Shown here one piece after another: positions 1-64,000 of a stretch of DNA of 64,000 nt. The position numbers and the translations under genes are program-made. Origin of the DNA: Natrinema pellirubrum DSM 15624 (GTDB lineage: Archaea > Halobacteriota > Halobacteria > Halobacteriales > Natrialbaceae); NCBI RefSeq assembly GCF_000230735.2, contig NC_019962.1, positions 3,720,001 through 3,784,000 of the forward strand, given 5' to 3'. The notes under the pieces were generated by a model that did not search any database, was not told the DNA's origin, and saw nothing but the letters and a program-made list of their open reading frames with translations. Numbering within the stretch: the stretch's first letter is position 1; every line of letters starts with the position of its first letter.

Positions 1-3000
1 GCGTCCATCTTACCCCCCCGCTGGTCGGGGAGGAAAGACTTACTGAAGTTGAGAAGTCCGTCGAGAAGCAGCATGACGCAATCTTCGTCGCCGTCACATT
101 GCTTTTGAGACATGTTATTCGCAACGAGGGAATGCGTCTCGGCAACGGTAAGACAATAGACCGAATCGACGGTCGACTCGATATATTCGACCGACGAAAT
201 CGGTTCGACGAGATACGCATCATCGCCACCGTCAAAGACGCGCCGTCCAGTTGGGACGATATCTTCGACATGTGACTGCAAGAGATCGTCCTTTCGAGAC
301 AGGTGGAATCCCACTATTTCGGCGAACTGACTCGCGTCCTCAGAGGAAATATCGAGAACGTAGGTCGGAGCGGACATCGACGGATCGTCGAGTTCGTAGA
401 AATCGGGGAACTTCTCGCAGAGCGGAACCGGGTCGGTGATCGTCGCTCGGCCGCAGATCCCCAGCCGACTCAGTAAGGCGAGCAGGTCCTCCTTGAGTTC
501 GGCACTGACCGTCGTCGCAGAGACCAACAACGCGTTCGCATCGACGCCGCCGTCACCGCTGAAATAGCCTCGGAGATAGGCGGCGACGATCTCGTCCGAC
601 GCGTCGAAGATCGGCTGTGGAACGCGTTTCGTCTCCGCGAAGATTCCTGCTTTGAGTACCGAATCGAAGAAAACGCGCGTGAGTCGGCCCGAAACAGTGA
701 CTTTTGCCTCGTTTTCGCGGTACGGTTCGGTACCGAATTCCTCCCGGAACACATCGATATAGAAGTCGCGGGCCTCGGCTTCGGTTCCACAAATCGTCGT
801 TTGATGTATCGCTCCTTTCGGCGTTTCCTGTTCCCGTGCAAATCCTTCAGCAGCGTAATATCCCAACAGCGTACTGACACGCTCGTTGAGTTCTACGAAC
901 CGGTCGATCTCGGTTCGATCGCGTCGCATACCGAGCTGGACGTCAGCCGGAACGAACTCGAGAAGTTCCTGCCGCGAATCGAACAGTTCGAGGAGCAGAT
1001 CCGCGGGGAAACTCTCCCGGTACAGGTAGTTGCTGAACGTCTTCTTGCTCAGATCGAAGTATTCGGCTGTACTCGTGAGCGGATAGAACTGTCCATCCCA
1101 CCCGTCGCCGAGCCGATCCTCGAAGAGTTCGTACAGTCGATCCTTCTCCAGTCCCTTGATCATCAGCCGAGACGGATCGACGCTATCGACCTCAAGGAAC
1201 TCGTCAAGCAGATCGAACACGCGTGGATCGTCGTCAGTATCGACGACATCGAGATGTTCAGGGACGACAGCGTGATCTTCAGTCGTGAGTTGGGCAGCCC
1301 GTTTCGACTGGAGTTGTCCGTCTTCGTAGACGTGGACCTCGTGGTCCGGCGTCAGTGTGATTTCGCGACCGCTCCGTGTCTCGAGCCGAACGAGGTGATC
1401 GGGTGCTGGGTGTTTCGAGACGGCCTCGACCGGTTTACGCGTAAGGCTTCCGCTATCGTCAATCGATGGAACGGCAACGTCACCGTCGAGTTCCTGAACA
1501 AGCGTTCCGAAGTCGTCTGATTCGGGATCGTCGAGTCGTTCCTCGACGAGTGTCTCGATTGGGCCGTGATGCCACTCGTCCGCTTCGTCTCGATACCATA
1601 TTTCCGTGTCGGGGTGGAAACAGTTCCGCCGCTTCGCGGCGTGAAAGTACGGATGGGCGTATCCGACGGCCGCGCTCGTGAATCCGATCACTCGGCCGAC
1701 AGTTGCCGCGGACGTGTGGGGTGCCATCCCGAAGACGAGTTCGCCCACCAGGTCCTGGCGGTCCTCGAACTCGTAGAAGGACTCGAGCCCGTAGTACTGC
1801 TCCAAGAGGTCGTCGATGAAGTCGGCCGTCTGGAGCATGTGTTCGGCCGCGCCGTCCGAGAGGACGATGTCTTGGACCTTGAGTTCGACCAGTTGGTCCT
1901 CGTGGGTCAGGGGTTCGCCGTGGATGTCCTCCTCGTAGCCCAGTGCCTGAAGCTGACCGACGTCGACGTCGAGTTCGCTGGCCCGGACCGAGGTCACGGG
2001 GAGGTCGGTCATGTCGTAGCGGACGGTGCCGTCTTTGAACGCCGAGACGTCGTGTTTGGCCCGTAGAATCCCCTTCTCGATCGGTTCGGGGACCTTGTTC
2101 TGCGAGGACAGTCCCTTGACGCCTTTGAGGATCTCGAAGGCGTTCTCGCGTTCCCCGACGGACTCGAGCGCGCTGCGGAACTCGTCGTTGACGTCGATCT
2201 CACGGGTCTCGACGCAGGAGCCCTCGCGTTCGCAGTGGTCACACTCGACGCGGCCGGCCTCGTCGGGCTCGAGCCGTTGATCACAGTCGGGACAGCGGTA
2301 GTCCGGCGTGGTGCGTTCCTCACAGTCCGGACAGCGGTTCTTGAACGTCTCCGTGCCACAGGAGTCACAGCGCTTGCGGCCGACCTCGAGTTCGACGACG
2401 CCGGGAGTGTCGGACATCGTCTCGGCGTGTTTGGCGGCGTCGGCGACGTTTCGCTGCGTGCCGCCGGCCTCGCCGATCGGGAACAGCGTGTGGACCGCCG
2501 GGCTCAGATCGCGGCTCTCGGATTTCTCCGGCCGGCCCATTCGATTGCCGATCCGCGTGGGGGCGCGCTCGCGAACCCGGAACGGCGCGACCTCGTTGAC
2601 CGCCTCGATGGCGTTGTCGCCCTCGGTCTCGTGGCCCCAAGTACGGGCGCGCTCGGAGAGGTCGCCGTCGGTCCAGGTGCGCTCGAGTTCGATACTCGGC
2701 TGTTGTTCGGGCTCGAGTGCCGCGCCGTCGGCGACGGCCTGCCGGGGCTCACAGCCGACCGAGCGGACGAACGGCCGCCAGTCGTCGATCTCGATGCGGT
2801 CGTCGTCGGGGCGCTGGCGGTGTTCGATGACGATCGTCTCGAGGGCGTCGGCGACGCCGTCGTCGGACGCGAGAACGAGGATGCTGTCGTCCCCGTTCCC
2901 GTTGACGCTGCCGTCGCCGTCGCGCTCGATCCGCCCCTCGGCGACCGCCGCGGCGAGGTCGCGAAAGGCATCGACGGAGATGTCGTGCCAGAGGTAAGTG

Positions 3001-4514
3001 TACTCGGGATGGAGGGGGGCGTCGTACTCCGTGGCCCACTCGAGGGCCTCCTCGGGGTCGGGAAACTCGAGGTCGATTCGGGGGTCGTCCTCGAGGGCCT
3101 GGACGTCGGCACCGGCGGCTGCGAGGTCTTGGACCCACCACTCGTAGGTGTAGGAGGCGGGGGCCAGCGGGTGGTTGTTCTCGACGAACTCGCCGTAGTT
3201 GACGAGGTACTCACCGAGGTCGAGGATCTTCTCGACGCCGTTTCTGATCTCGAGAGCATCTTCGGGGTCGTCGATCCGGCGGACGTCGCCGTTTGCCAGT
3301 TTGACCGTCGGTCCCTCGATGGAGTCGACGGGGACGACGCCGGCGGCCTTGCCGGGCCGTTCGGTCTTGATCTGGGTGCCCGTCGCGAGGAAGTCGTCGA
3401 CCAGATGCATCGCGGCGGGGTGGACGCCGGCGGTCGCGAAGCCGTGATTGCGTGCGCGACCGTAGCGCAGCCGGAACCCGCCCTCCGCACAGGGATGGGA
3501 GAAGACCGGACGGCCGGCGATCAGGTCCCGGAGGAACTTCTCGGAGGTGTCGACGCGGGGCGGCCCCTCGGGTTCATCGGCGGCGTCGGCCTCGCTCGCG
3601 TCGGCTTCGTCGTCCGTCTCGCTCTCGTCCGATTCGTCGTCACCGTCGGCCTCGTCGTCCGCGTCGCCGTCGTCGTAGTAGTTGCCGTCGATGAGGTCCT
3701 GCAGCCACGGCCAGTCGATCTCGTCCAGGTTCCGGGTGTAGCGCTGGATCTTCGGGGCCTTCAGCGCGATCCCCTCCCCGAGGACGAGACACATCCCGCC
3801 GCGGGCGCTGTTGGTGTCGACCCGTTCGAGGTCGCGAAAGCCGGAGACCTCCTCGTCGCCGGTGGCCTCGCCGTCCAACATGATCGGAAGGTGTTTCGCG
3901 ATGAACTTGGCCTCCTTCGCCTTCGGGCAGTACTGGAGGCCGGTCTCCTTGTCGTAGAGGGCGATCTCCTCGGCGTAGCGTTCGATCTCTTCCTCTCGAG
4001 GGCCGTACTGATCGATACCGACGAGCGCGCGGGTGTAGTCGGCCACGAGGACGGACAGTGCCTGTGCGGTCCCGCCCGCCGAGCGGATGGGACCGGCGTA
4101 GTAGACGTTGACGAACTCCGTCCCGTCGTCGTTCTCGAGGATTTCGACTTTGTCGATCCCCTCGATCGGTGCCGCGACGACGCCCTCGGTCAGCAGGGCG
4201 ACCGCCGTGCGAACGGCCCCCTCGACCTTGCCGGCTTTCGTCTCGTAGTCGCCGACCCGTCCCTCGGCGAAGTCCTCGGCGAGTTCGAGCGCCGCTTCCT
4301 CGCGGCTCATCTTCCCCTCGAGTTCGCGGACGCGTTCGGCGACGCCATCGATCCCGAGGATGTTCTCGACGCGGTCGGCCATGTCCCGCGCGGTCGGGAT
4401 CTCGACTTCGGGTTTCGGATCGCCGCCCCGTTCCTTGGCGCGTTCGGCCACGTCGAAGGCCGACTCGAGTTGGTCCTCGAGTCGCTCGAAGTACTGTTCG
4501 TCTTCTTCGCGCAT
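1..4514 (-). CDS. polC: DNA polymerase D large subunit DP2, intein-containing, 3' end outside window
   Basis: Catalytic subunit of the archaeal two-subunit replicative polymerase PolD. The ATG at 4514-4512 opens a frame that is continuous to the left edge (1504 codons visible). The N-terminal part is typical of DP2; an acidic Asp/Glu/Ser linker lies near residues 265-295. A zinc-ribbon region with several CxxC pairs lies near residues 710-770. The extein reads HAAKRRN, then a 508-aa intein (residues 965-1472), then CDGDEDCVML. The intein therefore splits the invariant RRN-CDGDED motif that carries the catalytic aspartates. After splicing, the visible extein would be about 996 residues, so roughly the last 200 residues of a usual haloarchaeal DP2 lie outside. 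The start is 1 nt after the stop of the PPC gene, suggesting translational coupling. Confidence 0.97.
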   Translation of the reverse strand, partial: MREEDEQYFERLEDQLESAFDVAERAKERGGDPKPEVEIPTARDMADRVENILGIDGVAERVRELEGKMSREEAALELAEDFAEGRVGDYETKAGKVEGAVRTAVALLTEGVVAAPIEGIDKVEILENDDGTEFVNVYYAGPIRSAGGTAQALSVLVADYTRALVGIDQYGPREEEIERYAEEIALYDKETGLQYCPKAKEAKFIAKHLPIMLDGEATGDEEVSGFRDLERVDTNSARGGMCLVLGEGIALKAPKIQRYTRNLDEIDWPWLQDLIDGNYYDDGDADDEADGDDESDESETDDEADASEADAADEPEGPPRVDTSEKFLRDLIAGRPVFSHPCAEGGFRLRYGRARNHGFATAGVHPAAMHLVDDFLATGTQIKTERPGKAAGVVPVDSIEGPTVKLANGDVRRIDDPEDALEIRNGVEKILDLGEYLVNYGEFVENNHPLAPASYTYEWWVQDLAAAGADVQALEDDPRIDLEFPDPEEALEWATEYDAPLHPEYTYLWHDISVDAFRDLAAAVAEGRIERDGDGSVNGNGDDSILVLASDDGVADALETIVIEHRQRPDDDRIEIDDWRPFVRSVGCEPRQAVADGAALEPEQQPSIELERTWTDGDLSERARTWGHETEGDNAIEAVNEVAPFRVRERAPTRIGNRMGRPEKSESRDLSPAVHTLFPIGEAGGTQRNVADAAKHAETMSDTPGVVELEVGRKRCDSCGTETFKNRCPDCEERTTPDYRCPDCDQRLEPDEAGRVECDHCEREGSCVETREIDVNDEFRSALESVGERENAFEILKGVKGLSSQNKVPEPIEKGILRAKHDVSAFKDGTVRYDMTDLPVTSVRASELDVDVGQLQALGYEEDIHGEPLTHEDQLVELKVQDIVLSDGAAEHMLQTADFIDDLLEQYYGLESFYEFEDRQDLVGELVFGMAPHTSAATVGRVIGFTSAAVGYAHPYFHAAKRRNCFHPDTEIWYRDEADEWHHGPIETLVEERLDDPESDDFGTLVQELDGDVAVPSIDDSGSLTRKPVEAVSKHPAPDHLVRLETRSGREITLTPDHEVHVYEDGQLQSKRAAQLTTEDHAVVPEHLDVVDTDDDPRVFDLLDEFLEVDSVDPSRLMIKGLEKDRLYELFEDRLGDGWDGQFYPLTSTAEYFDLSKKTFSNYLYRESFPADLLLELFDSRQELLEFVPADVQLGMRRDRTEIDRFVELNERVSTLLGYYAAEGFAREQETPKGAIHQTTICGTEAEARDFYIDVFREEFGTEPYRENEAKVTVSGRLTRVFFDSVLKAGIFAETKRVPQPIFDASDEIVAAYLRGYFSGDGGVDANALLVSATTVSAELKEDLLALLSRLGICGRATITDPVPLCEKFPDFYELDDPSMSAPTYVLDISSEDASQFAEIVGFHLSRKDDLLQSHVEDIVPTGRRVFDGGDDAYLVEPISSVEYIESTVDSVYCLTVAETHSLVANNMSQKQCDGDEDCVMLLLDGLLNFSKSFLPDQRGGKMD
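99..1622 (-). mobile_element. PolC (Pol-II) intein with LAGLIDADG homing endonuclease domain
   Basis: In-frame protein intron of 508 residues inside polC. It begins with Cys (CFHPDTEIWY) directly after extein RRN. It has the splicing block B TPDHEVHV near intein residues 92-99. Two dodecapeptide endonuclease motifs follow: LLGYYAAEGF (intein residues about 252-261) and YLRGYFSGDGG (about 349-359). Block F reads VYCLTVAETHSLVAN. The intein ends in MSQKQ followed by extein Cys (CDGDED). The last residue is thus Gln instead of Asn and the penultimate residue is Lys instead of His. Gln-ending Pol-II inteins are known from Pyrococcus abyssi. The first LAGLIDADG motif has Glu where Asp is usual, and the second has Asp, so an active endonuclease is possible. 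Boundaries follow directly from the extein motif. Confidence 0.95.
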
Positions 4515-4515
4515 G

Positions 4516-4935
4516 TCAGAGCCAGAGGTCCAGTTCGGTGGACTCGTCGTACTCGCGTTCGAGGGACTCCTCGAAGACTCGTAGGTGGACCTCGCCGGCC
4601 CAGACGGTCGCCTCGTTCAAGTGGCCCGCGTAGGTCCGACCCTCGTCGTCGGAGAGAACGGCGTGAGTATGTGCGAACCGCTCATCGTCGAGCCACGAGA
4701 CGTTGCCGACGCAAGCGGCGACCTCGAGCGGCTCGTCGAACTCGATCGGGGCGTACTCGCAGGTGTCCTGATCGTAGAACCAGAGTTCGGCGTCTTGGAC
4801 CGCGCCGAGTGCGGTGAACCAGCCGGCCTCGGCCTCGACCGCGTCCGCCAGCGACTCGATCTCGGCCCGCCAGTCGGCACCCGTCTCGAGTCGGGCGACG
4901 TACTCTTCGGTGGTCTCGACGGCGCGATAGTTCAT
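4516..4935 (-). CDS. PPC/DUF296 domain protein
   Basis: A 139-aa protein that is one PPC (plant and prokaryote conserved, DUF296) domain. The conserved core HTHAVLSDDEGRTYAGHL lies near residues 89-106, followed by AGEVHLRVFE. Plant members bind AT-rich DNA as trimers; the archaeal function is not settled. The ATG at 4935 was chosen because a TATA-like TATTTTT lies 26-32 nt upstream and the family starts here. An in-frame extension upstream to 5127 has no family similarity. The stop precedes the polC start by 1 nt, so the two are probably co-transcribed and translationally coupled. Confidence 0.85.
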   Translation of the reverse strand: MNYRAVETTEEYVARLETGADWRAEIESLADAVEAEAGWFTALGAVQDAELWFYDQDTCEYAPIEFDEPLEVAACVGNVSWLDDERFAHTHAVLSDDEGRTYAGHLNEATVWAGEVHLRVFEESLEREYDESTELDLWL

Positions 4936-4960
4936 ACACGTGTTCTGTGTCCGGCTGAAG

Positions 4961-4967
4961 AAAAATA
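4961..4967 (-). promoter_or_regulatory. TATA-like box for the PPC-polC pair
   Basis: On the minus strand TATTTTT lies 26-32 nt before the ATG at 4935. This is the usual spacing for a leaderless or near-leaderless haloarchaeal transcript. Confidence 0.5.
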
Positions 4968-5226
4968 CCACGGGTCCGTCGGCGTTGGCCGCGCCGACCG
5001 TCGATAGCGGCCGTTCGCTCCACGAGCGAGACCCAGCGTCGTGGCCCGACTCGTGACGGCGACGGCCCCGACTTCGCGAATCGACATCGATGCACAGGAG
5101 GGTCCATCGCTGGCCGAATCGTCTCACTGATGGAACCGGTAGTAGACGTATTCTCCGTTAGTAAGAGCTGATTGCACGCCGTACTCGGTCGATACCAAAA
5201 TGGGTTGAATGATAACTCTCCACAGG

Positions 5227-6804
5227 ATGGTGCTGGACTACCCAACGCGACGACGGCTACTCGCCTCGGGCGCCGCCGTCTCCGCGGCGGCGCTTGCGGG
5301 TTGTATCGGTGGGGGCGGCTCCGGAGACGGCGATCGGTTCCACTTCACACAGGAACAATCGCGCGAGGAGCAGTTCGATCCGGTCGTCTCGAACGACGCG
5401 TACAGCTTTCAGGTCATTCAGCTCGTCTTCGACGGGCTCTACGAGTTCGACGAGGGCCTCGAGTTACAGCCGAAACTCGCGGCCGGCGAGCCGACGGTCG
5501 AGCGCGACGGCACGCGCTATATCTTCGAACTGGTGGAGGGGGCGACGTTCCACAACGGCGACGAGGTGACCGCGGGGGACGTCGCCCACTCCTTTACCGC
5601 ACCCGTCGAAGAGGAGACGGAGAACGCCTCCGAGTACGACATGATCGAGAGTACGGAGGTCATCGACGACTACCAGCTCCAGGTCGACCTCGGCGAGGAG
5701 CCCTACGGCCCGTTCGAACTCGCGACCATGGGCGTGACGGTCGTGCCGGAGAGCGTCCGGACCGAAGACCGCGATGCGTTCAATACGGACCCGGTCGGCT
5801 CCGGCCCGTTCGAGTTCGCCGACCTGCAAGAAAACGAATACGTCGACGTAGAGCGCAACGACGACTACTGGGACGACCTCGAGCCGAATCTCGAACAGGT
5901 GCGGTTCGTCGCCCACGAGGACCCCGCGGGTCGCGTCTCTGACATCCGAGCAGGCGACACAGACGTCATCGCTGGGATTCCGAACGACGACTGGGATGTC
6001 CTCGAGAACGAGGACGGCGTGACCCTCCACTCGGCCGAGAGCCCGACGTTCATGTACATGGCCTTTAATTGCAACGAGGGGCCGACGACCTCCCCCGAGG
6101 TGCGACAGGCCATCGCCCACTCGTTCTCGATGCAGGACTTCATCGAGTCGAACGCGGGCAACGTGAGTTCGCCGATGTACAGCCCGATCCCGCCGGTCGT
6201 CAACGAGGTCTGGGAATTCCCCGAAGAGGAGTATCAGGAGATGCTACCGGAGTACGATCCGGATCAGGCCCAGTCGTTGCTCGACGAACACGCACCCGAC
6301 GACTTCACCCCGACGATCATTACGCCGGAGGGGATCCGTGCCCAGTTGGCCGAGCGGATCGCGACCCGACTGGACGAGATCGGGTACGGCGCGGACGTAC
6401 AGGTGCTTGACTTCGCGACGCTGGTCGACACCTACACCAGCGGGAACGCCGACGACTACCAGATGTACCTGCTCGGCTGGACCGGCGGTCCCGACCCCGA
6501 TTACTACCTCTACCCGCTGTTCCACGAGAGCCAGGCGGGAACCAATCAGGGCCACTACTACGGGGGTAGCGACGGGTTCCACGAGGCGATCGCCGAGGGG
6601 CGTAACTCGGCAGGTCAGGAGGAACGCTACGACATCTACGAACCCGTCATCCGGGAGGTCGTCGAGCAATTGCCCGTCTTACCGGCGTTTACGCAGGACA
6701 ACACGATGGCGTCCCGCGACTACGTCGAGGACCTCCAGGCGCATCCGGAGGTGACGAGGAATCCAACCCTCGTCGCGGAGTACACGAACGTCTCGATGGA
6801 GTAA
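5227..6804 (+). CDS. dppA: Dipeptide/oligopeptide ABC transporter substrate-binding lipoprotein
   Basis: Extracellular solute-binding protein, family 5 (525 aa), delivering peptides or similar solutes to the DppBC permease. The N-terminus has a twin-arginine motif TRRRLL, a hydrophobic stretch and lipobox LAGC (Cys about residue 23), then a Gly/Asp linker. This is a Tat-exported, membrane-anchored lipoprotein. The body shows family features such as YEFDEGLELQPKLA, FHNGDEVTAGDVAHS and DPVGSGPFEFA. The ATG at 5227 is preferred because it places the Tat motif normally; an ATG at 5209 would add six residues. First gene of a five-gene operon. Substrate specificity cannot be read from sequence. Confidence 0.92.
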   Translation: MVLDYPTRRRLLASGAAVSAAALAGCIGGGGSGDGDRFHFTQEQSREEQFDPVVSNDAYSFQVIQLVFDGLYEFDEGLELQPKLAAGEPTVERDGTRYIFELVEGATFHNGDEVTAGDVAHSFTAPVEEETENASEYDMIESTEVIDDYQLQVDLGEEPYGPFELATMGVTVVPESVRTEDRDAFNTDPVGSGPFEFADLQENEYVDVERNDDYWDDLEPNLEQVRFVAHEDPAGRVSDIRAGDTDVIAGIPNDDWDVLENEDGVTLHSAESPTFMYMAFNCNEGPTTSPEVRQAIAHSFSMQDFIESNAGNVSSPMYSPIPPVVNEVWEFPEEEYQEMLPEYDPDQAQSLLDEHAPDDFTPTIITPEGIRAQLAERIATRLDEIGYGADVQVLDFATLVDTYTSGNADDYQMYLLGWTGGPDPDYYLYPLFHESQAGTNQGHYYGGSDGFHEAIAEGRNSAGQEERYDIYEPVIREVVEQLPVLPAFTQDNTMASRDYVEDLQAHPEVTRNPTLVAEYTNVSME

Positions 6805-6899
6805 ACTGACGAACGGCGACCCGTCGCGGTCGGCGGGCCGTCGACTCCCCTCGACCGCGTCGCACCGTCCGACGACCAACGCGATCGACTCGCTGAGCA

Positions 6900-7901
6900 A
6901 TGAAGCTACTCAAGTACACGGTATACAGGCTGGCACAGGCGGTCCCGGTCCTGATCGGGATCTCCGTCATCACGTTCCTGCTGGCGAATCTGGGACCGGG
7001 CGATCCGGTTAGCCTCATGCTTCAGGGCCAGGAACACAGCGAAGAGCTGGTCAGGGCGATCGAACGACGGTACGGGCTCGACAGGCCGTTACACGAACGC
7101 TACCTGACGTACATGGCGGGGCTGCTACAGGGAGACCTCGGACAGAGCATCTACTACGAGCGGCCAGTCACCGACCTGATACTGGACCGGCTCGGACCGA
7201 CGCTGTTGCTGGTCGTCTCGGCGTACGTGTTCGCGCTGGCGACCGCGATCCCGCTCGGCGTCGTGGCCGCCGACCGACGCAACGAACCGACCGACCACGT
7301 CTCCCGCATCGCCGCGCTCGTCGGCGTCAGCACCCCCTCGTTCTGGATCGGGATCGTCCTGATCCTCGTCTTCGCTGTGCAACTCGGCTGGCTCCCCTCG
7401 AGCGGGCTCTACTATCCGTGGCGACCGCCGAGCGCCTATCGGGGAATCGATGGCCACCTCGAGCTGTACTATCAGTCGGCCAGACACCTGCTGTTGCCGA
7501 TGATCGCGCTGGGGACCTTGCAGATGGCGACGATCATGCGCGTCGAGCGGACCCAGATGATCGAGTCGTTGCAGGGCGAGTACGTCAAGCTGGCCCGTGC
7601 CTACGGCGTGCCCGAGCGGACAGTCCTGCGAAAGCACGCGTTCCAGGTCGCACAGTTACCGATCATCACGATCGTCGGACTCAACCTGTCGACGGCGATC
7701 GGCGGCGCGGTGTTGGTCGAGACGGTGTTCAACATCAACGGAATGGGACAGCTGTTCGTCGGCGCGATCCAGCGAAACGACTACCAGCTCGTGATGGGCG
7801 TGACGATGATGCTCGGCGTCCTGTTCGTCGTCGGCGTCATCATCACCGACATCTCGTACGCGTACGTCGACCCGCGAGTCACCTACGGTGAGCGAGACTA
7901 A
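6900..7901 (+). CDS. dppB: ABC transporter permease, DppB type
   Basis: Inner-membrane permease (333 aa) with about six membrane helices. It starts KYTVYRLAQAVPVLIGISVI, the usual DppB/OppB N-terminus. The LGPGDPV motif is near residue 30. The EAA cytoplasmic loop LARAYGVPERTVLRKHAF, near residues 228-245, contacts the ATPases. It lies 95 nt after dppA and 2 nt before dppC, in one operon. Confidence 0.93.
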   Translation: MKLLKYTVYRLAQAVPVLIGISVITFLLANLGPGDPVSLMLQGQEHSEELVRAIERRYGLDRPLHERYLTYMAGLLQGDLGQSIYYERPVTDLILDRLGPTLLLVVSAYVFALATAIPLGVVAADRRNEPTDHVSRIAALVGVSTPSFWIGIVLILVFAVQLGWLPSSGLYYPWRPPSAYRGIDGHLELYYQSARHLLLPMIALGTLQMATIMRVERTQMIESLQGEYVKLARAYGVPERTVLRKHAFQVAQLPIITIVGLNLSTAIGGAVLVETVFNINGMGQLFVGAIQRNDYQLVMGVTMMLGVLFVVGVIITDISYAYVDPRVTYGERD

Positions 7902-7903
7902 GC

Positions 7904-8932
7904 ATGGCAGTCAGTGAATCACAGTTCGAAGGCAATCGAGAGACGGAAAGCGAAGACGACGTCGAGGCCCGCGTCGGCTGGCGCTACACGGCCGCACGGA
8001 TCAAAGCGGACACGACGGCCCGCTGGGGGCTGTACGTCGTCACGATCGTCCTGTTCGTCGCGATCTACGCCGCGATCGACAGCAACCTCTCCCTGCTCAC
8101 GTTCGGCGTCCTGTCGGACTACACCTTCGCGCGGCTGGTGCCGATCTTCGATCACCCGACCTACATCCCGTCGCCGGGGGAGGGAACCCAACACATGCCG
8201 CCGTACTTCCCGCTGGCCGAGCAGCCGTGGAACCCGCTGCCGGCCGGCGGCACGCTCGAGCATCCACTGGGGACCGACCACACCGGTCGGGACTACTTCA
8301 CGCGGATCGTCTACGGGACGCAGGTGTCGGTGTTCGTCGGGATCGTCTCGACGTTCATCGGACTCACCGGCGGGACGGTCGTCGGTGCCGTCGCCGGCTA
8401 CTACGGTGGCCGGGTCGACGACATCCTCATGCGGATCGTCGAGACGGTGTACGCGATCCCCCCGCTGATCCTCATCATCGTCTTCACGGTCTTCGTCGGC
8501 GGCGCGAACATCTGGTACGCGGTGCTGGGCGTCGGGATCGCGTTCGTCCCCGTCTTCGCCCGCATCATCCGGAGTCGCGTGCTGAGCGTCCGCGAGATGG
8601 ACTACATCGAAGCGGCGCGGGCGGCCGGCGTCAGGGATCGAGAGATCATCCTGCGCCACGTCGTTCCCAACAGCTTCGCGCCGGTGCTGGTCTACGCGAC
8701 GCTCCAGATCGGCGTGACGATCCTCATCGTCGCCGGGCTCTCCTTCCTTGGCTACGGCGCACAGCCGCCGACGCCGGACTGGGGGCAGATGCTCAACATC
8801 GCCCACGGCTACATGCACTCGAACGTCTGGCTCTCGATCTGGCCGGGTATCGCGATCATGATCACCATTATGGGCTTTAACCTGTTCGGCGACGGCCTGC
8901 AGGACGCCCTCGACCCCCGAATCGACGACTGA
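7904..8932 (+). CDS. dppC: ABC transporter permease, DppC type
   Basis: Second permease subunit (342 aa). A cytoplasmic acidic N-terminus is followed by a membrane helix and the DppC signature HPLGTDHTGRDYFTRIVYG near residues 120-138. The EAA loop EAARAAGVRDREIILRHVVP is near residues 236-255. The C-terminal end FGDGLQDALDPR is typical. It starts 2 nt after dppB and ends 2 nt before dppD. Confidence 0.94.
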   Translation: MAVSESQFEGNRETESEDDVEARVGWRYTAARIKADTTARWGLYVVTIVLFVAIYAAIDSNLSLLTFGVLSDYTFARLVPIFDHPTYIPSPGEGTQHMPPYFPLAEQPWNPLPAGGTLEHPLGTDHTGRDYFTRIVYGTQVSVFVGIVSTFIGLTGGTVVGAVAGYYGGRVDDILMRIVETVYAIPPLILIIVFTVFVGGANIWYAVLGVGIAFVPVFARIIRSRVLSVREMDYIEAARAAGVRDREIILRHVVPNSFAPVLVYATLQIGVTILIVAGLSFLGYGAQPPTPDWGQMLNIAHGYMHSNVWLSIWPGIAIMITIMGFNLFGDGLQDALDPRIDD

Positions 8933-8934
8933 CA

Positions 8935-10095
8935 ATGAGTTCCGAACCACTACTCCGCGTCGAGAACCTGAAGACCCAGTTCTTCACCGAAGCAGGCACA
9001 GTACGCGCCGTCGACGGCATCTCCTTCGAGGTCCGCGAGGGCGAGATCGTCGGCCTCGTCGGCGAGAGCGGCGCCGGGAAGTCGGTCGCCTCGATGAGCA
9101 TCATGGGGCTCGTCGAAGCCCCCGGCGAGATCGTCGGCGGCGAGATCACCTACAAGGGCGAGACGATCTTCGGCCTCGAGGAGGGCCCCGACGGCGAGTT
9201 GCGAAAGCGAGACGACGCCCTCTCCGACGAGGAGATCCGGACCCGCATCCGGGGCAACGAGATCGCGGTGATCTTCCAGGACCCGATGGAGTCGCTCAAT
9301 CCCGTGTTCACTGTCGGCGGCCAGCTACGGGAGTTCATCGAACTCAACCGCGGCCTCGAGGCCGACGAGGCTCGCGCAGAAGCGATCGACATGCTCCGCG
9401 AGGTCGGCATTCCGGACCCCGAGGAGCGCTACGAGGAGTACCCCCACCAGTTCTCCGGCGGGATGCGCCAGCGCGTGCTGATCGCGATGGCACTGGCTTG
9501 CGAACCCAGCCTGATCATCGCCGACGAGCCGACGACGGCCCTTGACGTCACCGTCGAGGGCCAGATCCTCGAGTTAGTCGACGAGCTACAGTCGAAATAC
9601 GGCACGAGCTTCGTCTGGGTCACCCACGACCTGGGTGTGGTCGCCGAGATCTGTGACCGGGTCAACGTGATGTACCTCGGCGAGATCGTCGAGCAAGCGC
9701 CGGTCGACGAGCTGTTTTACGAGACGAAACACCCCTACACCGACGCCCTGCTGGACTCGATCCCACGACCCGACCGCACCGTCACGGAACTCGAGGCGAT
9801 CGAGGGGGTGATGCCCGAGGCGATCGAGCCGCCGTCGGGCTGTCGGTTCCACCCGCGTTGTCCCGACGCGCGTGAGGTGTGCAAGCGCGTCCATCCCGAG
9901 ACGACGGTGGTCGCGGACGCCGACGGCGAGCCCCACCGGGCGGCCTGCGTGAAACACGACGCCTTCGATGTCGACTACGAGGGCAGTCCGCCGCTTGCGG
10001 GCGCGACGAGGGAAACCGGAGACGGGGTGGCCGAGGGCACTGCGTCGGAACTCGCGCCGAACCCGGCCGACGACGGGGGTGAGGGTCGTGAGTAG
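8935..10095 (+). CDS. dppD: ABC transporter ATPase, DppD type
   Basis: ATPase subunit (386 aa). Walker A GESGAGKS (Lys49), Q-loop [10 protein letters not shown], signature FSGGMRQR and Walker [13 protein letters not shown] are all intact, and the H-loop is VTHDLG. The C-terminal oligopeptide-transporter domain has the four-Cys pattern [16 protein letters not shown] plus a later Cys; in characterised relatives this region can hold an Fe-S cluster. It overlaps dppF by 8 nt. Confidence 0.95.
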
Positions 10096-11407
10096 CGGGC
10101 TCCGGTTGGACGAGGACCGCGAGTACGACAGCGAGGGACCGCTGCTCGAACTGGACGGCGTCTCGAAACACTTCGGGCAGGAGTCCGGCCTGTTCGCGGG
10201 CCTGCAGTTCGACGCGAGCGAGTTCCCACCGTTCAGCGTCGAGCAAGAGCGGGTGCGAGCGGTCGACGACGTTTCGCTCGAGGTTCGACCCGGCGAGACG
10301 CTGGGACTGGTCGGGGAGTCCGGCTGTGGCAAGAGTACGCTCGGGCGGACGATCCTGCGCCTGCTCGAGCCGACCGAGGGAGACATCTACTTCAAAGGGG
10401 AGAACCTGGCCGACCTCGGTGGTGAGGAACTCCGGCAGACGCGCTCGGACATGCAGATGATCTTCCAGGACCCCCAGTCATCGCTCGATCCGCGGATGAA
10501 GGTCGGGCAGATCATCGAGGAGCCGATGCGGGCCCACGACATGTTAGACGACGAGAAGCGGGAGGCCCGCGCGAAGGAACTGCTCGAGAAGGTGGGGCTC
10601 GACCCGCGCCACTACAACCGCTATCCCCACGCCTTCTCCGGCGGGCAGCGCCAGCGGATCAACCTCGCACGGGCGCTGTCGGTCGATCCCGACTTCGTGG
10701 TCTGTGACGAACCCGTCTCCGCGCTGGACGTCTCGATTCAGGCACAGGTGCTGAACACGATGGAGCAACTGCAGCAGGAGTTCGGTCTCACGTACCTCTT
10801 TATCGCCCACGACCTCTCGGTCATCCGCCATATCTCCGACCGCGTGGCGGTGATGTATCTGGGCCACATCATCGAGTTGGCGGGGAAAGAGGAACTGTTC
10901 GAGAACCCACAGCATCCCTACACCCGCGCCCTGCTCGAGTCGATCCCCGTCCCCGACCCCCGCGAGAACGGCTCCCGGGGCGTCCTCGAGGGCGAGGTCC
11001 CGAGCCCGGTCGATCCGCCCTCGGGGTGTCGGTTCCGGACGCGGTGTCCGCGCCTGATCGCCCCCGACACGTACGACTGGACCGGCGAGGAGTGGCCACG
11101 GACGCGGGCGTTCATGCGAGCGGTCAAACGGCGGACGTTCGAACCGATGCCGGCGGCACGGATCGAAGCCGAGTTTTTCGACGGAACGCTGCCCCGTGGC
11201 GAGGCGGGGTCGATCGTCGCGGAGGCGATCGAGCTGGTCGCCACCGACGGCGAGGCGGACGGCGACGAAGCCGACCGCTGGGAAGCCGCGACCGACCTAT
11301 TGCTCGAGTCCTTCGCCGAAGCGAGCGTCTGTGCCCGCGAGCGGCCGGCCTACGAACTCGAGTCCGGCGACGGCGAGCGGTTCGCCGCCTGTCACCTGCA
11401 CCGATAA
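10088..11407 (+). CDS. dppF: ABC transporter ATPase, DppF type
   Basis: Second ATPase (439 aa) with Walker A GESGCGKS (Lys82), [18 protein letters not shown] and Walker [12 protein letters not shown]. Relative to bacterial DppF it carries an extra segment (about residues 31-56) between the first strand and the normal AVDDVSLEV, and a longer acidic C-terminus after the GCRFRTRCP Cys motif. The GTG at 10088 is chosen because it overlaps the dppD stop by 8 nt. The open frame continues upstream but only as non-conserved Arg-rich sequence. Last gene of the operon. Confidence 0.92.
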
Positions 11408-11517
11408 CAAGGGCTGAACGGCTGAACGTGTCAGAGGACGGTCGCAGTCACTTCCTATGACGACCCTTCGACCGGTGAGGACAGAGAAATCACAAATGGT
11501 TCAATAAAATAACTCGG

Positions 11518-11787
11518 TCACTCGTCTGCGGGAGATGAGTCATCAGAATGCTCTGTTTCGGGGAGTAGAAACTCCGCATCTTCAGGATCCTCGGCTTCAC
11601 TTTCGGGCATAGTCCGTCTGATGAGGTAGGCAACGAGTCCAACCCCAGAGAAGACAACAACAATTGTGGCCCACGTCACCGAATTTTCGATTCCACGTTT
11701 CTCTGCATCTTTCAATACGAGAATTGACAGAAACACGTGTATCGATACGTACACGATCGTCAGACCGAGGACAGCAACAGGTCCCAT
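11518..11787 (-). CDS. Small two-helix membrane protein, function unknown
   Basis: An 89-aa protein with two predicted membrane helices (about residues 4-25 and 38-58). They are separated by the short polar loop LKDAEKRGIENS, resembling phospholipase-D-nuclease N-terminal-like membrane stubs. An acidic tail (PESEAEDPEDAE) follows. Base composition is AT-richer than that of neighbouring operons. The ATG at 11787 overlaps the stop of a small upstream frame by one base. Confidence 0.65.
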   Translation of the reverse strand: MGPVAVLGLTIVYVSIHVFLSILVLKDAEKRGIENSVTWATIVVVFSGVGLVAYLIRRTMPESEAEDPEDAEFLLPETEHSDDSSPADE

Positions 11788-11981
11788 TAAATGATTGATT
11801 TGATTGTGCCAAAGAATAATTTTCCGTCATCTTTCGCAACGTAACCATCGTTCTCATTGATCACGCGAACCGGCGTTTGCGTGTCTGATAGCCGCGATAG
11901 ACTGGCCCCTCGAACTCGTTGACGGCGTTTCGCTCCCGTGACAGTCATGGACTGATAGTGTGAGAGAGGATCATCCAACAC
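11787..11981 (-). CDS. Possible small protein, unrecognised
   Basis: A 64-aa open frame whose stop codon shares one base with the ATG of the next gene (TAATG arrangement), which would allow coupling. The middle is Arg/Ser-rich and the C-terminal half reads VRVINENDGYVAKDDGKLF. No family is recognised and base composition is not clearly coding, so it may be chance. An internal ATG would give 53 residues. Confidence 0.28.
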   Translation of the reverse strand: MLDDPLSHYQSMTVTGAKRRQRVRGASLSRLSDTQTPVRVINENDGYVAKDDGKLFFGTIKSII

Positions 11982-12000
11982 GGTCGATCATCGCAATAAC

Positions 12001-12039
12001 ACTTATGAGTGGACCGCCACTATTTACTCATACATGAGT
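12001..12039. repeat. Three ATGAGT/ACTCAT elements around a start codon
   Basis: ATGAGT occurs at 12005-12010 within the near-palindrome CACTTATGAGTG. ACTCAT occurs at 12026-12031 and ATGAGT at 12034-12039. The latter two form a 6-bp inverted repeat with a 2-nt spacer. This could be an operator overlapping the start of the small frame at 12034. Confidence 0.4.
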
Positions 12040-12189
12040 AAGATGCTCGCCATCCTGGCAACGCACACGAAAACCGGCGCGAAGGTACAGCGAACGATCG
12101 ACCACTCGCCCTCGTTCACGGGCGTCCAGACGAGCGACGACGGCCGGCCGGCGACGCAGGTCTCGCCCGGCGGGTTCCTCACCGGCTAA
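12034..12189 (+). CDS. Possible 51-aa small protein
   Basis: Open frame beginning MSKMLAILATHTKTGAKVQR and ending in a Gly-rich tail (SPGGFLTG). Third codon positions are almost all G or C, as in real genes here. The start codon lies within the palindromic arrangement ACTCAT-AC-ATGAGT (12026-12039). No family recognised. Compositional evidence supports it, but only weakly at this length. Confidence 0.4.
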   Translation: MSKMLAILATHTKTGAKVQRTIDHSPSFTGVQTSDDGRPATQVSPGGFLTG

Positions 12190-12320
12190 GCCAAAGGAGT
12201 TGACTGAGCATGCACCGCTCGAGTCGCCCCGACGACGGGGCCGAACCGATACCGGTGAGTCACGGACGACACGCGGTTTTTCCGATCGCTATCCTCCCCA
12301 CGTAGCCACGCCTCGGCCAG

Positions 12321-12842
12321 TCAGTTGATCGTGATCGTCGTCGCGTCGGCCGGCCGAGTCGTCCCCGTAGCGGTCGCGACGAACGCCCGGATCTCGTACT
12401 CGCCGGACTCGGGGACGACCGACTCGTGGCGGTCGCCGCCGGTCCGCTCGAGGCGGCCGTTCCAAGTCACCGACGCGCGCTTTCGTTCGCCGGCGCGGAA
12501 GTCGAACGTAGCGGGTCGGTCCGGTATATACCGGCGTTCGTCGGTGGCCTCGAGGTGGCCGTCGATCGTCCAGCCCCAGCGGCGCTGGCGGGGCGTCCGG
12601 AGTTCGACGGGGACCGGGAGCCGGTTTTCGAAGTCGACGGTGATCTCGACCGGGTCGTCACGCGCGTAGACCTCGCGGTCGGTCGCGACGGAGACGGCGA
12701 TCACGCGGCGGGCGAGTGCCGCCGGAACGAACCGTGAGAGGGCCGTGACGACCGACGGACGATCGCCCGCACGCTCGAGGCCGAACTCGTCGCCGTCGCT
12801 CGCGTCGGACTCCGTGTCACGTTGCGGCCGAGAGCGTCTCAT
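12321..12842 (-). CDS. Haloarchaeal hypothetical protein with BsuPI-like beta domain
   Basis: A 173-aa protein. Residues 1-45 are polar and probably disordered. Residues about 47-170 look like an all-beta domain: YARDDPVEITVDFENRLPVPVEL, then GWTIDG, FRAGERKRASVTWNGR and SGEYEIRAFV. That order resembles intracellular proteinase-inhibitor (BsuPI)-like domains. No signal peptide is seen. Function unknown; the fold assignment is by pattern only. Confidence 0.75.
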   Translation of the reverse strand: MRRSRPQRDTESDASDGDEFGLERAGDRPSVVTALSRFVPAALARRVIAVSVATDREVYARDDPVEITVDFENRLPVPVELRTPRQRRWGWTIDGHLEATDERRYIPDRPATFDFRAGERKRASVTWNGRLERTGGDRHESVVPESGEYEIRAFVATATGTTRPADATTITIN

Positions 12843-13020
12843 GGCCGTAGCGACTACCCGAGTCCACTAAACGGTACGGCCGCTCGAGACGTGCTGAAAA
12901 CGGCGAGAACGTCGACATCGCGGCAGCCATCCGATCGGGGCCATCTCGCGTCGGAACGCGGACAACGGAAAACAGCGCAGTCGCGACCGGACGCGACAAT
13001 CGATCCCATCCCACCCCCAG

Positions 13021-13182
13021 TTATCGCCAGGCCGGAAGCGCAAGCGCGTCATCGGCCCGCATGGACAGCCAGGCACCGTCGGCCGAGATGTCCGCGATGA
13101 CGTACTCATCGCTCGTGGCCGTCGAATCGATCGAACCGACGATCGTGTCGTCGGACGCCATGGCGTGGGGGTTCGTCGCCAT
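13021..13182 (-). CDS. Small haloarchaeal protein, DUF7556-like
   Basis: A 53-aa protein whose C-terminal half, YVIADISADGAWLSM...LPAWR, matches a conserved small haloarchaeal family as I recall it (DUF7556). Function unknown. The ATG at 13182 lies 24-30 nt from a TATA element and directly beside an inverted repeat. An internal ATG seven codons in is a second possible start. Third positions are mostly G/C. Confidence 0.65.
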   Translation of the reverse strand: MATNPHAMASDDTIVGSIDSTATSDEYVIADISADGAWLSMRADDALALPAWR

Positions 13183-13186
13183 GTGA

Positions 13187-13212
13187 GTGAGTGACAACCA
13201 CTCACATATAAA
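13187..13212 (-). promoter_or_regulatory. TATA box plus inverted repeat (candidate operator)
   Basis: On the minus strand, TTTATAT (13206-13212) is followed by GTGAGTG-GTTGT-CACTCAC (13205-13187): 7-bp arms around a 5-nt spacer. The start codon at 13182 follows within 5 nt. The repeat occupies the position of the expected transcription start, so a bound protein would block initiation. Confidence 0.55.
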
Positions 13213-13280
13213 CGCATCGAATCGGACTGTCCAGCCAAGTGACCGGTTGCCGATCGAACGTCGGTCCGTGAAACACTGGG

Positions 13281-13288
13281 TTTATACT
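13281..13288 (+). promoter_or_regulatory. TATA box for the CBS-glyS pair
   Basis: TTTATACT lies 24-31 nt before the ATG at 13312, consistent with a leaderless transcript. Confidence 0.55.
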
Positions 13289-13311
13289 CATTTTCGCCGT
13301 ACCGACGGGAT

Positions 13312-14163
13312 ATGAACGTAGCCGACGCGATGACGCCCCGTGAAGACGTGGTTACCGCCGACCTGCCCGGGACCCGCTCGGACGTCCTCGAGTACCTGCA
13401 AGAGCAATCGTTCTCGTCGGTCCCGGTCGTCAAACCGACCGACAACGGGCCGGAGTACCGCGGTCTGATCTCCCGAGAGCGACTCATCGAGGAGCCCGAC
13501 GAGGACCAGCTCGTCATGTTGATGGAGGAGGTACCGACGACGACCGCCGAAACCGGGCTCGCGGACGTCGCGCGGACGATGGTCGAGGAAGGCGCGCGCC
13601 GCGTGCCGGTCGTCGACGGCGAGTTCGAGGGCATCGTCACCGTGACCGACGTGATCCACGCGATCGCGGCCGGCGATCAGGCGACCGAGGGTACCGTCGA
13701 CGCCTACGCCAGCCAGGACGTGAACACGACCTACGAGGGAACCCCCCTGCCCGTCGCCGAGCGGGAACTCTCCTACGCCAACGTCCCCTACACCGTCGCG
13801 CTGGACGACGAGGGTCGAATGAGCGGCGTGCTGACCGAGGTCGACATCCTCGAGGTCGCCCGGATCGTCGAGGGGGAAGAGGAGACGGGCGACAACTTCG
13901 GCGACCAGGACGACGACTGGTCCTGGGAGGGGATCAAGGCCGTCGGGAGCCGCTACCTCCCGACGCGGGACATCGAGATCCCCGCGGGCCCGATCCGGGA
14001 GTTCATGAGCGATGACGTGGTGACGGTCGCGGCGGACACGTCGGTCCAGGAGGCCGCACAGCGGATGATCAGCAACGATATCGAACAGATCCCGATAGTC
14101 ACGGGCGAGGACCTCGTCGGTATCGCTCGCGACATCGATCTGTTGGAGGCACTCTATGAGTGA
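13312..14163 (+). CDS. Four-CBS-domain protein
   Basis: A 283-aa cytosolic protein made only of CBS domains, about residues 1-60, 68-125, 128-185 and 220-283. Typical phrases are AMTPREDVVTADLPGT, VPVVDGEFEGIVTVTDVIHAI and EFMSDDVVTVAADTSVQEA. CBS pairs bind adenine nucleotides and report energy state. It overlaps glyS by 8 nt, so the two are probably co-translated. A regulatory link to glycyl-tRNA synthetase is inference only. Confidence 0.92.
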   Translation: MNVADAMTPREDVVTADLPGTRSDVLEYLQEQSFSSVPVVKPTDNGPEYRGLISRERLIEEPDEDQLVMLMEEVPTTTAETGLADVARTMVEEGARRVPVVDGEFEGIVTVTDVIHAIAAGDQATEGTVDAYASQDVNTTYEGTPLPVAERELSYANVPYTVALDDEGRMSGVLTEVDILEVARIVEGEEETGDNFGDQDDDWSWEGIKAVGSRYLPTRDIEIPAGPIREFMSDDVVTVAADTSVQEAAQRMISNDIEQIPIVTGEDLVGIARDIDLLEALYE

Positions 14164-15925
14164 CGACGACACTGCGGAGACGGCGGTAACGAGCGAGAAA
14201 CTAGTCGAACTCGCCAAACGGCGGGGCTATTTCTTCCAGTCGTCGGGCGCCTACGGCGGTGTCGGCGGCTTCTACACCTTCGGTCCGCAGGGTGCGGCCC
14301 TGAAGGGCAACGTCGAGGACGCCTGGCGCGACCGCTTTGCCGTCGCGGAGGGCAACATGGAGATCGACGCGCCGACGATCATGCCCGAGCCCGTCTTCGA
14401 GGCCTCCGGCCATCTGGACGGCTTCGACGACATGCTCGTCGAGTGTCCCGAGTGTGGCGAGAGCCACCGCGCGGACCACGTCGTCGAGGACAACACGGAG
14501 TACGAGGACGCCGAGAGCCTCCCCATTCCGGAAGTCGAGGAGGTCATTGCCGAGTACGAACTCGTCTGCCCGAGTTGCGGGGCGGGACTCGCGGGCCAGG
14601 CCGTCGAGACCTTCAACCTCATGTTCGAGACGAACATCGGTCCCGGCGACTCCGACCCCGGCTACCTCCGTCCCGAGACCGCACAGGGCATCTTCGTCGA
14701 GTTCCCCCGCCTGAAGGAGTACGCGCGCAACCAACTGCCGTTCGGCGTCACCCAGATCGGCCGCGCCTACCGCAACGAGATCAGCCCCCGGCGCTCGATC
14801 ATCCGGACACGGGAGTTCACACAGGCCGAACTCGAGTACTTCATCGACCCCGAGACCGACGAGCCCGACCTCGAGAGCGTCGCCGACGTCGAGGTCACGC
14901 TCTACCCGGCCAGCGAGCAGAACGAGGAGGGCGGCGAGGAGATCGAGACGACGATCGGCACTGCGGTCGAGGAGGGGATCATCTCGAGTCCGTGGGTCGC
15001 GTACTTCCTCGGGGTCGCCAAGCCGTGGTACGAGGCGGTCGGCGTCGACATGGACCGGTTCCGGTTCCGCCAGCACCTCTCGGGCGAGCGGGCCCACTAC
15101 GCCAGCGACTGCTGGGACGCCGAGAGCGAGGTCGACGGCAACTGGATCGAGATGGCCGGCTTCGCCTACCGCGGCGACTACGACCTCTCGAAACACGACG
15201 AGTACTCCGACGACCGCTTTACCATCTTCAAGCAGTACGACGAGCCCAAGACGGTCGAGCGCGCCACCGTCGACCCCGACATGAGCTATCTCGGCCCGGA
15301 GTTCGGCGGTGACGCTCAGGCCGTCGTCGGAAAACTCGAGGACCTCGCCGCCCGTGACCGCTCGGCCTTCGACGGCGACAGCGTCGAGATCGACCTCGAG
15401 GGCGAGACCCACGAGATCCCCGTCGAAAAGACCGGCTTCGCGGTCGAGGAACAGACTGAGGCCGGCGAACACATCGTCCCGCACGTGATCGAGCCGTCCT
15501 TCGGCGTCGACCGGCTCGTCTACACCGTCCTCCACCACGCCTACCGCGAGGACGAGGTCGACGGCGAGGAACGAACGTATCTCGACCTCGAGCCCGAAGT
15601 CGCACCCACCTTCGTCGGGGTCTTCCCGCTGCAAAGCGACGACGCGCTCGAGGCACAAGCGAACGAAATCGTTGAGGACCTTCGCGCGGCCGGCCTCTCG
15701 GTCACGTACGACGACTCGGGGAACATCGGCCGTCGCTACCGCCGGCAGGACGAGGTCGGCACGCCGTTCTGTGTGACCGTCGACTTCGAGACCGTTGAGG
15801 ACGAGGAGACGACCGTTACCGTCCGCGAACGCGACACGACCGAGCAGAAGCGACTCCCGGTCGATGATCTCGCCGAGACGCTGGCGGCGGTTCGTGAGGG
15901 CGACCTCGCGTTCGACGAGTTGTAA
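14156..15925 (+). CDS. glyS: Glycyl-tRNA synthetase (class II)
   Basis: A 589-aa alpha2-type enzyme charging tRNA-Gly. KRRGYFFQSSGAYGGVGGFY near residues 18-37, the PETAQGIFVEFPR motif and motif 2 GRAYRNEISPRRSIIRTREF are clear. A zinc-ribbon-like pair, CPECG and CPSCG, flanks an acidic segment (about residues 98-145). Motif 3 is represented by EPSFGVDRLVYTVL, and a C-terminal anticodon-binding domain with SGNIGRRYRRQDEVGTPFCV follows. The length is normal for archaeal GlyRS. Confidence 0.98.
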   Translation: MSDDDTAETAVTSEKLVELAKRRGYFFQSSGAYGGVGGFYTFGPQGAALKGNVEDAWRDRFAVAEGNMEIDAPTIMPEPVFEASGHLDGFDDMLVECPECGESHRADHVVEDNTEYEDAESLPIPEVEEVIAEYELVCPSCGAGLAGQAVETFNLMFETNIGPGDSDPGYLRPETAQGIFVEFPRLKEYARNQLPFGVTQIGRAYRNEISPRRSIIRTREFTQAELEYFIDPETDEPDLESVADVEVTLYPASEQNEEGGEEIETTIGTAVEEGIISSPWVAYFLGVAKPWYEAVGVDMDRFRFRQHLSGERAHYASDCWDAESEVDGNWIEMAGFAYRGDYDLSKHDEYSDDRFTIFKQYDEPKTVERATVDPDMSYLGPEFGGDAQAVVGKLEDLAARDRSAFDGDSVEIDLEGETHEIPVEKTGFAVEEQTEAGEHIVPHVIEPSFGVDRLVYTVLHHAYREDEVDGEERTYLDLEPEVAPTFVGVFPLQSDDALEAQANEIVEDLRAAGLSVTYDDSGNIGRRYRRQDEVGTPFCVTVDFETVEDEETTVTVRERDTTEQKRLPVDDLAETLAAVREGDLAFDEL

Positions 15926-16049
15926 AACGGAGAACGCACCCGCGGACTAGCGGTCGTCCGCGGGAACCGCTGACGGCGATCGACGGCACCCGCCGAGTCA
16001 TCCTCACGGACCCGGCCCTCGGTTCGAGACGGGGTCCGTTCCGCGAGCC

Positions 16050-16064
16050 TTTATATACTATATA
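16050..16064 (+). promoter_or_regulatory. Strong TATA element
   Basis: TTTATATACTATATA stands out in a GC-rich gap and precedes the ATG at 16121 by about 57-70 nt. The expected transcript would carry a leader of roughly 30-40 nt. Confidence 0.5.
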
Positions 16065-16120
16065 GGGGTCCGGAGAACTAACCGACGGACTGAAGGTCAC
16101 CTCTCCCGAGGCACGACGTG

Positions 16121-16705
16121 ATGGCCGACGAACTGAAGCGCCGCCTGGTTCACGCCAGCGGTTCGGGACTGGTCGCCCTCTGGCTGCTGGCCGACGCCCT
16201 CGATGCCGGGCTGACCTGGACCGGCTTCCGGCTCCTCATGGTCGTGCTGGCGACCGGCGCACTCGTCCTCGAGTTCCTTCGGCTTCGAGTGGGACTCGAC
16301 TGGCGGCTCTATGACGTCCTCACCCGCGAGTACGAACAGGACAACCCCGCCGCCTACGCGCTCTATCTGATCAGTATGGCGGCGGTCGTGGTCGTTTTCG
16401 AGCCCGATATCGCGCTGCCGGCGATGTTGATGCTCGCGCTGGGGGACCCGATCAGCGGCGCGGTCTCGGACAACACCCTCCAGCGGGTCAAGCCGCCGAA
16501 GGTACTCGGGACGATGTTTCTCGTCTCGACGCTCATCGCGATCCCGTTCCTCCCGATCACCGCGGCGCTGATCGCCGCGGTGGGCGCGACACTGGCCGAC
16601 GGCGTCACCCTCGAGGTCCGGACCTACATCGTCGACGACAACCTGACGATCCCGATCTACGCGGCCTGTCTCGCGTGGGCGGCCCTCGAGTTCGCGCCCC
16701 TGTAG
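16121..16705 (+). CDS. Dolichol kinase-like / CTP-dependent lipid kinase family membrane protein
   Basis: A 194-aa integral membrane protein with about six helices. It starts ELKRRLVHASGSGLVALWLL, and the central LMLALGDPISGAVSD is the conserved cytidylyltransferase/dolichol-kinase (SEC59-like) motif. It probably phosphorylates dolichol or a related polyprenol for N-glycosylation lipids, but the substrate is not determined here. A GTG one codon upstream (16118) is an alternative start. Confidence 0.8.
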   Translation: MADELKRRLVHASGSGLVALWLLADALDAGLTWTGFRLLMVVLATGALVLEFLRLRVGLDWRLYDVLTREYEQDNPAAYALYLISMAAVVVVFEPDIALPAMLMLALGDPISGAVSDNTLQRVKPPKVLGTMFLVSTLIAIPFLPITAALIAAVGATLADGVTLEVRTYIVDDNLTIPIYAACLAWAALEFAPL

Positions 16706-16804
16706 CGGCCTCGAGAGAAGCGCCGCAGGGCCGTGGTTCCGATACCGGCAAACGCACACCGTTCTGGATCCCTCAAGACGATCGACAGCGAAAGAGGGGC
16801 AACA

Positions 16805-18025
16805 GTGTCGCTGTCACGCGCGCGGACGAAGCTGTCGAACGTGGGGTCGTTCCTGACGGACGGCCGCGGCGAGATTCTGGTCGCCGTCGCCGCCGGCTGG
16901 TTCCTCTCGATCGGCGTTCGACTCGCCTACCCCGTCTTGCTGCCCTATCTCCGGCGGGCCTACGGCCTCGATCTGACGACGGCCGGCTTTCTGCTGACCG
17001 CTCTCTGGCTCTGTTACGCACTGGGCCAACTTCCCGGCGGACTGCTCGCCGACCGGTTCGGCGAGGGGAACGTCCTCGTGGCGAGTACGCTCGTCTCGGC
17101 CGTGACCCTCGGCGTCGTCGCTGTCGCCGGCTCCGCGCCGGTCGTCTACCTCGCGACCGGGGCCTTCGGCTTCGGGACCGCACTGTACGGCGTCGCCCGC
17201 TTCACGACGCTGTCGGACGTCTACCCCGACAACGACGGCACGGCGATCGGCGTCACGATGGCGGCCGGCCAGGCCGGCAACACCCTCCTGCCGCTTGCCG
17301 CCGGCGGGATCGCCTCGGCCTTCGCCTGGCAGTACGGCTTCGGTCTCGTCGTACCCGCCTTCGCGCTCGTCGCCGTCGGCCTCCGGCTGGTCGTACCGGC
17401 CCACACCTCCGGTGCGGACAGCGCCGTCGACAGCGTCTCGCTCGAGACGGTCCGATACGTCCTCTCGGAGCTGCGCCGACCCGAGATCGTCACCGTGACC
17501 GCGATCCAGATCCTGACCTACTGCGTCTGGCAGGCCTTTACGGGGTTTTACCCTACCTATCTGATCGAGATCAAGGGGTTCTCGGAGAGCGTCGCGACCG
17601 GGCTCTTCAGCGCCTTCTTCGCGGCCGGAATCGTGGTCCAGCCCCTGACCGGCCGGCTCTACGACCGGTTCGGCATCCGGACATCGCTGCCGCCGGTCCT
17701 GGGTGTCGTCGTGGTCTCGCTGGTCGCGCTCCCGTTTCTCGAGGGCTTTTGGCCGCTCGTCGTCGGGACGGTCTTCCTCTCGAGCATTCTGGGCTACGGG
17801 ACGATCACCCTGCCGTACATGACCTCGGCGTTCCCGTCGGACATGCAGGGGACCGGCCTCGGATTCTTACGGACCGTCTACATGACCATCGGCGCGGTGA
17901 GCCCGGTCGCGTTCGGCGCGTTCGCTGACCGGGGCTACTTCGACGAGGCGTACCTCGCGCTGGCCGGGCTGGTTGCCGTCGCAGTCGGGCTGACGTGGTG
18001 GCTGCCCTCGCTGTCGGAGCAGTGA
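16805..18025 (+). CDS. MFS transporter
   Basis: Major facilitator superfamily carrier (406 aa) with 12 predicted helices. The loop 2-3 motif appears as GQLPGGLLADRFGEGN, and GRLYDRFGIR is its counterpart in the second half. The GTG at 16805 is chosen because the upstream in-frame part to 16733 is not hydrophobic or conserved; either start is possible. The substrate is unknown. It is convergent with tspO. Confidence 0.88.
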   Translation: MSLSRARTKLSNVGSFLTDGRGEILVAVAAGWFLSIGVRLAYPVLLPYLRRAYGLDLTTAGFLLTALWLCYALGQLPGGLLADRFGEGNVLVASTLVSAVTLGVVAVAGSAPVVYLATGAFGFGTALYGVARFTTLSDVYPDNDGTAIGVTMAAGQAGNTLLPLAAGGIASAFAWQYGFGLVVPAFALVAVGLRLVVPAHTSGADSAVDSVSLETVRYVLSELRRPEIVTVTAIQILTYCVWQAFTGFYPTYLIEIKGFSESVATGLFSAFFAAGIVVQPLTGRLYDRFGIRTSLPPVLGVVVVSLVALPFLEGFWPLVVGTVFLSSILGYGTITLPYMTSAFPSDMQGTGLGFLRTVYMTIGAVSPVAFGAFADRGYFDEAYLALAGLVAVAVGLTWWLPSLSEQ

Positions 18026-18048
18026 ACCCCGCCAACAGTAGAACGGTT

Positions 18049-18549
18049 TCAGGCGTTCAGACGCCAGATCTCGAGATTGAGGACCGTCGCGAACGTCACC
18101 CACGCGAGATACGGCACCAGCAGCGCCGCGGCACGGCGGTCGACCCGGCAGAAGGCGAGGATCGTCCCGACCACGAGCGCCCAGAGGGCGACGATGATCC
18201 CCAGGGCGACCAGCGGGGCCTCGAGCGCGAAAAAGGCGGGCGTCCAGGCGACGTTGAACGCCATCTGGGCGGCGAACGCGCCGAGCGCGAGGCGTCGGCC
18301 GTCGGCGTCGCTGCGCCAGACGAGCCACAGCGCGATGCCAAGGAGAACAAAGAGGAGCGTCCAGACGACCGGGAACGCGATCGTCGGCGGATAGAACCAC
18401 GGCTTCTCGAGGGCGCGAAACCACGGCGTGTCGGGCGAGGCGACGGCACTCGGGGCCGCGCCGACGATGTTGACCAGCAGGACGAAGCCGATCGCGGTGA
18501 GGATCGAACTGCCGTCCGGAAGGCGGCGGCCGATCGCTAGCGATTCCAT
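18049..18549 (-). CDS. tspO: TspO/MBR family tryptophan-rich sensory protein
   Basis: A 166-aa, five-helix membrane protein. Family motifs are WFRALEKPWFYPPTIAFPVVW near the N-terminus, LLFVLLGIALWLVWR, QMAFNVAWTPAFF and the C-terminal YLAWVTFATVLNLEIWRLN. TspO proteins bind tetrapyrroles and are linked to oxygen, light or stress responses. Residues 1-25 precede the first helix. Confidence 0.92.
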   Translation of the reverse strand: MESLAIGRRLPDGSSILTAIGFVLLVNIVGAAPSAVASPDTPWFRALEKPWFYPPTIAFPVVWTLLFVLLGIALWLVWRSDADGRRLALGAFAAQMAFNVAWTPAFFALEAPLVALGIIVALWALVVGTILAFCRVDRRAAALLVPYLAWVTFATVLNLEIWRLNA

Positions 18550-18676
18550 ACGCCCCGTACGTCCCCCGCGGATTTATATCGATGACTCCGGCCCGACGCG
18601 GGCCGGTCCATGCTCTCGAGACCACTTTCACCGCGGTACGGGAACCCTTATTCGCAGCCGGGGTGAACGACGGGTA

Positions 18677-21118
18677 ATGGCAGCGACGGACGAGGACGGG
18701 GAGCCGGCATCGATCGACCATCCGCTCCTCGAGCCCGACTTCTTGGAGCGCCGACTCTACCAGCTGAAACTCGCGGGGACGGCCGCGAACCACCACACGC
18801 TGGTCTGTCTCCCCACGGGGCTTGGGAAGACGACGGTGAGCCTGCTGGTGACGGCGCGCAGACTCGAGGAGGTCGGCGGGAAGTCACTGATGCTCGCGCC
18901 GACGAAACCGCTCGTCCAGCAACACGCCGATTTCTACCGGGAGGCCCTACAGATACCCGACGAGGAGATCGTCGTCTTCACCGGCGACGTGAGTCCGGAC
19001 GACCGCGCCGAGATGTGGGAGTCGGCGACGATCGTGATGGCCACGCCACAGGTGATCGAGAACGACCTCGTCGGGAGTCGGATCTCGCTTGCCGACGTGA
19101 CCCACGTCACCTTCGACGAGTGCCATCGCGCGACCGGCGACTACGCCTACAACTACATCGCCGAGCGCTATCATGCCGACGCGAAACGGCCGCTCGTGAC
19201 GGGGATGAGCGCCTCCCCCGGCGGCGACGAGGAGGCCATCCTCGAGGTCTGTGAGAACCTCGGCATCGACGAGGTCGAGGTGATGACCGAGGAGGACGCC
19301 GACGTCGACGAGTTCACCCACGAGACCGACGTCGAGTGGGAGCGGATCGACCTCCCCGAGGCCGTCCTCGAGATCCGGGACGCGTTGAACGAGGTGATTA
19401 CAGAACGCCTCGAGAAGTTGAAAGAACTCGGTGTGGCGTCCTCGACTCAGCCCGACCAGTCCCAGAAGGACCTCAACCGGATGCGGGCCGAACTCCAGGA
19501 ACTGATCAACAACGACCAGTCGGAGGGGTTCGAGGGGATGTCGATCCACGCGGAGGTGATGAAGCTCCGACAGGCCGTCACCTTAGTCGAAACCCAAAGC
19601 GTCGAGGCGGTCCGGCGGTACTTCGACCGCCAGCGCAACCAGGCCCGCTCGTCGGGGGCCTCGAAGGCCAGCCAGCGGATGGTCTCGGATCCGCGGGTCC
19701 GCGAGGCGATGCGCAAGGCCGAGAGTTTCGACGAGATCCACCCGAAATACCGCAAGACGCGAATGTTGCTCGCCGAGACGCTCGGGCTCGAGGGCGGCGA
19801 GCGCGTCATCGTCTTCACCGAATCGCGGGACACGGCCGAGGCGTTGACCGACTTCCTCTCGGACAGTTTCGACGCCAAGCGGTTCGTCGGACAGGGCGAC
19901 CGCGAGGGCTCCGACGGGATGACCCAGACGGAGCAACAGGACGTCCTCGACGAGTTCCGCGCCGGGGAGTTCGAGGTGCTGGTCTCGACGTCGGTCGCCG
20001 AGGAGGGGTTAGACGTCCCCGAGGTCGATCTCGTCCTCTTCTACGAGCCCGTGCCGACGGCGATCCGGTCGATCCAGCGGAAGGGCCGAACCGGCCGCCA
20101 GTCGGAGGGGCGGGTCGTCGTCCTCATGGCCGAGGACACCCGCGACGAGGCCTATTTCTGGATTTCCCGGCGGCGCGAGAAGGAGATGGAATCGGAACTG
20201 CGCGACCTCAAGGGGATGGCCGACGAGTTGGCCGAGGAACTCGACGACTCCCAGCAGTCGCTTGCCGACTTCGGCGACGGGGAGCGTACGGCGAAAGTGA
20301 ACGACGACGGCGGCGATCCCGACGTAGTCGGCGATTCTTCCAACGGAAGCGAGGGGGTCACGGACCGGCCCGGACTGCAGGACTTCGCCGCCGACGCCGC
20401 CGGCTCGAGCGATGATGACCCGGCCGACGACGAGGTCGAGACCCACGAGCCCCACGCCGAGGGCGAGGCAGTCGAGATCGTCGCCGACCAGCGCGAGATG
20501 GATGCCAACATCGCGCGGGACCTCTCACGACGCGAGGAGATCGAGGTCCAACTCGAGACCCTCGACGTTGGCGACTACGTCCTGTCGGATCGCGTCGTCG
20601 TCGAGCGCAAGTCGGTCGCGGACTTCGTCGACTCGCTGGTCGGCGGTGACCGCTCGGTCTTCGAGCAGGTCGGGGCGATGGCGCGCCATTACTCCCGGCC
20701 GATCGTGATCGTCGAGGGCGAGGGGCTGTACGAACAGCGCAACGTCAACCCCAACGCCATCCGGGGGGCGCTCTCGAGTCTGGCAGTCGACTTCGGCGCG
20801 AGCGTCCTGCGGACCGGCGGCGAGGACGAAACGACGGAACTGCTCGACGTGATCGCCGGCCGCGAACAAGAAGTATCGGACCGGGAGGTGTCAGTCCACG
20901 GCGAGAAACAGTCCAAAACGCTGTCCGAACAGCAGGAGTACGTCGTCGCCTCGATCGCCGAGATCGGCCCCGTGACGGCGCGCTCGCTGCTCGAGGAGTT
21001 CGGGACCGTCGAGGGCGTGATGATCGCGACCGAAGACGAGTTACAGGACGCCGACGGCGTCGGGCAGGTGACTGCCGAGCGAATTCGAGAGGTCGTTGGG
21101 AGCGACTACACGGGGTAG
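18677..21118 (+). CDS. hef: Hef helicase-nuclease (XPF/Mus81 family)
   Basis: An 813-aa protein acting on stalled forks and branched DNA. An N-terminal SF2 helicase carries Walker A PTGLGKTT (Lys51), DECH box (147-150), TGMSASPGG and motif VI QRKGRTGR. An acidic linker (about residues 520-590) leads to the XPF-type nuclease DVGDYVLSDRVVVERK (Glu643-Arg-Lys) and a tandem HhH near residues 750-810. All catalytic residues are present. The ATG at 18677 fits conservation and has a TTATTC element about 25 nt upstream; the open frame extends further up but overlaps the divergent tspO region. Confidence 0.96.
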   Translation: MAATDEDGEPASIDHPLLEPDFLERRLYQLKLAGTAANHHTLVCLPTGLGKTTVSLLVTARRLEEVGGKSLMLAPTKPLVQQHADFYREALQIPDEEIVVFTGDVSPDDRAEMWESATIVMATPQVIENDLVGSRISLADVTHVTFDECHRATGDYAYNYIAERYHADAKRPLVTGMSASPGGDEEAILEVCENLGIDEVEVMTEEDADVDEFTHETDVEWERIDLPEAVLEIRDALNEVITERLEKLKELGVASSTQPDQSQKDLNRMRAELQELINNDQSEGFEGMSIHAEVMKLRQAVTLVETQSVEAVRRYFDRQRNQARSSGASKASQRMVSDPRVREAMRKAESFDEIHPKYRKTRMLLAETLGLEGGERVIVFTESRDTAEALTDFLSDSFDAKRFVGQGDREGSDGMTQTEQQDVLDEFRAGEFEVLVSTSVAEEGLDVPEVDLVLFYEPVPTAIRSIQRKGRTGRQSEGRVVVLMAEDTRDEAYFWISRRREKEMESELRDLKGMADELAEELDDSQQSLADFGDGERTAKVNDDGGDPDVVGDSSNGSEGVTDRPGLQDFAADAAGSSDDDPADDEVETHEPHAEGEAVEIVADQREMDANIARDLSRREEIEVQLETLDVGDYVLSDRVVVERKSVADFVDSLVGGDRSVFEQVGAMARHYSRPIVIVEGEGLYEQRNVNPNAIRGALSSLAVDFGASVLRTGGEDETTELLDVIAGREQEVSDREVSVHGEKQSKTLSEQQEYVVASIAEIGPVTARSLLEEFGTVEGVMIATEDELQDADGVGQVTAERIREVVGSDYTG

Positions 21119-21119
21119 A

Positions 21120-21977
21120 TCAGTCGCTGGGGTCGGACGCGATGCCGTCCTCGCGCTCGTCGGGCGCGGGAACCGGACCGGCGTCGCCCTCCGCTCGGGC
21201 GACGATTCGGTCGGCGGCGACGACGGCCCCGACGCCGAGGACGACGCCCGCCGCGACGTCGATCAGCCAGTGGATGCCCAGATACATCGTCGAGAAGACG
21301 ACGCACGCGCCGACGAACGACGCGATCGGGAACCACCGCGGATATTCCCGCCGGGAGCGCCACGCGAGCAACACGACGACGACGGACAGTGACGTATGCA
21401 GCGACGGGAAGACGTTCGTGTTCGCCGACACGGCCGCGGTCATCTCCTGTGTCTGTGGGTAAAAGGAGTACATGAGCCCGTCGACGGCCGAGAGATGGTT
21501 TCGCGGCCCGTAGACGATAAACAGCGTGTAAAAGAGCGATCCGACGAGATAGTTCAGCAGGTACGAGACGAGGAGTTCCTTGAAATACCGCTGGGAGGAC
21601 AGCAGGAAATACAGGATCGGCGCGGTCACCAGCAGGTAGGGGAACCCGAACATGTACATCGCCGAGAAGAACTCGAGCGTGGCCTCGGGCGTGATCCCCT
21701 GGAGCCACGCGACGAACTCCCCTTCGGCAGCGTAGATTTCGGCGGTAAGGTCCCAATCGAGTGCCTCCGAGATACGGAGGCTATAGCCGTGTGTCGCGCG
21801 TTTCCCCAGGAAGAACAGCGCCGTAACGCCGAGATACGGGACGATCTCGACGAATCGACGATCGTAGTCGGCCAACGCCCGGCCGAGCATGGTTCGATCG
21901 AGACACACCGCGCAGGTCGCGACGAGTCCGATGCAAACGACGAGTACCGTAAGCAGTACGACGAATCCGAGTGCCAT
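21120..21977 (-). CDS. PAP2-superfamily membrane phosphatase/transferase
   Basis: A 285-aa protein with several membrane helices. The PAP2 motifs NVFPSLHTSLSV (about residues 190-201) and STMYLGIHWLIDVAAG (about 228-243) carry the two catalytic histidines. An acidic tail closes the protein. The arrangement resembles the inositol-phosphorylceramide-synthase-like PAP2 group, which acts on phospho-lipids; the substrate is not known. Its stop is 1 nt from the end of hef (convergent). Confidence 0.87.
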   Translation of the reverse strand: MALGFVVLLTVLVVCIGLVATCAVCLDRTMLGRALADYDRRFVEIVPYLGVTALFFLGKRATHGYSLRISEALDWDLTAEIYAAEGEFVAWLQGITPEATLEFFSAMYMFGFPYLLVTAPILYFLLSSQRYFKELLVSYLLNYLVGSLFYTLFIVYGPRNHLSAVDGLMYSFYPQTQEMTAAVSANTNVFPSLHTSLSVVVVLLAWRSRREYPRWFPIASFVGACVVFSTMYLGIHWLIDVAAGVVLGVGAVVAADRIVARAEGDAGPVPAPDEREDGIASDPSD

Positions 21978-22219
21978 GGGTGGGATATATCAGGGGGTCG
22001 TAGAGCGGGGGACGGGCGACGCGTCGGTCGCCCGGGGAGGGCGGTACCGACCAGCCGTGACACGTGCGCCGGTCGATCTATTCATCAGCTGTAAACTCAC
22101 GATATCATACATCTATACTAAATATATATCTACTGGTACGTCGATCGCCCCGAGTCGGGACGACGATGGAAACCGATCGGCGAGGCCATGGCAGAAAAGA
22201 CGACAAGTGTGTCGAACCG

Positions 22220-22939
22220 TCACCGAAGCGTCGACAGCGCCTCACCGGCCTCACGTGCCGCCGCGAGACAGTCCCGCGCGTACCGCGGGTCGTCGGTTGC
22301 GGCCGCCTCCTCGGCGAACCGCTCGAGCGACCGAACGAGCGCGTCACGGGCCGCCTCGAGGTCGCCGTCGACCGACGACGGGGTCGCCGCGGGAGTGCGT
22401 CGCGACGGGCCGGGGTCGCTCGAGCGGTCGTCGGTCGGCGAACGCGAGGCGTCGCGGCCGGCGGCGTCGGCCGTCGGTGGCTGGCGCTCGGGTTCGGTCG
22501 GGGTCGACCGCGTTCGGTCGGCGGCGCTCGGGGGAGTCGCGTCGTCGGTGGTCGGGGTTCGGTCGTCGCGTCGCTGGTCGGTCGGGGCCGCACCGTCGCC
22601 CGTCGCGGATTCAGTCCCAGCAGCGCCCGGTGCGGCAGTATCGGTCGACGCCGATTCGGCCCGCCCGTCGTCGCTTCCCTTGGGGGCAGCTCCCTCGGCT
22701 GGCTGAGCCTCGAGGTCGGTCCCCTCGACGGCATCCGGATTGCCGTGACAGCTGGGACAGAACGTGGTGCCGTTCTGCTGGAACAGCGGATCGCCACAGG
22801 TCCCACAGTGGGCGTTGGTCATCGTCGCGCCCTTGAGCAGCAGGTCGCTCATCCGCTGGGTCGCCTCGCGCTCTTTCTGGTCCTGTTCGTACTTCTCGCG
22901 GAGTTTCTCGCGCTCGGCTTCCTTATCGAAGTCGCTCAT
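22220..22939 (-). CDS. Zinc-ribbon protein of the autoantigen p27 (SSSCA1) family
   Basis: A 239-aa protein. An N-terminal charged helix (residues 1-35) precedes a zinc ribbon CGTCG...CPSCH (about residues 45-67), the pattern of the Sjogren/scleroderma autoantigen 1 family. A long Ala/Thr/Pro/Asp-rich, probably disordered linker (about 70-190) follows, then a short C-terminal helical segment. Function unknown. The linker is unusually long compared with the two structured ends. Confidence 0.85.
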   Translation of the reverse strand: MSDFDKEAEREKLREKYEQDQKEREATQRMSDLLLKGATMTNAHCGTCGDPLFQQNGTTFCPSCHGNPDAVEGTDLEAQPAEGAAPKGSDDGRAESASTDTAAPGAAGTESATGDGAAPTDQRRDDRTPTTDDATPPSAADRTRSTPTEPERQPPTADAAGRDASRSPTDDRSSDPGPSRRTPAATPSSVDGDLEAARDALVRSLERFAEEAAATDDPRYARDCLAAAREAGEALSTLR

Positions 22940-22999
22940 ATCCGTCTAGAAGTGACGGGGCGTCGAAAAACCTGCGACAGCGACGGCTCGAGCCGGCGA

Positions 23000-23458
23000 T
23001 CAGGACTCGAGGGCCGCTTCGACGGCGTCGACGGCCGCGGCGGGGGTGTCGACGGTCTCGAGGTCGAGCCCGACCGCGTCGACGTCGTGGGTCTCGAGAC
23101 CGACGACGGGCCGGTCGTAGATGCCGGCGAAACCGATCTCCGAGAGGGTACCGACGCCGCCGGCCAGCGCGATCACCGCGTCGCCGTTCAGCGGGACGAG
23201 CGCGTTTCGGGCGTGGCCCAGCCCGGTCACGATCGGGAGATCGACGTCGTCGTTGGCGGCGTCACGGCGCTCGCCAGGGAGGATCCCGATCGTGGTCCCA
23301 CCCTCGGCTTTCGCGCCGCGACAGACCGCCGCCATCGTTCCGCCGCGACCGCCACAGACGACCGTGTGGCCGCGTGCGGCGAGTTCGCGTCCCACCCGCT
23401 CGGCGCGGGCCGCCTGTTCGTCCGTGATCGTCCCGCCGCCGATGACGCTGACGCGCAT
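23000..23458 (-). CDS. LOG-like (TIGR00725 type) nucleotide-binding protein
   Basis: A 152-aa Rossmann-like protein. [10 protein letters not shown] starts the fold. [20 protein letters not shown] and [13 protein letters not shown] correspond to the PGGxGT-type motif of the lysine-decarboxylase-like/LOG superfamily. The ATG at 23458 gives the normal family start; residues encoded further upstream are unrelated. Exact substrate unknown. Confidence 0.85.
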
Positions 23459-23594
23459 ACGTGAGTGGGCGCGAGCGGCCACCATGATCGGTTCGGTCTC
23501 GAGTCGGCCGCCCGATCGACGGGCCGAGGACCCGGTACGACGATCGACGAAATACGTATCGGACAATCCGTTAGAAGTGGGAGGTTTCGACGGA

Positions 23595-23600
23595 TTTAAC
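23595..23600 (+). promoter_or_regulatory. TATA box for mdh
   Basis: TTTAAC lies 28-33 nt before the mdh ATG at 23628. Confidence 0.5.
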
Positions 23601-23627
23601 GTGTGTGATGGGGAAGCATTACGCGGT

Positions 23628-24542
23628 ATGACGAAAGTTAGCGTGGTCGGCGCGGCCGGAACCGTCGGGGCCGCTGCGGGCTACAACATCGCGCTTCGGG
23701 AGGTCGCGGACGAGATCGTCTTCGTGGACATTCCGGACAAGGAAGACGACACGATCGGGCAGGCCGCCGACACGAACCACGGCGTGGCCTACGACTCGAA
23801 CACGACGATCCGACAGGGCGACTACGCGGACACCGCCGGCTCGGACGTCGTCGTCATCACGGCCGGCATTCCGCGCCAGCCGGGACAGACCCGGATCGAT
23901 CTGGCCGGCGACAACGCGCCGATCATGGAGGACATCGGCTCCTCGATCGCCGAACACAACGACGACTTCGTCACCGTCACCACGTCGAACCCGGTCGACC
24001 TGCTGAACCGACACCTCTACGAGACGGGCGAGCGCGCCCGCGAGAAGGTGATCGGCTTCGGCGGCCGGCTCGACTCCGCCCGCTTTCGCTACGTGATCTC
24101 CGAGCGCTTCGACGTTCCCGTCCAGAACGTCGACGCGACCATCCTCGGCGAACACGGCGACGCCCAGGTCCCCGTCTTCTCCAAAGTGCGGGTCGACGGG
24201 CGAGACGTCGCGTTCGACGAGGACGAGAAGGAGGAACTCTTAGAGGAACTCCAGACCTCGGCGATGAACGTCATCGAGAAGAAAGGCGCGACCGAGTGGG
24301 GGCCGGCCACCGGCGTCGGCCACATGGTCGAGGCCATCCTCCGAGATACGGGCGAAGTGCTGCCCGCGAGCGTCAGGCTCGAGGGCGAGTACGGCCACGA
24401 GGACGCCGCTTTCGGCGTCCCCGTCAAGCTGGGCTCGGACGGCGTCGAGGAGATCGTCGAGTGGGACCTGACCGAGTACGAGCGCAACCAGCTCGGCGAG
24501 GCCGCCGAGAAGCTCTCGGAACAGTACGACAAGATCAGCTAA
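23628..24542 (+). CDS. mdh: Malate dehydrogenase (LDH-like)
   Basis: A 304-aa NAD-dependent malate dehydrogenase of the tetrameric LDH-like type known from Haloarcula. It interconverts malate and oxaloacetate in the TCA cycle. The nucleotide-binding loop GAAGTVG is at residues 8-14, the active-site loop IPRQPGQTR near 81-89, TSNPVD near 119-124, and catalytic His176 in GEHGD. The very acidic surface is typical of haloarchaeal MalDH. Confidence 0.97.
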
Positions 24543-24653
24543 CGCGGTCCTCGCTTGCGGTCCGTTTTCGCACAGTTTCGTTCCCGCCGTCAGCAGTGTG
24601 TCTCGACGGACCGAACGTGCTGACCGTCGACAGACAGACCCCGTGCTTGCTCG

Positions 24654-24899
24654 CTACGAGATCACCTGCTCGCCGTCGTCGTCGTAAATCGTGATCGCGT
24701 CGACCGGACAGGAGCGGGCGGCGAACTTCGCGTCCAGTTCCGCGTCGTCGGGTACTTCGCGGACGAAGACCCCCTCCTCGACTTCCTCGCTGTCCGCGAG
24801 GATCGCCTTCCCCTTCGATTTGTCCTCCTCGAAGGCGTCCCATTCGGCGACACACTGGAACATCCCGATACAGACGTCCTCGTCGAATTCGACCTTCAT
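24654..24899 (-). CDS. Small ferredoxin
   Basis: An 81-aa acidic ferredoxin with Cys10, Cys16 and Cys64 in the pattern C-x5-C ... CP. That pattern is typical of [3Fe-4S] or incomplete [4Fe-4S] single-cluster ferredoxins that serve cytochrome P450s and other oxidoreductases. No other Cys is present. The start at 24899 fits the family start MKVEFDEDVC. It is divergent from the methyltransferase gene across a 114-nt gap. The redox partner is unknown. Confidence 0.9.
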   Translation of the reverse strand: MKVEFDEDVCIGMFQCVAEWDAFEEDKSKGKAILADSEEVEEGVFVREVPDDAELDAKFAARSCPVDAITIYDDDGEQVIS

Positions 24900-25013
24900 G
24901 CGATGCCGTTGGATCGATCGGCGTAAATCGGTAGCGGTCCCTGCCCATGGGTCGTGATACCAGAGACCACCTGTCAGTATGATTTTATTACTCGGCGGGT
25001 CGTCACTCCGAGC

Positions 25014-25856
25014 ATGACTGCGGACCGATCCGGGCCGTCCGAATCGACGGCCGCGGCCGACCCGCTCGGACTGGCGATGCTCGCACACCACCGCGACGAG
25101 CCGGGACAACTCGTCTACCGCGACGGGACGGACGTACGGGATGGCAACGTCGCCGAGTTCTACTTCTCGAGCCCGGAGTCGTGGGCACCGGCGACGGTCA
25201 CGGTTCTCGATCGAGTCGCCGAGCGTGAACCGATCCTCGACGTGGGCTGTGGCGCGGGCAAACACCTCCTGTGGTGGGACGAGCGCGGTGTCGAGGCCAT
25301 CGGCGTCGACGTGAGTCCGACCGCCGTGCGAACGGCCCGCGAGCGGTGCGAGGTCCGCAGTACCGCGAGGCGAAGCGGCGACGCCGCGGAGCGCGGCGTC
25401 GGGGGCGTTCTGGCTGGCGACATGTTCGACCTGCCAGTCGCGACCGGCGCGGTAGGCGCGGTCCACGCCGTCGGGACGCAGATCGGCCTCGGGCGGTCGC
25501 TGGCCGGAATCCGCGACCTGCTCCGCGAGTTCGCCCGCGTGACCGACGACGCCGGCGTGGCCGTCGTGGACAACTACGACCCGGCGCGACTGGACGACGA
25601 CTTCCTCGGCTACCGGTCGGATCCCCGCGAGGGCATCGCCCATCGCTGTTTCCACCTCGAGTTCGTTCGCGAGACAAACGGCGAGCAGCGACGCGAGGTC
25701 GGACCTACCCTGCAGTTCCTGCTGTGTTCGCCCGGACGGCTTCGCGAGGCGACGGTCGGAACGCCGTGGACGACGGCCCGCGTCTCTCGGACTGACGAGG
25801 ACGGTCATTACAGCCTCGAGTTACGAAAGGGGAACCGCGACGGCCCAACGAAATAG
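25014..25856 (+). CDS. Class I SAM-dependent methyltransferase
   Basis: A 280-aa protein with SAM-binding motif I ILDVGCGAGKHLLWW (about residues 74-88), motif II VEAIGVDVSP, and a later AGDMFDLPV acidic loop. The substrate is not identifiable. The N-terminal 60 residues, including HHRDEPGQLVYRDG, are conserved-looking but unassigned. A TATA-like TTTTATTA lies about 25-32 nt upstream of the ATG. Confidence 0.85.
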   Translation: MTADRSGPSESTAAADPLGLAMLAHHRDEPGQLVYRDGTDVRDGNVAEFYFSSPESWAPATVTVLDRVAEREPILDVGCGAGKHLLWWDERGVEAIGVDVSPTAVRTARERCEVRSTARRSGDAAERGVGGVLAGDMFDLPVATGAVGAVHAVGTQIGLGRSLAGIRDLLREFARVTDDAGVAVVDNYDPARLDDDFLGYRSDPREGIAHRCFHLEFVRETNGEQRREVGPTLQFLLCSPGRLREATVGTPWTTARVSRTDEDGHYSLELRKGNRDGPTK

Positions 25857-25935
25857 CGACGGCCCGGGGTCCGCGACACGACTACCGAGCCAACGCTTTT
25901 GCACCGGGTCGTACAACGACAGGATACGAGACGAA

Positions 25936-27144
25936 ATGGTCGCGTTCTCCTTCGCAGTTCTCGTCGTCGCGTCCGTCACCACCTGCCTGTTCATGGCGTG
26001 GGTACTGGGGGCCAACAGCAACTCGCCGCCCTTTGCCCCGGCGATCGGCGCGAACGCCATCTCGACGATGCAGGCGGCGTTCGTCATCGGCCTGCTCGCG
26101 GCCGCAGGGGCGCTCATGCAAGGCGGCAGTATCTCCGAGACCGTCGGCGCGGACCTGATCGACGGCGTGACGATCACGCCGCTTGCGGCCACCGCGGGGC
26201 TGCTGACCGCGGCGGGCTTTATGGCGATCGGCATCTACACCCGGTACCCGATCCCCGCGGCGTTCGCGACCACGGGCGCGATGATCGGCGTCGGCCTCTC
26301 GCTCGGTGGCGATCCCGCGATAGCGACCTACCGCCGACTCGGGATCTTCTGGGCACTGGTTCCGGTCATGTCCGGCGGGCTGGCCTACGCGACGGCGACG
26401 ATTCTACGACGCGACGACGTCCCCGAGACCGTGGGCGTGCCGCTGCTGGCCGGCGTCGTCGGCGCGATCGTCGCCAACGTCCGGCTCGGGGTGATTCCCG
26501 ATCCGACCGCCGATCAGGGCACGCTGGCCGGCTTCGTTTCCCGACTGATCGGCGGCGGTCCCACGCTTGTCGCCGGGATCGACCTCGGCACCGCCCTCGT
26601 GACGGTCGGCGCCGGTCTCCTCGCGTTCTTTCTGGTCCGCGATCGCGTCCGCGTCTCCGTCGAGGACGGCATCCGCTCGTTCCTGCTCGTGCTGGGCGGC
26701 ATCGTCGCCTTCTCGTCGGGCGGCTCGCAGGTCGGGCTCGCGACCGGGCCGCTCGAGAACCTCTTCCGAGTCGAACTCGGGCTGCCGGGGATTCTCCTGC
26801 TGGCGATCGGTGCGACGGGCATCCTCGCCGGCGCGTGGATGGGCGCACCGCGACTGTTGCAGGCGACTTCTCGGGAGTACGCCCAGCTGGGCGTGCGACG
26901 GTCGATCGCTGCGTTGGTACCCGGCTTTATCATCGCCCAACTCGCCATCGCGCTTGGCATCCCGATCTCGTTGAACAACATCGTCCTCTCGGGGGTCATC
27001 GGCGGCGGGCTGGCCGGCGGCTCGGCCGGCGTCTCCCGACGGAAGATCGCCGTCACGATCACCTTCTGGCTGATCACGCTCTCGAGTTCCGTCGTCGTCA
27101 GCTACGGGCTGTACCGGCTGTTCGCGGCGATGATCGGCGGATAA
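25936..27144 (+). CDS. PiT-family inorganic phosphate transporter
   Basis: A 402-aa membrane protein with about ten to eleven helices. The repeated PiT signature appears as VLGANSNSPPFAPAIGANAIS near residues 23-43 and as GGIVAFSSGGSQVG near 254-267. The C-terminal repeat is ISLNNIVLSGVIGGGLAGG. It probably takes up phosphate with a cation. It stands alone. Confidence 0.9.
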   Translation: MVAFSFAVLVVASVTTCLFMAWVLGANSNSPPFAPAIGANAISTMQAAFVIGLLAAAGALMQGGSISETVGADLIDGVTITPLAATAGLLTAAGFMAIGIYTRYPIPAAFATTGAMIGVGLSLGGDPAIATYRRLGIFWALVPVMSGGLAYATATILRRDDVPETVGVPLLAGVVGAIVANVRLGVIPDPTADQGTLAGFVSRLIGGGPTLVAGIDLGTALVTVGAGLLAFFLVRDRVRVSVEDGIRSFLLVLGGIVAFSSGGSQVGLATGPLENLFRVELGLPGILLLAIGATGILAGAWMGAPRLLQATSREYAQLGVRRSIAALVPGFIIAQLAIALGIPISLNNIVLSGVIGGGLAGGSAGVSRRKIAVTITFWLITLSSSVVVSYGLYRLFAAMIGG

Positions 27145-27181
27145 TGAGTATCCGCGGCGGCTCGAGAGCGACCCCGGGCGG

Positions 27182-27619
27182 TCACTCCAGCACCGTCACC
27201 GGCTCCGCAGTGCGTTCGACGACCGTGGCGGCGATCCCGCGACCCAGGAACCGCCTGAAAAAGCCCGTCGAACCGGTCTCCGAGCCGTACAGCACGACGT
27301 GGTCGATTCCCTCGTCGGACGCGTAGCGCGGGACGACCGTTCCGGGTCGGCCCTCGGCCGTCTCGATCCGGACCCGCTCCGGCCGGCTGTCGGCGACCGA
27401 CTCGAGCAACGCGGTCGCGCTCTCCCGGGCGGCCGCCGTCCGCTCGTCATCGCGCTCGAGGACGCCGCCCTCGCTGAGGGGGGCATCGAGCGGGGTGACA
27501 ACGGCGAGCAGCGTGACCTCGGCGTCGGGGAACGTCTCGAGAGCGTAGGCAAGCGCCTCGTCCTCGCGGGGGCGACCGAGCGTGGGGACGAGGACGCGGT
27601 CGGGATCGGAGTCGGCCAT
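27182..27619 (-). CDS. Universal stress protein (UspA-like)
   Basis: A 145-aa Usp-fold protein: RVLVPTLGRPREDEALAYAL at the N-terminus, a middle helical insert, and the C-terminal VVLYGSETGSTGFFRRFLG in place of the usual G-x2-G-x9-G-S/T loop. The ATP-binding residues are only partly conserved. The ATG at 27619 is chosen; an ATG nine codons upstream is possible. Confidence 0.85.
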   Translation of the reverse strand: MADSDPDRVLVPTLGRPREDEALAYALETFPDAEVTLLAVVTPLDAPLSEGGVLERDDERTAAARESATALLESVADSRPERVRIETAEGRPGTVVPRYASDEGIDHVVLYGSETGSTGFFRRFLGRGIAATVVERTAEPVTVLE

Positions 27620-27942
27620 GCGTGGCGCTTCGGGAGCCAGTCCCATCGGTCTATCGCCGTCGATCCGGTCTCGCAGCGCCGGGCATCTCGGTCACCCCGG
27701 TTCGACCGGCACCGACTGCTGTTCGAGGAGCAAGCGACGACCGATCGGAGCCGCTCGAGACGCAGACCAGCGTCCCGCAGACGAACCGCTGTCAGTCGTG
27801 TCCAGCGCGCCTGCGACCCGCGACGCGGGTACGTCGGGACGCGGTGACAGCAGACCGTATCAGTCGGAACATCAGTCGCCGATTCGAATATGAATCGGAA
27901 TCGTGGCAAATGATTTTCACCAGTTGGAGTAGAACCCAGATC
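27620..27942. other. Intergenic stretch, no convincing gene
   Basis: No coding frame with haloarchaeal codon bias is seen. Near its right end an imperfect promoter region carries the inverted repeat CGATTC-GAATAT-GAATCG (27880-27897) just before the next gene. Confidence 0.5.
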
Positions 27943-28371
27943 ATGGACTCCGAAGCGGGGGTGTCGGAATCGGCCCGGCCCCTCTCCCGAAGCGACCTCG
28001 TACGGTCGGGAGCGGTCGCGCTCGTCGTGTCGTTGGTCATCAACTGGCTCATCGTATTCATGGCGAACGCCGGCGGCATCGCGCCCGAACTGGAGGCACT
28101 AAATTACGAACCGGTGTCGTTCTTTACGACCATCGGAGTCGTCGGTGCAACCGTCACGTACGGGATTCTCGCGCGAACCGTTGCCGATCAGGACCGGGCG
28201 TTCGCGATCGTCGCGGCGATTGTCCTCGGTCTCTCCGTGCTTCCCGATTTCGTCGTCATCCCCGATCAGCCCGGTGGCAGTCTCTTCGCTGGCGCGGTTC
28301 TCGGTCTGATGCACGTCACGACGGCAGTCGTTTGTGTGTGGGTACTGACCGACCGCCGGAACGGACGATGA
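27943..28371 (+). CDS. DUF6069-like four-helix membrane protein
   Basis: A 142-aa protein with four predicted helices (about residues 25-45, 60-82, 88-108 and 115-135), in the pattern of the DUF6069 family (VRSGAVALVVSLVINWLI, FFTTIGVVGATVTYGIL). Function unknown. An ATG at 27910 would add 11 residues. Confidence 0.7.
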   Translation: MDSEAGVSESARPLSRSDLVRSGAVALVVSLVINWLIVFMANAGGIAPELEALNYEPVSFFTTIGVVGATVTYGILARTVADQDRAFAIVAAIVLGLSVLPDFVVIPDQPGGSLFAGAVLGLMHVTTAVVCVWVLTDRRNGR

Positions 28372-28409
28372 GACGGCGGTCCCGGTCCGCGGAGTCCAGA
28401 AGACGATAG

Positions 28410-28415
28410 TTTAAA
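28410..28415 (+). promoter_or_regulatory. TATA box for hel308-cgi121
   Basis: TTTAAA lies 26-31 nt before the ATG at 28441, as expected for a leaderless message. Confidence 0.55.
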
Positions 28416-28440
28416 CCGCGAAAGGGGCCAAGGGCGGGTA

Positions 28441-30813
28441 ATGAATATCGAGGAGCTGTCGGGGCTCCCGGCCGGTGCCGTCGACCACTTCCGGCGCGAG
28501 GGCATCGAGGAACTCTACCCGCCCCAGGCCGAGGCCGTCGAGGCCGGGGCGACCGACGGGGAGAACCTCGTGGCCGCCGTCCCGACTGCCAGCGGGAAGA
28601 CGATGATCGCCGCGCTCTCGATGCTGTCGTCGATCGAACGCGGCGGAAAAGCGCTCTATATCGTCCCCCTGCGGGCGCTCGCCAGCGAGAAAAAGGAAGC
28701 GTTCGAGGCCTACGAGGAGTTCGGCGTCACGGTCGGGGTTACGACGGGCAACTACGAGAGTACCAGCGACTGGCTCGCGACGAAGGATATCGTCGTCGCC
28801 ACCAGCGAGAAGGTCGACTCGCTCGTGCGCAACGGCGCGGACTGGCTCTCGGAGCTGACCTGCGTCGTCAGCGACGAGGTCCACCTGATCGACGACCGCA
28901 ACCGGGGGCCGACCCTCGAGGTCACCCTCGCCAAACTCCGAAAGCTCAACCCGGGGATGCAACAGGTCGCACTGTCGGCGACGGTCGGCAACGCCGACGA
29001 GATCGCCGACTGGCTCGACGCAGCCCTGATCGACACCGACTGGCGGCCGATCGACCTGCGGATGGGCGTCCACTACGGCAACGCCCTGAACTTCGACGAC
29101 GGCTCGACTCGAGAGGTGCCGATCCAGGGCAGCGAAAAGCAGGAGGCCGCGCTCGTCCGCGACATCGTCCGGGAGGGCGGCTCGTCGCTCGTGTTCGTCA
29201 ACTCCCGCCGGAACGCCGAGGCCGCCGCGGGCCGGCTGGGCGGGGTCGTGAAACCGGAGTTGACCGGCGACGAACGGGCCGAACTCGCCGATCTAGCCGA
29301 TGAGATCCGCGACGACAGCGACACCGAGACGAGCACGGACTTGGCCGACTGCGTCGAACGGGGCGCGGCCTTCCACCACGCCGGCCTCTCGAGTACCCAG
29401 CGCTCGATCGTCGAGGAGGCCTTTCGCGACCGGCTCCTGAAGGTGATCTCGGCGACGCCGACGCTGGCCGCCGGCGTCAACACGCCGGCCCGCCGCGTGA
29501 TCGTCCGCGACTGGCGGCGCTTCGATCCCAGTGCGGGCGGGATGGCTCCGCTCGACGTCCTCGAGGTCCACCAGATGATGGGCCGGGCGGGCAGACCCGG
29601 CCTCGACCCCTACGGCGAGGCCGTGTTGCTCGCGAAGAGCCACGACGAGAGCCAGGAGCTGTTCGACCGCTATATCTGGGCCGATCCCGAGCCCGTCCGG
29701 TCGAAGCTGGCGGCCGAGCCTGCGCTGCGGACCCACGTCCTCGCGACCATCGCCTCCGGCTTCGCCCGCACCCGCGAGGGGCTGCTCGAGTTCCTCGAGG
29801 CCACCCTCTATGCCAGCCAGTCGAGCGAAGCCGGCCGGCTCGAGACGGTCACCGATACCGTCTTGGAGTACCTCGAGTCGAACGACTTCATCGAGCGCGA
29901 GGCGCGTAGCGCCTCGGACTCCTCGAGCGATTCACCGCGAGAGCGCGACGACCACGGCGCGTTCACCACCGCGGCCGCCCTCGAGGGCGGCGGCCGCGAC
30001 GAGGACCTCGAGGCGACCAGCCTCGGTCACACCGTCTCGAGGCTCTATCTGGATCCGATGAGCGCCGCCGAGATCGTCCACGGGCTCGAGGACGCCGACG
30101 AGCGACCGACAGCGCTGGGGCTCTACCAACTCGTCTCGAGGACGCCGGACATGTACGAACTCTACCTGCGCTCGGGTGACGACGAGCAGTACGGCGAGCT
30201 GTTCTACGAGCGCGAGGCCGAACTGCTGGGTGCCGCCCCGAGCGAGTTCGAGGAGGAACGCTTCGAGGATTGGCTGGCCGCGCTCAAGACCGGCAAACTG
30301 CTCGAGGACTGGGCCGACGAGACCGACGAGGAACGGATCACGGACCGGTACCAGATCGGCCCCGGCGACCTGCGCGGGAAGGTCGACACCGCCGAGTGGC
30401 TGCTGGGCGCGGCCGAATCGCTGGCCGCCGAGATCGACAGCGAGTGGACCGTCGCGGTCCGGGAGGCCCGCGCCCGCGTCGAACACGGCGTCGGGGAGGA
30501 GTTGCTCGAACTCGTCTCGGTCGGTGGCGTGGGTCGCAAGCGCGCCCGACGGCTCCACGACGCGGGGATCGAGGAGCCCGCGGACCTCCGGACTGCCGAC
30601 AAGAGCGTCGTCCTCGGGGCGTTGAAGGGGAAAAAGACCGCCGAGAACATCCTCGAGAACGCCGGCCGCGAGGACCCCTCGATGGACGGCATCGAGCCGA
30701 GCGCGAGCGACGCCGCGGACGGGACGACCGGAAGCGACGGAACGGACGACGGCACCGCGGAAGCGACGGAGGCGGAGCCAGACGACAGTCAAGCGAGCCT
30801 GGGTGATTTCTGA
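28441..30813 (+). CDS. hel308: Hel308 DNA helicase
   Basis: A 790-aa SF2 (Ski2-like) 3'-5' helicase acting at stalled replication forks. The Q-motif region is LYPPQAEAV. Walker A VPTASGKT (Lys53), DEVH box (145-148), SATVGN and GRAGRPGLD are intact. The winged-helix and ratchet domains follow, and a C-terminal Hh[18 protein letters not shown], lies near residue 700. The tail is acidic and ends QASLGDF, resembling a PCNA-binding peptide; that reading is inference. It ends in TGATG, overlapping the next gene by one base. Confidence 0.97.
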
Positions 30814-31313
30814 TGGAGCTACTCGAGTGTTCCCTCGCGATCGACGATCTGGACGCGTTCGTGGCGACGCTGGGCGAAATCGGCGATCGCCACGACGTGA
30901 CGGTACAGGCCTTCGACGCGCGCTACGTCGCCGATCGCGCCCACCTCGAGCGGGCCGTCGAACTGGCCGATCGGGCCATCGACCGCGGCGAGAACGTCGC
31001 CCGGGACCGCGCCGTCGAGATCCTGCTGTACGCCGCGGGCCGCCGACAGATCGACCGGGCCCTCGAGATGGGCGTCGACGAGGGCGAGACCCCGGCCGTC
31101 GTACTCGTCGACGGCGACGGGGACGAACGCGCCGCGCTCGAGGCGGTCGAGGACCTGACCGCGTTCCGCGGGCGGACCGAGACGCTCGATTCGCGGGACG
31201 ACGAAACGCTGTGTGACTTCTTCGGGATTCCCGACGCCGAGCGGGCGGCGACCGACGCGGGGCTGGCGGCGCTGGTCCGCGAGCGGGTCGCGCTGCTCGA
31301 AGTCGAGAAATAG
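30813..31313 (+). CDS. cgi121: KEOPS complex subunit Cgi121
   Basis: A 166-aa protein matching Cgi121/TPRKB. VQAFDARYVADRAHLERAV is followed by ENVARDRAVEILLYAAGRRQI and MGVDEGETPAVVLV. Cgi121 binds Bud32 and the tRNA 3' end in the KEOPS complex that makes t6A37 on ANN-decoding tRNAs. Its ATG overlaps the hel308 stop, so translation is coupled. Confidence 0.93.
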   Translation: MELLECSLAIDDLDAFVATLGEIGDRHDVTVQAFDARYVADRAHLERAVELADRAIDRGENVARDRAVEILLYAAGRRQIDRALEMGVDEGETPAVVLVDGDGDERAALEAVEDLTAFRGRTETLDSRDDETLCDFFGIPDAERAATDAGLAALVRERVALLEVEK

Positions 31314-31366
31314 ATCGAGTCGAGAATCGACAGCACGCTCTTGTGCGATCGTCTCGAAAACTGGCC

Positions 31367-32740
31367 ATGGCCACCCTCGAGGATCCCGTCGAGATCGGCG
31401 GCCTCACGATCCCGAACCGGCTCTACCGCGCGCCGCTGCTCGAGTGTGCGGGCAACGGTCCCGACGCAGTCGACGCGTTGATCGCGGACCTCGAGCCCGC
31501 GGCCGAGTCGGGGGCCGGACTCGTCTGTCAGGGCGCGACGATCGTCCGCGGCGAGGGCGGCTGTGCCGCGCCGGGGATGACCCGCGTCCACGACCCCGAG
31601 TTCGTCTCGCGACTGTCGCGGCTGACCGACCGCATCCACGACCACGGGAGCCGGATCGCCATCCAGCTCGAACACGGCGGCCTCCGGAGCATGGAGACCT
31701 GGCACGCCGAATACCGCGACGAGCATCCCGCTCTCGAGCAACTCGCCGTCTCGCGACCCCCGTGGCAGTTGCGAACCCTCGATCAGCTGGGGTTTCTCTC
31801 GTACGACCCGCACGTCCTCACGACCGAAGAAGTGTACGACCTCGCGGCGGATTTCGGCCGGGCGGCGGCCCGTGCCGTCGACGCCGGCTACGACGCCGTC
31901 CACCTCGCCGGCGCGAACATGGGGATCGTCCAGCAGTTCTGCTCGCCCTTCTACAACCGCCGAGACGACGAGTTCGGCGGCTCGCCCGAAGCGCGACTCG
32001 AGTTCCTCGCGGTCGTCCACGACGAGATCCGCGAGCGGGCCGGCGACGTGCCGCTGCTGACGAAGGTGCCGGCTGAAACGCCCGCCCCGCCCGCGCCGGT
32101 CGTCCGCCGGAAGCTCTCGCTCCGGGACGGCGTCGAGATCGCCCGCCGGCTCGAGAAGATCGGCTACGACGCGGTCGTGCCGGTGCAGACGTCGGTCGTC
32201 TGGGACATGAGCATCGTCCGCGGGGAATATCCCGACCGCGCGTGGTCGAACGAGGGGCTGCAGGCGGAGTACGACGCGGCGTTCGGCGGCGCAGCACGAA
32301 AGCGACTCGTCGCGCTGGCGAACCGACTCCAATCGTTGCAGTACGGCTTCGAACCCGCGTGGAACGAGACGTTCTGTCGCCGGGTTCGCGAGCAGGTGTC
32401 GATCCCGGTGCTGGCGGAGGGTGGGATTCGCGAGCGAGCGCAGATGGATCGGTTGCTGGGCGACTCGAGCGGGGATCACGGAACCGACGCCGACCCGGCC
32501 TGTGACATGGTCGGCATGGCACGGCCGTTCTACGCCGAGCCGCGACTTGGCGCACGGCTGCTCGAGGCCGGCAGTAACGGGTCCGCCACCGGGGGCGACG
32601 ACTCCGTACGTGTCCTCTGTGAGAGCTGCAACAACTGTACGGTACCACAAGCGACCGGCGCGCCGGGGGTCTGCCGGACGCCCACAGTGGTGCGAAAACG
32701 GGGCGAACTCGAGCGAAACGGTGCCTACGACCGGTCGTAG
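31367..32740 (+). CDS. Old Yellow Enzyme-family NADH:flavin oxidoreductase
   Basis: A 457-aa FMN-type TIM barrel. The family motifs are AIQLEHGG (about 101-108), GYDAVHLAGANMGIVQQF (in the position of the usual HGANGYLL...F), YNRRDDEFGGSPEARLEF and the late VGMARPFYAEP. The C-terminus has CESCNNC...C, matching the [4Fe-4S]-binding Cys cluster of the 2,4-dienoyl-CoA-reductase-like subgroup. The C-terminal FAD/NADH domain of those enzymes is absent. Substrate unknown. The ATG at 31367 was preferred over one eight codons earlier. Confidence 0.88.
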   Translation: MATLEDPVEIGGLTIPNRLYRAPLLECAGNGPDAVDALIADLEPAAESGAGLVCQGATIVRGEGGCAAPGMTRVHDPEFVSRLSRLTDRIHDHGSRIAIQLEHGGLRSMETWHAEYRDEHPALEQLAVSRPPWQLRTLDQLGFLSYDPHVLTTEEVYDLAADFGRAAARAVDAGYDAVHLAGANMGIVQQFCSPFYNRRDDEFGGSPEARLEFLAVVHDEIRERAGDVPLLTKVPAETPAPPAPVVRRKLSLRDGVEIARRLEKIGYDAVVPVQTSVVWDMSIVRGEYPDRAWSNEGLQAEYDAAFGGAARKRLVALANRLQSLQYGFEPAWNETFCRRVREQVSIPVLAEGGIRERAQMDRLLGDSSGDHGTDADPACDMVGMARPFYAEPRLGARLLEAGSNGSATGGDDSVRVLCESCNNCTVPQATGAPGVCRTPTVVRKRGELERNGAYDRS

Positions 32741-32744
32741 CGCC

Positions 32745-33443
32745 TTACAGCGTCACGGTGTCGCTGGTCAACTCCGCGAGCGTCCCCTCGGTCCAGGTGT
32801 CGTCGACGCCGACTCTGAACCGCGAGTCGGTCGGGCCCGCATAGTGAAGCTGCAGGGTGTACGAGCCGTCGTCGGCGATCGGTGCCGCTTCCTTCCGGTC
32901 CGCATCGACCTGCTCGAGTTCGACCATCTCGTCGGCGTACTCGGTATCGGTCGTCCCGCTGATCTCGTAGCGCTGGAAGTCTGCCTGAACGTTCGACCCC
33001 TCGACCGGATATCCCTGCATTTCCCAGCCGCCCAGTCCCTCGTCGATCGCGTACGTGTGTTCGTAGCCCGCATCGATCAGCGACGCGGCACGTTGAGAGG
33101 ACAGGTGATGGGGACACCGACAGTAGGTAACGATCCGCGTGTTCGTCGACCACTCCTCGACCGGGTCGTTCTCGGTTCCGTCCGGAGCCGGCGAGAACAC
33201 GGCACCCGCGATGCGGAGTTCCTCGTACTGATCGCGGCCCCGTGCGTCCGCGAACTGTGCCTCATCGTTGTCGTACCACTCGTAGACGTCCGTGACCGGC
33301 GCGAGCGGGACCTCGGTTCCGTCGGTCGTCGTCGTCTCGTAGTCGAACTCGTTGGCCGGCGTTCCATTGTCGTCGCCGAGACAGCCGGCGACCGCCCCAA
33401 GCGATACCGTCCCCCCGAGAGCGAGGAATCTCCGTCGGTTCAT
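32745..33443 (-). CDS. Rhodanese-domain lipoprotein
   Basis: A 232-aa exported protein. Tat motif NRRRFLALGG and lipobox VAGC (Cys about residue 21) are followed by a rhodanese domain (about residues 45-135) with VTYCRCPHHLSSQRAASLI, whose Cys is at the catalytic sulfurtransferase position. A C-terminal beta-rich extension (about 140-232) is unassigned. It is probably anchored on the outer face of the membrane. Confidence 0.85.
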   Translation of the reverse strand: MNRRRFLALGGTVSLGAVAGCLGDDNGTPANEFDYETTTTDGTEVPLAPVTDVYEWYDNDEAQFADARGRDQYEELRIAGAVFSPAPDGTENDPVEEWSTNTRIVTYCRCPHHLSSQRAASLIDAGYEHTYAIDEGLGGWEMQGYPVEGSNVQADFQRYEISGTTDTEYADEMVELEQVDADRKEAAPIADDGSYTLQLHYAGPTDSRFRVGVDDTWTEGTLAELTSDTVTL

Positions 33444-33570
33444 AGGTTCGTCTAGCGACGAGAGGGAGATATGGTTTCTGGTGACTCTCACGTCACTACT
33501 GACCCCTTCGTTTCAACTGGAAACCGGGAGGCGAGGCTGGAAGATTGCTCGAGTCGAAACGGCAGAGAAG

Positions 33571-33643
33571 TAGTCCATGCTGGATTCGAACCAGCGTCCC
33601 GAGCCCCAGAAGCTCGGAGGATTGGCCGCTACCCTAATGGACT
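33571..33643 (-). tRNA. tRNA-Gln (anticodon CTG)
   Basis: On the minus strand a complete cloverleaf can be drawn. The acceptor arms are AGTCCAT and ATGGACT, with discriminator A. The D-arm contains GGGTAGCGGCC. The anticodon stem CGAGC/GCTCG holds loop TTCTGGG (anticodon CTG), and the T-arm is GCTGG-TTCGAAT-CCAGC. No intron and no encoded CCA. CUG decodes glutamine. Confidence 0.95.
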
Positions 33644-33710
33644 AGCATGTCTCCGTTGGGATCCGTTTCCAACGGCGTATCACGTGATAGCAGGTAGCCG
33701 TATTAGAGTG

Positions 33711-34280
33711 TTACGAACTCAGATGGTCGGTACAGCGCGAGTCGTAGTGTTCTTTCCGATGACAATTGGCACAGAGAACGAGACACTTCTCGATCTCACT
33801 CTCGATTCTGTCTTTCGAATACCCGAAAGAGATCATCTTCCCGACGGCCATCTCCTTTTCATCTTCGTTTAGATGGTGGAAGTCCAAGCACCTGGGATCG
33901 TCCTCATCACATCGGTTACACCCCTTCTCTTGCTTATATTCGAACACCCATGCTCGATGTTTTGCTCGTCGGTCGAGAGACCGTTCCGTGTTCCACTCGG
34001 TGTTCCGATAGTGCCACCGCTGATCGACGGAAAGATCTTCCCATGCCGTTCCCTCGGGCAGTTCGACATCATCCGGTTTCGGCCCAACCCGAGGCCCTCT
34101 CGAGTAGGATGTCTCGAGTCCCGCCGTCTCCTTCGCGTCGTTCCACCCGCCACACGTTCGGATAATCGTCGCGGAAGCCGGCGTCAGCCCTAACTCCTCG
34201 TACTGCGCCTTCGTCGGTGACTCGCCCAGTCGTTCGGCGGCCTCCCGCAGTGCCTCGAGACACGCCGCCTCGGTAACCAT
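33711..34280 (-). CDS. HNH endonuclease with homing-endonuclease-associated repeat
   Basis: A 189-aa protein. Residues about 5-52 form the helical DNA-binding repeat found with homing endonucleases (LREAAERLGESPTKAQYEEL ... IRTCGGWNDAKETAGL). Residues about 115-180 form an HNH/zinc nuclease: CNRCDEDDPRCLDFHHL, then CLVLCANCHRKEH. All metal and catalytic positions are present. Base composition is AT-richer than that of the neighbours, and the gene lies 68 nt from tRNA-Gln, both suggesting mobility. The ATG at 34280 was chosen; the open frame reaches 34379. Confidence 0.85.
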   Translation of the reverse strand: MVTEAACLEALREAAERLGESPTKAQYEELGLTPASATIIRTCGGWNDAKETAGLETSYSRGPRVGPKPDDVELPEGTAWEDLSVDQRWHYRNTEWNTERSLDRRAKHRAWVFEYKQEKGCNRCDEDDPRCLDFHHLNEDEKEMAVGKMISFGYSKDRIESEIEKCLVLCANCHRKEHYDSRCTDHLSS

Positions 34281-34387
34281 ACCGCGGTTGGCCGCGCGAT
34301 CCCGTATAAACCTCCGGACGGTACCCGTCCGACTGACCTCGAGAACGAACCGACATTCCTTTTCCCCGCTCGTGCGCACCCCCGAGT

Positions 34388-34978
34388 ATGTACGTCGGAC
34401 GATTCGTCGTCGTCGGTCCCGAGGTCGGCGCGTACCGCGTCTCCTCGCGATCGTTCCCGAACCGCGAAATCACCGCTCGAGACGAGGCCCTGACCGTCGG
34501 GCCCACCGAGGACGCTCCGGAGACGGACAACCCCTACGTCTCGTACAACTGCCTGCGGGTCGTCGAGACGCCGACCGGCGAGACGGCCGCCTTCGGCAAC
34601 GGCTCGCATGTCGATCCGATCGCGGAGAAACTCGAGCTGGGGTATCCCGCCCGGGACGCCCTCGCCGAGAGTCTGCTGGCGCTTGACTACGAGAAAGACG
34701 ACTACGATACGCCCCGGATCGCGGCGACGATCGGCGGCGACGGCGAGGCCCTGATCGGGACCGTCCGAAAGGACGCCCTGCTGATCGAGACCGTCGACGA
34801 GCCGACGCTGGTCGCGACCTACGAGAAGAACGCGCCCGAGGCGTTCGAGTTCGACGCCGACGGTGCGGCCGCGGCCGCGAGCGCGGCCTACGACCTCGAG
34901 TTCGAACACGCGGTCTGTGCGGCCGGCGTCGCCCGGACCGACGACGGGTTCGAGACGGCGATCGAGAACGGCGACTGA
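34388..34978 (+). CDS. purO: IMP cyclohydrolase, archaeal type
   Basis: A 196-aa PurO-family enzyme catalysing the last step of IMP synthesis (FAICAR to IMP). It begins [20 protein letters not shown], with SFPNREI near residues 22-28, [10 protein letters not shown] near 50-59 and GNGSHVDPI near 73-81. The length is normal. It replaces the bacterial PurH cyclohydrolase domain. Confidence 0.93.
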
Positions 34979-35127
34979 ACGACCTCGTTACGCTCGGCCA
35001 GCCGCCAGCGTGCGCCACTGCAGGTCAGCTAACCGACCGGAGCGACATCGGTTCTCCATCGGACACCGAGCGAGCGTGAGCGACGCCCCGGCCAACCTAC
35101 AAATCCCTCGCGGCGTATCACTCACAC

Positions 35128-35796
35128 ATGAAGGTCGGACTCATCTCTGACGTCCACAGCAACCGGGTCGCGCTCGAGACCGTCCTCGAGGACATGCCCG
35201 CGGTCGACGAACTGTGCTGTGCGGGCGACGTGGTCGGCTACAACCCCTGGCCGGGGGAGTGCGTCGACGAACTGCGTGCGCGGGACGTGCCGACGGTGAT
35301 GGGTAATCACGACGCCGCCGTCGCCGGGGATACCCCGTTTCGGTTCAACGGCATGGCCAAGGCCGGCGTTGACCACGCGAACGGGGAACTGTCCGACAAC
35401 CAGCTCGAGTGGCTGGCCGACCTGCCGGCAGAGCGACTCGAGTGCGACGGCCGGGTCAAACTGGTCCACGGCCACCCGGACGATCCCGACCGCTACACGC
35501 GATACACCTACCCGGAGGAGTTCACCGAACGAATGCTCGGCGACGAGGACGTGCTGGTACTCGGCCACACCCATGTCCAAGGCGTCGAGCGGTTCGGAGA
35601 TGGGATCGTCGTCAACCCGGGCAGCGTCGGCCAGCCCCGCGACGGGGACCCGCGAGCGGGCTACGCGGTGGTCGATCTCGACGCCCTGACCGTCGAGACC
35701 CACCGCGTCGAGTACGACGTCGACGCCGTCCAGACGGCCGTCGAGGAGGCTGAACTGCCCAGTCGCATCGGTACCCGGCTGGCCCGCGGCAAGTAG
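35128..35796 (+). CDS. Metallophosphoesterase (YfcE-like)
   Basis: A 222-aa calcineurin-like phosphoesterase. The metal-binding motifs are SDVHSN (7-12), CAGDVVGYNPWPGEC, VMGNHD, LVHGHP and VLGHTHVQ, complete for a two-metal site. The end NPGSVGQPRDG is typical of the YfcE/MJ0936-like group. Substrate unknown. Confidence 0.92.
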   Translation: MKVGLISDVHSNRVALETVLEDMPAVDELCCAGDVVGYNPWPGECVDELRARDVPTVMGNHDAAVAGDTPFRFNGMAKAGVDHANGELSDNQLEWLADLPAERLECDGRVKLVHGHPDDPDRYTRYTYPEEFTERMLGDEDVLVLGHTHVQGVERFGDGIVVNPGSVGQPRDGDPRAGYAVVDLDALTVETHRVEYDVDAVQTAVEEAELPSRIGTRLARGK

Positions 35797-35991
35797 GACT
35801 CGAGCGATGCGGTCGGCACCCCGAAACGAACCCTTTTACACTCACCCCGCTGCTACTGCCGGACATGGTATCCATCGGCCACACCGCGCGTCCCGCTCGG
35901 AACCGACCCCGTCGCGCCGTGGGCCGGTGTTGTCGCTTGCCGTCCCCGCACCGCACGCGTCGCCTCGAGACCGCCGCCGCGACGGAGACCG

Positions 35992-36507
35992 ATGTTCGAG
36001 CGCGTGCGTGAGGACGTCCGGGCGATGACCGGGCGCGACCCCGCCGCGAAGGGGCGACTCGAGGTCCTGCTGTGTTACTCGGGGCTGCACGCGGTCTGGG
36101 GGTATCGGCTCGCCCACCGCTGCTGGAATCGCGGGCCGGGCTTTCGACTGCTCGCCCGACTGCTCTCCCACCTGGTGCGCTGGCTGACCGGCGTCGAGAT
36201 CCATCCGGCCGCCGAACTCGGCCGCCGGGTGACGATCGACCACGGGATGGGCGTCGTCATCGGCGAAACCGCCGAGATCGGCGACGACGTTCACATGTAC
36301 CACGGAGTGACCCTCGGCGGCGACACGAACGAACCGGTCAAGCGCCACCCGACGGTCGAGGACGGCGCGCAACTGGGCGCGAACGCGACGCTGCTGGGCG
36401 ACATCACGATCGGCGAGGACGCGGCCGTCGGTGCCGGTTCGGTCGTCACGGACGACGTTCCGGACGGTGCGACCGTCGTCGGCGTTCCGGCCGAGCGAGT
36501 CGACTGA
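35992..36507 (+). CDS. cysE: Serine O-acetyltransferase
   Basis: A 171-aa enzyme making O-acetylserine for cysteine synthesis. An N-terminal helical part (residues 1-60) is followed by left-handed beta-helix hexapeptide repeats. [20 protein letters not shown] with its catalytic His-Asp, YHGVTLGG and [12 protein letters not shown] are all present. It is the short form without the long N-terminal domain of enteric CysE. No cysteine synthase gene lies next to it. Confidence 0.93.
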
Positions 36508-36785
36508 TCGAGAAAGGCTGCCCATCTCATCCAGCACTGCTCGATGGACGCCGCGAATAGACACGTATCACTGCAAGCCGATCGTTCGTCTGCGGTGGCG
36601 CGTACTGTCGACCGGACGAGCGCTAGCGAGGGCGGTCGATAACACTGCGCGAGGGATGAGCGAGTGACTGAAAGGAACGAGCGAATCGGCTGGGGAGGGC
36701 GTGGCCGCTCCCTGTTGCCACGATAGCAGAACGCTCTGACCTCTCGAACTGCTCCCTACGCAAACCCTTCAACAGATGCAGTTAC
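36508..36785. other. Convergent intergenic gap
   Basis: This gap separates the ends of two converging genes. No coding frame, RNA or clear terminator could be recognised. Confidence 0.5.
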
Positions 36786-38180
36786 TCACACCAGCGGTTC
36801 GACCAGGTCCCGACCCGCCTCGAGCAACTCCGTCACCCGCTCCTCGTCTTCAGCTTCGGCGTAGACCCGCAACACGGGCTCGGTGCCGCTGGGACGCACC
36901 AGCAGCCACGACCCGTCGGCCAGCAGCAGCTTGAACCCGTCGGCGGTGTTGATGTCCTCGACGGCAGTCCCTGCGACGGACTCGGGGATCTCAGCCTCGA
37001 GATCGGAGATCACCCGCTCCTTCTCGTCGTCGGGGCAGTCGACGCTGATCTTGTCCTGGACGACGGTGCCGTGTTCTGCGAGCAGGCGATCCACGCGGTC
37101 GTCGATCGGCTCTGCGGCGTGCATCACGGCTGCGAGCAGGGCCATGAGGACGCCGTCCTTCTCGCGGACGTGGCCCCGGACGGTGAACCCGCCCGACTCC
37201 TCCCCGCCGACGAGGGCGTCGTGTTCGCCGATCGCCTGCGCGACCCACTTGAAGCCGACGGGGACCTCGTGGACCGTCTCGCCATGGGACTGGGCGACCC
37301 GATCGATCAGGTAGGTCGTGGAGACGGTCCGGACCGCCGGCCCCGAGTCCGTCTCGAGCAGGTAGTCGTAGAGCGCGGCGAAGAAGAGGTTCTCGTCGAG
37401 ATAGCCCCGCTCGGGCGTGACGACGGCGATGCGGTCGGCGTCGCCGTCGTTGGCGATCCCCAGCTCCGGCGCGGTGTCGTCGGCGGTGACGAGGTCGATC
37501 AGCGTCTCGAGGTTCTCGGCGGCGGGTTCCGGTGCGCCGCCGCCGAACGCGGGATCGGGCTCACAGCGCAGACACTCCAGGGACGCGCCGGCCCGCTCGA
37601 GCAGGGCGTCGGTGGTCCCGCGGCCGCTGCCGTGCATGGCGTCGTAGGCGACGGTGCGGTCGGCGAGGTCGACGTCGCCGGCCATCGATTCGACCAGCTC
37701 GAGGGCGGCGTCGGCGTGTGGCCCGGCGAAGTCGACCTCGGTGACGGCCCCGTGGTCGGCCTCGGGGAGCGGATCGGGCTCGGCGAGCCGGTTGGCGATG
37801 GCGTCGGTAACGTCGGGTAGGGCCGGCGCGCCGTCGCTGGGGATGAACTTGACGCCGTTGTACTCCGGCGGGTTGTGCGAGGCGGTGATCACCAGCCCGC
37901 CGGCGAGGTCGCGGTCGGCGATGGCGTAGGCGACGAGCGGCGTCGGTCGGTCCCGATCGGCAAGCAGGACATCGAACCCGTTGGCACACAGCACCCGTGC
38001 CAGTTCCTCGGCGAACCCCCGCGAACTCTCGCGGGCGTCGTACCCCACCGCGACCGGGCCCGCGAGGCCCTCGTCGGTGAGATACGTCGCGACCGCTTGC
38101 CCCACCATCCGAACGCGGGGCGACGTGAACTCCTCGAGCGTCGCCCGCCAGCCGTCGGTACCGAAGCTGATCGACTCCAT
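36786..38180 (-). CDS. Phosphoglucomutase/phosphomannomutase family protein
   Basis: A 464-aa alpha-D-phosphohexomutase. It starts ISFGTDGWRA, has the phospho-serine loop ITASHNPPEYNGVKF (Ser about residue 101), the Mg2+ loop GIANDGDADRIAV (about 245-257), the sugar loop GGEESGGF and the phosphate-binding end RPSGTEPVLRVYAE. It interconverts hexose 1- and 6-phosphates; glucose versus mannose versus glucosamine cannot be decided. Confidence 0.93.
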   Translation of the reverse strand: MESISFGTDGWRATLEEFTSPRVRMVGQAVATYLTDEGLAGPVAVGYDARESSRGFAEELARVLCANGFDVLLADRDRPTPLVAYAIADRDLAGGLVITASHNPPEYNGVKFIPSDGAPALPDVTDAIANRLAEPDPLPEADHGAVTEVDFAGPHADAALELVESMAGDVDLADRTVAYDAMHGSGRGTTDALLERAGASLECLRCEPDPAFGGGAPEPAAENLETLIDLVTADDTAPELGIANDGDADRIAVVTPERGYLDENLFFAALYDYLLETDSGPAVRTVSTTYLIDRVAQSHGETVHEVPVGFKWVAQAIGEHDALVGGEESGGFTVRGHVREKDGVLMALLAAVMHAAEPIDDRVDRLLAEHGTVVQDKISVDCPDDEKERVISDLEAEIPESVAGTAVEDINTADGFKLLLADGSWLLVRPSGTEPVLRVYAEAEDEERVTELLEAGRDLVEPLV

Positions 38181-38242
38181 GCACCGGTGGTCAAGGGCCG
38201 GCGCGAAAAAAGCGACGGGACGACGGGGCCGTTCGGAAGCGA

Positions 38243-39196
38243 TCAGGCGTCGACGTCAGCGAGTCGCTGCTCGAAGAGCCGCTCGCCGGTATCCTCGCAG
38301 GTAACCGCGATCACTTCGTGGGAGCTACAACAGGACTCGACGACCTCCTCGCCCATCCGGACGTCGCCGCCGGAGGGACAGGTCTCGAGGAACATCCGCA
38401 GCCCGTTGAGGACCTCGCCTTTCGTCTCGGGCGCGTAGGCCTCCCAGTCGTCGGTCCACGATGCGAGCGCGCGGCTGGCGGCGACGTCGGCGAGCAAGGC
38501 CGCGTGTGAGGGCCAGCGACCGGCCGCGCCGGTCTCCGAGAGCAGCCGGTATGCCTCCCCGCGTTCGCTGAGTTCGAACTGCTCGGGGTCGGCGTCGAAC
38601 CCGAAGGCGTCGACGGCCGCCTCGACGTCGACCCCCGACTCAGCGAGCGGGTCGATCTCGCCGAACCAGACGGCTTCGAACTCGTCGGTGAGACAGAGAT
38701 CGTCGCGATCCTCGCAGGGCTCGAGGACGTCGTTTGCGAGGAAGAACGTCTCGAGATCGGCGACAGGATCGGCGTCGGCTCCGGCAGCGGCGGTCCCGTC
38801 GCCGTCGGCGGCTGACGTCGCGTCGTCGGTCGCGACGGCCGCGTCCTCGTCGAACGTGACCGCGTCGTCCGCCGTCGAATCGCGGTCGGTTTCGGTCGTC
38901 GGGCCGCCGCCGAGGCCGCTCGCGACCGCGGGTTCGGGATCCTTGCCGAACCAGCGCAGTACCGCGGGCGGGAGGTACCGCTTGGTCAGCGTCGGCGTCC
39001 CGGGGACGAGATACCCCCGGAGGTAGATCAGTGCGATCGACACGCCGACGGCGAGCAGTCCGCCGAGGCGGGACTTGCGGGCGACGATCGAACCGAGTAT
39101 CGCCGCGATAACCAGGTTCAGGACGGTACAGGGCTCACACCGGTTGTCGCCGGTGTACTCCGGTTGTCTGAGTTCGTCGACGACATCGATTTGCAT
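38243..39196 (-). CDS. Conserved haloarchaeal membrane protein with cysteine motifs
   Basis: A 317-aa protein. A short N-terminal segment with RCEPCTVLN (CxxC) leads into two membrane helices (about residues 20-60). A long Asp/Ala/Thr-rich linker (about 95-145) and a C-terminal soluble domain follow. The soluble domain has CEDRDDLC, a CPSGGDVRM segment and ESCCSSHEVIAVTCEDTG at the end. The paired cysteines suggest metal or redox roles, but no family is recognised. The ATG at 39196 is preferred over 39226. Confidence 0.75.
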   Translation of the reverse strand: MQIDVVDELRQPEYTGDNRCEPCTVLNLVIAAILGSIVARKSRLGGLLAVGVSIALIYLRGYLVPGTPTLTKRYLPPAVLRWFGKDPEPAVASGLGGGPTTETDRDSTADDAVTFDEDAAVATDDATSAADGDGTAAAGADADPVADLETFFLANDVLEPCEDRDDLCLTDEFEAVWFGEIDPLAESGVDVEAAVDAFGFDADPEQFELSERGEAYRLLSETGAAGRWPSHAALLADVAASRALASWTDDWEAYAPETKGEVLNGLRMFLETCPSGGDVRMGEEVVESCCSSHEVIAVTCEDTGERLFEQRLADVDA

Positions 39197-39284
39197 CTCG
39201 AGAGAACTGTCATTCCCGACGGACATCTATTTTTCGGCGTGTGTCAGAGGGAAATGACCAGCGAGGCATTCGTCGTGACCGGCG

Positions 39285-39533
39285 TTACTCGAGGCCCACG
39301 AGCCGTTCCTTCTCAGTTCGGGAGAGTTGTTTGATCTCGTACTCGCGGGACATCGCCGCCGATTTCGAGTCGAAGCGCTCGTGGTAGCGGAGTTCGACCG
39401 GCGTCCGACCGCGGGTGTACTTCGCGCCCTCGCCCGCATCGTGTTCGGCGACGCGTCGCTCGAGGTCGGTCGTGTAGCCGGTATAGAGGGAGCCGTCGGC
39501 ACACTCGAGGACGTAGACGACGTGATCGGCCAT
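39285..39533 (-). CDS. GIY-YIG domain protein (UPF0213/YhbQ-like)
   Basis: An 82-aa single GIY-YIG nuclease fold: [23 protein letters not shown] gives the GIY-YIG pair as VYV and YTG. It continues [20 protein letters not shown] and ends [20 protein letters not shown]. It belongs to the short UPF0213 group, whose members act on DNA structures or have unknown roles. Confidence 0.9.
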
Positions 39534-39612
39534 CGGTCGTGAGCAGGGAGACCAGCCTAAAAAGCGTCTCGTCCGTGTGGGGGCGCGTGGTAGTCGTGAT
39601 CGATCGCGATGG

Positions 39613-39762
39613 TCAGGTGCCGCGAGCGCGCTCTTTCGCGGCTTCAGCGATGCCGGCGTTGGCCGAACAACTGACACACGCGTGGATCTCGCCGCGTTCG
39701 TCGGCGAAGACGCGTGCGAACCGTTCGGAAACGTGCGCGCCGCAGTGGTCACACTTGGGCAT
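39613..39762 (-). CDS. Small zinc-finger protein, DUF7563-like
   Basis: A 49-aa protein with two CxxC pairs, [10 protein letters not shown] and [11 protein letters not shown], forming a zinc ribbon, followed by a basic C-terminal helix. It matches a small haloarchaeal family as I recall it (DUF7563). Promoter-like TTTAAC on the minus strand lies about 50 nt upstream (39807-39812). Confidence 0.75.
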
Positions 39763-39880
39763 TGGTCACACCGGCCGGAGCCGGTATCATGGTATACCGG
39801 GTGTACGGTTAAATAGCCTTCTCCAAACACTGTTTGGCTTTTGGGTTGTGGAAACTATTTTTTTCCGAACGGGGTAGAGC

Positions 39881-40639
39881 TTAGTCGCGGCCAGCGGCGA
39901 TCGCACGGGCGATGAGGGTCGCCTGTGCTCCGGCGACGAAGCCCGCGTCGACGTTGACGACCGAGAGGACGGTACAGGACTGGAGCATCCCGGCAAGCGC
40001 CGCCTCGCCGTCGCCACCGTAGCCGTAGCCGCTCGCGACGGGAACGCCGATGACCGGCGTATCGACGAGGCCGGCGACGACGGTCGGCAACGCACCCTCT
40101 CGGCCGGCGACGACGATCAACACGTCGGCCCCGCGGAGCCGGTCGAGCTGGTCGAGGGTTCGGGACAGCGCGGCGACGCCGATATCGTCGACGCGATCGA
40201 CCGTCACGCCCGCGTCCAGCAGGACGGTCTCGGCCTCGTCGGCGACCGCTTCGTCGACCGTCCCGCCGGTGGCGATCCCCACCATCGCATCGAGCGACGG
40301 CGGCTCGTAGTCGGGAGCCAGCACTCGCGCCGTCGCGCTCCGGCGCTCGAGCGTCGCGTCGGGGGCGGTCGCTGCGAAGTGATCCCTGAGCGCGTCGAAC
40401 TGCGGCTCCGATAGACGCGTCAGCAGCGCTCGGCCCGTCGTCTCGAGGGCGGTTTCGGCGAGCGCGACGACCTGTTCGGCCGACTTCCCCTCCGCAAAGA
40501 TCGCTTCCGGGATCCCGCGTCGCTGTCGACGGGCCGCGTCGAACCGGCCCGCCTCGCCGACCACGTATCCCCTGAGTTCGGCTTCGGCCTCGGCCGGCGA
40601 CAGGTCGCCGTCGGCCACGGCCTCGAGGAGTTCGCGCAT
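39881..40639 (-). CDS. larB: Nickel pincer cofactor biosynthesis protein LarB
   Basis: A 252-aa protein with the LarB N-terminal helical region (GRFDAARRQRRGIPEAIFAEGKS) and a C-terminal AIR-carboxylase-like domain. That domain contains AGREGALPTVVAGLVDTPVIG, then SGYGYGGDGEAAL and VNVDAGFVAGAQA. LarB carboxylates nicotinic acid adenine dinucleotide for the Ni-pincer cofactor of lactate racemase. No larC or larE is in the window. A PurE role is less likely given the LarB N-terminus. Confidence 0.9.
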   Translation of the reverse strand: MRELLEAVADGDLSPAEAEAELRGYVVGEAGRFDAARRQRRGIPEAIFAEGKSAEQVVALAETALETTGRALLTRLSEPQFDALRDHFAATAPDATLERRSATARVLAPDYEPPSLDAMVGIATGGTVDEAVADEAETVLLDAGVTVDRVDDIGVAALSRTLDQLDRLRGADVLIVVAGREGALPTVVAGLVDTPVIGVPVASGYGYGGDGEAALAGMLQSCTVLSVVNVDAGFVAGAQATLIARAIAAGRD

Positions 40640-40904
40640 ACCGCCGTTCCGGGGTCGACGTACTCGAATGCGTCGGCTGGCGGTCGGTCCGGGACGAGTC
40701 ACGGCGCGGACGCCGTCGATGATCTTGTGATCTCGTAACGTACGTGCGAGCCCCGGAGGACCGCGCGCGAGGCAACTCAGCCGATTCGCGACCCCCGTTC
40801 AGCGGGGCCGCCACTCATATGCCATATACTTTCCGGTGAAATCGGTGGTCGAAACGGGCGAATCAACCGCTGCAACCCCCGTATTTCCGCTGCTAACCAA
40901 AATT

Positions 40905-40913
40905 CTTATATGG
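40905..40913 (+). promoter_or_regulatory. TATA box for the DUF1931 gene
   Basis: CTTATATGG lies 25-33 nt before the ATG at 40938, preceded by an A-rich AACCAAAATT resembling a BRE. Confidence 0.6.
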
Positions 40914-40937
40914 AGTTATGCGAAACCGATACACCGT

Positions 40938-41105
40938 ATGGCAGATCTTATCGTCAAAGCCGCCGTAAAGGAAGCGCTCGATGACAAAAACGTTGCCTCC
41001 GACTTCTACGACGCACTCGACGAAGAAGTCGACGAGCTTCTCGAGGACGCCGCCCGACGCGCGGAAGCCAACGACCGGAAGACGGTCCAGCCCCGCGACC
41101 TGTAA
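40938..41105 (+). CDS. Histone-fold DUF1931 protein
   Basis: A 55-aa acidic protein covering a single histone-like helix-strand-helix: LIVKAAVKEALDDKNVASDF, then DEEVDELLEDAARRAEANDR and KTVQPRDL. The last element is the usual histone-fold terminus. The start is set by the TATA box and conservation. DUF1931 proteins are short archaeal/bacterial histone relatives; DNA binding here is inferred. Confidence 0.88.
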   Translation: MADLIVKAAVKEALDDKNVASDFYDALDEEVDELLEDAARRAEANDRKTVQPRDL

Positions 41106-41222
41106 GGGACGCCACCCCAATTTTTTCGGACGCTACGGTCGATAGCGATAGCTGTCGCCGGCCGACGCCCGGACGACGTTGCCGGCTCGAGTTTTTTCCC
41201 CGATGCCGTGATACGGACGGAT

Positions 41223-41675
41223 ATGCTGCGCAGACTGCTGATCGGCTTCGGCCTCCTCGAGATCGTGAAACCCGAACCGGTGATCGCCGCCTGCGAACGG
41301 ATCGGCCTCCGAAACCCCGGCGAGCCCCAACCGCGGCCGCTGGCGCTCGCCGGCGCTCGGCTCGAGGGGCTTGTCTTCGTCTGGCTGCTCGTCCGCGGCC
41401 GGCAGGGATCGACGCTGGTTTCCGGGCTGCTCGGGCTCGCCGGGCTGACGCTCGTCCTCGTCCCCCGACCGATCATCGACCTCAGCCAGCACCTGGTCTA
41501 TGCCAACACCGACGACCTCGAGTTGCAGCCGTGGGTCGAGCCCGCGGCGCGGCTGCTTGGCGTCCTCTATCTGACCGTGACGCTGCTTTCACGGAGTACG
41601 GGCGAGGAAACGAGCAAGGACGGCTCGGCGGAGTCGGAGAAACCGTCGGGTCGAGTTCCGCTTCCCTCGCGGTGA
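41223..41675 (+). CDS. Membrane protein, paralogue of the next gene
   Basis: A 150-aa protein with about three to four hydrophobic segments: LIGFGLLEIVKPEPVIAACERIG at the N-terminus, then ARLEGLVFVWLLVRGRQGS, a third segment around LLGLAGLTLVLVPRPIID, and ARLLGVLYLTVTLLS. Its order of motifs is the same as in the following gene. Function unknown. Confidence 0.75.
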   Translation: MLRRLLIGFGLLEIVKPEPVIAACERIGLRNPGEPQPRPLALAGARLEGLVFVWLLVRGRQGSTLVSGLLGLAGLTLVLVPRPIIDLSQHLVYANTDDLELQPWVEPAARLLGVLYLTVTLLSRSTGEETSKDGSAESEKPSGRVPLPSR

Positions 41676-41682
41676 CGCGTCC

Positions 41683-42111
41683 ATGAGACGAGCGCTGGCG
41701 GTCGGCGCTGGACTGCTCGTGATCGCGGTTCCCGACCGGATCGTCGCCGCCGCCGAGCGCCTCGCGTTCGTCGATCCGGACGCCGGACGGCTCCGGCCGT
41801 GGACGATCCCGATCGCTCGGCTCAAGGGAGCGATCGTCGTCTGGCTGCTCGGTCGCAAGCGGGGCTCGCCGTCCGGTCTCGAGACGGGACTGGCCGTCGT
41901 CGGCCTCGGGCTGGCGCTGTTCCCCCGAACGGCCCTCGAGGTCGGCCTCGAACTGGCCTACGAGAACGGCAACGAACTCGAGCCGAAACGGTGGGTGCTG
42001 CCGGTGACCCGGCTGCTGGGTATCGGCTACGTGGCCGTCGCCCTGTTCCCGCAGCCGATCGATGCGCCGAGGGACGCGACCACCGACGGTGAGACGCGAG
42101 AGGACCGGTAG
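41683..42111 (+). CDS. Membrane protein, paralogue of the preceding gene
   Basis: A 142-aa protein repeating the plan of its upstream neighbour. The parallel segments are GAGLLVIAVPDRIVAAAERL, then ARLKGAIVVWLLGRKRGS, GLGLALFPRTALEVGLELAY and TRLLGIGYVAVALFP. It begins 7 nt after the upstream stop, so the pair is an operon formed by tandem duplication. Function unknown. Confidence 0.75.
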   Translation: MRRALAVGAGLLVIAVPDRIVAAAERLAFVDPDAGRLRPWTIPIARLKGAIVVWLLGRKRGSPSGLETGLAVVGLGLALFPRTALEVGLELAYENGNELEPKRWVLPVTRLLGIGYVAVALFPQPIDAPRDATTDGETREDR

Positions 42112-42130
42112 CCGCTCGGGCACCTACCCG

Positions 42131-42838
42131 TCAGTAGTGGCGGGTCTCGACGCCGTCGTCGGTGCCGACGTAGGTCGCGTCGGCCATCCCGACGAACAGC
42201 CCGTGTTCGACGACGCCCGGAATCGCCGAGAGCCGTGTCGCCAGTTCGTCGGGATCGTCGATCGAGCCGAACGCACAGTCGAGGACGAGATTGCCGTTGT
42301 CGGTCACGACCGGGCCGTCCTTCTCGCCGGCATCTCGGAGCGTCGGCTCGCCGCCGAGGTCCCGAATCCGGTCCGCGACGACAGTGTGAGCGTCCGGAAG
42401 GACGGCGACCGGGACCGACCGCTCGAGGCGAGTGGTCAGCTTCGAGGGGTCGGCGACGACGACGAACCGGTCAGCCGCCGCGTCCACGAGTTTCTCGCGG
42501 GCGTGTGCCGCGCCGCCACCCTTGATCAACGCGCCGTGTGCGGCCGCGTCCGCGTCGTCGACGACCTGATCCGCCCCGTCGATCGCCAGATCGAGGCCGT
42601 CGACCGCGTCGAGGTCCGTCAGTTCGATGCCGACCTCGAGGGCCAACTGACGGGACTGGAAGGAGGTCGGGACCCCCCGGATCTCGAGGCCGTCGTCGAC
42701 GGCCCGGCCGAGCGCGCGGATCGCATAGGCGGTCGTCGAACCGGTGCCGAGGCCGACGACGAACCCGTCGGCGACGTCCTCGGCCGCGCGTTCGCCGGCC
42801 CGTCGTTTCGCCGCGTCGGAGCCACCTGCCGTCTTCAT
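42131..42838 (-). CDS. rpiA: Ribose-5-phosphate isomerase A
   Basis: A 235-aa isomerase of ribose 5-phosphate and ribulose 5-phosphate. [12 protein letters not shown] (about residues 29-40), LAIDGADQV (84-92), the catalytic region [11 protein letters not shown] (106-116) and a C-terminal [11 protein letters not shown] are intact. Confidence 0.95.
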
Positions 42839-42891
42839 ACCTCCTCACGGGAGCGGCGAGGGCAAAAACGTTGTAATTCGCGGTCGGCCGC

Positions 42892-43746
42892 TCAGAGATC
42901 CGCTCGTCCGAACCCCCAGAGACCCAGTGCCAGCGGCAGGAGCGCCCAGACGGCGAGGATCACGAAACCGAACCACGGCTCGGCCACCAGCGGCACGCTC
43001 TCGATCAGTCCCTGTGACTCGTAGGCACCCGCCGAGGTGAACTGCGATTCGCGGAGGACGAACCCGATCGCGGAGCCGTAGGCGGCATCCGGTGTGATGG
43101 AGTTGAAGACGAGGTACCAGCCGGGGAACGTTTCGGGAAGGAACGTTCCCTCGATGGCGTAGAGCAGGACCTGTGAGAGTAGTCCCCAGAGGGCTTTGAA
43201 CAGGACCACGAGTGCGATCGCGCCGACGGCAGCCTTGGTCGTCGACCGGGTCATCGCGGAGATGCCGACGCCGAGACAGACGTAGACGAACCCGAAAGCG
43301 ACCGTCACCAGCGTAAAGGCGAGATAGTCGACGGGCGAGACCTCGCCGACGAAGGCGACGAGCCCGATCAGGCCGACGGCGAAGCCGATCAGGATCGACA
43401 CTGCGACGACGCCAGTTCGACCGAGGACCTTCCCGAGGACGACGTCCCGACGGCGGTGGGGCAGTCCGAGCAGGAACTTCAGGCTCCCGGTCTCGCGTTC
43501 GCCCGCGATCGCACCGTAGCCGACGATCAGTGCGATCACGGGGACGAGAAAGCCCGCCGGCGTCTGCAACGCGAAGATCAGTCCGATCGTCGACTCGCCG
43601 CCACCCTCCGAAAACAACCCGGAAGCCCACGAGGCCAGCGCGGCTCCGCCGACGGTAAACAGGGCAAAGAGCGCGGTCAGTCCCAGCAGCAGGCGCGACC
43701 GGACCGCGTCACGAAAGTCCTTCTTCGCGACGGTGATCGCGCTCAT
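42892..43746 (-). CDS. ABC-2 type permease
   Basis: A 284-aa six-helix exporter permease of the NosY/ABC-2 group: ITVAKKDFRDAVRSRLLL, then ALIVGYGAIAGERETGSLKF and the LPHRRRDVVLGKVLG loop. Its ATG overlaps the upstream ATPase stop by 4 nt (ATGA). Cargo unknown. Confidence 0.9.
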   Translation of the reverse strand: MSAITVAKKDFRDAVRSRLLLGLTALFALFTVGGAALASWASGLFSEGGGESTIGLIFALQTPAGFLVPVIALIVGYGAIAGERETGSLKFLLGLPHRRRDVVLGKVLGRTGVVAVSILIGFAVGLIGLVAFVGEVSPVDYLAFTLVTVAFGFVYVCLGVGISAMTRSTTKAAVGAIALVVLFKALWGLLSQVLLYAIEGTFLPETFPGWYLVFNSITPDAAYGSAIGFVLRESQFTSAGAYESQGLIESVPLVAEPWFGFVILAVWALLPLALGLWGFGRADL

Positions 43747-44684
43747 CGAACCACCTCCCGGCCACCGTCGGCGCCCGTAGTGTAGGCGACGAACAGGTCC
43801 TCGAGCGAGGACTCGTCGGTCTCGAAGTCCTCGACAGTGACGCCGTACTCCTCGACGACGTGGAGGACCTCGGTCTTGGCGCGGTCCTCGCAGGCGACGA
43901 CGAGGGACCGTCCCTCCGGGGTTACCGAGGAGACGCCATCGATCGCCTCGACCGCCGCGAGGGCAGCATCCGAGTCGTCGGGGATCCGATCGAGGGTCAC
44001 GCGGAGTCTGGTCTGGTCGGGCATCGAGTCGCGCAGTCCCTCGACGGTGTCCTCGGTGATCAGGTCGCCGTCCCGGAGGATGCCGACGCGGTCACAGACC
44101 GCCTCGACCTGCCCGAGGACGTGACTCGAGAAGAAGACGGTCGCGCCGCGTTCGTTTTCCTCGCGAATGATCTCGCGCATTCGGCGAGCCCCGTTGGGGT
44201 CGAGGCCGGTGGAGGGCTCGTCTAAGATCAGGAGGTCGGGCTCGCCGACCAGGGCCGTCGCGAAGGTGAGCCGCTGGGCCATCCCCTTCGAGTAGCCGCC
44301 GGCTTTCTTTCCGGCCGCGTCGGGCGAGAGACCGACCCGCTCGATGAGATCGTCGGGATCGTCGTCGGCCCCCTTGGACTCGATCGCGAACTCGACGTGC
44401 TGGCGGCCGGTCAGGCGCTCGTAGAGTTCGGCGCCCTCGGGAAGGATACCGGTTCGCTGGCGGATCTCGAGGGAGTCCGCCTGCGCATCGAGGTCGAACA
44501 CCCGAACCTCGCCGGTAGTCGGCCGAATGAAGTCCAATAGGAGGTTGATCGTTGTCGACTTCCCGGCCCCGTTGGGACCGAGAAAGCCGTATATTTCGCC
44601 ACGCTCGACGGACAGCGAGAGCCCGTCGAGTGCCGTCTCGGTGCCGTACCGTTTCGTCACGTTGGATATATCGATGGAGGGCAC
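43743..44684 (-). CDS. ABC transporter ATPase (ABC-2 exporter)
   Basis: A 313-aa ATPase partner of the next gene. Walker A GPNGAGKST (Lys42), YSKGMAQRLTFA as signature region and LLILDEPSTGLD are intact, with a C-terminal ABC-2-associated domain. The start is GTG at 44684, with TTATTT about 26-32 nt upstream on the minus strand. Confidence 0.92.
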   Translation of the reverse strand: MPSIDISNVTKRYGTETALDGLSLSVERGEIYGFLGPNGAGKSTTINLLLDFIRPTTGEVRVFDLDAQADSLEIRQRTGILPEGAELYERLTGRQHVEFAIESKGADDDPDDLIERVGLSPDAAGKKAGGYSKGMAQRLTFATALVGEPDLLILDEPSTGLDPNGARRMREIIREENERGATVFFSSHVLGQVEAVCDRVGILRDGDLITEDTVEGLRDSMPDQTRLRVTLDRIPDDSDAALAAVEAIDGVSSVTPEGRSLVVACEDRAKTEVLHVVEEYGVTVEDFETDESSLEDLFVAYTTGADGGREVVR

Positions 44685-45002
44685 TGTTTAACTATACTAC
44701 TTTTTTGGATGGCAAATAACTTTCTGCATGCCGGAACGATAGTCGACACTGACAGTCACTGCGCACCTGATCGTACGACAGCGTTGCAGTCAGTGTGTCA
44801 ATCGCTTCAGCGGCTACGATATCCGTCCCGGCAGCGAGGACGTATTGTCAATTACGGAACCAGATCGGAAGAGCTATAACACCTGTTGGGCCACAATCAT
44901 TTGTATGCAAGAACCCGCTCTCCACCCCGCCGATCACGCCGATTCTGATCGGCAACATGGTCCCGTTCGACGACCGACCCGCCGCTCGAGCCGGGTGGTA
45001 TA
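44685..45002. other. Divergent intergenic region
   Basis: AT-richer spacer between divergent genes. The left end holds the minus-strand promoter (TTATTT near 44710-44716). No coding frame with normal codon bias and no RNA gene was recognised. Confidence 0.5.
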
Positions 45003-45314
45003 ATGCTGCAACTCGCCCTCTTCCCGCTCCAGTCCGGCGGTGAAGACCTCCCCGTCGACTCGACGACGATGCTCGCCGCGATGGTAATCGGCCTCATCAT
45101 CGGCGTCGCGATCACGGTCGGCGTCGCCTACTGGGTATACAAGGACGCCTCGAAACGCGAGAACAACGAACTCGCGTGGGCCGTCGGTGTCGGCGCGTTG
45201 CTGTTCTTCGCCTTCCCGATCGGCGTCATCGCCGTCATCGCGTACGTCCTCCTCCGAGGCGACGAGACGACGACGGAGCCGATGGGCGGCGACGCGACGG
45301 GCGGCGATTGGTAG
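45003..45314 (+). CDS. Small two-helix membrane protein
   Basis: A 103-aa protein with helices at about residues 23-45 and 58-83, joined by YWVYKDASKRENNELAWAVG. The loop resembles the phospholipase-D-nuclease N-terminal membrane stub, like the protein at 11518-11787. A Gly/Thr/Asp tail follows. Function unknown. Confidence 0.7.
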   Translation: MLQLALFPLQSGGEDLPVDSTTMLAAMVIGLIIGVAITVGVAYWVYKDASKRENNELAWAVGVGALLFFAFPIGVIAVIAYVLLRGDETTTEPMGGDATGGDW

Positions 45315-45424
45315 CCGTCACGGGTCGTCGCCGGCTCCGCGGTCCAGCCGGCCGTGCGATCGGGCGCCGGCACGAATACATCGTTACGCCGAACTTTTTT
45401 TGAGCCGTCCGTCGATCAACGCTC

Positions 45425-46174
45425 ATGGCAACGGCGGAGACGGCCGTCTCCCTCTCGGACGTCCGCAAGACCTATCGGATCGGCGAGCCCGTCCACGCGT
45501 TAGACGGCGTCTCGCTCGAGGTACCGGAAGGGTCCTATACGGCGATCATGGGCCCCAGCGGCTCGGGCAAGTCGACGCTAATGAACCTCGTGGGCTGTCT
45601 GGACACCCCGACGGCGGGCGAGGTCGTCGTCGGCGGGCGAGCGATCGACACGCTGGACGACCGCGAGCGGACTCGCCTCCGGGGCACCGAGGTCGGCTTC
45701 GTCTTCCAGACGTTCAACCTCATGCCCCGACTGAACGCCGTCGAGAACGTCGCCCTCCCGCAGCTGTTTCAGGGGATCGACCGGACGGAACGGCGCGAGC
45801 GAGCGCGTGACCTGCTCGAGCGGGTCGGGCTCGCCGACCGCGGGGATCACCTGCCCAACGAACTGTCGGGCGGCCAGCGCCAGCGGGTCGCGCTGGCCCG
45901 GGCGCTGGTCAACGATCCCGCGATCGTGCTGGCCGACGAGCCCTCCGGCAACCTCGATACCGACACCGAGACGGAGATCTTGGACCTCTTCGACGAGTTC
46001 CACGATGCCGGGACGACGATGATCGTCGTTACCCACGAACGGCACGTCGCCGAGCGGGCCGACCGGATCGTCCACCTGCTCGACGGGCGGATCGAACGGA
46101 TCGAGGAACTCGCGGGCGACGACACACCGGAGCCGGCCTCGCGAACGAGGTCGTCGGAGGCCGATTCCGAGTGA
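45425..46174 (+). CDS. ABC transporter ATPase (MacB/LolD type)
   Basis: A 249-aa ATPase. Walker A GPSGSGKST (Lys49), Q-loop VFQTFNLMPRLNAVENVALP, signature LSGGQRQRVALARAL and Walker B IVLADEPSGNLD are complete. It overlaps the permease start by 4 nt. Mechanotransmission-type exporters act on lipoproteins, peptides or antibiotics. Confidence 0.94.
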   Translation: MATAETAVSLSDVRKTYRIGEPVHALDGVSLEVPEGSYTAIMGPSGSGKSTLMNLVGCLDTPTAGEVVVGGRAIDTLDDRERTRLRGTEVGFVFQTFNLMPRLNAVENVALPQLFQGIDRTERRERARDLLERVGLADRGDHLPNELSGGQRQRVALARALVNDPAIVLADEPSGNLDTDTETEILDLFDEFHDAGTTMIVVTHERHVAERADRIVHLLDGRIERIEELAGDDTPEPASRTRSSEADSE

Positions 46175-47463
46175 ACCCGATAGAGAGCCTACGGCTGGCG
46201 TGGCGGTCGATCCGGGGCCACAAGCTCCGGTCGGCGCTGACGACGCTGGGGATCGTGATCGGGATCGCGGCGGTGATCGCCTTCGTCACGCTGGGTGCGA
46301 GCCTCCAGGCCGGCATCATCGGCGATATCAGCCCCGACGATCAGCGCAACGTCTACGGCTGGGCGGCCGAGCCAGACACCGAAGGCGGGCCGCTGGCGGG
46401 TGCCCAGCCGGTGTTTACCGGCGACGACCTCGAGGCGGTCGAGGATCTGGACGAGGTCGAGGCGGCCTACGGCTACGCGACGATCCAGACGCAAGCGATC
46501 TCGAACGGCGACGAGACGGTCGCCCAGGGGAACGGGCTGATCGCCTCGGGGCCGTCCTACATCCGCGAGGAGCGGTTGGCTGAGGGGCGCCAGTTCCGGC
46601 AGGGCGAACCCGAGGCGGTCCTCAACCCGGCGGCTGCCAACCAGTTCGAGGAGAACGTTACCGTCGGCGACGAACTGACCGTGACGATCCTCGGCGGCGA
46701 GCGCCGGACCGTCGAAGTGGTCGGGATCACCGATACCAGCGAAGGCCAGAGCCCATTCGAGGGGTTCGAGTCCTCGCCGCGGGTGTACGTTCCCACGGAT
46801 CCCTACTACACGGAACAAGCGTCGGGACTCGGAGCCGGCGGGGCCGACGACGGGGGCGAGAACGAAAGCGGCGGCGAGGACGGCGAGGCGCGCTTCCTCG
46901 CGATCATCGTCGAAGCCCCCTCCGACGACGCGGCCGACATCGACGCCGCCCGCGAGAGCGCGACCGACTACCTCGAGAGCGATCAGTCCGACGCCAGCGA
47001 GTTCCTTGATGACGACCTCGCGGTCAGGTTCCAGACGAGTACGGAACTGCTCCAGCAGCTTCAGGACGTACTCGACCTGCTGCGGAACTTCATCGTCGGC
47101 ATCGCGGCCATCTCCCTGCTGGTCGGCTCGATCGGCATCGCCAACATCATGCTGGTCAGCGTCACCGAGCGGACCCGCGAGATCGGCATCATGAAAGCCG
47201 TCGGCGCACAGAACCGCGACGTCCTCGGCCTGTTCCTGACCGAAGCGGTGATCCTCGGCGTGATCGGCGCGATCCTGGGGACCGCCCTCGGACTGGTCGG
47301 CGGTTACGTCGGGGCCGAATACGTCGACCTGCCGCTCGTCTACCCCCTCGAGTACGTCGCGCTCGCGGTCGTCGTGGGGATACTCGTCGGGGTCCTCGCC
47401 GGGCTGTATCCCGCATGGCGGGCCGCGCGGACGGACCCGATCGACGCGCTGCGCTACGAGTGA
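46171..47463 (+). CDS. ABC transporter permease (MacB/FtsX type)
   Basis: A 430-aa permease with an N-terminal helix (LRSALTTLGIVIGIAAVIAF), a large extracellular MacB periplasmic-core-like domain (about residues 45-285) with an Asp/Gly-rich insert near 220-240, and three C-terminal FtsX helices (SIGIANIMLVSVTERTREIG). GTG start. Its stop abuts the stop of the converging DUF5518 gene. Confidence 0.93.
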   Translation: MNPIESLRLAWRSIRGHKLRSALTTLGIVIGIAAVIAFVTLGASLQAGIIGDISPDDQRNVYGWAAEPDTEGGPLAGAQPVFTGDDLEAVEDLDEVEAAYGYATIQTQAISNGDETVAQGNGLIASGPSYIREERLAEGRQFRQGEPEAVLNPAAANQFEENVTVGDELTVTILGGERRTVEVVGITDTSEGQSPFEGFESSPRVYVPTDPYYTEQASGLGAGGADDGGENESGGEDGEARFLAIIVEAPSDDAADIDAARESATDYLESDQSDASEFLDDDLAVRFQTSTELLQQLQDVLDLLRNFIVGIAAISLLVGSIGIANIMLVSVTERTREIGIMKAVGAQNRDVLGLFLTEAVILGVIGAILGTALGLVGGYVGAEYVDLPLVYPLEYVALAVVVGILVGVLAGLYPAWRAARTDPIDALRYE

Positions 47464-48009
47464 TCAGAACCGGTCGCGATCCCGCTCGCGGTCGGCGTCA
47501 CGTTCGTCCGCGGTGCGATCGGCGCCGAACTCCCTCGAGTCAGCGGTTCCCGAGTCGCGGTCCCACGTCGGTTCGCCGTCGGCAGGGGGTGCCCGACCGG
47601 ATTCCGTTTCGTAGCCGATCGTGGCCCGCGTCCGGTGGTGGCGGTCGGGATACTCGCGAGCGAGATACGCGCCCAGATAGCCGCCGAGCAGTGAGAGGCC
47701 CACCGTATAGAAGAGAGCAAAGAGCCCGCCGACGGCGATCACGATCGAAACCAGCGCGAACCCCTCGAGGGGAACCCCACCGGTGAGCCCGAGCCCGAGG
47801 ATACCGAAGACGACCAGCCCCATTCCCGCGATCGGCAGGAACGTGATCGCACCGGCGATCGCGCCGACGGTCGCACCCTGACGGCTATCCGGCCCCTCGA
47901 GGAACCCGGCGACGAGGCCGCCGAGGACGGTCGAGAACGGGATGAACGAGAGGACGACACCGACGACAGCACCGATGACGGCGTTGAGAAGGGTTCGAGT
48001 GCTGACCAT
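47464..48009 (-). CDS. DUF5518 family membrane protein
   Basis: A 181-aa protein. Residues 1-125 hold about four Gly-rich helices (NAVIGAVVGVVLSFIPFS, GGLVAGFLEG, GATVGAIAGAI), typical of DUF5518. Residues 126-181 form a charged Arg/Asp tail. The ATG at 48009 was chosen. Function unknown. Confidence 0.8.
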   Translation of the reverse strand: MVSTRTLLNAVIGAVVGVVLSFIPFSTVLGGLVAGFLEGPDSRQGATVGAIAGAITFLPIAGMGLVVFGILGLGLTGGVPLEGFALVSIVIAVGGLFALFYTVGLSLLGGYLGAYLAREYPDRHHRTRATIGYETESGRAPPADGEPTWDRDSGTADSREFGADRTADERDADRERDRDRF

Positions 48010-48272
48010 ATCGAACGGATGACGGACGCAGTGAAAGGTGTGGCGGGACCCACTCGGAAACATCGACCGCAACGGCGTTCGTCCCATCGGTCGCCACGCT
48101 CTATCCTGGCGTAATAACCATAAAATATATCAGACTATGTAGAAAATTTGATTTTGTATAAACTGCCATGAATAAACCAGCACCGGATAGACGCCGTGTG
48201 GGTACAAGCATCGCCGATGGACCGATTGCGGCCCGGATGAGGGCGTAACCAGTTACGGAAGGAGGACCGAGA

Positions 48273-48482
48273 ATGCCAGTACTCTCGATCTTCGGTCGAC
48301 TGAATCGACTGCTAATAGAGAACCACGTCGTTCACGGCATCATCGCAGCCGTGGTCGTGTTCGCCGTCAAAATCGGGTTCGACGTAGCCACGGGCAAAGA
48401 CCCGTCGGTACTCGAGGCGGTCGTCGCCGGCGTGGTCTTGGGAGCGATCTACTACGGGGGATTGAAATACGGCGCCTCGTAG
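48273..48482 (+). CDS. Small two-helix membrane protein
   Basis: A 69-aa protein with two hydrophobic segments (about residues 19-36 and 48-63). A strong Shine-Dalgarno-like GGAGGA (48261-48266) precedes the ATG, unusual among the mostly leaderless genes here. It ends 13 nt before the next gene, so the two are probably one operon. Function unknown. Confidence 0.65.
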   Translation: MPVLSIFGRLNRLLIENHVVHGIIAAVVVFAVKIGFDVATGKDPSVLEAVVAGVVLGAIYYGGLKYGAS

Positions 48483-48495
48483 CCGGCCGCGAGAG

Positions 48496-50118
48496 ATGTC
48501 GCGACGATATCGAGCCCTCATCGATGGCCTGCGGATTGGATACGTTGACGGAGTACGAGACTGGCGGACGCTCAGGCGAGAACCCCTTCGGCTCGCATTG
48601 CTCGTCTGTGGCGGTGTCGTGTCGTGTCTCTATCTAGGGCTGATGGCGCTGGTCATCGAGGGCGGCACCGCGGAACTCGTGGCTCGCTCCGACCCGACGC
48701 TTCCGCCGCTGGTCGGACTGTTCACGACGTTGTTGTGGCTGTCGAGTACCGCGTTGTTCGGCCAGCGGGCGGCGATGCGGGTCGACGATATCGAAAACGC
48801 GTCGCTGCTACTGACGAGTACGGGACCGACGGCGGTGACGATCGGAGTTCTGGTCGGTGAATACGTCCGCGCGCTCGCCTTCGCGCTCCTGCCGACGGGG
48901 CTCCTCGGTCTCGGCTTTCTCTCGGGAGCCGATACGTACGCACCGCTGGTTACCGTCCCACTGACGGTCTGTCTCGCACTGCTGAGTAGCGTCTGTTGTG
49001 GCTACGCGGCCGGCTCCGGAATCGCCCTGTTCAGTCGGCGGTCGAAGTGGAAGACGTCGTTCGTGGCCGGTGGAATCGCACTCGTCACTGTCGCCGGTCT
49101 CGTCGTCGCCATGAGCCGACTCGGTACGGCTCCCGAACTCGCCGCGCGCTTGCCGCCGAGCTGGTACGGCGATCTCCTCGCCGTCGGAACACCGATCGAA
49201 GCGTCACCGTACCGAGCCGTCGGCGCGGTACTTGGAACGGGCGTTCTCGTCGCTGCGTGCGGGAGCGCAACGAAACGGACCACGACGGCCCTTTGGCTGG
49301 ACGGACGGAACGCGACCGCCTACGAGGACTGGTCGGGCGGACGGACAGCGGACGAGTCGGACGATCGACTCGTCTCGGTCGCGTCGCTCGCGGAACGGGT
49401 CGATCGACCGACGCGCTGTGTCGCATGCCGGTCGGTCCGTCGGGCGAAACGACGTCCGTCTCGGCTCTCGCACCTTGCGTTGCCGCTGCTTATCAGCGCG
49501 TGGCTGCTCGTTGATCTGGCCCGGATCGGGGATATCGAATCCGGGTTTCCGATCGCCGTCGGGCTCCTCGGGGCGTGGTTCGTCGGCGGATTCCTCACGC
49601 TGAACCCGCTGGGTGACGACGGGGCGGCGTTACCGACGACGCTAGCGTCACCGCTTGCCGGCCGGCAGTTCGTGCGGGGAACGGCGCTTGTCAGCGCCGT
49701 CGTCGGCATCCCGTTGCTTGTCGGAAGCGTCGCCGGGAGTGGCGTCGCGGCGTATTCGCTGCCGGTCTCCGTGGGACTCGCGGTCTGGGCCGGCGTTCAC
49801 GGGTCAACCGCCATCGCGATCGGACTCGCCGTCGGGATGGTGTTTCCACGATTCGGCGCGGTCCGTATCGGTCGACGACGGGACATCGTCCCGCCGAGTC
49901 TGACCGCCCTCGCGATCTACTCGACGATAGTGTTCGCGTTCGGGGTTGGAGGTGTCGTCGCCGTTCTCGGTCCGTGGATACTGTTCGAGGGCGATCCCAC
50001 AACGGTCTCCATGTTCGCTGGACTCTCAACGCTCGTTTGGCTCTCGATCGAGGCCGGAGTCGGATACGGCTGTTACCGGATCGCGGTCCGATGCTTCGAC
50101 CGCTACACGCTCGATTGA
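48496..50118 (+). CDS. Large polytopic membrane protein, ABC-2-like, without ATPase partner
   Basis: A 540-aa protein with roughly twelve hydrophobic segments in two halves, separated by a polar region (about residues 265-315) containing RCVACRSVRRAKRR. The first half begins DGVRDWRTLRREPLRLALLV. The general plan resembles double-length ABC-2 permeases, but no ATPase gene is adjacent; the nearest is at 45425-46174. Exact family not recognised. Its position upstream of the halocin gene makes export or immunity a possible, unproven role. Confidence 0.75.
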   Translation: MSRRYRALIDGLRIGYVDGVRDWRTLRREPLRLALLVCGGVVSCLYLGLMALVIEGGTAELVARSDPTLPPLVGLFTTLLWLSSTALFGQRAAMRVDDIENASLLLTSTGPTAVTIGVLVGEYVRALAFALLPTGLLGLGFLSGADTYAPLVTVPLTVCLALLSSVCCGYAAGSGIALFSRRSKWKTSFVAGGIALVTVAGLVVAMSRLGTAPELAARLPPSWYGDLLAVGTPIEASPYRAVGAVLGTGVLVAACGSATKRTTTALWLDGRNATAYEDWSGGRTADESDDRLVSVASLAERVDRPTRCVACRSVRRAKRRPSRLSHLALPLLISAWLLVDLARIGDIESGFPIAVGLLGAWFVGGFLTLNPLGDDGAALPTTLASPLAGRQFVRGTALVSAVVGIPLLVGSVAGSGVAAYSLPVSVGLAVWAGVHGSTAIAIGLAVGMVFPRFGAVRIGRRRDIVPPSLTALAIYSTIVFAFGVGGVVAVLGPWILFEGDPTTVSMFAGLSTLVWLSIEAGVGYGCYRIAVRCFDRYTLD

Positions 50119-50125
50119 ATCCTCC

Positions 50126-50338
50126 TCACAGTTTCCGTCGAATCGTCCCTGCGAGGTCGAACCAGAACGAGAGGACACCACAGACGAGTATCCCGACGAT
50201 CGCAGCGAGATACACCTCGAGCCCGAGCGTCTCGAGCATCCAATCGGGGTCGAGGAACCCCGACGCGACGATCAGCCCACAGAGGGCCGCTACGCCCGTG
50301 ATCAACAGGGCGATCGGCAGCGAGGTTTGACGGTTCAT
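50126..50338 (-). CDS. Small two-helix membrane protein
   Basis: A 70-aa protein: basic N-terminus MNRQTS, helix about residues 8-27, short loop LDPDWMLETLGLE, helix about 41-60 and basic end TIRRKL. TTTAATAT on the minus strand (50363-50371) lies 25-33 nt upstream. Its size and position next to the halocin island would suit an accessory immunity or secretion protein, but this is inference. Confidence 0.65.
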   Translation of the reverse strand: MNRQTSLPIALLITGVAALCGLIVASGFLDPDWMLETLGLEVYLAAIVGILVCGVLSFWFDLAGTIRRKL

Positions 50339-50362
50339 GCGAACGTGTAGATACACCAACCA

Positions 50363-50371
50363 TATTAAAGT
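50363..50371 (-). promoter_or_regulatory. TATA box for the 70-aa membrane protein
   Basis: Minus-strand TTTAATAT within an AT-rich 250-nt divergent region, 25-33 nt before the ATG at 50338. Confidence 0.5.
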
Positions 50372-50472
50372 GATGTTTACTAATTTCCGATTTTTACCGT
50401 TGGGCAATCCCGGAACTTCGAGAGAACGTGACAGGATATCGTTCGCGCCCACATATACATTTTCATAAAAAG

Positions 50473-50486
50473 AAATAAATACTATA
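50473..50486 (+). promoter_or_regulatory. TATA box for the FilR1-type regulator
   Basis: AATAAATACTATAT lies 33-46 nt before the TTG at 50519 and about 100 nt before the ATG at 50588, in AT-rich DNA unlike the surrounding genome. Confidence 0.45.
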
Positions 50487-50587
50487 TCGAAAATATAGAA
50501 ACTAAAGGGCCGGTCGAATTGACAGAAGAAGCGTACTCCGCGAACGCGCATCGGCGGATCAAACCAGAGTCGAGGCCGTCACTACAC

Positions 50588-51409
50588 ATGAACTTCGATA
50601 CCCAGACCGAAGTCGAGGACAGCGTCGAGAACGACACGTACGACGACGCGAAAGTGCTGATGGAGACGCGACATCGATTTCGACTGCTGCGTCTCCTCGA
50701 GCAGTCGTCACGAACGCAGTCCGAGTTGGCGGAACAAATGGACATCCATCGAACGACCCTCCGGCGTAACCTCCGCACGTTGCGACAGCAAAACTGGATC
50801 GCGGAAGACGGGAACCGATACGCGATCACGGCCGCGGGCGAGATCGTACTCTCGAGTTTCGACGAATTACTACGCGATGTCGAACGCGCGACCAAGCTTG
50901 GAACGTTTCTTACGGAGTGTACCGTCGATCTCCCCGAGGAGTTCCCCGCGCTGGGAAACGATGAAATCGCGTTGAACGGAGCCGACCAGCCGTTCGCTGC
51001 AGTGAACGAATTCATCGAATTCATCGAAACCGCGGACCGGTTGCAGTTGTGTCTTCCAGCGATAAACCCGAGATATGTGACGCTGCTTACCGATTTGTGT
51101 CCGACGACCCGAATCGAACTCGTCGGACCGAAGGAGTGTTTCGAAACGCTGGTCGCGACGGCGGCCGCCGAACTCCGAACGTTACGGCGATCGGACACGG
51201 TAGCGGTAACGGTAATCGATGAGCGCCCACCGTTCGGAATCTGTTTCGACGAGGACCGATGCATGCTGGTCGCGTACAACGACGGGGGCGGGATACACGG
51301 TATCGTTCGGTTCGACGATCCCGCGGGCGGTATCGAGAACTGGCTGGAAGACGAATACAGGTCGTTCGAACAGGGCGGACGGAACGCCGAACTACCCCTA
51401 ACCGAATGA
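50588..51409 (+). CDS. FilR1-type HTH transcriptional regulator
   Basis: A 273-aa protein. A winged HTH (about residues 25-85) reads RFRLLRLLEQSSRTQSELAE and DIHRTTLRRNLRTLRQQNWI. The methanogenesis-regulator FilR1-like middle domain follows (about 95-270), with FEFIETADRLQLCLP-type and AVTVIDERPPFGICFDEDR segments. An in-frame TTG at 50519 would add 23 residues and fits the TATA box better; the ATG fits the family better. It lies 238 nt upstream of the halocin gene on the same strand and is the obvious candidate for its control. Confidence 0.82.
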   Translation: MNFDTQTEVEDSVENDTYDDAKVLMETRHRFRLLRLLEQSSRTQSELAEQMDIHRTTLRRNLRTLRQQNWIAEDGNRYAITAAGEIVLSSFDELLRDVERATKLGTFLTECTVDLPEEFPALGNDEIALNGADQPFAAVNEFIEFIETADRLQLCLPAINPRYVTLLTDLCPTTRIELVGPKECFETLVATAAAELRTLRRSDTVAVTVIDERPPFGICFDEDRCMLVAYNDGGGIHGIVRFDDPAGGIENWLEDEYRSFEQGGRNAELPLTE

Positions 51410-51607
51410 GCCGGCGTCTGCCAGACGAGTCCTCGGTCGTGATTCGGTGACCCGCCGCCAGTGCCGAGATCGTCGACGCGGTAACCGTCGCTGCAGTCGG
51501 TCCGAGACGAATAACACCGTCGAGCGACCGGTCGGGCGGATTCGTGCGGGCCCTACACACTGAGTGGCAGTCGTTCGAGCGACACTGGATACTAATTCCG
51601 CACTAGA

Positions 51608-51618
51608 TACTATTAATA
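51608..51618 (+). promoter_or_regulatory. TATA box for the halocin gene
   Basis: TACTATTAATA is centred about 35 nt before the ATG at 51648. The predicted transcription start (about 25 nt downstream) falls after the ATG at 51624, supporting 51648 as the true start. Confidence 0.55.
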
Positions 51619-51647
51619 CACACATGAAAGAAATAATAACTGCAGCG

Positions 51648-52508
51648 ATGACCGAAGACGAACGCTCGGACGACAAGACGGGCATCGATCGACGAACGGT
51701 CCTCAGAACGGTCGGTACGGCCGGTGTTCTCGCGACCGGAACGGCCGGTGTCGCAGCCGCTGGCAGCCAGTTCTCGCGGGCGGAGGAAACGAGGCTCCTT
51801 ACCGGCGAAGAGAAACGGGAACTCGCCCGCGAGCTTTCCGAGACCGAGGCGTTCCGAGAGCTGGCACAGCAGGCTCGAGAGGACGGAAATCTGATTCGTA
51901 ACGAGGCGGACGGCGTCACTGCCGGCTACGCCACGGGTGAGGGATTCACTCGGGAAATTGTCGAATACGAGCTCAAGGGACTGAGCGACGCCGAGCGGGG
52001 CAGCATCGTCGTCGGACGCGACCCGACGACCGATGAGATCGAAGTCGCGAGCCTTGATTACTACTACGAGACCGACGACGGCGTTCTGGATGAGGTCCAT
52101 CGAACGGAATCCGCGGACGCGGCTGGGAGCGAACAGCTCGAGACCGCGACAGCGGACTCGGCGGGCGGAACGACGGTCATCTCCGTCGACACGGCGGCGA
52201 TCCGCAGGGTACAGGACGGCTCGACCGAGCTAGACGAGTCGGGCGCGGGCGGTACGGCGAACGGAACGGTCACGACGCAGATCGACGTCACGGGGTGTGA
52301 CGCCTGTAAGATCGTGGCCGGACAGGTCTGTAACGTCGGTTGCGGTGCGACCGGCGGCTTCATTTGTGGATTCCTCGGGATCACCGTTCCGGTTGCCGGA
52401 CTCAGCTGTCTGGGTCTCGTCGAGATCATCTGTACCGTCGCCGACGAGTACAGCGGCTGCGGCGATGCAGTCGCCGAAGAGGCCTGTGACAGAGCGGACC
52501 TCTGTTGA
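51648..52508 (+). CDS. halC8: Halocin C8-type precursor (immunity protein plus peptide)
   Basis: A 286-aa preproprotein. The Tat signal DRRTVLRTVG (Arg15-Arg16), a hydrophobic stretch and AAA near residue 38 target it for export. Residues about 39-210 correspond to the HalI immunity part, and residues 211-286 to the mature halocin. In Natrinema sp. AS7092 one gene of 283 codons gives both the 207-aa immunity protein and the 76-aa peptide (Sun et al. 2005); lengths here are 210 and 76. All ten Cys of the peptide are present. An ATG at 51624 would add eight residues but lies upstream of the predicted transcript start. Its composition is AT-richer than that of surrounding operons. Confidence 0.93.
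   Translation: MTEDERSDDKTGIDRRTVLRTVGTAGVLATGTAGVAAAGSQFSRAEETRLLTGEEKRELARELSETEAFRELAQQAREDGNLIRNEADGVTAGYATGEGFTREIVEYELKGLSDAERGSIVVGRDPTTDEIEVASLDYYYETDDGVLDEVHRTESADAAGSEQLETATADSAGGTTVISVDTAAIRRVQDGSTELDESGAGGTANGTVTTQIDVTGCDACKIVAGQVCNVGCGATGGFICGFLGITVPVAGLSCLGLVEIICTVADEYSGCGDAVAEEACDRADLC
52278..52505 (+). other. Mature halocin C8-like peptide region
   Basis: The last 76 codons encode a peptide starting QIDVTGCDACK and ending CDRADLC. Cys are at peptide positions 7, 10, 18, 22, 30, 44, 52, 61, 70 and 76. Its core, GFICGFLGITVPVAGLSCLG, is strongly hydrophobic. By recall, the known HalC8 peptide starts with Asp, has the same length and the same ten Cys, and differs mainly by conservative changes. 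The predicted cleavage is after TVTT; the protease is unknown. Confidence 0.85.
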
Positions 52509-52725
52509 TTCGACGAGCCCGCGATGCGGTATCGGTGAGCGGTCAGCAGCCCGCCGAGACCATGTCTCCGGGACATAGCGACCAGATAAGTACATAGCGG
52601 TCCCGGCTGCGCGCCGGCTCGGGGTCGCAGAGCCACCACCCCCATCGGGCGATACCGTCGGGGCCGCACGTTGGTCCCTGCCGTACGGATTCGGTTCCGT
52701 GTTGGATTCGATCTCGTCCGCGGAC

Positions 52726-53856
52726 TCAGTCATCCGCGGTCTGCGAACTCGACTCCTGAAAAGTCGTCTCCGTATCGCCGTTCGCGGGCGGCTCGAGATC
52801 GGCTTCGATGATCTCGCTGAACGTGGCGTCGGTGTTGACCTCGTCGGCCAGCAGGTCGACGGCCTCGACGAAGACGGCGACCAGCAGCGGGCCGACGACG
52901 ACGCCGATCGGGCCGAGGGTAAAGAGCCCGCCGGTGAAGCCGACGAAATAGAGGCTGCCGGGGAGGCCGGCGGAGCGACGCGCCAGCCGCGGCCGGACGA
53001 CGACGTCGGGGAGCCAGCCGACGAGGACGAGGCCGAGAACGCCGATCAGGGCCGCTGCAACGAGGTTGCCGGCGACCGCCTGATAGAGCGCGATCGGCGT
53101 GATCAACATGCTCGGCCCGATGATCGGGACGAACTGCAACACGGCGGCGACGATCGCGAGCGTCAGTGCGCCCTCGTATCCCAGCGCCCAAAACAGCGGG
53201 TAGGCAACGGCAAACGTCGCGAGCGAGGTCGCGACCTGCAGGACGTAGATCGCGTACAGCGTCTCTCGAGCCCGCGTGGCGAGCGCGTAGACGACGTCGC
53301 GGTAGTCGTAGGGGATCGGCGCGACGGCGGCCCGGCCCGCCTCGTCGCCTTTGAGCAGGACGCCGAAGATGAGGACGAGAAACAGCGCGAACTTGATCGC
53401 CAGCACCGGGAGGGAAAGCGCGAAGTCGGTCGCGACGCCGCTCAGGGAATCGACCGCCATCGACTGGACCTGCCCCGCCTCGATGGTCTGGGTCGTTCCG
53501 AAGGCCGTGATCGACAGCTCACGCGGCAGGGCCTCGACCGCCTCGAGGACGCCCTCGATGCGAAAGTACAGCGTCACGACGATCGGCGCGAAGACGGCGG
53601 TCGCGCTCGCGAAGCCGATCACAGTCGCCGCGAGCGCGGCCGTCCACTCCGAGAGCCCGCGCCTGACGAGCCACCCCTGGACCGGCATGAGGACGTAGGC
53701 GACCGTCAGTGCGAAGAGGATCGTTCCCAGTACCTCGAGCAGGATCCCGCCGGTCACGACCCCGAGCGCGACGACGATCCCCGCGAGGACGTAACGGCGC
53801 TTTCGTCTCGAGCGATCTCCCCCGCGAGCGGTCTCAGTCACAGCCGAGACTCTCAC
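52726..53856 (-). CDS. AI-2E family transporter
   Basis: A 376-aa membrane protein with about seven to eight helices. The characteristic C-terminal phrases are LQFVPIIGPSMLITPIALYQ (about 240-260) and GFTGGLFTLGPIGVVVGPLL (about 306-325). Family members include AI-2 exporters and Na+/H+ antiporters; specificity is not predictable. The C-terminal 50 residues are acidic. Confidence 0.9.
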   Translation of the reverse strand: MRVSAVTETARGGDRSRRKRRYVLAGIVVALGVVTGGILLEVLGTILFALTVAYVLMPVQGWLVRRGLSEWTAALAATVIGFASATAVFAPIVVTLYFRIEGVLEAVEALPRELSITAFGTTQTIEAGQVQSMAVDSLSGVATDFALSLPVLAIKFALFLVLIFGVLLKGDEAGRAAVAPIPYDYRDVVYALATRARETLYAIYVLQVATSLATFAVAYPLFWALGYEGALTLAIVAAVLQFVPIIGPSMLITPIALYQAVAGNLVAAALIGVLGLVLVGWLPDVVVRPRLARRSAGLPGSLYFVGFTGGLFTLGPIGVVVGPLLVAVFVEAVDLLADEVNTDATFSEIIEADLEPPANGDTETTFQESSSQTADD

Positions 53857-53909
53857 TCGAGCGGTAAAGTCTTTGTCCGATTGACGGGACCGATCGGCCG
53901 ATCACGCCG

Positions 53910-53915
53910 TTTAAG
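53910..53915 (+). promoter_or_regulatory. TATA box for the thiamine-type ABC operon
   Basis: TTTAAG lies 25-30 nt before the ATG at 53940, leaving no room for a leader or TPP riboswitch. Confidence 0.5.
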
Positions 53916-53939
53916 ACCACTGAGTGTAACCACCGAGTA

Positions 53940-55061
53940 ATGGATCGACGAACGTTCATCGGGACGGTCGGTGCGGGGACGGTCGCCGGCGTCGCCGGCT
54001 GTCTGACTCGCGATGGCGACGGAAACGGCGACGACGGCAGCGACGGCGACCCCGAGCCGGAAAATCCGGACCTCGAGGGGGAGCTTCGAGTCGCGACCTA
54101 CAGTTCGATGGTCGACGGCGAGAATCCGGCCGGAGAGTGGCTCAAGGAGGTCTTCGAGGAGGAGTATCCCGACGCCGAACTGACCTGGACGGTGCCGGAA
54201 AACGGCATCAACCAGTACATCGAGCGCGAGCGAAGCGACGTGGACCTCGACGCCGACGTCTATCTCGGCGCGAACGTCGACGATCTCGTTCTGGTCGACG
54301 ACCGACTCGAGGAAGGCGGGTTGCTCCGGGATCTCAACGTCGACCGAATCGACAACGCCGAGCGGATCCGCGACGGGCTGGACATGGGCGATCCTCACGG
54401 CCGGGTCCTCGCCTACGACACGGGCTACATCAGCCTCGTCTACGACGAGACCGTCGTCGACGAACCCGAGACGCTCGCGGATCTGACCGAACCGGCCTAC
54501 GAGGACGCGTTGCTCGCCCAGAACGCCCAGAGTTCCGATCCCGGCCAGGCATTCTTGCTGTGGACGATCGACGCCTACGGCGAGGATGGCTATCTCGATT
54601 ACTGGGACAACCTCGCGGCCAACGGCGTGCGCATCCTCAAAGACTGGTCCGAGTCCTACAGCGGCGCGTATATGGAAGAGGAGCGACCCATGGTCGTCTC
54701 CTACTCGACCGACCAGGTGTACGCAAACGAGTACGGCTACGACATGCGTCGCCATCAGGTCGCGTTCCCGAACGATCAGGGGTACGCCAACCCCGAAGGA
54801 ATGGGGATCTTCGAGGGCGCGAGCGAACTCGACCTCGCCTACGAGTTCCTCGATTTCGCCCTCTCGAGCGAGGCCCAGGCCGTCATCGCACAGCGCAACG
54901 TCCAGTTCCCCGCCGTCGAGGAGGAGTTCGTCGATCTCGACGACGAGTTCGACCAGTACGCCCACGTCCCGCCGGAGGCGGTGACCGTCGGCTACGACCG
55001 ACTCCGGGGCAACCTCGAGGGGTGGGTCGACGACTGGGCCCGCGAGTTCGCCGGCCAGTAA
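53940..55061 (+). CDS. Thiamine-type ABC transporter substrate-binding lipoprotein
   Basis: A 373-aa Tat-exported lipoprotein: DRRTFIGTVG, lipobox VAGC (Cys about residue 21) and an Asp/Gly linker. The body resembles TbpA/ThiB: VATYSSMVDGENPAGEWLKE, DADVYLGANVDDLVL, then AYDTGYISLVYDE and VVSYSTDQVYANE. First gene of a three-gene operon. Thiamine is the best guess; iron or another small solute is possible because the class overlaps with ferric-binding proteins. Confidence 0.85.
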   Translation: MDRRTFIGTVGAGTVAGVAGCLTRDGDGNGDDGSDGDPEPENPDLEGELRVATYSSMVDGENPAGEWLKEVFEEEYPDAELTWTVPENGINQYIERERSDVDLDADVYLGANVDDLVLVDDRLEEGGLLRDLNVDRIDNAERIRDGLDMGDPHGRVLAYDTGYISLVYDETVVDEPETLADLTEPAYEDALLAQNAQSSDPGQAFLLWTIDAYGEDGYLDYWDNLAANGVRILKDWSESYSGAYMEEERPMVVSYSTDQVYANEYGYDMRRHQVAFPNDQGYANPEGMGIFEGASELDLAYEFLDFALSSEAQAVIAQRNVQFPAVEEEFVDLDDEFDQYAHVPPEAVTVGYDRLRGNLEGWVDDWAREFAGQ

Positions 55062-55065
55062 GCCC

Positions 55066-56967
55066 GTGCCCGCATCGGATCGCCGAGGGCTTCGGAACGC
55101 GTTCGTGACCCTCCAGTCGCGCCTCGAGCGCCATGCCCTCTCGCTGGCGGCGCTCGGGACGGCCGCGGTGCTTGCGGTCATGCTCTATCTGCCGGTCGGG
55201 GTCGTCTTCGTCGAGGCAATCCTCGAGGCGGGCCGGCCGACGCTCGGCCATTTCCGCGGGGTCCTGACTGATCCGTTCTATGTCGGGGCGCTCGCGGACG
55301 TCTTCGCGGAGCCGCTTGCGGTCGGGAGCCATCTCGAGGGCGTTGCCGGCTGGCTCGGGGCCATCTCGGTGTCTCTTACGCTCGTCCGGCCGCTCCCCGG
55401 CCTCGACCTGCCGGTGCCGTGGCTCGCCCTCGAGACACCGGGGATGCAGTGGGGGCTGTTCGGCTTTACCGCCTATCAGGCGGCGCTGTCGACGCTCGCA
55501 AGCGTTGCACTCGGGCTACCGGCCGCCTACGTCCTCGCGACCTACGAGTTCCGGGGTCGACGGACGATTCGATCGCTGACGATCCTGCCGTTCGTCCTGC
55601 CCGGGATCATGGTCGCGGTCGGCTTCTACGCGATGTTCGGCCGGGGCGGCACGCTCAACGGCCTGCTCGGACTGGTCGGGCTCGGGCCGTACCCGTTCAT
55701 CGAGTGGAACCCGTTGGCGATCGTGATCGTCGCCCACGCCTTTTACAACGCACCGCTGGTGGCCCGCGTGACCGTCGCCGCGTGGGAATCCGTCGACCGC
55801 CGGGCCGTCGAGACCGCTCGCAGCCTCGGCGCGAGTCCGCGGCGGGCGTTCCGCGACGTGGTCGTTCCGCAGCTGCTGCCGGCGATCCTGACCGGCACGC
55901 TGTTGACCTTCATCTTCACCTTCATGACCTTCCCCATCGTCCTCGCGCTGGGCGGGCTCCAGTTGGCGACCGTCGAGGTCTGGATCTACGACCGGGTGCG
56001 CCAGCTGGCCTACGGCGAGGCAGCGACGCTTGCCGTCCTCGAGACGGTACTCTCGCTGGGACTCACGTACGCCTATCTCCGATACGAGTCCGCCCAATCG
56101 GGGCTGGCACGTTCGGCCGGTTCGACCGCGAGGCGGCCGCTCGTTCCAGACCTGCGGACCGCGCTGTCGCCGCGTCGGCTGGCGATCGTCGGCTACGGGC
56201 TCGTCGCGCTGGTGGTCTTCGTCGGCCCGATGGCGAGTCTGGTCGTCGGCAGCGTCACCGACGGGAGCGGCCTGACGGGTCGCCATTACGCCTTTTTGCT
56301 CGAGCGCCAGCTCGAGGGGGCCAGCTACCAGACGCTACCGTGGATCGCGGTCCGGAACTCGCTGCTGTTTGGCGTCGCGACGCTCGCGGTCGCCGTCCCG
56401 ATGGGCGTCGTGATCTCGGTCGTAACCGCCCGGGCGGGCCGTTCGGGGGCCGTCGTCGACGCGCTGGCGATGTTGCCGCTTGCGGTCAGCGGCGTCGTCT
56501 TCGGGATCGGCCTGCTCCGGGGGCTGGTCTTCGGGATTCCGTTGCCCGGCGGCTGGCGGTTCCGGGTGACGGGCGCGGTCGCGATCGTCGCGGCCCACGC
56601 GGTCGCGGCCTACCCCTTCGTCACGCGCAACGTCTCGCCGCTGCTCGCGAACCTGGATCCGGCGATGGTCGAGTCCGCCCGTGCGCTGGGTGCCTCCCGG
56701 TACCGCGCGCTCCGGGACGTCGAATTGCCGCTCGTGGCCAGCGGCATCGTCGCCGGCGCGGCCTTCGCCTTCGCCATTTCGATCGGAGAGTTCTCTTCGA
56801 CGGTGATTTTGGCGGGCAGCGGCGACACCTACACGATGCCAGTCGCCGTCGAGCGCTATCTCGGTCGTCGCTCCGGCCCCGCGATCGCCATGGGAACGGT
56901 CCTGCTGTTCGTCACGGCCGCCAGCTTCGTCGTCGTCGACCGTGTCGGCGGGAGGTTCGAGCGATGA
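55066..56967 (+). CDS. ABC transporter permease (ThiP/ferric type)
   Basis: A 633-aa double permease with two six-helix halves. Each half has an EAA loop, near residues 240-260 (ETARSLGASPRRAFRDVVVP) and 535-555 (ESARALGASRYRALRDVELP). GTG start 4 nt after the substrate-binding gene. Residues 65-130 form an unusual extracytoplasmic segment before the first conserved core. Confidence 0.9.
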   Translation: MPASDRRGLRNAFVTLQSRLERHALSLAALGTAAVLAVMLYLPVGVVFVEAILEAGRPTLGHFRGVLTDPFYVGALADVFAEPLAVGSHLEGVAGWLGAISVSLTLVRPLPGLDLPVPWLALETPGMQWGLFGFTAYQAALSTLASVALGLPAAYVLATYEFRGRRTIRSLTILPFVLPGIMVAVGFYAMFGRGGTLNGLLGLVGLGPYPFIEWNPLAIVIVAHAFYNAPLVARVTVAAWESVDRRAVETARSLGASPRRAFRDVVVPQLLPAILTGTLLTFIFTFMTFPIVLALGGLQLATVEVWIYDRVRQLAYGEAATLAVLETVLSLGLTYAYLRYESAQSGLARSAGSTARRPLVPDLRTALSPRRLAIVGYGLVALVVFVGPMASLVVGSVTDGSGLTGRHYAFLLERQLEGASYQTLPWIAVRNSLLFGVATLAVAVPMGVVISVVTARAGRSGAVVDALAMLPLAVSGVVFGIGLLRGLVFGIPLPGGWRFRVTGAVAIVAAHAVAAYPFVTRNVSPLLANLDPAMVESARALGASRYRALRDVELPLVASGIVAGAAFAFAISIGEFSSTVILAGSGDTYTMPVAVERYLGRRSGPAIAMGTVLLFVTAASFVVVDRVGGRFER

Positions 56968-58001
56968 CCGCCCTCGAACTCGCGGGCGTCGCCAAACGCT
57001 ACGGCGGGACCGCGGCGCTCGAGGGGATCGATCTGACGGTCCGTGACGGCGAGTTCTTCACGCTCGTCGGGCCCTCCGGCTGTGGAAAGACGACGACGTT
57101 GCGGACCATCGCCGGTTTCGAGTCGCCGACCGAGGGGACCGTCCGCTTCGACGGGCGGGCGATGGACGGCGTCCCGCCGGAGGAGCGAGACGTCGGCGTC
57201 GTCTTCCAGAGCTACGCGCTATTTCCCCACATGAGCGTCGCCGAGAACGTCGGCTACGGGCTGCGGTTCCGGCAGCCGCCGGGCGGACAGACCGTCGAGG
57301 AACGCGTCCGGGAACTGCTCGCGCTGGTCGACCTCGAGGGAATGGGCGAGCGCGACCCCGAGGGGTTATCGGGTGGCCAGCGCCAGCGGGTCGCGCTGGC
57401 GCGGGCGCTCGCGCCGGCTCCCGATCTGCTCTTGCTCGACGAGCCGATGAGCGCGCTCGACGCACAGCTCCGGGAGTCGCTGCGCCGGCAGATCAAACGG
57501 ATCCAGTCGGCACTCGAGATCACGACGGTCTACGTCACCCACGATCAGGCCGAGGCGCTGGCGATCTCCGATCGCGTGGCGGTGATGAACGGCGGCCGGG
57601 TCGAACAGGTCGGCCGGCCGCAGGTGATCTACCGCGAGCCCGAAACGCGATTCGTCGCCGAGTTCGTCGGCGACAACAACGTTTTCGAGGGCACGGTTCG
57701 AGAGCGAGAGGCGGACCGGGCGCGGATCGACGTCGGCGGCGAGACCCTCGCGGTGTCGGCGGTCCCGCCGGAGGCCGACCGGGTCACCGTCTGCGTGCGA
57801 CCGGGTGCGCTCTCCCGGAACGTCGGGACCAACCGGCTGCCGGTGACCGTCGAAACCAGCGAGTTCCTCGGCGAGACCGTCCGCGTCCACGGCCACTGGA
57901 ACGGGGCCGAGATGGTCCTGCAACTCCCCGCGGTCCCCGAGGCCGACGAACTGACGGTCGGGTTCGACCCCGACGACGCCCACGTCGTCGCGACCGACTG
58001 A
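56964..58001 (+). CDS. ABC transporter ATPase (ThiQ/PotA type)
   Basis: A 345-aa ATPase. Walker A GPSGCGKTT (Lys42), FQSYALFPHMSVAENV, signature LSGGQ (135-139), Walker B LLLLDEP (Asp159-Glu160) and a C-terminal TOBE domain (about residues 245-335) are present. The TOBE domain is typical of the larger spermidine/iron/molybdate group and longer than in enterobacterial ThiQ. It overlaps the permease by 4 nt. Confidence 0.93.
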   Translation: MTALELAGVAKRYGGTAALEGIDLTVRDGEFFTLVGPSGCGKTTTLRTIAGFESPTEGTVRFDGRAMDGVPPEERDVGVVFQSYALFPHMSVAENVGYGLRFRQPPGGQTVEERVRELLALVDLEGMGERDPEGLSGGQRQRVALARALAPAPDLLLLDEPMSALDAQLRESLRRQIKRIQSALEITTVYVTHDQAEALAISDRVAVMNGGRVEQVGRPQVIYREPETRFVAEFVGDNNVFEGTVREREADRARIDVGGETLAVSAVPPEADRVTVCVRPGALSRNVGTNRLPVTVETSEFLGETVRVHGHWNGAEMVLQLPAVPEADELTVGFDPDDAHVVATD

Positions 58002-58085
58002 GTCGATCACGCGTGATGCGGAGCCGGCCCTCGGCCGGAATACACAGGGTGGCCGCTTTTCGATCGGTGCATGTTACCAACCATC

Positions 58086-58397
58086 ATGCAAGTCACTCGC
58101 CGGCTCCGGGTCGACCTCGAGCGCCACGAGGTACCCGTCGGAACCGAGTTCACCGTTCGCGTTCGCGACGACCGGCGACGGCCGGTCGAAGGGGCGTTCG
58201 TCGAGGCGAGACGGAAATCGGCCCGCACGGACGAGCGGGGGCTGTGTCGGCTGCGACTCGACGCGCCGGGCTTCTGGAAACTCGTCGCCGCGAAGTCCCC
58301 GACCGACCGCGTGGCCTACGAGCCGGGATCGGCGCTCGTTCGGGTCGTCTCGACGGCCTCGAGGCGTCGCCCGCACCGTCTCGTGGGATCCCGGTAA
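58086..58397 (+). CDS. Hypothetical protein with carboxypeptidase-regulatory-like beta domain
   Basis: A 103-aa protein: LERHEVPVGTEFTVRVRDD, then RRPVEGAFVEAR and TDERGLCRLRLDAPGFWKLVA, in the order of a small prealbumin-like or CarboxypepD-reg beta sandwich. A basic C-terminus follows. No signal peptide. An ATG five codons upstream (58071) is possible. Function unknown. Confidence 0.65.
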   Translation: MQVTRRLRVDLERHEVPVGTEFTVRVRDDRRRPVEGAFVEARRKSARTDERGLCRLRLDAPGFWKLVAAKSPTDRVAYEPGSALVRVVSTASRRRPHRLVGSR

Positions 58398-58469
58398 CGG
58401 ATGGCCGCCGGCGACACCGCTGGCCCAGCATGGCACAGCGTTATCCCTACCGGCGATGTGTGCGAGACT

Positions 58470-58667
58470 ATGGCAGATACCAAGGACGGTCGCGAGAAAC
58501 AGGCCGACGACGCCGAAAAGCGCCAGCGCGAGCGGGAACTCGAGGAAGCCCTCGAGCGCGACGACGAGGACGAGCCGCCGGCCGACGAGGCGGAGGACGA
58601 CGGGGCCGAGTCGGTCGCGGACGACGGCGAGGGATCGGCCGAGGGAACCGCGGCGAGCGACGAATAG
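58470..58667 (+). CDS. Small acidic coiled protein
   Basis: A 65-aa protein: a charged helix (MADTKDGREKQADDAEKRQR onwards) followed by an Asp/Glu/Ala-rich disordered tail. Similar small acidic proteins occur across haloarchaea. The ATG at 58470 was chosen because the upstream extension to 58401 does not look conserved. Function unknown. Confidence 0.6.
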   Translation: MADTKDGREKQADDAEKRQRERELEEALERDDEDEPPADEAEDDGAESVADDGEGSAEGTAASDE

Positions 58668-58688
58668 CAGTCGGCAGTATATCGAGGG

Positions 58689-60635
58689 CTACAGTCCCCA
58701 GAAGAACGCGATGCCGAGGACGGTGACGATCGAGAGCAGCAACTGCAGCGGCGCGCCGACCCGGACGAAATCCGTGAACTTGTAGCCGCCGGGGCCGTAG
58801 ACGAACAGGTTCGTCTGGTAGCCGACGGGCGTGAGAAACGCCGTCGAGGCCGCAAAGGTCACGGCCAGCACGAACGCGAAGGGGTTCGCGCCGATCTGGT
58901 CGGCCGTCTGGACGGCGACCGGGAGCATCAACACGACGCTCGCGTTGTTCGAGATGACACCCGTAATGAGTCCGGTCGCGAGGTAAAACACCCAGAGGAC
59001 ACCGAGAACCGGGAGATAGGCCCCGGTCGAGGCGACGAGCGACCCCAAGAGGTCGGCTCCGCCGGTCTGCTCTAAGGCCATCCCCAGCGGGATGATTCCC
59101 GCCAGCAGGAAGATTACGTCCCACTCAACGGCGTCGTAGATCTCGGTCGGCTTGAGGACGCCCGTCGCGACCATCGCGACGACACCGGCCAGCGCAGTGA
59201 CCATGATCGGCAGGGACAGCGACGACATGGCCTCGAAGCCGCCGACACCGGTCACACCGGCCAGCGCACTCCCGACCGCGCCCCACGGGACGGCGACGAA
59301 GCCGACGACGCCGGCCATGATCGCCGCCGCGTGGGGAATCTTCTCCGTTCGGTAGTCGGGCTCGTCCGGCTCGTGGGCAACGATGAAGTCGTCGTTTTGA
59401 GAGAGCCGGTCGATGCTGTCGGGTGCCGCCTGGACCAACAGCGTGTCACCGACTCGAATGCGGCGTTCGTCCATGTCGCTGCGGACCGTTTCCCCTCGGC
59501 TGCGGAAGGCCAGCACGGTCGCGTCGTAGCGCTGGCGGAACGTCGACGTCTCGAGCGACTCGCCCACGAGGAAGGAGCCCCGGGGGACGACGACCTCGAC
59601 CAGCGTGCGGTCGGGGATCTCGTCCGGCTCGAGTTCGGCGTCGGTCTCGGGACCGCCGTCGATCGTGAGCGTCTCGCGTTCGACGAGTTGTTGGACGGTC
59701 GGTCGGTCGGCCCGCAGCCGGAGCGTGTCGCCGGCGCGGATCGTCTTCTGGCCGATGGGTTCGATGAACTCCTCGCCGTCGCGGACGACCTGCAGGATGT
59801 CGGCGTCGAACTCGACGCGATCGATCGCGTCGGCGACCGTCGAGCCGACGATCGGGGAGCCCTCGTCGACGATCGCCTCGGTCAGGTACTCACCGATGGC
59901 GTACTCCGTGACGTAGTCCTCGTCGACGGGGACCCGCTCGGGCAGCAGTCGGTGACCGACGGTCATGAGATAGATGCTGCCGACGAGGAGGACGATGACG
60001 CCGAGTTTGGTGAACTCGAACATCGAGAAGGGGTGATCGAGCAGGCGCGCGGAGACGTCGCTCGCGAGGATGTTCGTCGAGGTGCCGATCAGCGTGAGCA
60101 TGCCGCCGAACATCGAGGCATACGAGAGCGGAATCAGCAGTTTCGACGGCGAGGTCTTGCCCTTGTGAGCGATGTCGGAGACGACGGGCACGAGGATGGC
60201 GACCACCGGCGTATTGTTGATAAAGCCGGAGATGGGGCCGCTGACGCCGATCGTCGCGAGCAGCTGTTTGTCGAGGTCCTCGCCGGCGAACGCGGACATC
60301 TTCCGGCCGATGATCTGGACGACGCCGGTCTGGCTGATCCCCGAACTCAGAATGAGCATCGCCAGCACGGTGATCGTCGCCGAATTGGAGAACCCGGAAG
60401 TCCCTTCCGTCGTCGAGATTTCGGTGAAGTTCGCGACGCCATCGGCACCCAGAATCATCAACAGCACCATGATCAGGATGGCGGTCACGTCGATCGGCAG
60501 CCACTCGGTAATGAACAGAACCAGCGCGAAAAGGATGATCGCGAACACCACGAGCATCTGGGGCGTCACCGCGAGCCCGCCGGAATCGGCGGCCAGCGGT
60601 ACGACTCCGCCCTCGGAGAAGAGACGTCCGGTCAC
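58689..60635 (-). CDS. SLC13-family permease with two RCK_C domains
   Basis: A 648-aa membrane carrier of the DASS/SLC13 type. The first helical half contains [18 protein letters not shown] and [14 protein letters not shown]. Two TrkA-C (RCK_C) domains follow (about residues 230-420, around [21 protein letters not shown] and [19 protein letters not shown]). The second half contains [18 protein letters not shown] and [15 protein letters not shown]. It probably transports sulfate, dicarboxylates or similar anions. The GTG at 60635 is chosen; the frame is open to 60998 but that part is non-conserved and overlaps the divergent promoter. Confidence 0.9.
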
Positions 60636-60934
60636 GGTTGATAGTACGGATTCCTTGACGATGCCGCTTGAAGCCCCCGGTTCGCCGACGCCGTCGCGAT
60701 CGGCTGTCTTCCCGAGCGATCGGCGCAGGTCGGCCGTCGGAATGCGGCGAACATCATCGGCCACGTTCCTTTGGTTCGAGAACCGGTGGGCGTACTCAAG
60801 TGACTGTTCCGAGGACGAACGGGTACGGAGACGGCCGACGGCCGACCCCCTCTCGTCGCCGCGACTCCCCACCGCCTCTCGCGGCGACCGACTCGAGAGG
60901 GTGGCTCGGGCGGCGGCCGCTGCCCCACCGAGCC

Positions 60935-61243
60935 ATGAACGAGTACACGCTCCCCATCGCGATCGCGAACACGGCGACGGTACTGACCGGCGGCGCAATC
61001 GCGTTGCTCGCCTATCGGGCCTTCCGACGGACCGGGTCGGCGGCGCTGCGTGCCGTCGCCGCCGGCTTCGGTGTCATCGTCATCGGCTCGATCCTCGGCG
61101 GCGGCGTTCACCTCCTCGGCGAGACGATGGGACTGGGCATCGCCCTCCAGAGTTCGGCGACAGCACTCGGGTTCGCGATCTTGCTCTACTCGCTGTACGC
61201 CGAAACCACCGACATCACCGTGACCACGGAGCTGTCAGTATGA
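60935..61243 (+). CDS. Three-helix membrane protein, DUF7521-like
   Basis: A 102-aa protein with three predicted helices (about residues 4-25, 38-60 and 70-90): [20 protein letters not shown], then [19 protein letters not shown]. It matches a small haloarchaeal family as recalled (DUF7521), often found near transcription regulators. It overlaps the next gene by 4 nt. Confidence 0.7.
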
Positions 61244-61731
61244 CCGACGGACCGTCCGGCCGACCGACGCGAGTCGTCGCTCAGGGAACCTTCGACGTCC
61301 TCCATCCCGGCCACGTCCACTATCTGGAGGCGGCCGCCGCGGCCGGCGACGAACTCCACGTCATCGTCGCCCGCGCGGAGAGTGTCACGCACAAACCCGA
61401 CCCCGTGCTGCCGGGCGAGCAGCGTCGGGACGCCGTCGCCGCGCTCGAGGCGGTCGATCACGCCCGATTGGGCCATCCGTCGGACTTCTCGGTCCCGATC
61501 CGCGAGATCGATCCCGACGTCGTTGTGCTGGGTCACGACCAGCACCACGACGAGGACGAGATTGCCGGGCTGCTCGCGGCGTGGGGGATCGACTGTCGCG
61601 TCGAGCGGGCGAGCGGGCTCGAGCCGACGGGAAAGCGCCTGCACTCGAGCAGCGACATCGTCGAGCGAGTTCTCGAGCGGCGGGGAGAGAGCGATCGCCG
61701 GCCATCGCTCGAGGCCGAATCGGACGACTGA
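61240..61731 (+). CDS. ribL: FAD synthetase RibL
   Basis: A 163-aa nucleotidyltransferase: [19 protein letters not shown] with the HxGH motif (about residues 22-25), the middle [12 protein letters not shown] and the late SSSDIVERV. RibL makes FAD from FMN and an NTP in archaea (characterised in Methanocaldococcus). The related glycerol-3-phosphate cytidylyltransferase is less likely. ATGA overlap with the upstream gene. Confidence 0.9.
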
Positions 61732-61747
61732 GCGGGAACGGACGACG

Positions 61748-64000
61748 CTACTGCGAGGAGAGCCGTGACTGAAACCGATCGAGACCGACATCGAGCATGT
61801 CAGGACTGACGGGCTGGAACTCGCCGTTGTCGGGGAGGTAGGGACGAACGGAGTCCCAGCTGTCGCGGGCGTACCGTTCGTCGAGCAGGACGCGAACGCC
61901 GACGTCGTCGGGGCTGCGGATGACCCGACCGATGGCCTGACGGGCCTTCCGGACGGCGGGAATCGTGAGTGCGTACGTGAAGCCGTCACCGAACGCGTCG
62001 TCGTAAGCGCGTCGGACGGCCTTCGTTCTGGGGCTCGAGGTATTGACGATCGGGACGCCACAGACGACCGCAGCGGCGAGTCGGTCGCCGCTGTAGTCGA
62101 CGCCCTCGGTCAGGGTTCCCCGCAGGCTCGTGACCAGCACCTTCCCCGCGCCCGCGAAGAACTCGTCTTTGAGCGACTCGGTCGTCTCGTCGTCGCTGGC
62201 GACGTCGAGCAGGACCGGTTTGTCGACCCGTTCCTCGAGTCGGCCGGCGATCCACTCGGCCTCGGCGTAACTTGGCATGCCGACGAGGACGTTGCCGGGG
62301 AGGCGGGCGACCGTCGCGACGGCGTTCGCATAGGATCGGCGGGTCGGGTTCTCCTCGCCCGGTCGGCCGCGGTTGTCGTAGGTGTACTTCGGCGCGGCGA
62401 CCGCGAAGCTCTCGCGGTTCTCCGCGGGGAAGTGAAGGCCGTACCGTCGCTCGACGACCGGGCGGTCCTCCTCGCGGGCGAGGTACTGCAGGCCCGTCAC
62501 CTCGGTGAAGGCCTCGATCGGCTCGAGGGTCGCGCTCATCAGGACGCCGCCGCCGAAGTGCCCGAGTCGGTCGCCGATGGCGTCGCTTGGGACGCAGTTG
62601 TGAAGCGAGAGGCGAGCGTTGTAGGCCCGCCGCCACGAGTCGGGCGGCTCGGTGTCGTCCCAGGTTCGCTCGAGTTCGATCTCGCGGAAGTAATCGGTGT
62701 GACCGCGGCGGTACCACTCGCCGAGGACCCGCCCGACGGCGGGCGCAGCGCGGGTCCGGTCCTCGTCTTCGGCCTCGTTTAAAACGCGCTGGACGACCGC
62801 GCCGACGGCCTCGGCACGGACCCAGTCGGCGTCGCCGTAGCCCGCCTCGCGGGCCCACTCGGTCAGTTCGTCCTCGGCGGGCTCTGCGGGGTCTCGAAGG
62901 GGGAGTTCCGCGTCCTCGAGGTCGTTCAGGTTCGACTGCCAGCCTCGGTGGTTGCGGTCGAGGGAGGCAGTCACGCGCCGATCGAGTTCGGCCCGGAGGT
63001 CCTGCACGAACTCGAGGGTCCGGTTGAGTTCCTCGAACGAGACGTCGCTGTCGTTCAGTTCGCCGCGGACGAGGTCGGCGTCGGCGGTCTTCGAGCCGCC
63101 CTCGGCCTGTCGGCCCTCCCGTTCGAATTTGACCGGCTGGATGACCCGCGAGAGTTCGGTCTCGGCGTCCCGCAGCGTGCGGTCGGCGACGCCCTCGCTG
63201 ACCAGGTCGCGGACGCGGGGCTCTAACATGTGGGCCTCGTCGCAGACGACGAAGGTAGAGTCGTCGAGCAGGGCACCCGTAAAGGAGCCGACGGTACGGG
63301 GATCGAACGCGTGGTAGTAGTTGCCGATGACGACCTCGGCCTCGCCGAGGGCGGCCCCCATCACGGAGTGGGGGCAGGTGCCGTGTGTCACCGAGCGGGC
63401 CACGAGGTCCTCGGGCGTGATCATTCCCGCATCGGTGAAGTCGTAGGGTATCGCCTCCGCGGGCGAGCCGTCCTCGTCGTCCGGCAGGTCCTCCAGATAC
63501 TGTGCGTAGAACGGACAGTACTCCGTCTCGGCCCCGACCGGCCCGCCCTCGCCGTACTCCGGCAGGTCGGGCGGGTAGGGAGTCGGCTCGCCGGCGGTCT
63601 CGAGGAAGGTGTTTTTCGATCGGCTCCCGCTGTCGGCCAGCCCGATCTGCTGGCTGCGGGCGCGGGCGGCCAGGTTCTTCGCGGTCGTATCGCCGCTCTC
63701 GCCGGTGAGATCGCGGGTCCGATCACGCAGGGTTTCACAGCGGTCGTAGACGTTCCCGTCGTCGAACCCCGCCGTCTTCTCACGGTTGTACGGACAGACG
63801 TCGGCTTTCCCAACGAGGGTCAGTCCCGACACGGGGTTCCAGTCGGCCGGCAGGTTCTCGTTGATCGTCTCGAGGTCCGCTTCGAACTGGCGCAGTTGCT
63901 GTTTGACGCTCGTGAGGACGAACACGCGCTCGTAGTCGGTGTCGGGATCGCGCACCAGATCGATCCCGGCGGTGAGCGCGATCATCGTCTTCCCGGTACC
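61748..64000 (-). CDS. XPD/Rad3-like DEAH helicase, 5' end outside window
   Basis: 750 residues are visible; the N-terminus is beyond the right edge. The visible part opens in Walker A (GTGKTMIALTAG). Four cysteines in an inserted domain (CPYNREK, YDRCETL, EYCPFY and GTCPHSV) match the [4Fe-4S] cluster of XPD-family helicases. The DEAH box is VVCDEAHML. The C-terminal motor has TSLRGTLTEGVDYSG and the motif VI region RKARQAIGRVIRSPDDVGV. It is a 5'-3' DNA helicase probably involved in repair. Confidence 0.92.
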   Translation of the reverse strand, partial: GTGKTMIALTAGIDLVRDPDTDYERVFVLTSVKQQLRQFEADLETINENLPADWNPVSGLTLVGKADVCPYNREKTAGFDDGNVYDRCETLRDRTRDLTGESGDTTAKNLAARARSQQIGLADSGSRSKNTFLETAGEPTPYPPDLPEYGEGGPVGAETEYCPFYAQYLEDLPDDEDGSPAEAIPYDFTDAGMITPEDLVARSVTHGTCPHSVMGAALGEAEVVIGNYYHAFDPRTVGSFTGALLDDSTFVVCDEAHMLEPRVRDLVSEGVADRTLRDAETELSRVIQPVKFEREGRQAEGGSKTADADLVRGELNDSDVSFEELNRTLEFVQDLRAELDRRVTASLDRNHRGWQSNLNDLEDAELPLRDPAEPAEDELTEWAREAGYGDADWVRAEAVGAVVQRVLNEAEDEDRTRAAPAVGRVLGEWYRRGHTDYFREIELERTWDDTEPPDSWRRAYNARLSLHNCVPSDAIGDRLGHFGGGVLMSATLEPIEAFTEVTGLQYLAREEDRPVVERRYGLHFPAENRESFAVAAPKYTYDNRGRPGEENPTRRSYANAVATVARLPGNVLVGMPSYAEAEWIAGRLEERVDKPVLLDVASDDETTESLKDEFFAGAGKVLVTSLRGTLTEGVDYSGDRLAAAVVCGVPIVNTSSPRTKAVRRAYDDAFGDGFTYALTIPAVRKARQAIGRVIRSPDDVGVRVLLDERYARDSWDSVRPYLPDNGEFQPVSPDMLDVGLDRFQSRLSSQ

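Follow-up and report, generated by a model that had tools for sequence, protein, structure and literature searches.

A divergent halocin C8 gene of Natrinema pellirubrum lies in a multi-gene locus whose small membrane protein gene A is also found at sites without the toxin gene

The window, by which we mean the whole stretch of 64,000 nucleotides of Natrinema pellirubrum DSM 15624 that was analysed, carries a halC8 gene and, ahead of it, four genes whose relatives also lie beside halocin C8 (C8) genes at other loci. The features of this locus are as follows, in window coordinates.

48273-48482, + strand: small membrane protein B, 69 aa, two hydrophobic segments (B family beside C8 genes at six other loci and on two plasmids)
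48496-50118, + strand: large multi-TM permease-like protein, 540 aa, no Pfam match (C8-associated subclade; absent at empty sites)
50126-50338, - strand: small membrane protein A, 70 aa, two hydrophobic segments (by alignment; kept at empty sites and adjoining other C8 genes)
50519-51409, + strand: wHTH regulator with HVO_A0261_N and FilR1_middle domains by Pfam, exact start uncertain (orthologs and distant relatives beside other C8 genes)
51608-51618, + strand: promoter-like box TACTATYAATA, 29 nt 5' of the start codon (sequence and spacing identical in four orthologs)
51648-52508, + strand, stop included: halC8 ortholog, 286-aa preprotein (PF22862 and TIGR04449 above cut-off; at the same place as halC8 of N. 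altunense AJ2 and 61% identical to it)
51648-51761, + strand: Tat-type signal region, residues 1-38, motif IDRRTVLRTVG
51795-52109, + strand: HalI-type (Hac8_like_N) domain, residues 50-154 (PF22862)
52278-52505, + strand: predicted 76-aa halocin, residues 211-286, ten Cys, about 7.5 kDa (TIGR04449 and alignment to the AJ2 peptide; cleavage position from alignment only)

The open reading frame at 51648-52508, with 286 codons plus a stop, is exactly as the original prediction described it. Its product was searched by hmmscan and matched PF22862, Hac8_like_N (E = 1.2e-36, 126 bits against a cut-off of 27), and TIGR04449, halocin_C8_dom (E = 1.2e-12, 48.6 bits against a cut-off of 24); both scores are far above the curated cut-offs, so a chance match is excluded. 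The prediction had further assigned the ten-Cys halocin C8 pattern to the last 76 residues and a HalI-type immunity region with a Tat signal to the N-terminal part, and both assignments held: the peptide part starts at Q211 and its ten Cys align with the halocin C8 family positions, the N-terminal part is 210 aa long against 207 aa in AJ2, and the twin-arginine pair at residues 15-16 aligns with that of the orthologs, so that export is predicted. The start codon at 51648 aligns with the start codons of four orthologs; an in-frame upstream ATG at 51624 has no counterpart in them and was rejected. The promoter-like box stands at the same distance in 5 of 5 genes (the window gene and the four orthologs), occurs once in the window and did not occur in 100 shuffles. 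A sigma-70 promoter scan was set aside as uninformative for archaea, and an AlphaFold2 model of the preprotein built from 4 sequences (mean pLDDT 31) was too poor for use. No solved structure matching the preprotein by sequence was found. Searches of phage records and viral contigs returned no relatives, which leaves a viral toxin reading unsupported.

Relatives were sought by a contig scan and by searches of 391 genomes of the class. The closest were found on genome contigs of N. altunense AJ2 and of Haloterrigena salina and its group, with 61-62% identity, and truncated copies were found by the same search in N. gari and N. pallidum. The AJ2 gene (L076, L010), which we take to represent halC8 (ProC8) of Natrinema, shares with the window gene the Tat signal, the PF22862 domain, the linker, the 76-aa ten-Cys peptide, the promoter box and the gene order. 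Aligning the two precursors (286 and 283 aa) gave 61% identity overall with all ten Cys kept; by region, identity was 53% in the signal, 70% in the HalI-type domain, 30% in the linker and 79% in the peptide. The predicted cleavage point falls at T-Q in the window preprotein and at A-D in AJ2, and the window peptide has three more acidic residues. From the sequence identity, the shared start and box and the conserved gene order, we concluded that the window gene is a divergent halC8 ortholog and a member of a known family.

More distant relatives fall into two sets. The halocin C8-like proteins of Haloferax and Halobacterium plasmids, the only two genera in which plasmid relatives were found, share the PF22862-type N-domain and the Cys pattern and are 27-38% identical over 77-98% of the query; their genes are plasmid-borne, unlike the window gene. 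Among the three plasmids examined, a relative of gene A adjoins the precursor gene in all three and one of gene B in two, and two of the three proteins end in the extension DVDIPYI. Other TIGR04449 proteins are also Tat-type preproteins with a C-terminal C8 domain, but they have no PF22862 match and are 26-27% identical to the query. They include two intact ones of the same genome (G000), at C1:2343158-2344024 (-) and C1:2069264-2069644 (-) (L072 and L073), whose N-terminal parts are unrelated or very diverged. A third C8-domain match in this genome, at C1:354391-354606 (-) (L074), has a TAA within the frame. Two unusual proteins were also seen: one of 673 aa in N. gari (L094, 7658-9679), much larger than the other preproteins, is of Tat type and combines a HalI-like stretch with a C-terminus that is Cys-rich and C8-like, and one of 154 aa (L086, 666-1130), lying about 14 kb from a C8 gene, is HalI-like, stands alone and lacks an export signal; it is possibly an orphan immunity domain.

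The two parts of the preprotein differ in constraint. Among intact orthologs, dN/dS by the Nei-Gojobori method was 0.00-0.16 for the peptide and 0.28-0.52 for the remaining preprotein, and the peptide is thus under strong purifying selection. Over 17 preproteins, N-domain distances correlate with peptide distances (r = 0.865), a value reached in 0 of 2000 permutations; the two evolve together, and shuffling between HalI and the peptide is unsupported. Nine of the ten Cys columns are kept in 17 of 17 preproteins and one in 16 of 17. The original prediction had taken Q1, D8, E67 and D74 of the peptide as marks of a distinct allele with strain-specific killing. These residues do differ from AJ2; E67, like D71, occurs in other halC8 alleles too and is not private to this genome. 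Since the peptide is the best conserved part, with no sign of diversification or shuffling, the results argue against the substitutions meaning strain-specific killing.

The gene order around halC8 is conserved and reads ABC ATPase, MacB-type permease, DUF5518, B, permease, A, regulator, halC8 and AI-2E-type permease. The permease, the regulator and A are about as diverged from AJ2 as halC8 itself, with identities of 52-60% and, for protein A over its 70 residues, of 69%; for the small gene B conservation was seen by profile. Most of the outer genes are 77-89% identical to AJ2, the exceptions being DUF5518 and the solute-binding protein with 61-62%. The window as a whole has a G+C content of 66.2%; in 50381-52725 it falls to 60.0% and in 48026-50132 to 63.6%. 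No direct repeats of at least 10 nt were found within 60 nt of the cassette boundaries.

Relatives of the neighbouring genes recur beside C8 genes elsewhere: A in L077, L080, L083, L090 and L091 and on three plasmids, B in L077, L082, L083, L084, L090 and L091 and on two plasmids, and regulators in L080, L095, L096, L099, L100, L105, L106 and L111 and on one plasmid. The regulator profile was seeded with several of these loci, so its low E-values are partly circular; the phmmer matches are not. The permease subclade adjoins C8 genes, together with a four-TM protein D, in L095, L096, L098, L099 and L105. Of the 16 permease matches above 420 bits, the strongest in the 391 genomes, 12 adjoin a C8 gene or its remnant; for A, about 49 matches were strong, and 12 of these are no more than 3 kb from one. 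Several C8 genes have none of A, B, D, the permease and the regulator within 5 kb, among them L072 and L073, the other intact C8 genes in this genome.

Two further observations concern the permease. At the five loci with protein D, the C8 genes are without PF22862, and the four-TM protein (120-127 aa) and the large permease are immediate neighbours in 5 of 5 cases; this protein is a candidate for a different accessory or immunity protein. Permeases of the C8-associated subclade also lie beside an ABC ATPase with no recognisable C8 gene nearby, in L112 and L113 (G234), L114 (G375:C3) and L115 (G087), where they may mark an undescribed secreted peptide.

Comparison with genomes lacking the toxin gene singled out gene A. 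In four genomes of the same genus (G025, G106, G192 and G302), the flanks are kept, with DNA identity of roughly 76-95% over long blocks and locally of 99-100% in G025, and the parts corresponding to 48025-50133 and 50380-52725 of the window are missing; A is the sole gene left between the flanks, and the permease, B, the regulator and halC8 are absent. Two other comparisons gave a similar picture: in G191:C1, compared with G356 and G295, the C8 gene is missing and A and B are kept, and in G210, compared with G112, the C8 gene and B are missing and A is kept at 92% identity. Matched occupied and empty sites in three independent lineages thus have the C8 gene gone and A intact. Moreover, N. pallidum and N. 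gari lack the regulator and the 5' portion of halC8 and have an intact A, with a dN/dS of 0.11 between the two; between the non-producers L118-L121 the value for A is 1.14, which is uninformative, being computed from only 4 synonymous changes and with some codons upstream of the likely start included. Because A is intact in three lineages without the C8 gene and beside decayed copies, we concluded that its retention does not depend on the toxin gene, which is what one would expect if A were an orphan gene for immunity or resistance.

No convincing C8 remnants were detected at the empty sites by tblastn: the two top matches (8e-5 and 1e-3) span 15-21 residues and fall outside the site, and those at L116 8124-8456 are weaker (0.011 and 0.043) and overlap with the AI-2E reading frame next to it. 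The aligned sites would be compatible either with loss in the empty state or with gain in the occupied state. Beyond the cassette, the substrate-binding protein gene at 53940-55061 (+) is 71% identical to its counterparts in G025, G106 and G192, where the surrounding genes are 92-97% identical, and 83% identical to that of G302, a more distant relative, as though it had been exchanged on its own.

Among halocins, halocin C8 is described as the best characterised one, with one gene for both weapon and protection. In strain AS7092, according to reviews, ProC8 is a 283-aa precursor exported via the Tat pathway, from which HalI and a 76-aa halocin mature (PMC11509114), and the halocin makes rod-shaped sensitive cells spherical and then lyses them (PMC6759562).

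We consider it probable, at about 80%, that the window gene is a halC8 ortholog making a Tat-exported preprotein that is cleaved to a HalI-type fragment and a halocin, with A as a possible extra factor. The neighbouring wHTH regulator probably acts on the conserved promoter box. By analogy with AS7092, the preprotein would be exported through the Tat pathway; it may fold with up to five disulfides, and cleavage in the linker would then release the immunity-type fragment (HalI) and the 76-aa halocin of about 7.5 kDa. The bond cut here would be T-Q, not A-D as in the orthologs, so the boundary is an alignment-based prediction, and this point counts against the explanation. As in AS7092, the halocin would damage the envelope of other haloarchaea and HalI would protect the producer. 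Protein A may give further protection or serve as an accessory factor, and the permease, B, the regulator and halC8 would come and go around it. The earlier claim that self-protection is encoded in one gene stands insofar as the halC8 gene carries an immunity-type domain; it leaves out the neighbours, above all protein A.

The persistence of A could also mean that the halocin is made and that the producer is protected mainly by A, perhaps with B, the N-terminal domain serving chiefly as a pro-domain that holds the peptide in an inactive form while it is being exported. Besides its retention without the C8 gene in the three lineages and next to the decayed copies, the occurrence of A or B relatives next to C8 genes at unrelated sites, and on plasmids too, would suit this. 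We nevertheless regard it as unlikely, though deserving weight, since A and B are both absent within 5 kb of several C8 genes and immunity in AS7092 is reportedly assigned to HalI, going by the titles of Sun 2005 and Mei 2008. Like the small membrane immunity proteins of bacteriocins, protein A is short, is predicted to sit in the membrane and has a gene that adjoins that of the toxin in several unrelated contexts; it is not confined to toxin genes and former toxin sites, and its relatives also occur in places with neither a C8 gene nor synteny to a C8 site. This last result weakens the assignment of protection to A and would suit, as alternatives, a housekeeping envelope role for A; an accessory role for other secreted peptides is another alternative.

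It is improbable that the locus is decaying or silent in this strain, with the intact frame a remnant from which no halocin is made: near relatives are without the gene and the copies in N. pallidum and N. gari are broken, but in this strain the reading frame is unbroken, the Tat signal, every Cys, the promoter box and the regulator are preserved, and dN/dS relative to the orthologs is low. That the C8 domain is a secreted Cys-rich signal or structural peptide rather than a weapon is very improbable, for the patchy distribution and neighbouring regulator would suit a signal too, but bacteriocins typically vary between presence and absence at a single site and decay in relatives, and the close homolog HalC8 is reported as a purified antimicrobial (PMC11509114, PMC6759562).

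With the halC8 ortholog and A as a possible extra factor as the preferred reading, we tentatively put forward a wider proposal, for which the odds are below even: HalC8-type loci carry a second self-protection gene, A, which is an orphan in non-producers. On this proposal, the model in which one gene covers toxin and immunity would be incomplete, and the locus would behave as a bacteriocin cassette with an orphan-immunity stage. Neither the gene cluster nor the orphan pattern of A was found in the part of the halocin literature that was searched.

As a natural variant, this divergent ortholog could serve to test how specific immunity is. Setting occupied against empty sites yields the prediction that the 70-aa membrane protein A may protect cells without the toxin gene; if true, haloarchaeal sensitivity to HalC8 could partly be read from genomes, and A, as the proposed additional membrane self-protection or accessory protein, would qualify the view that a single gene makes both toxin and immunity.
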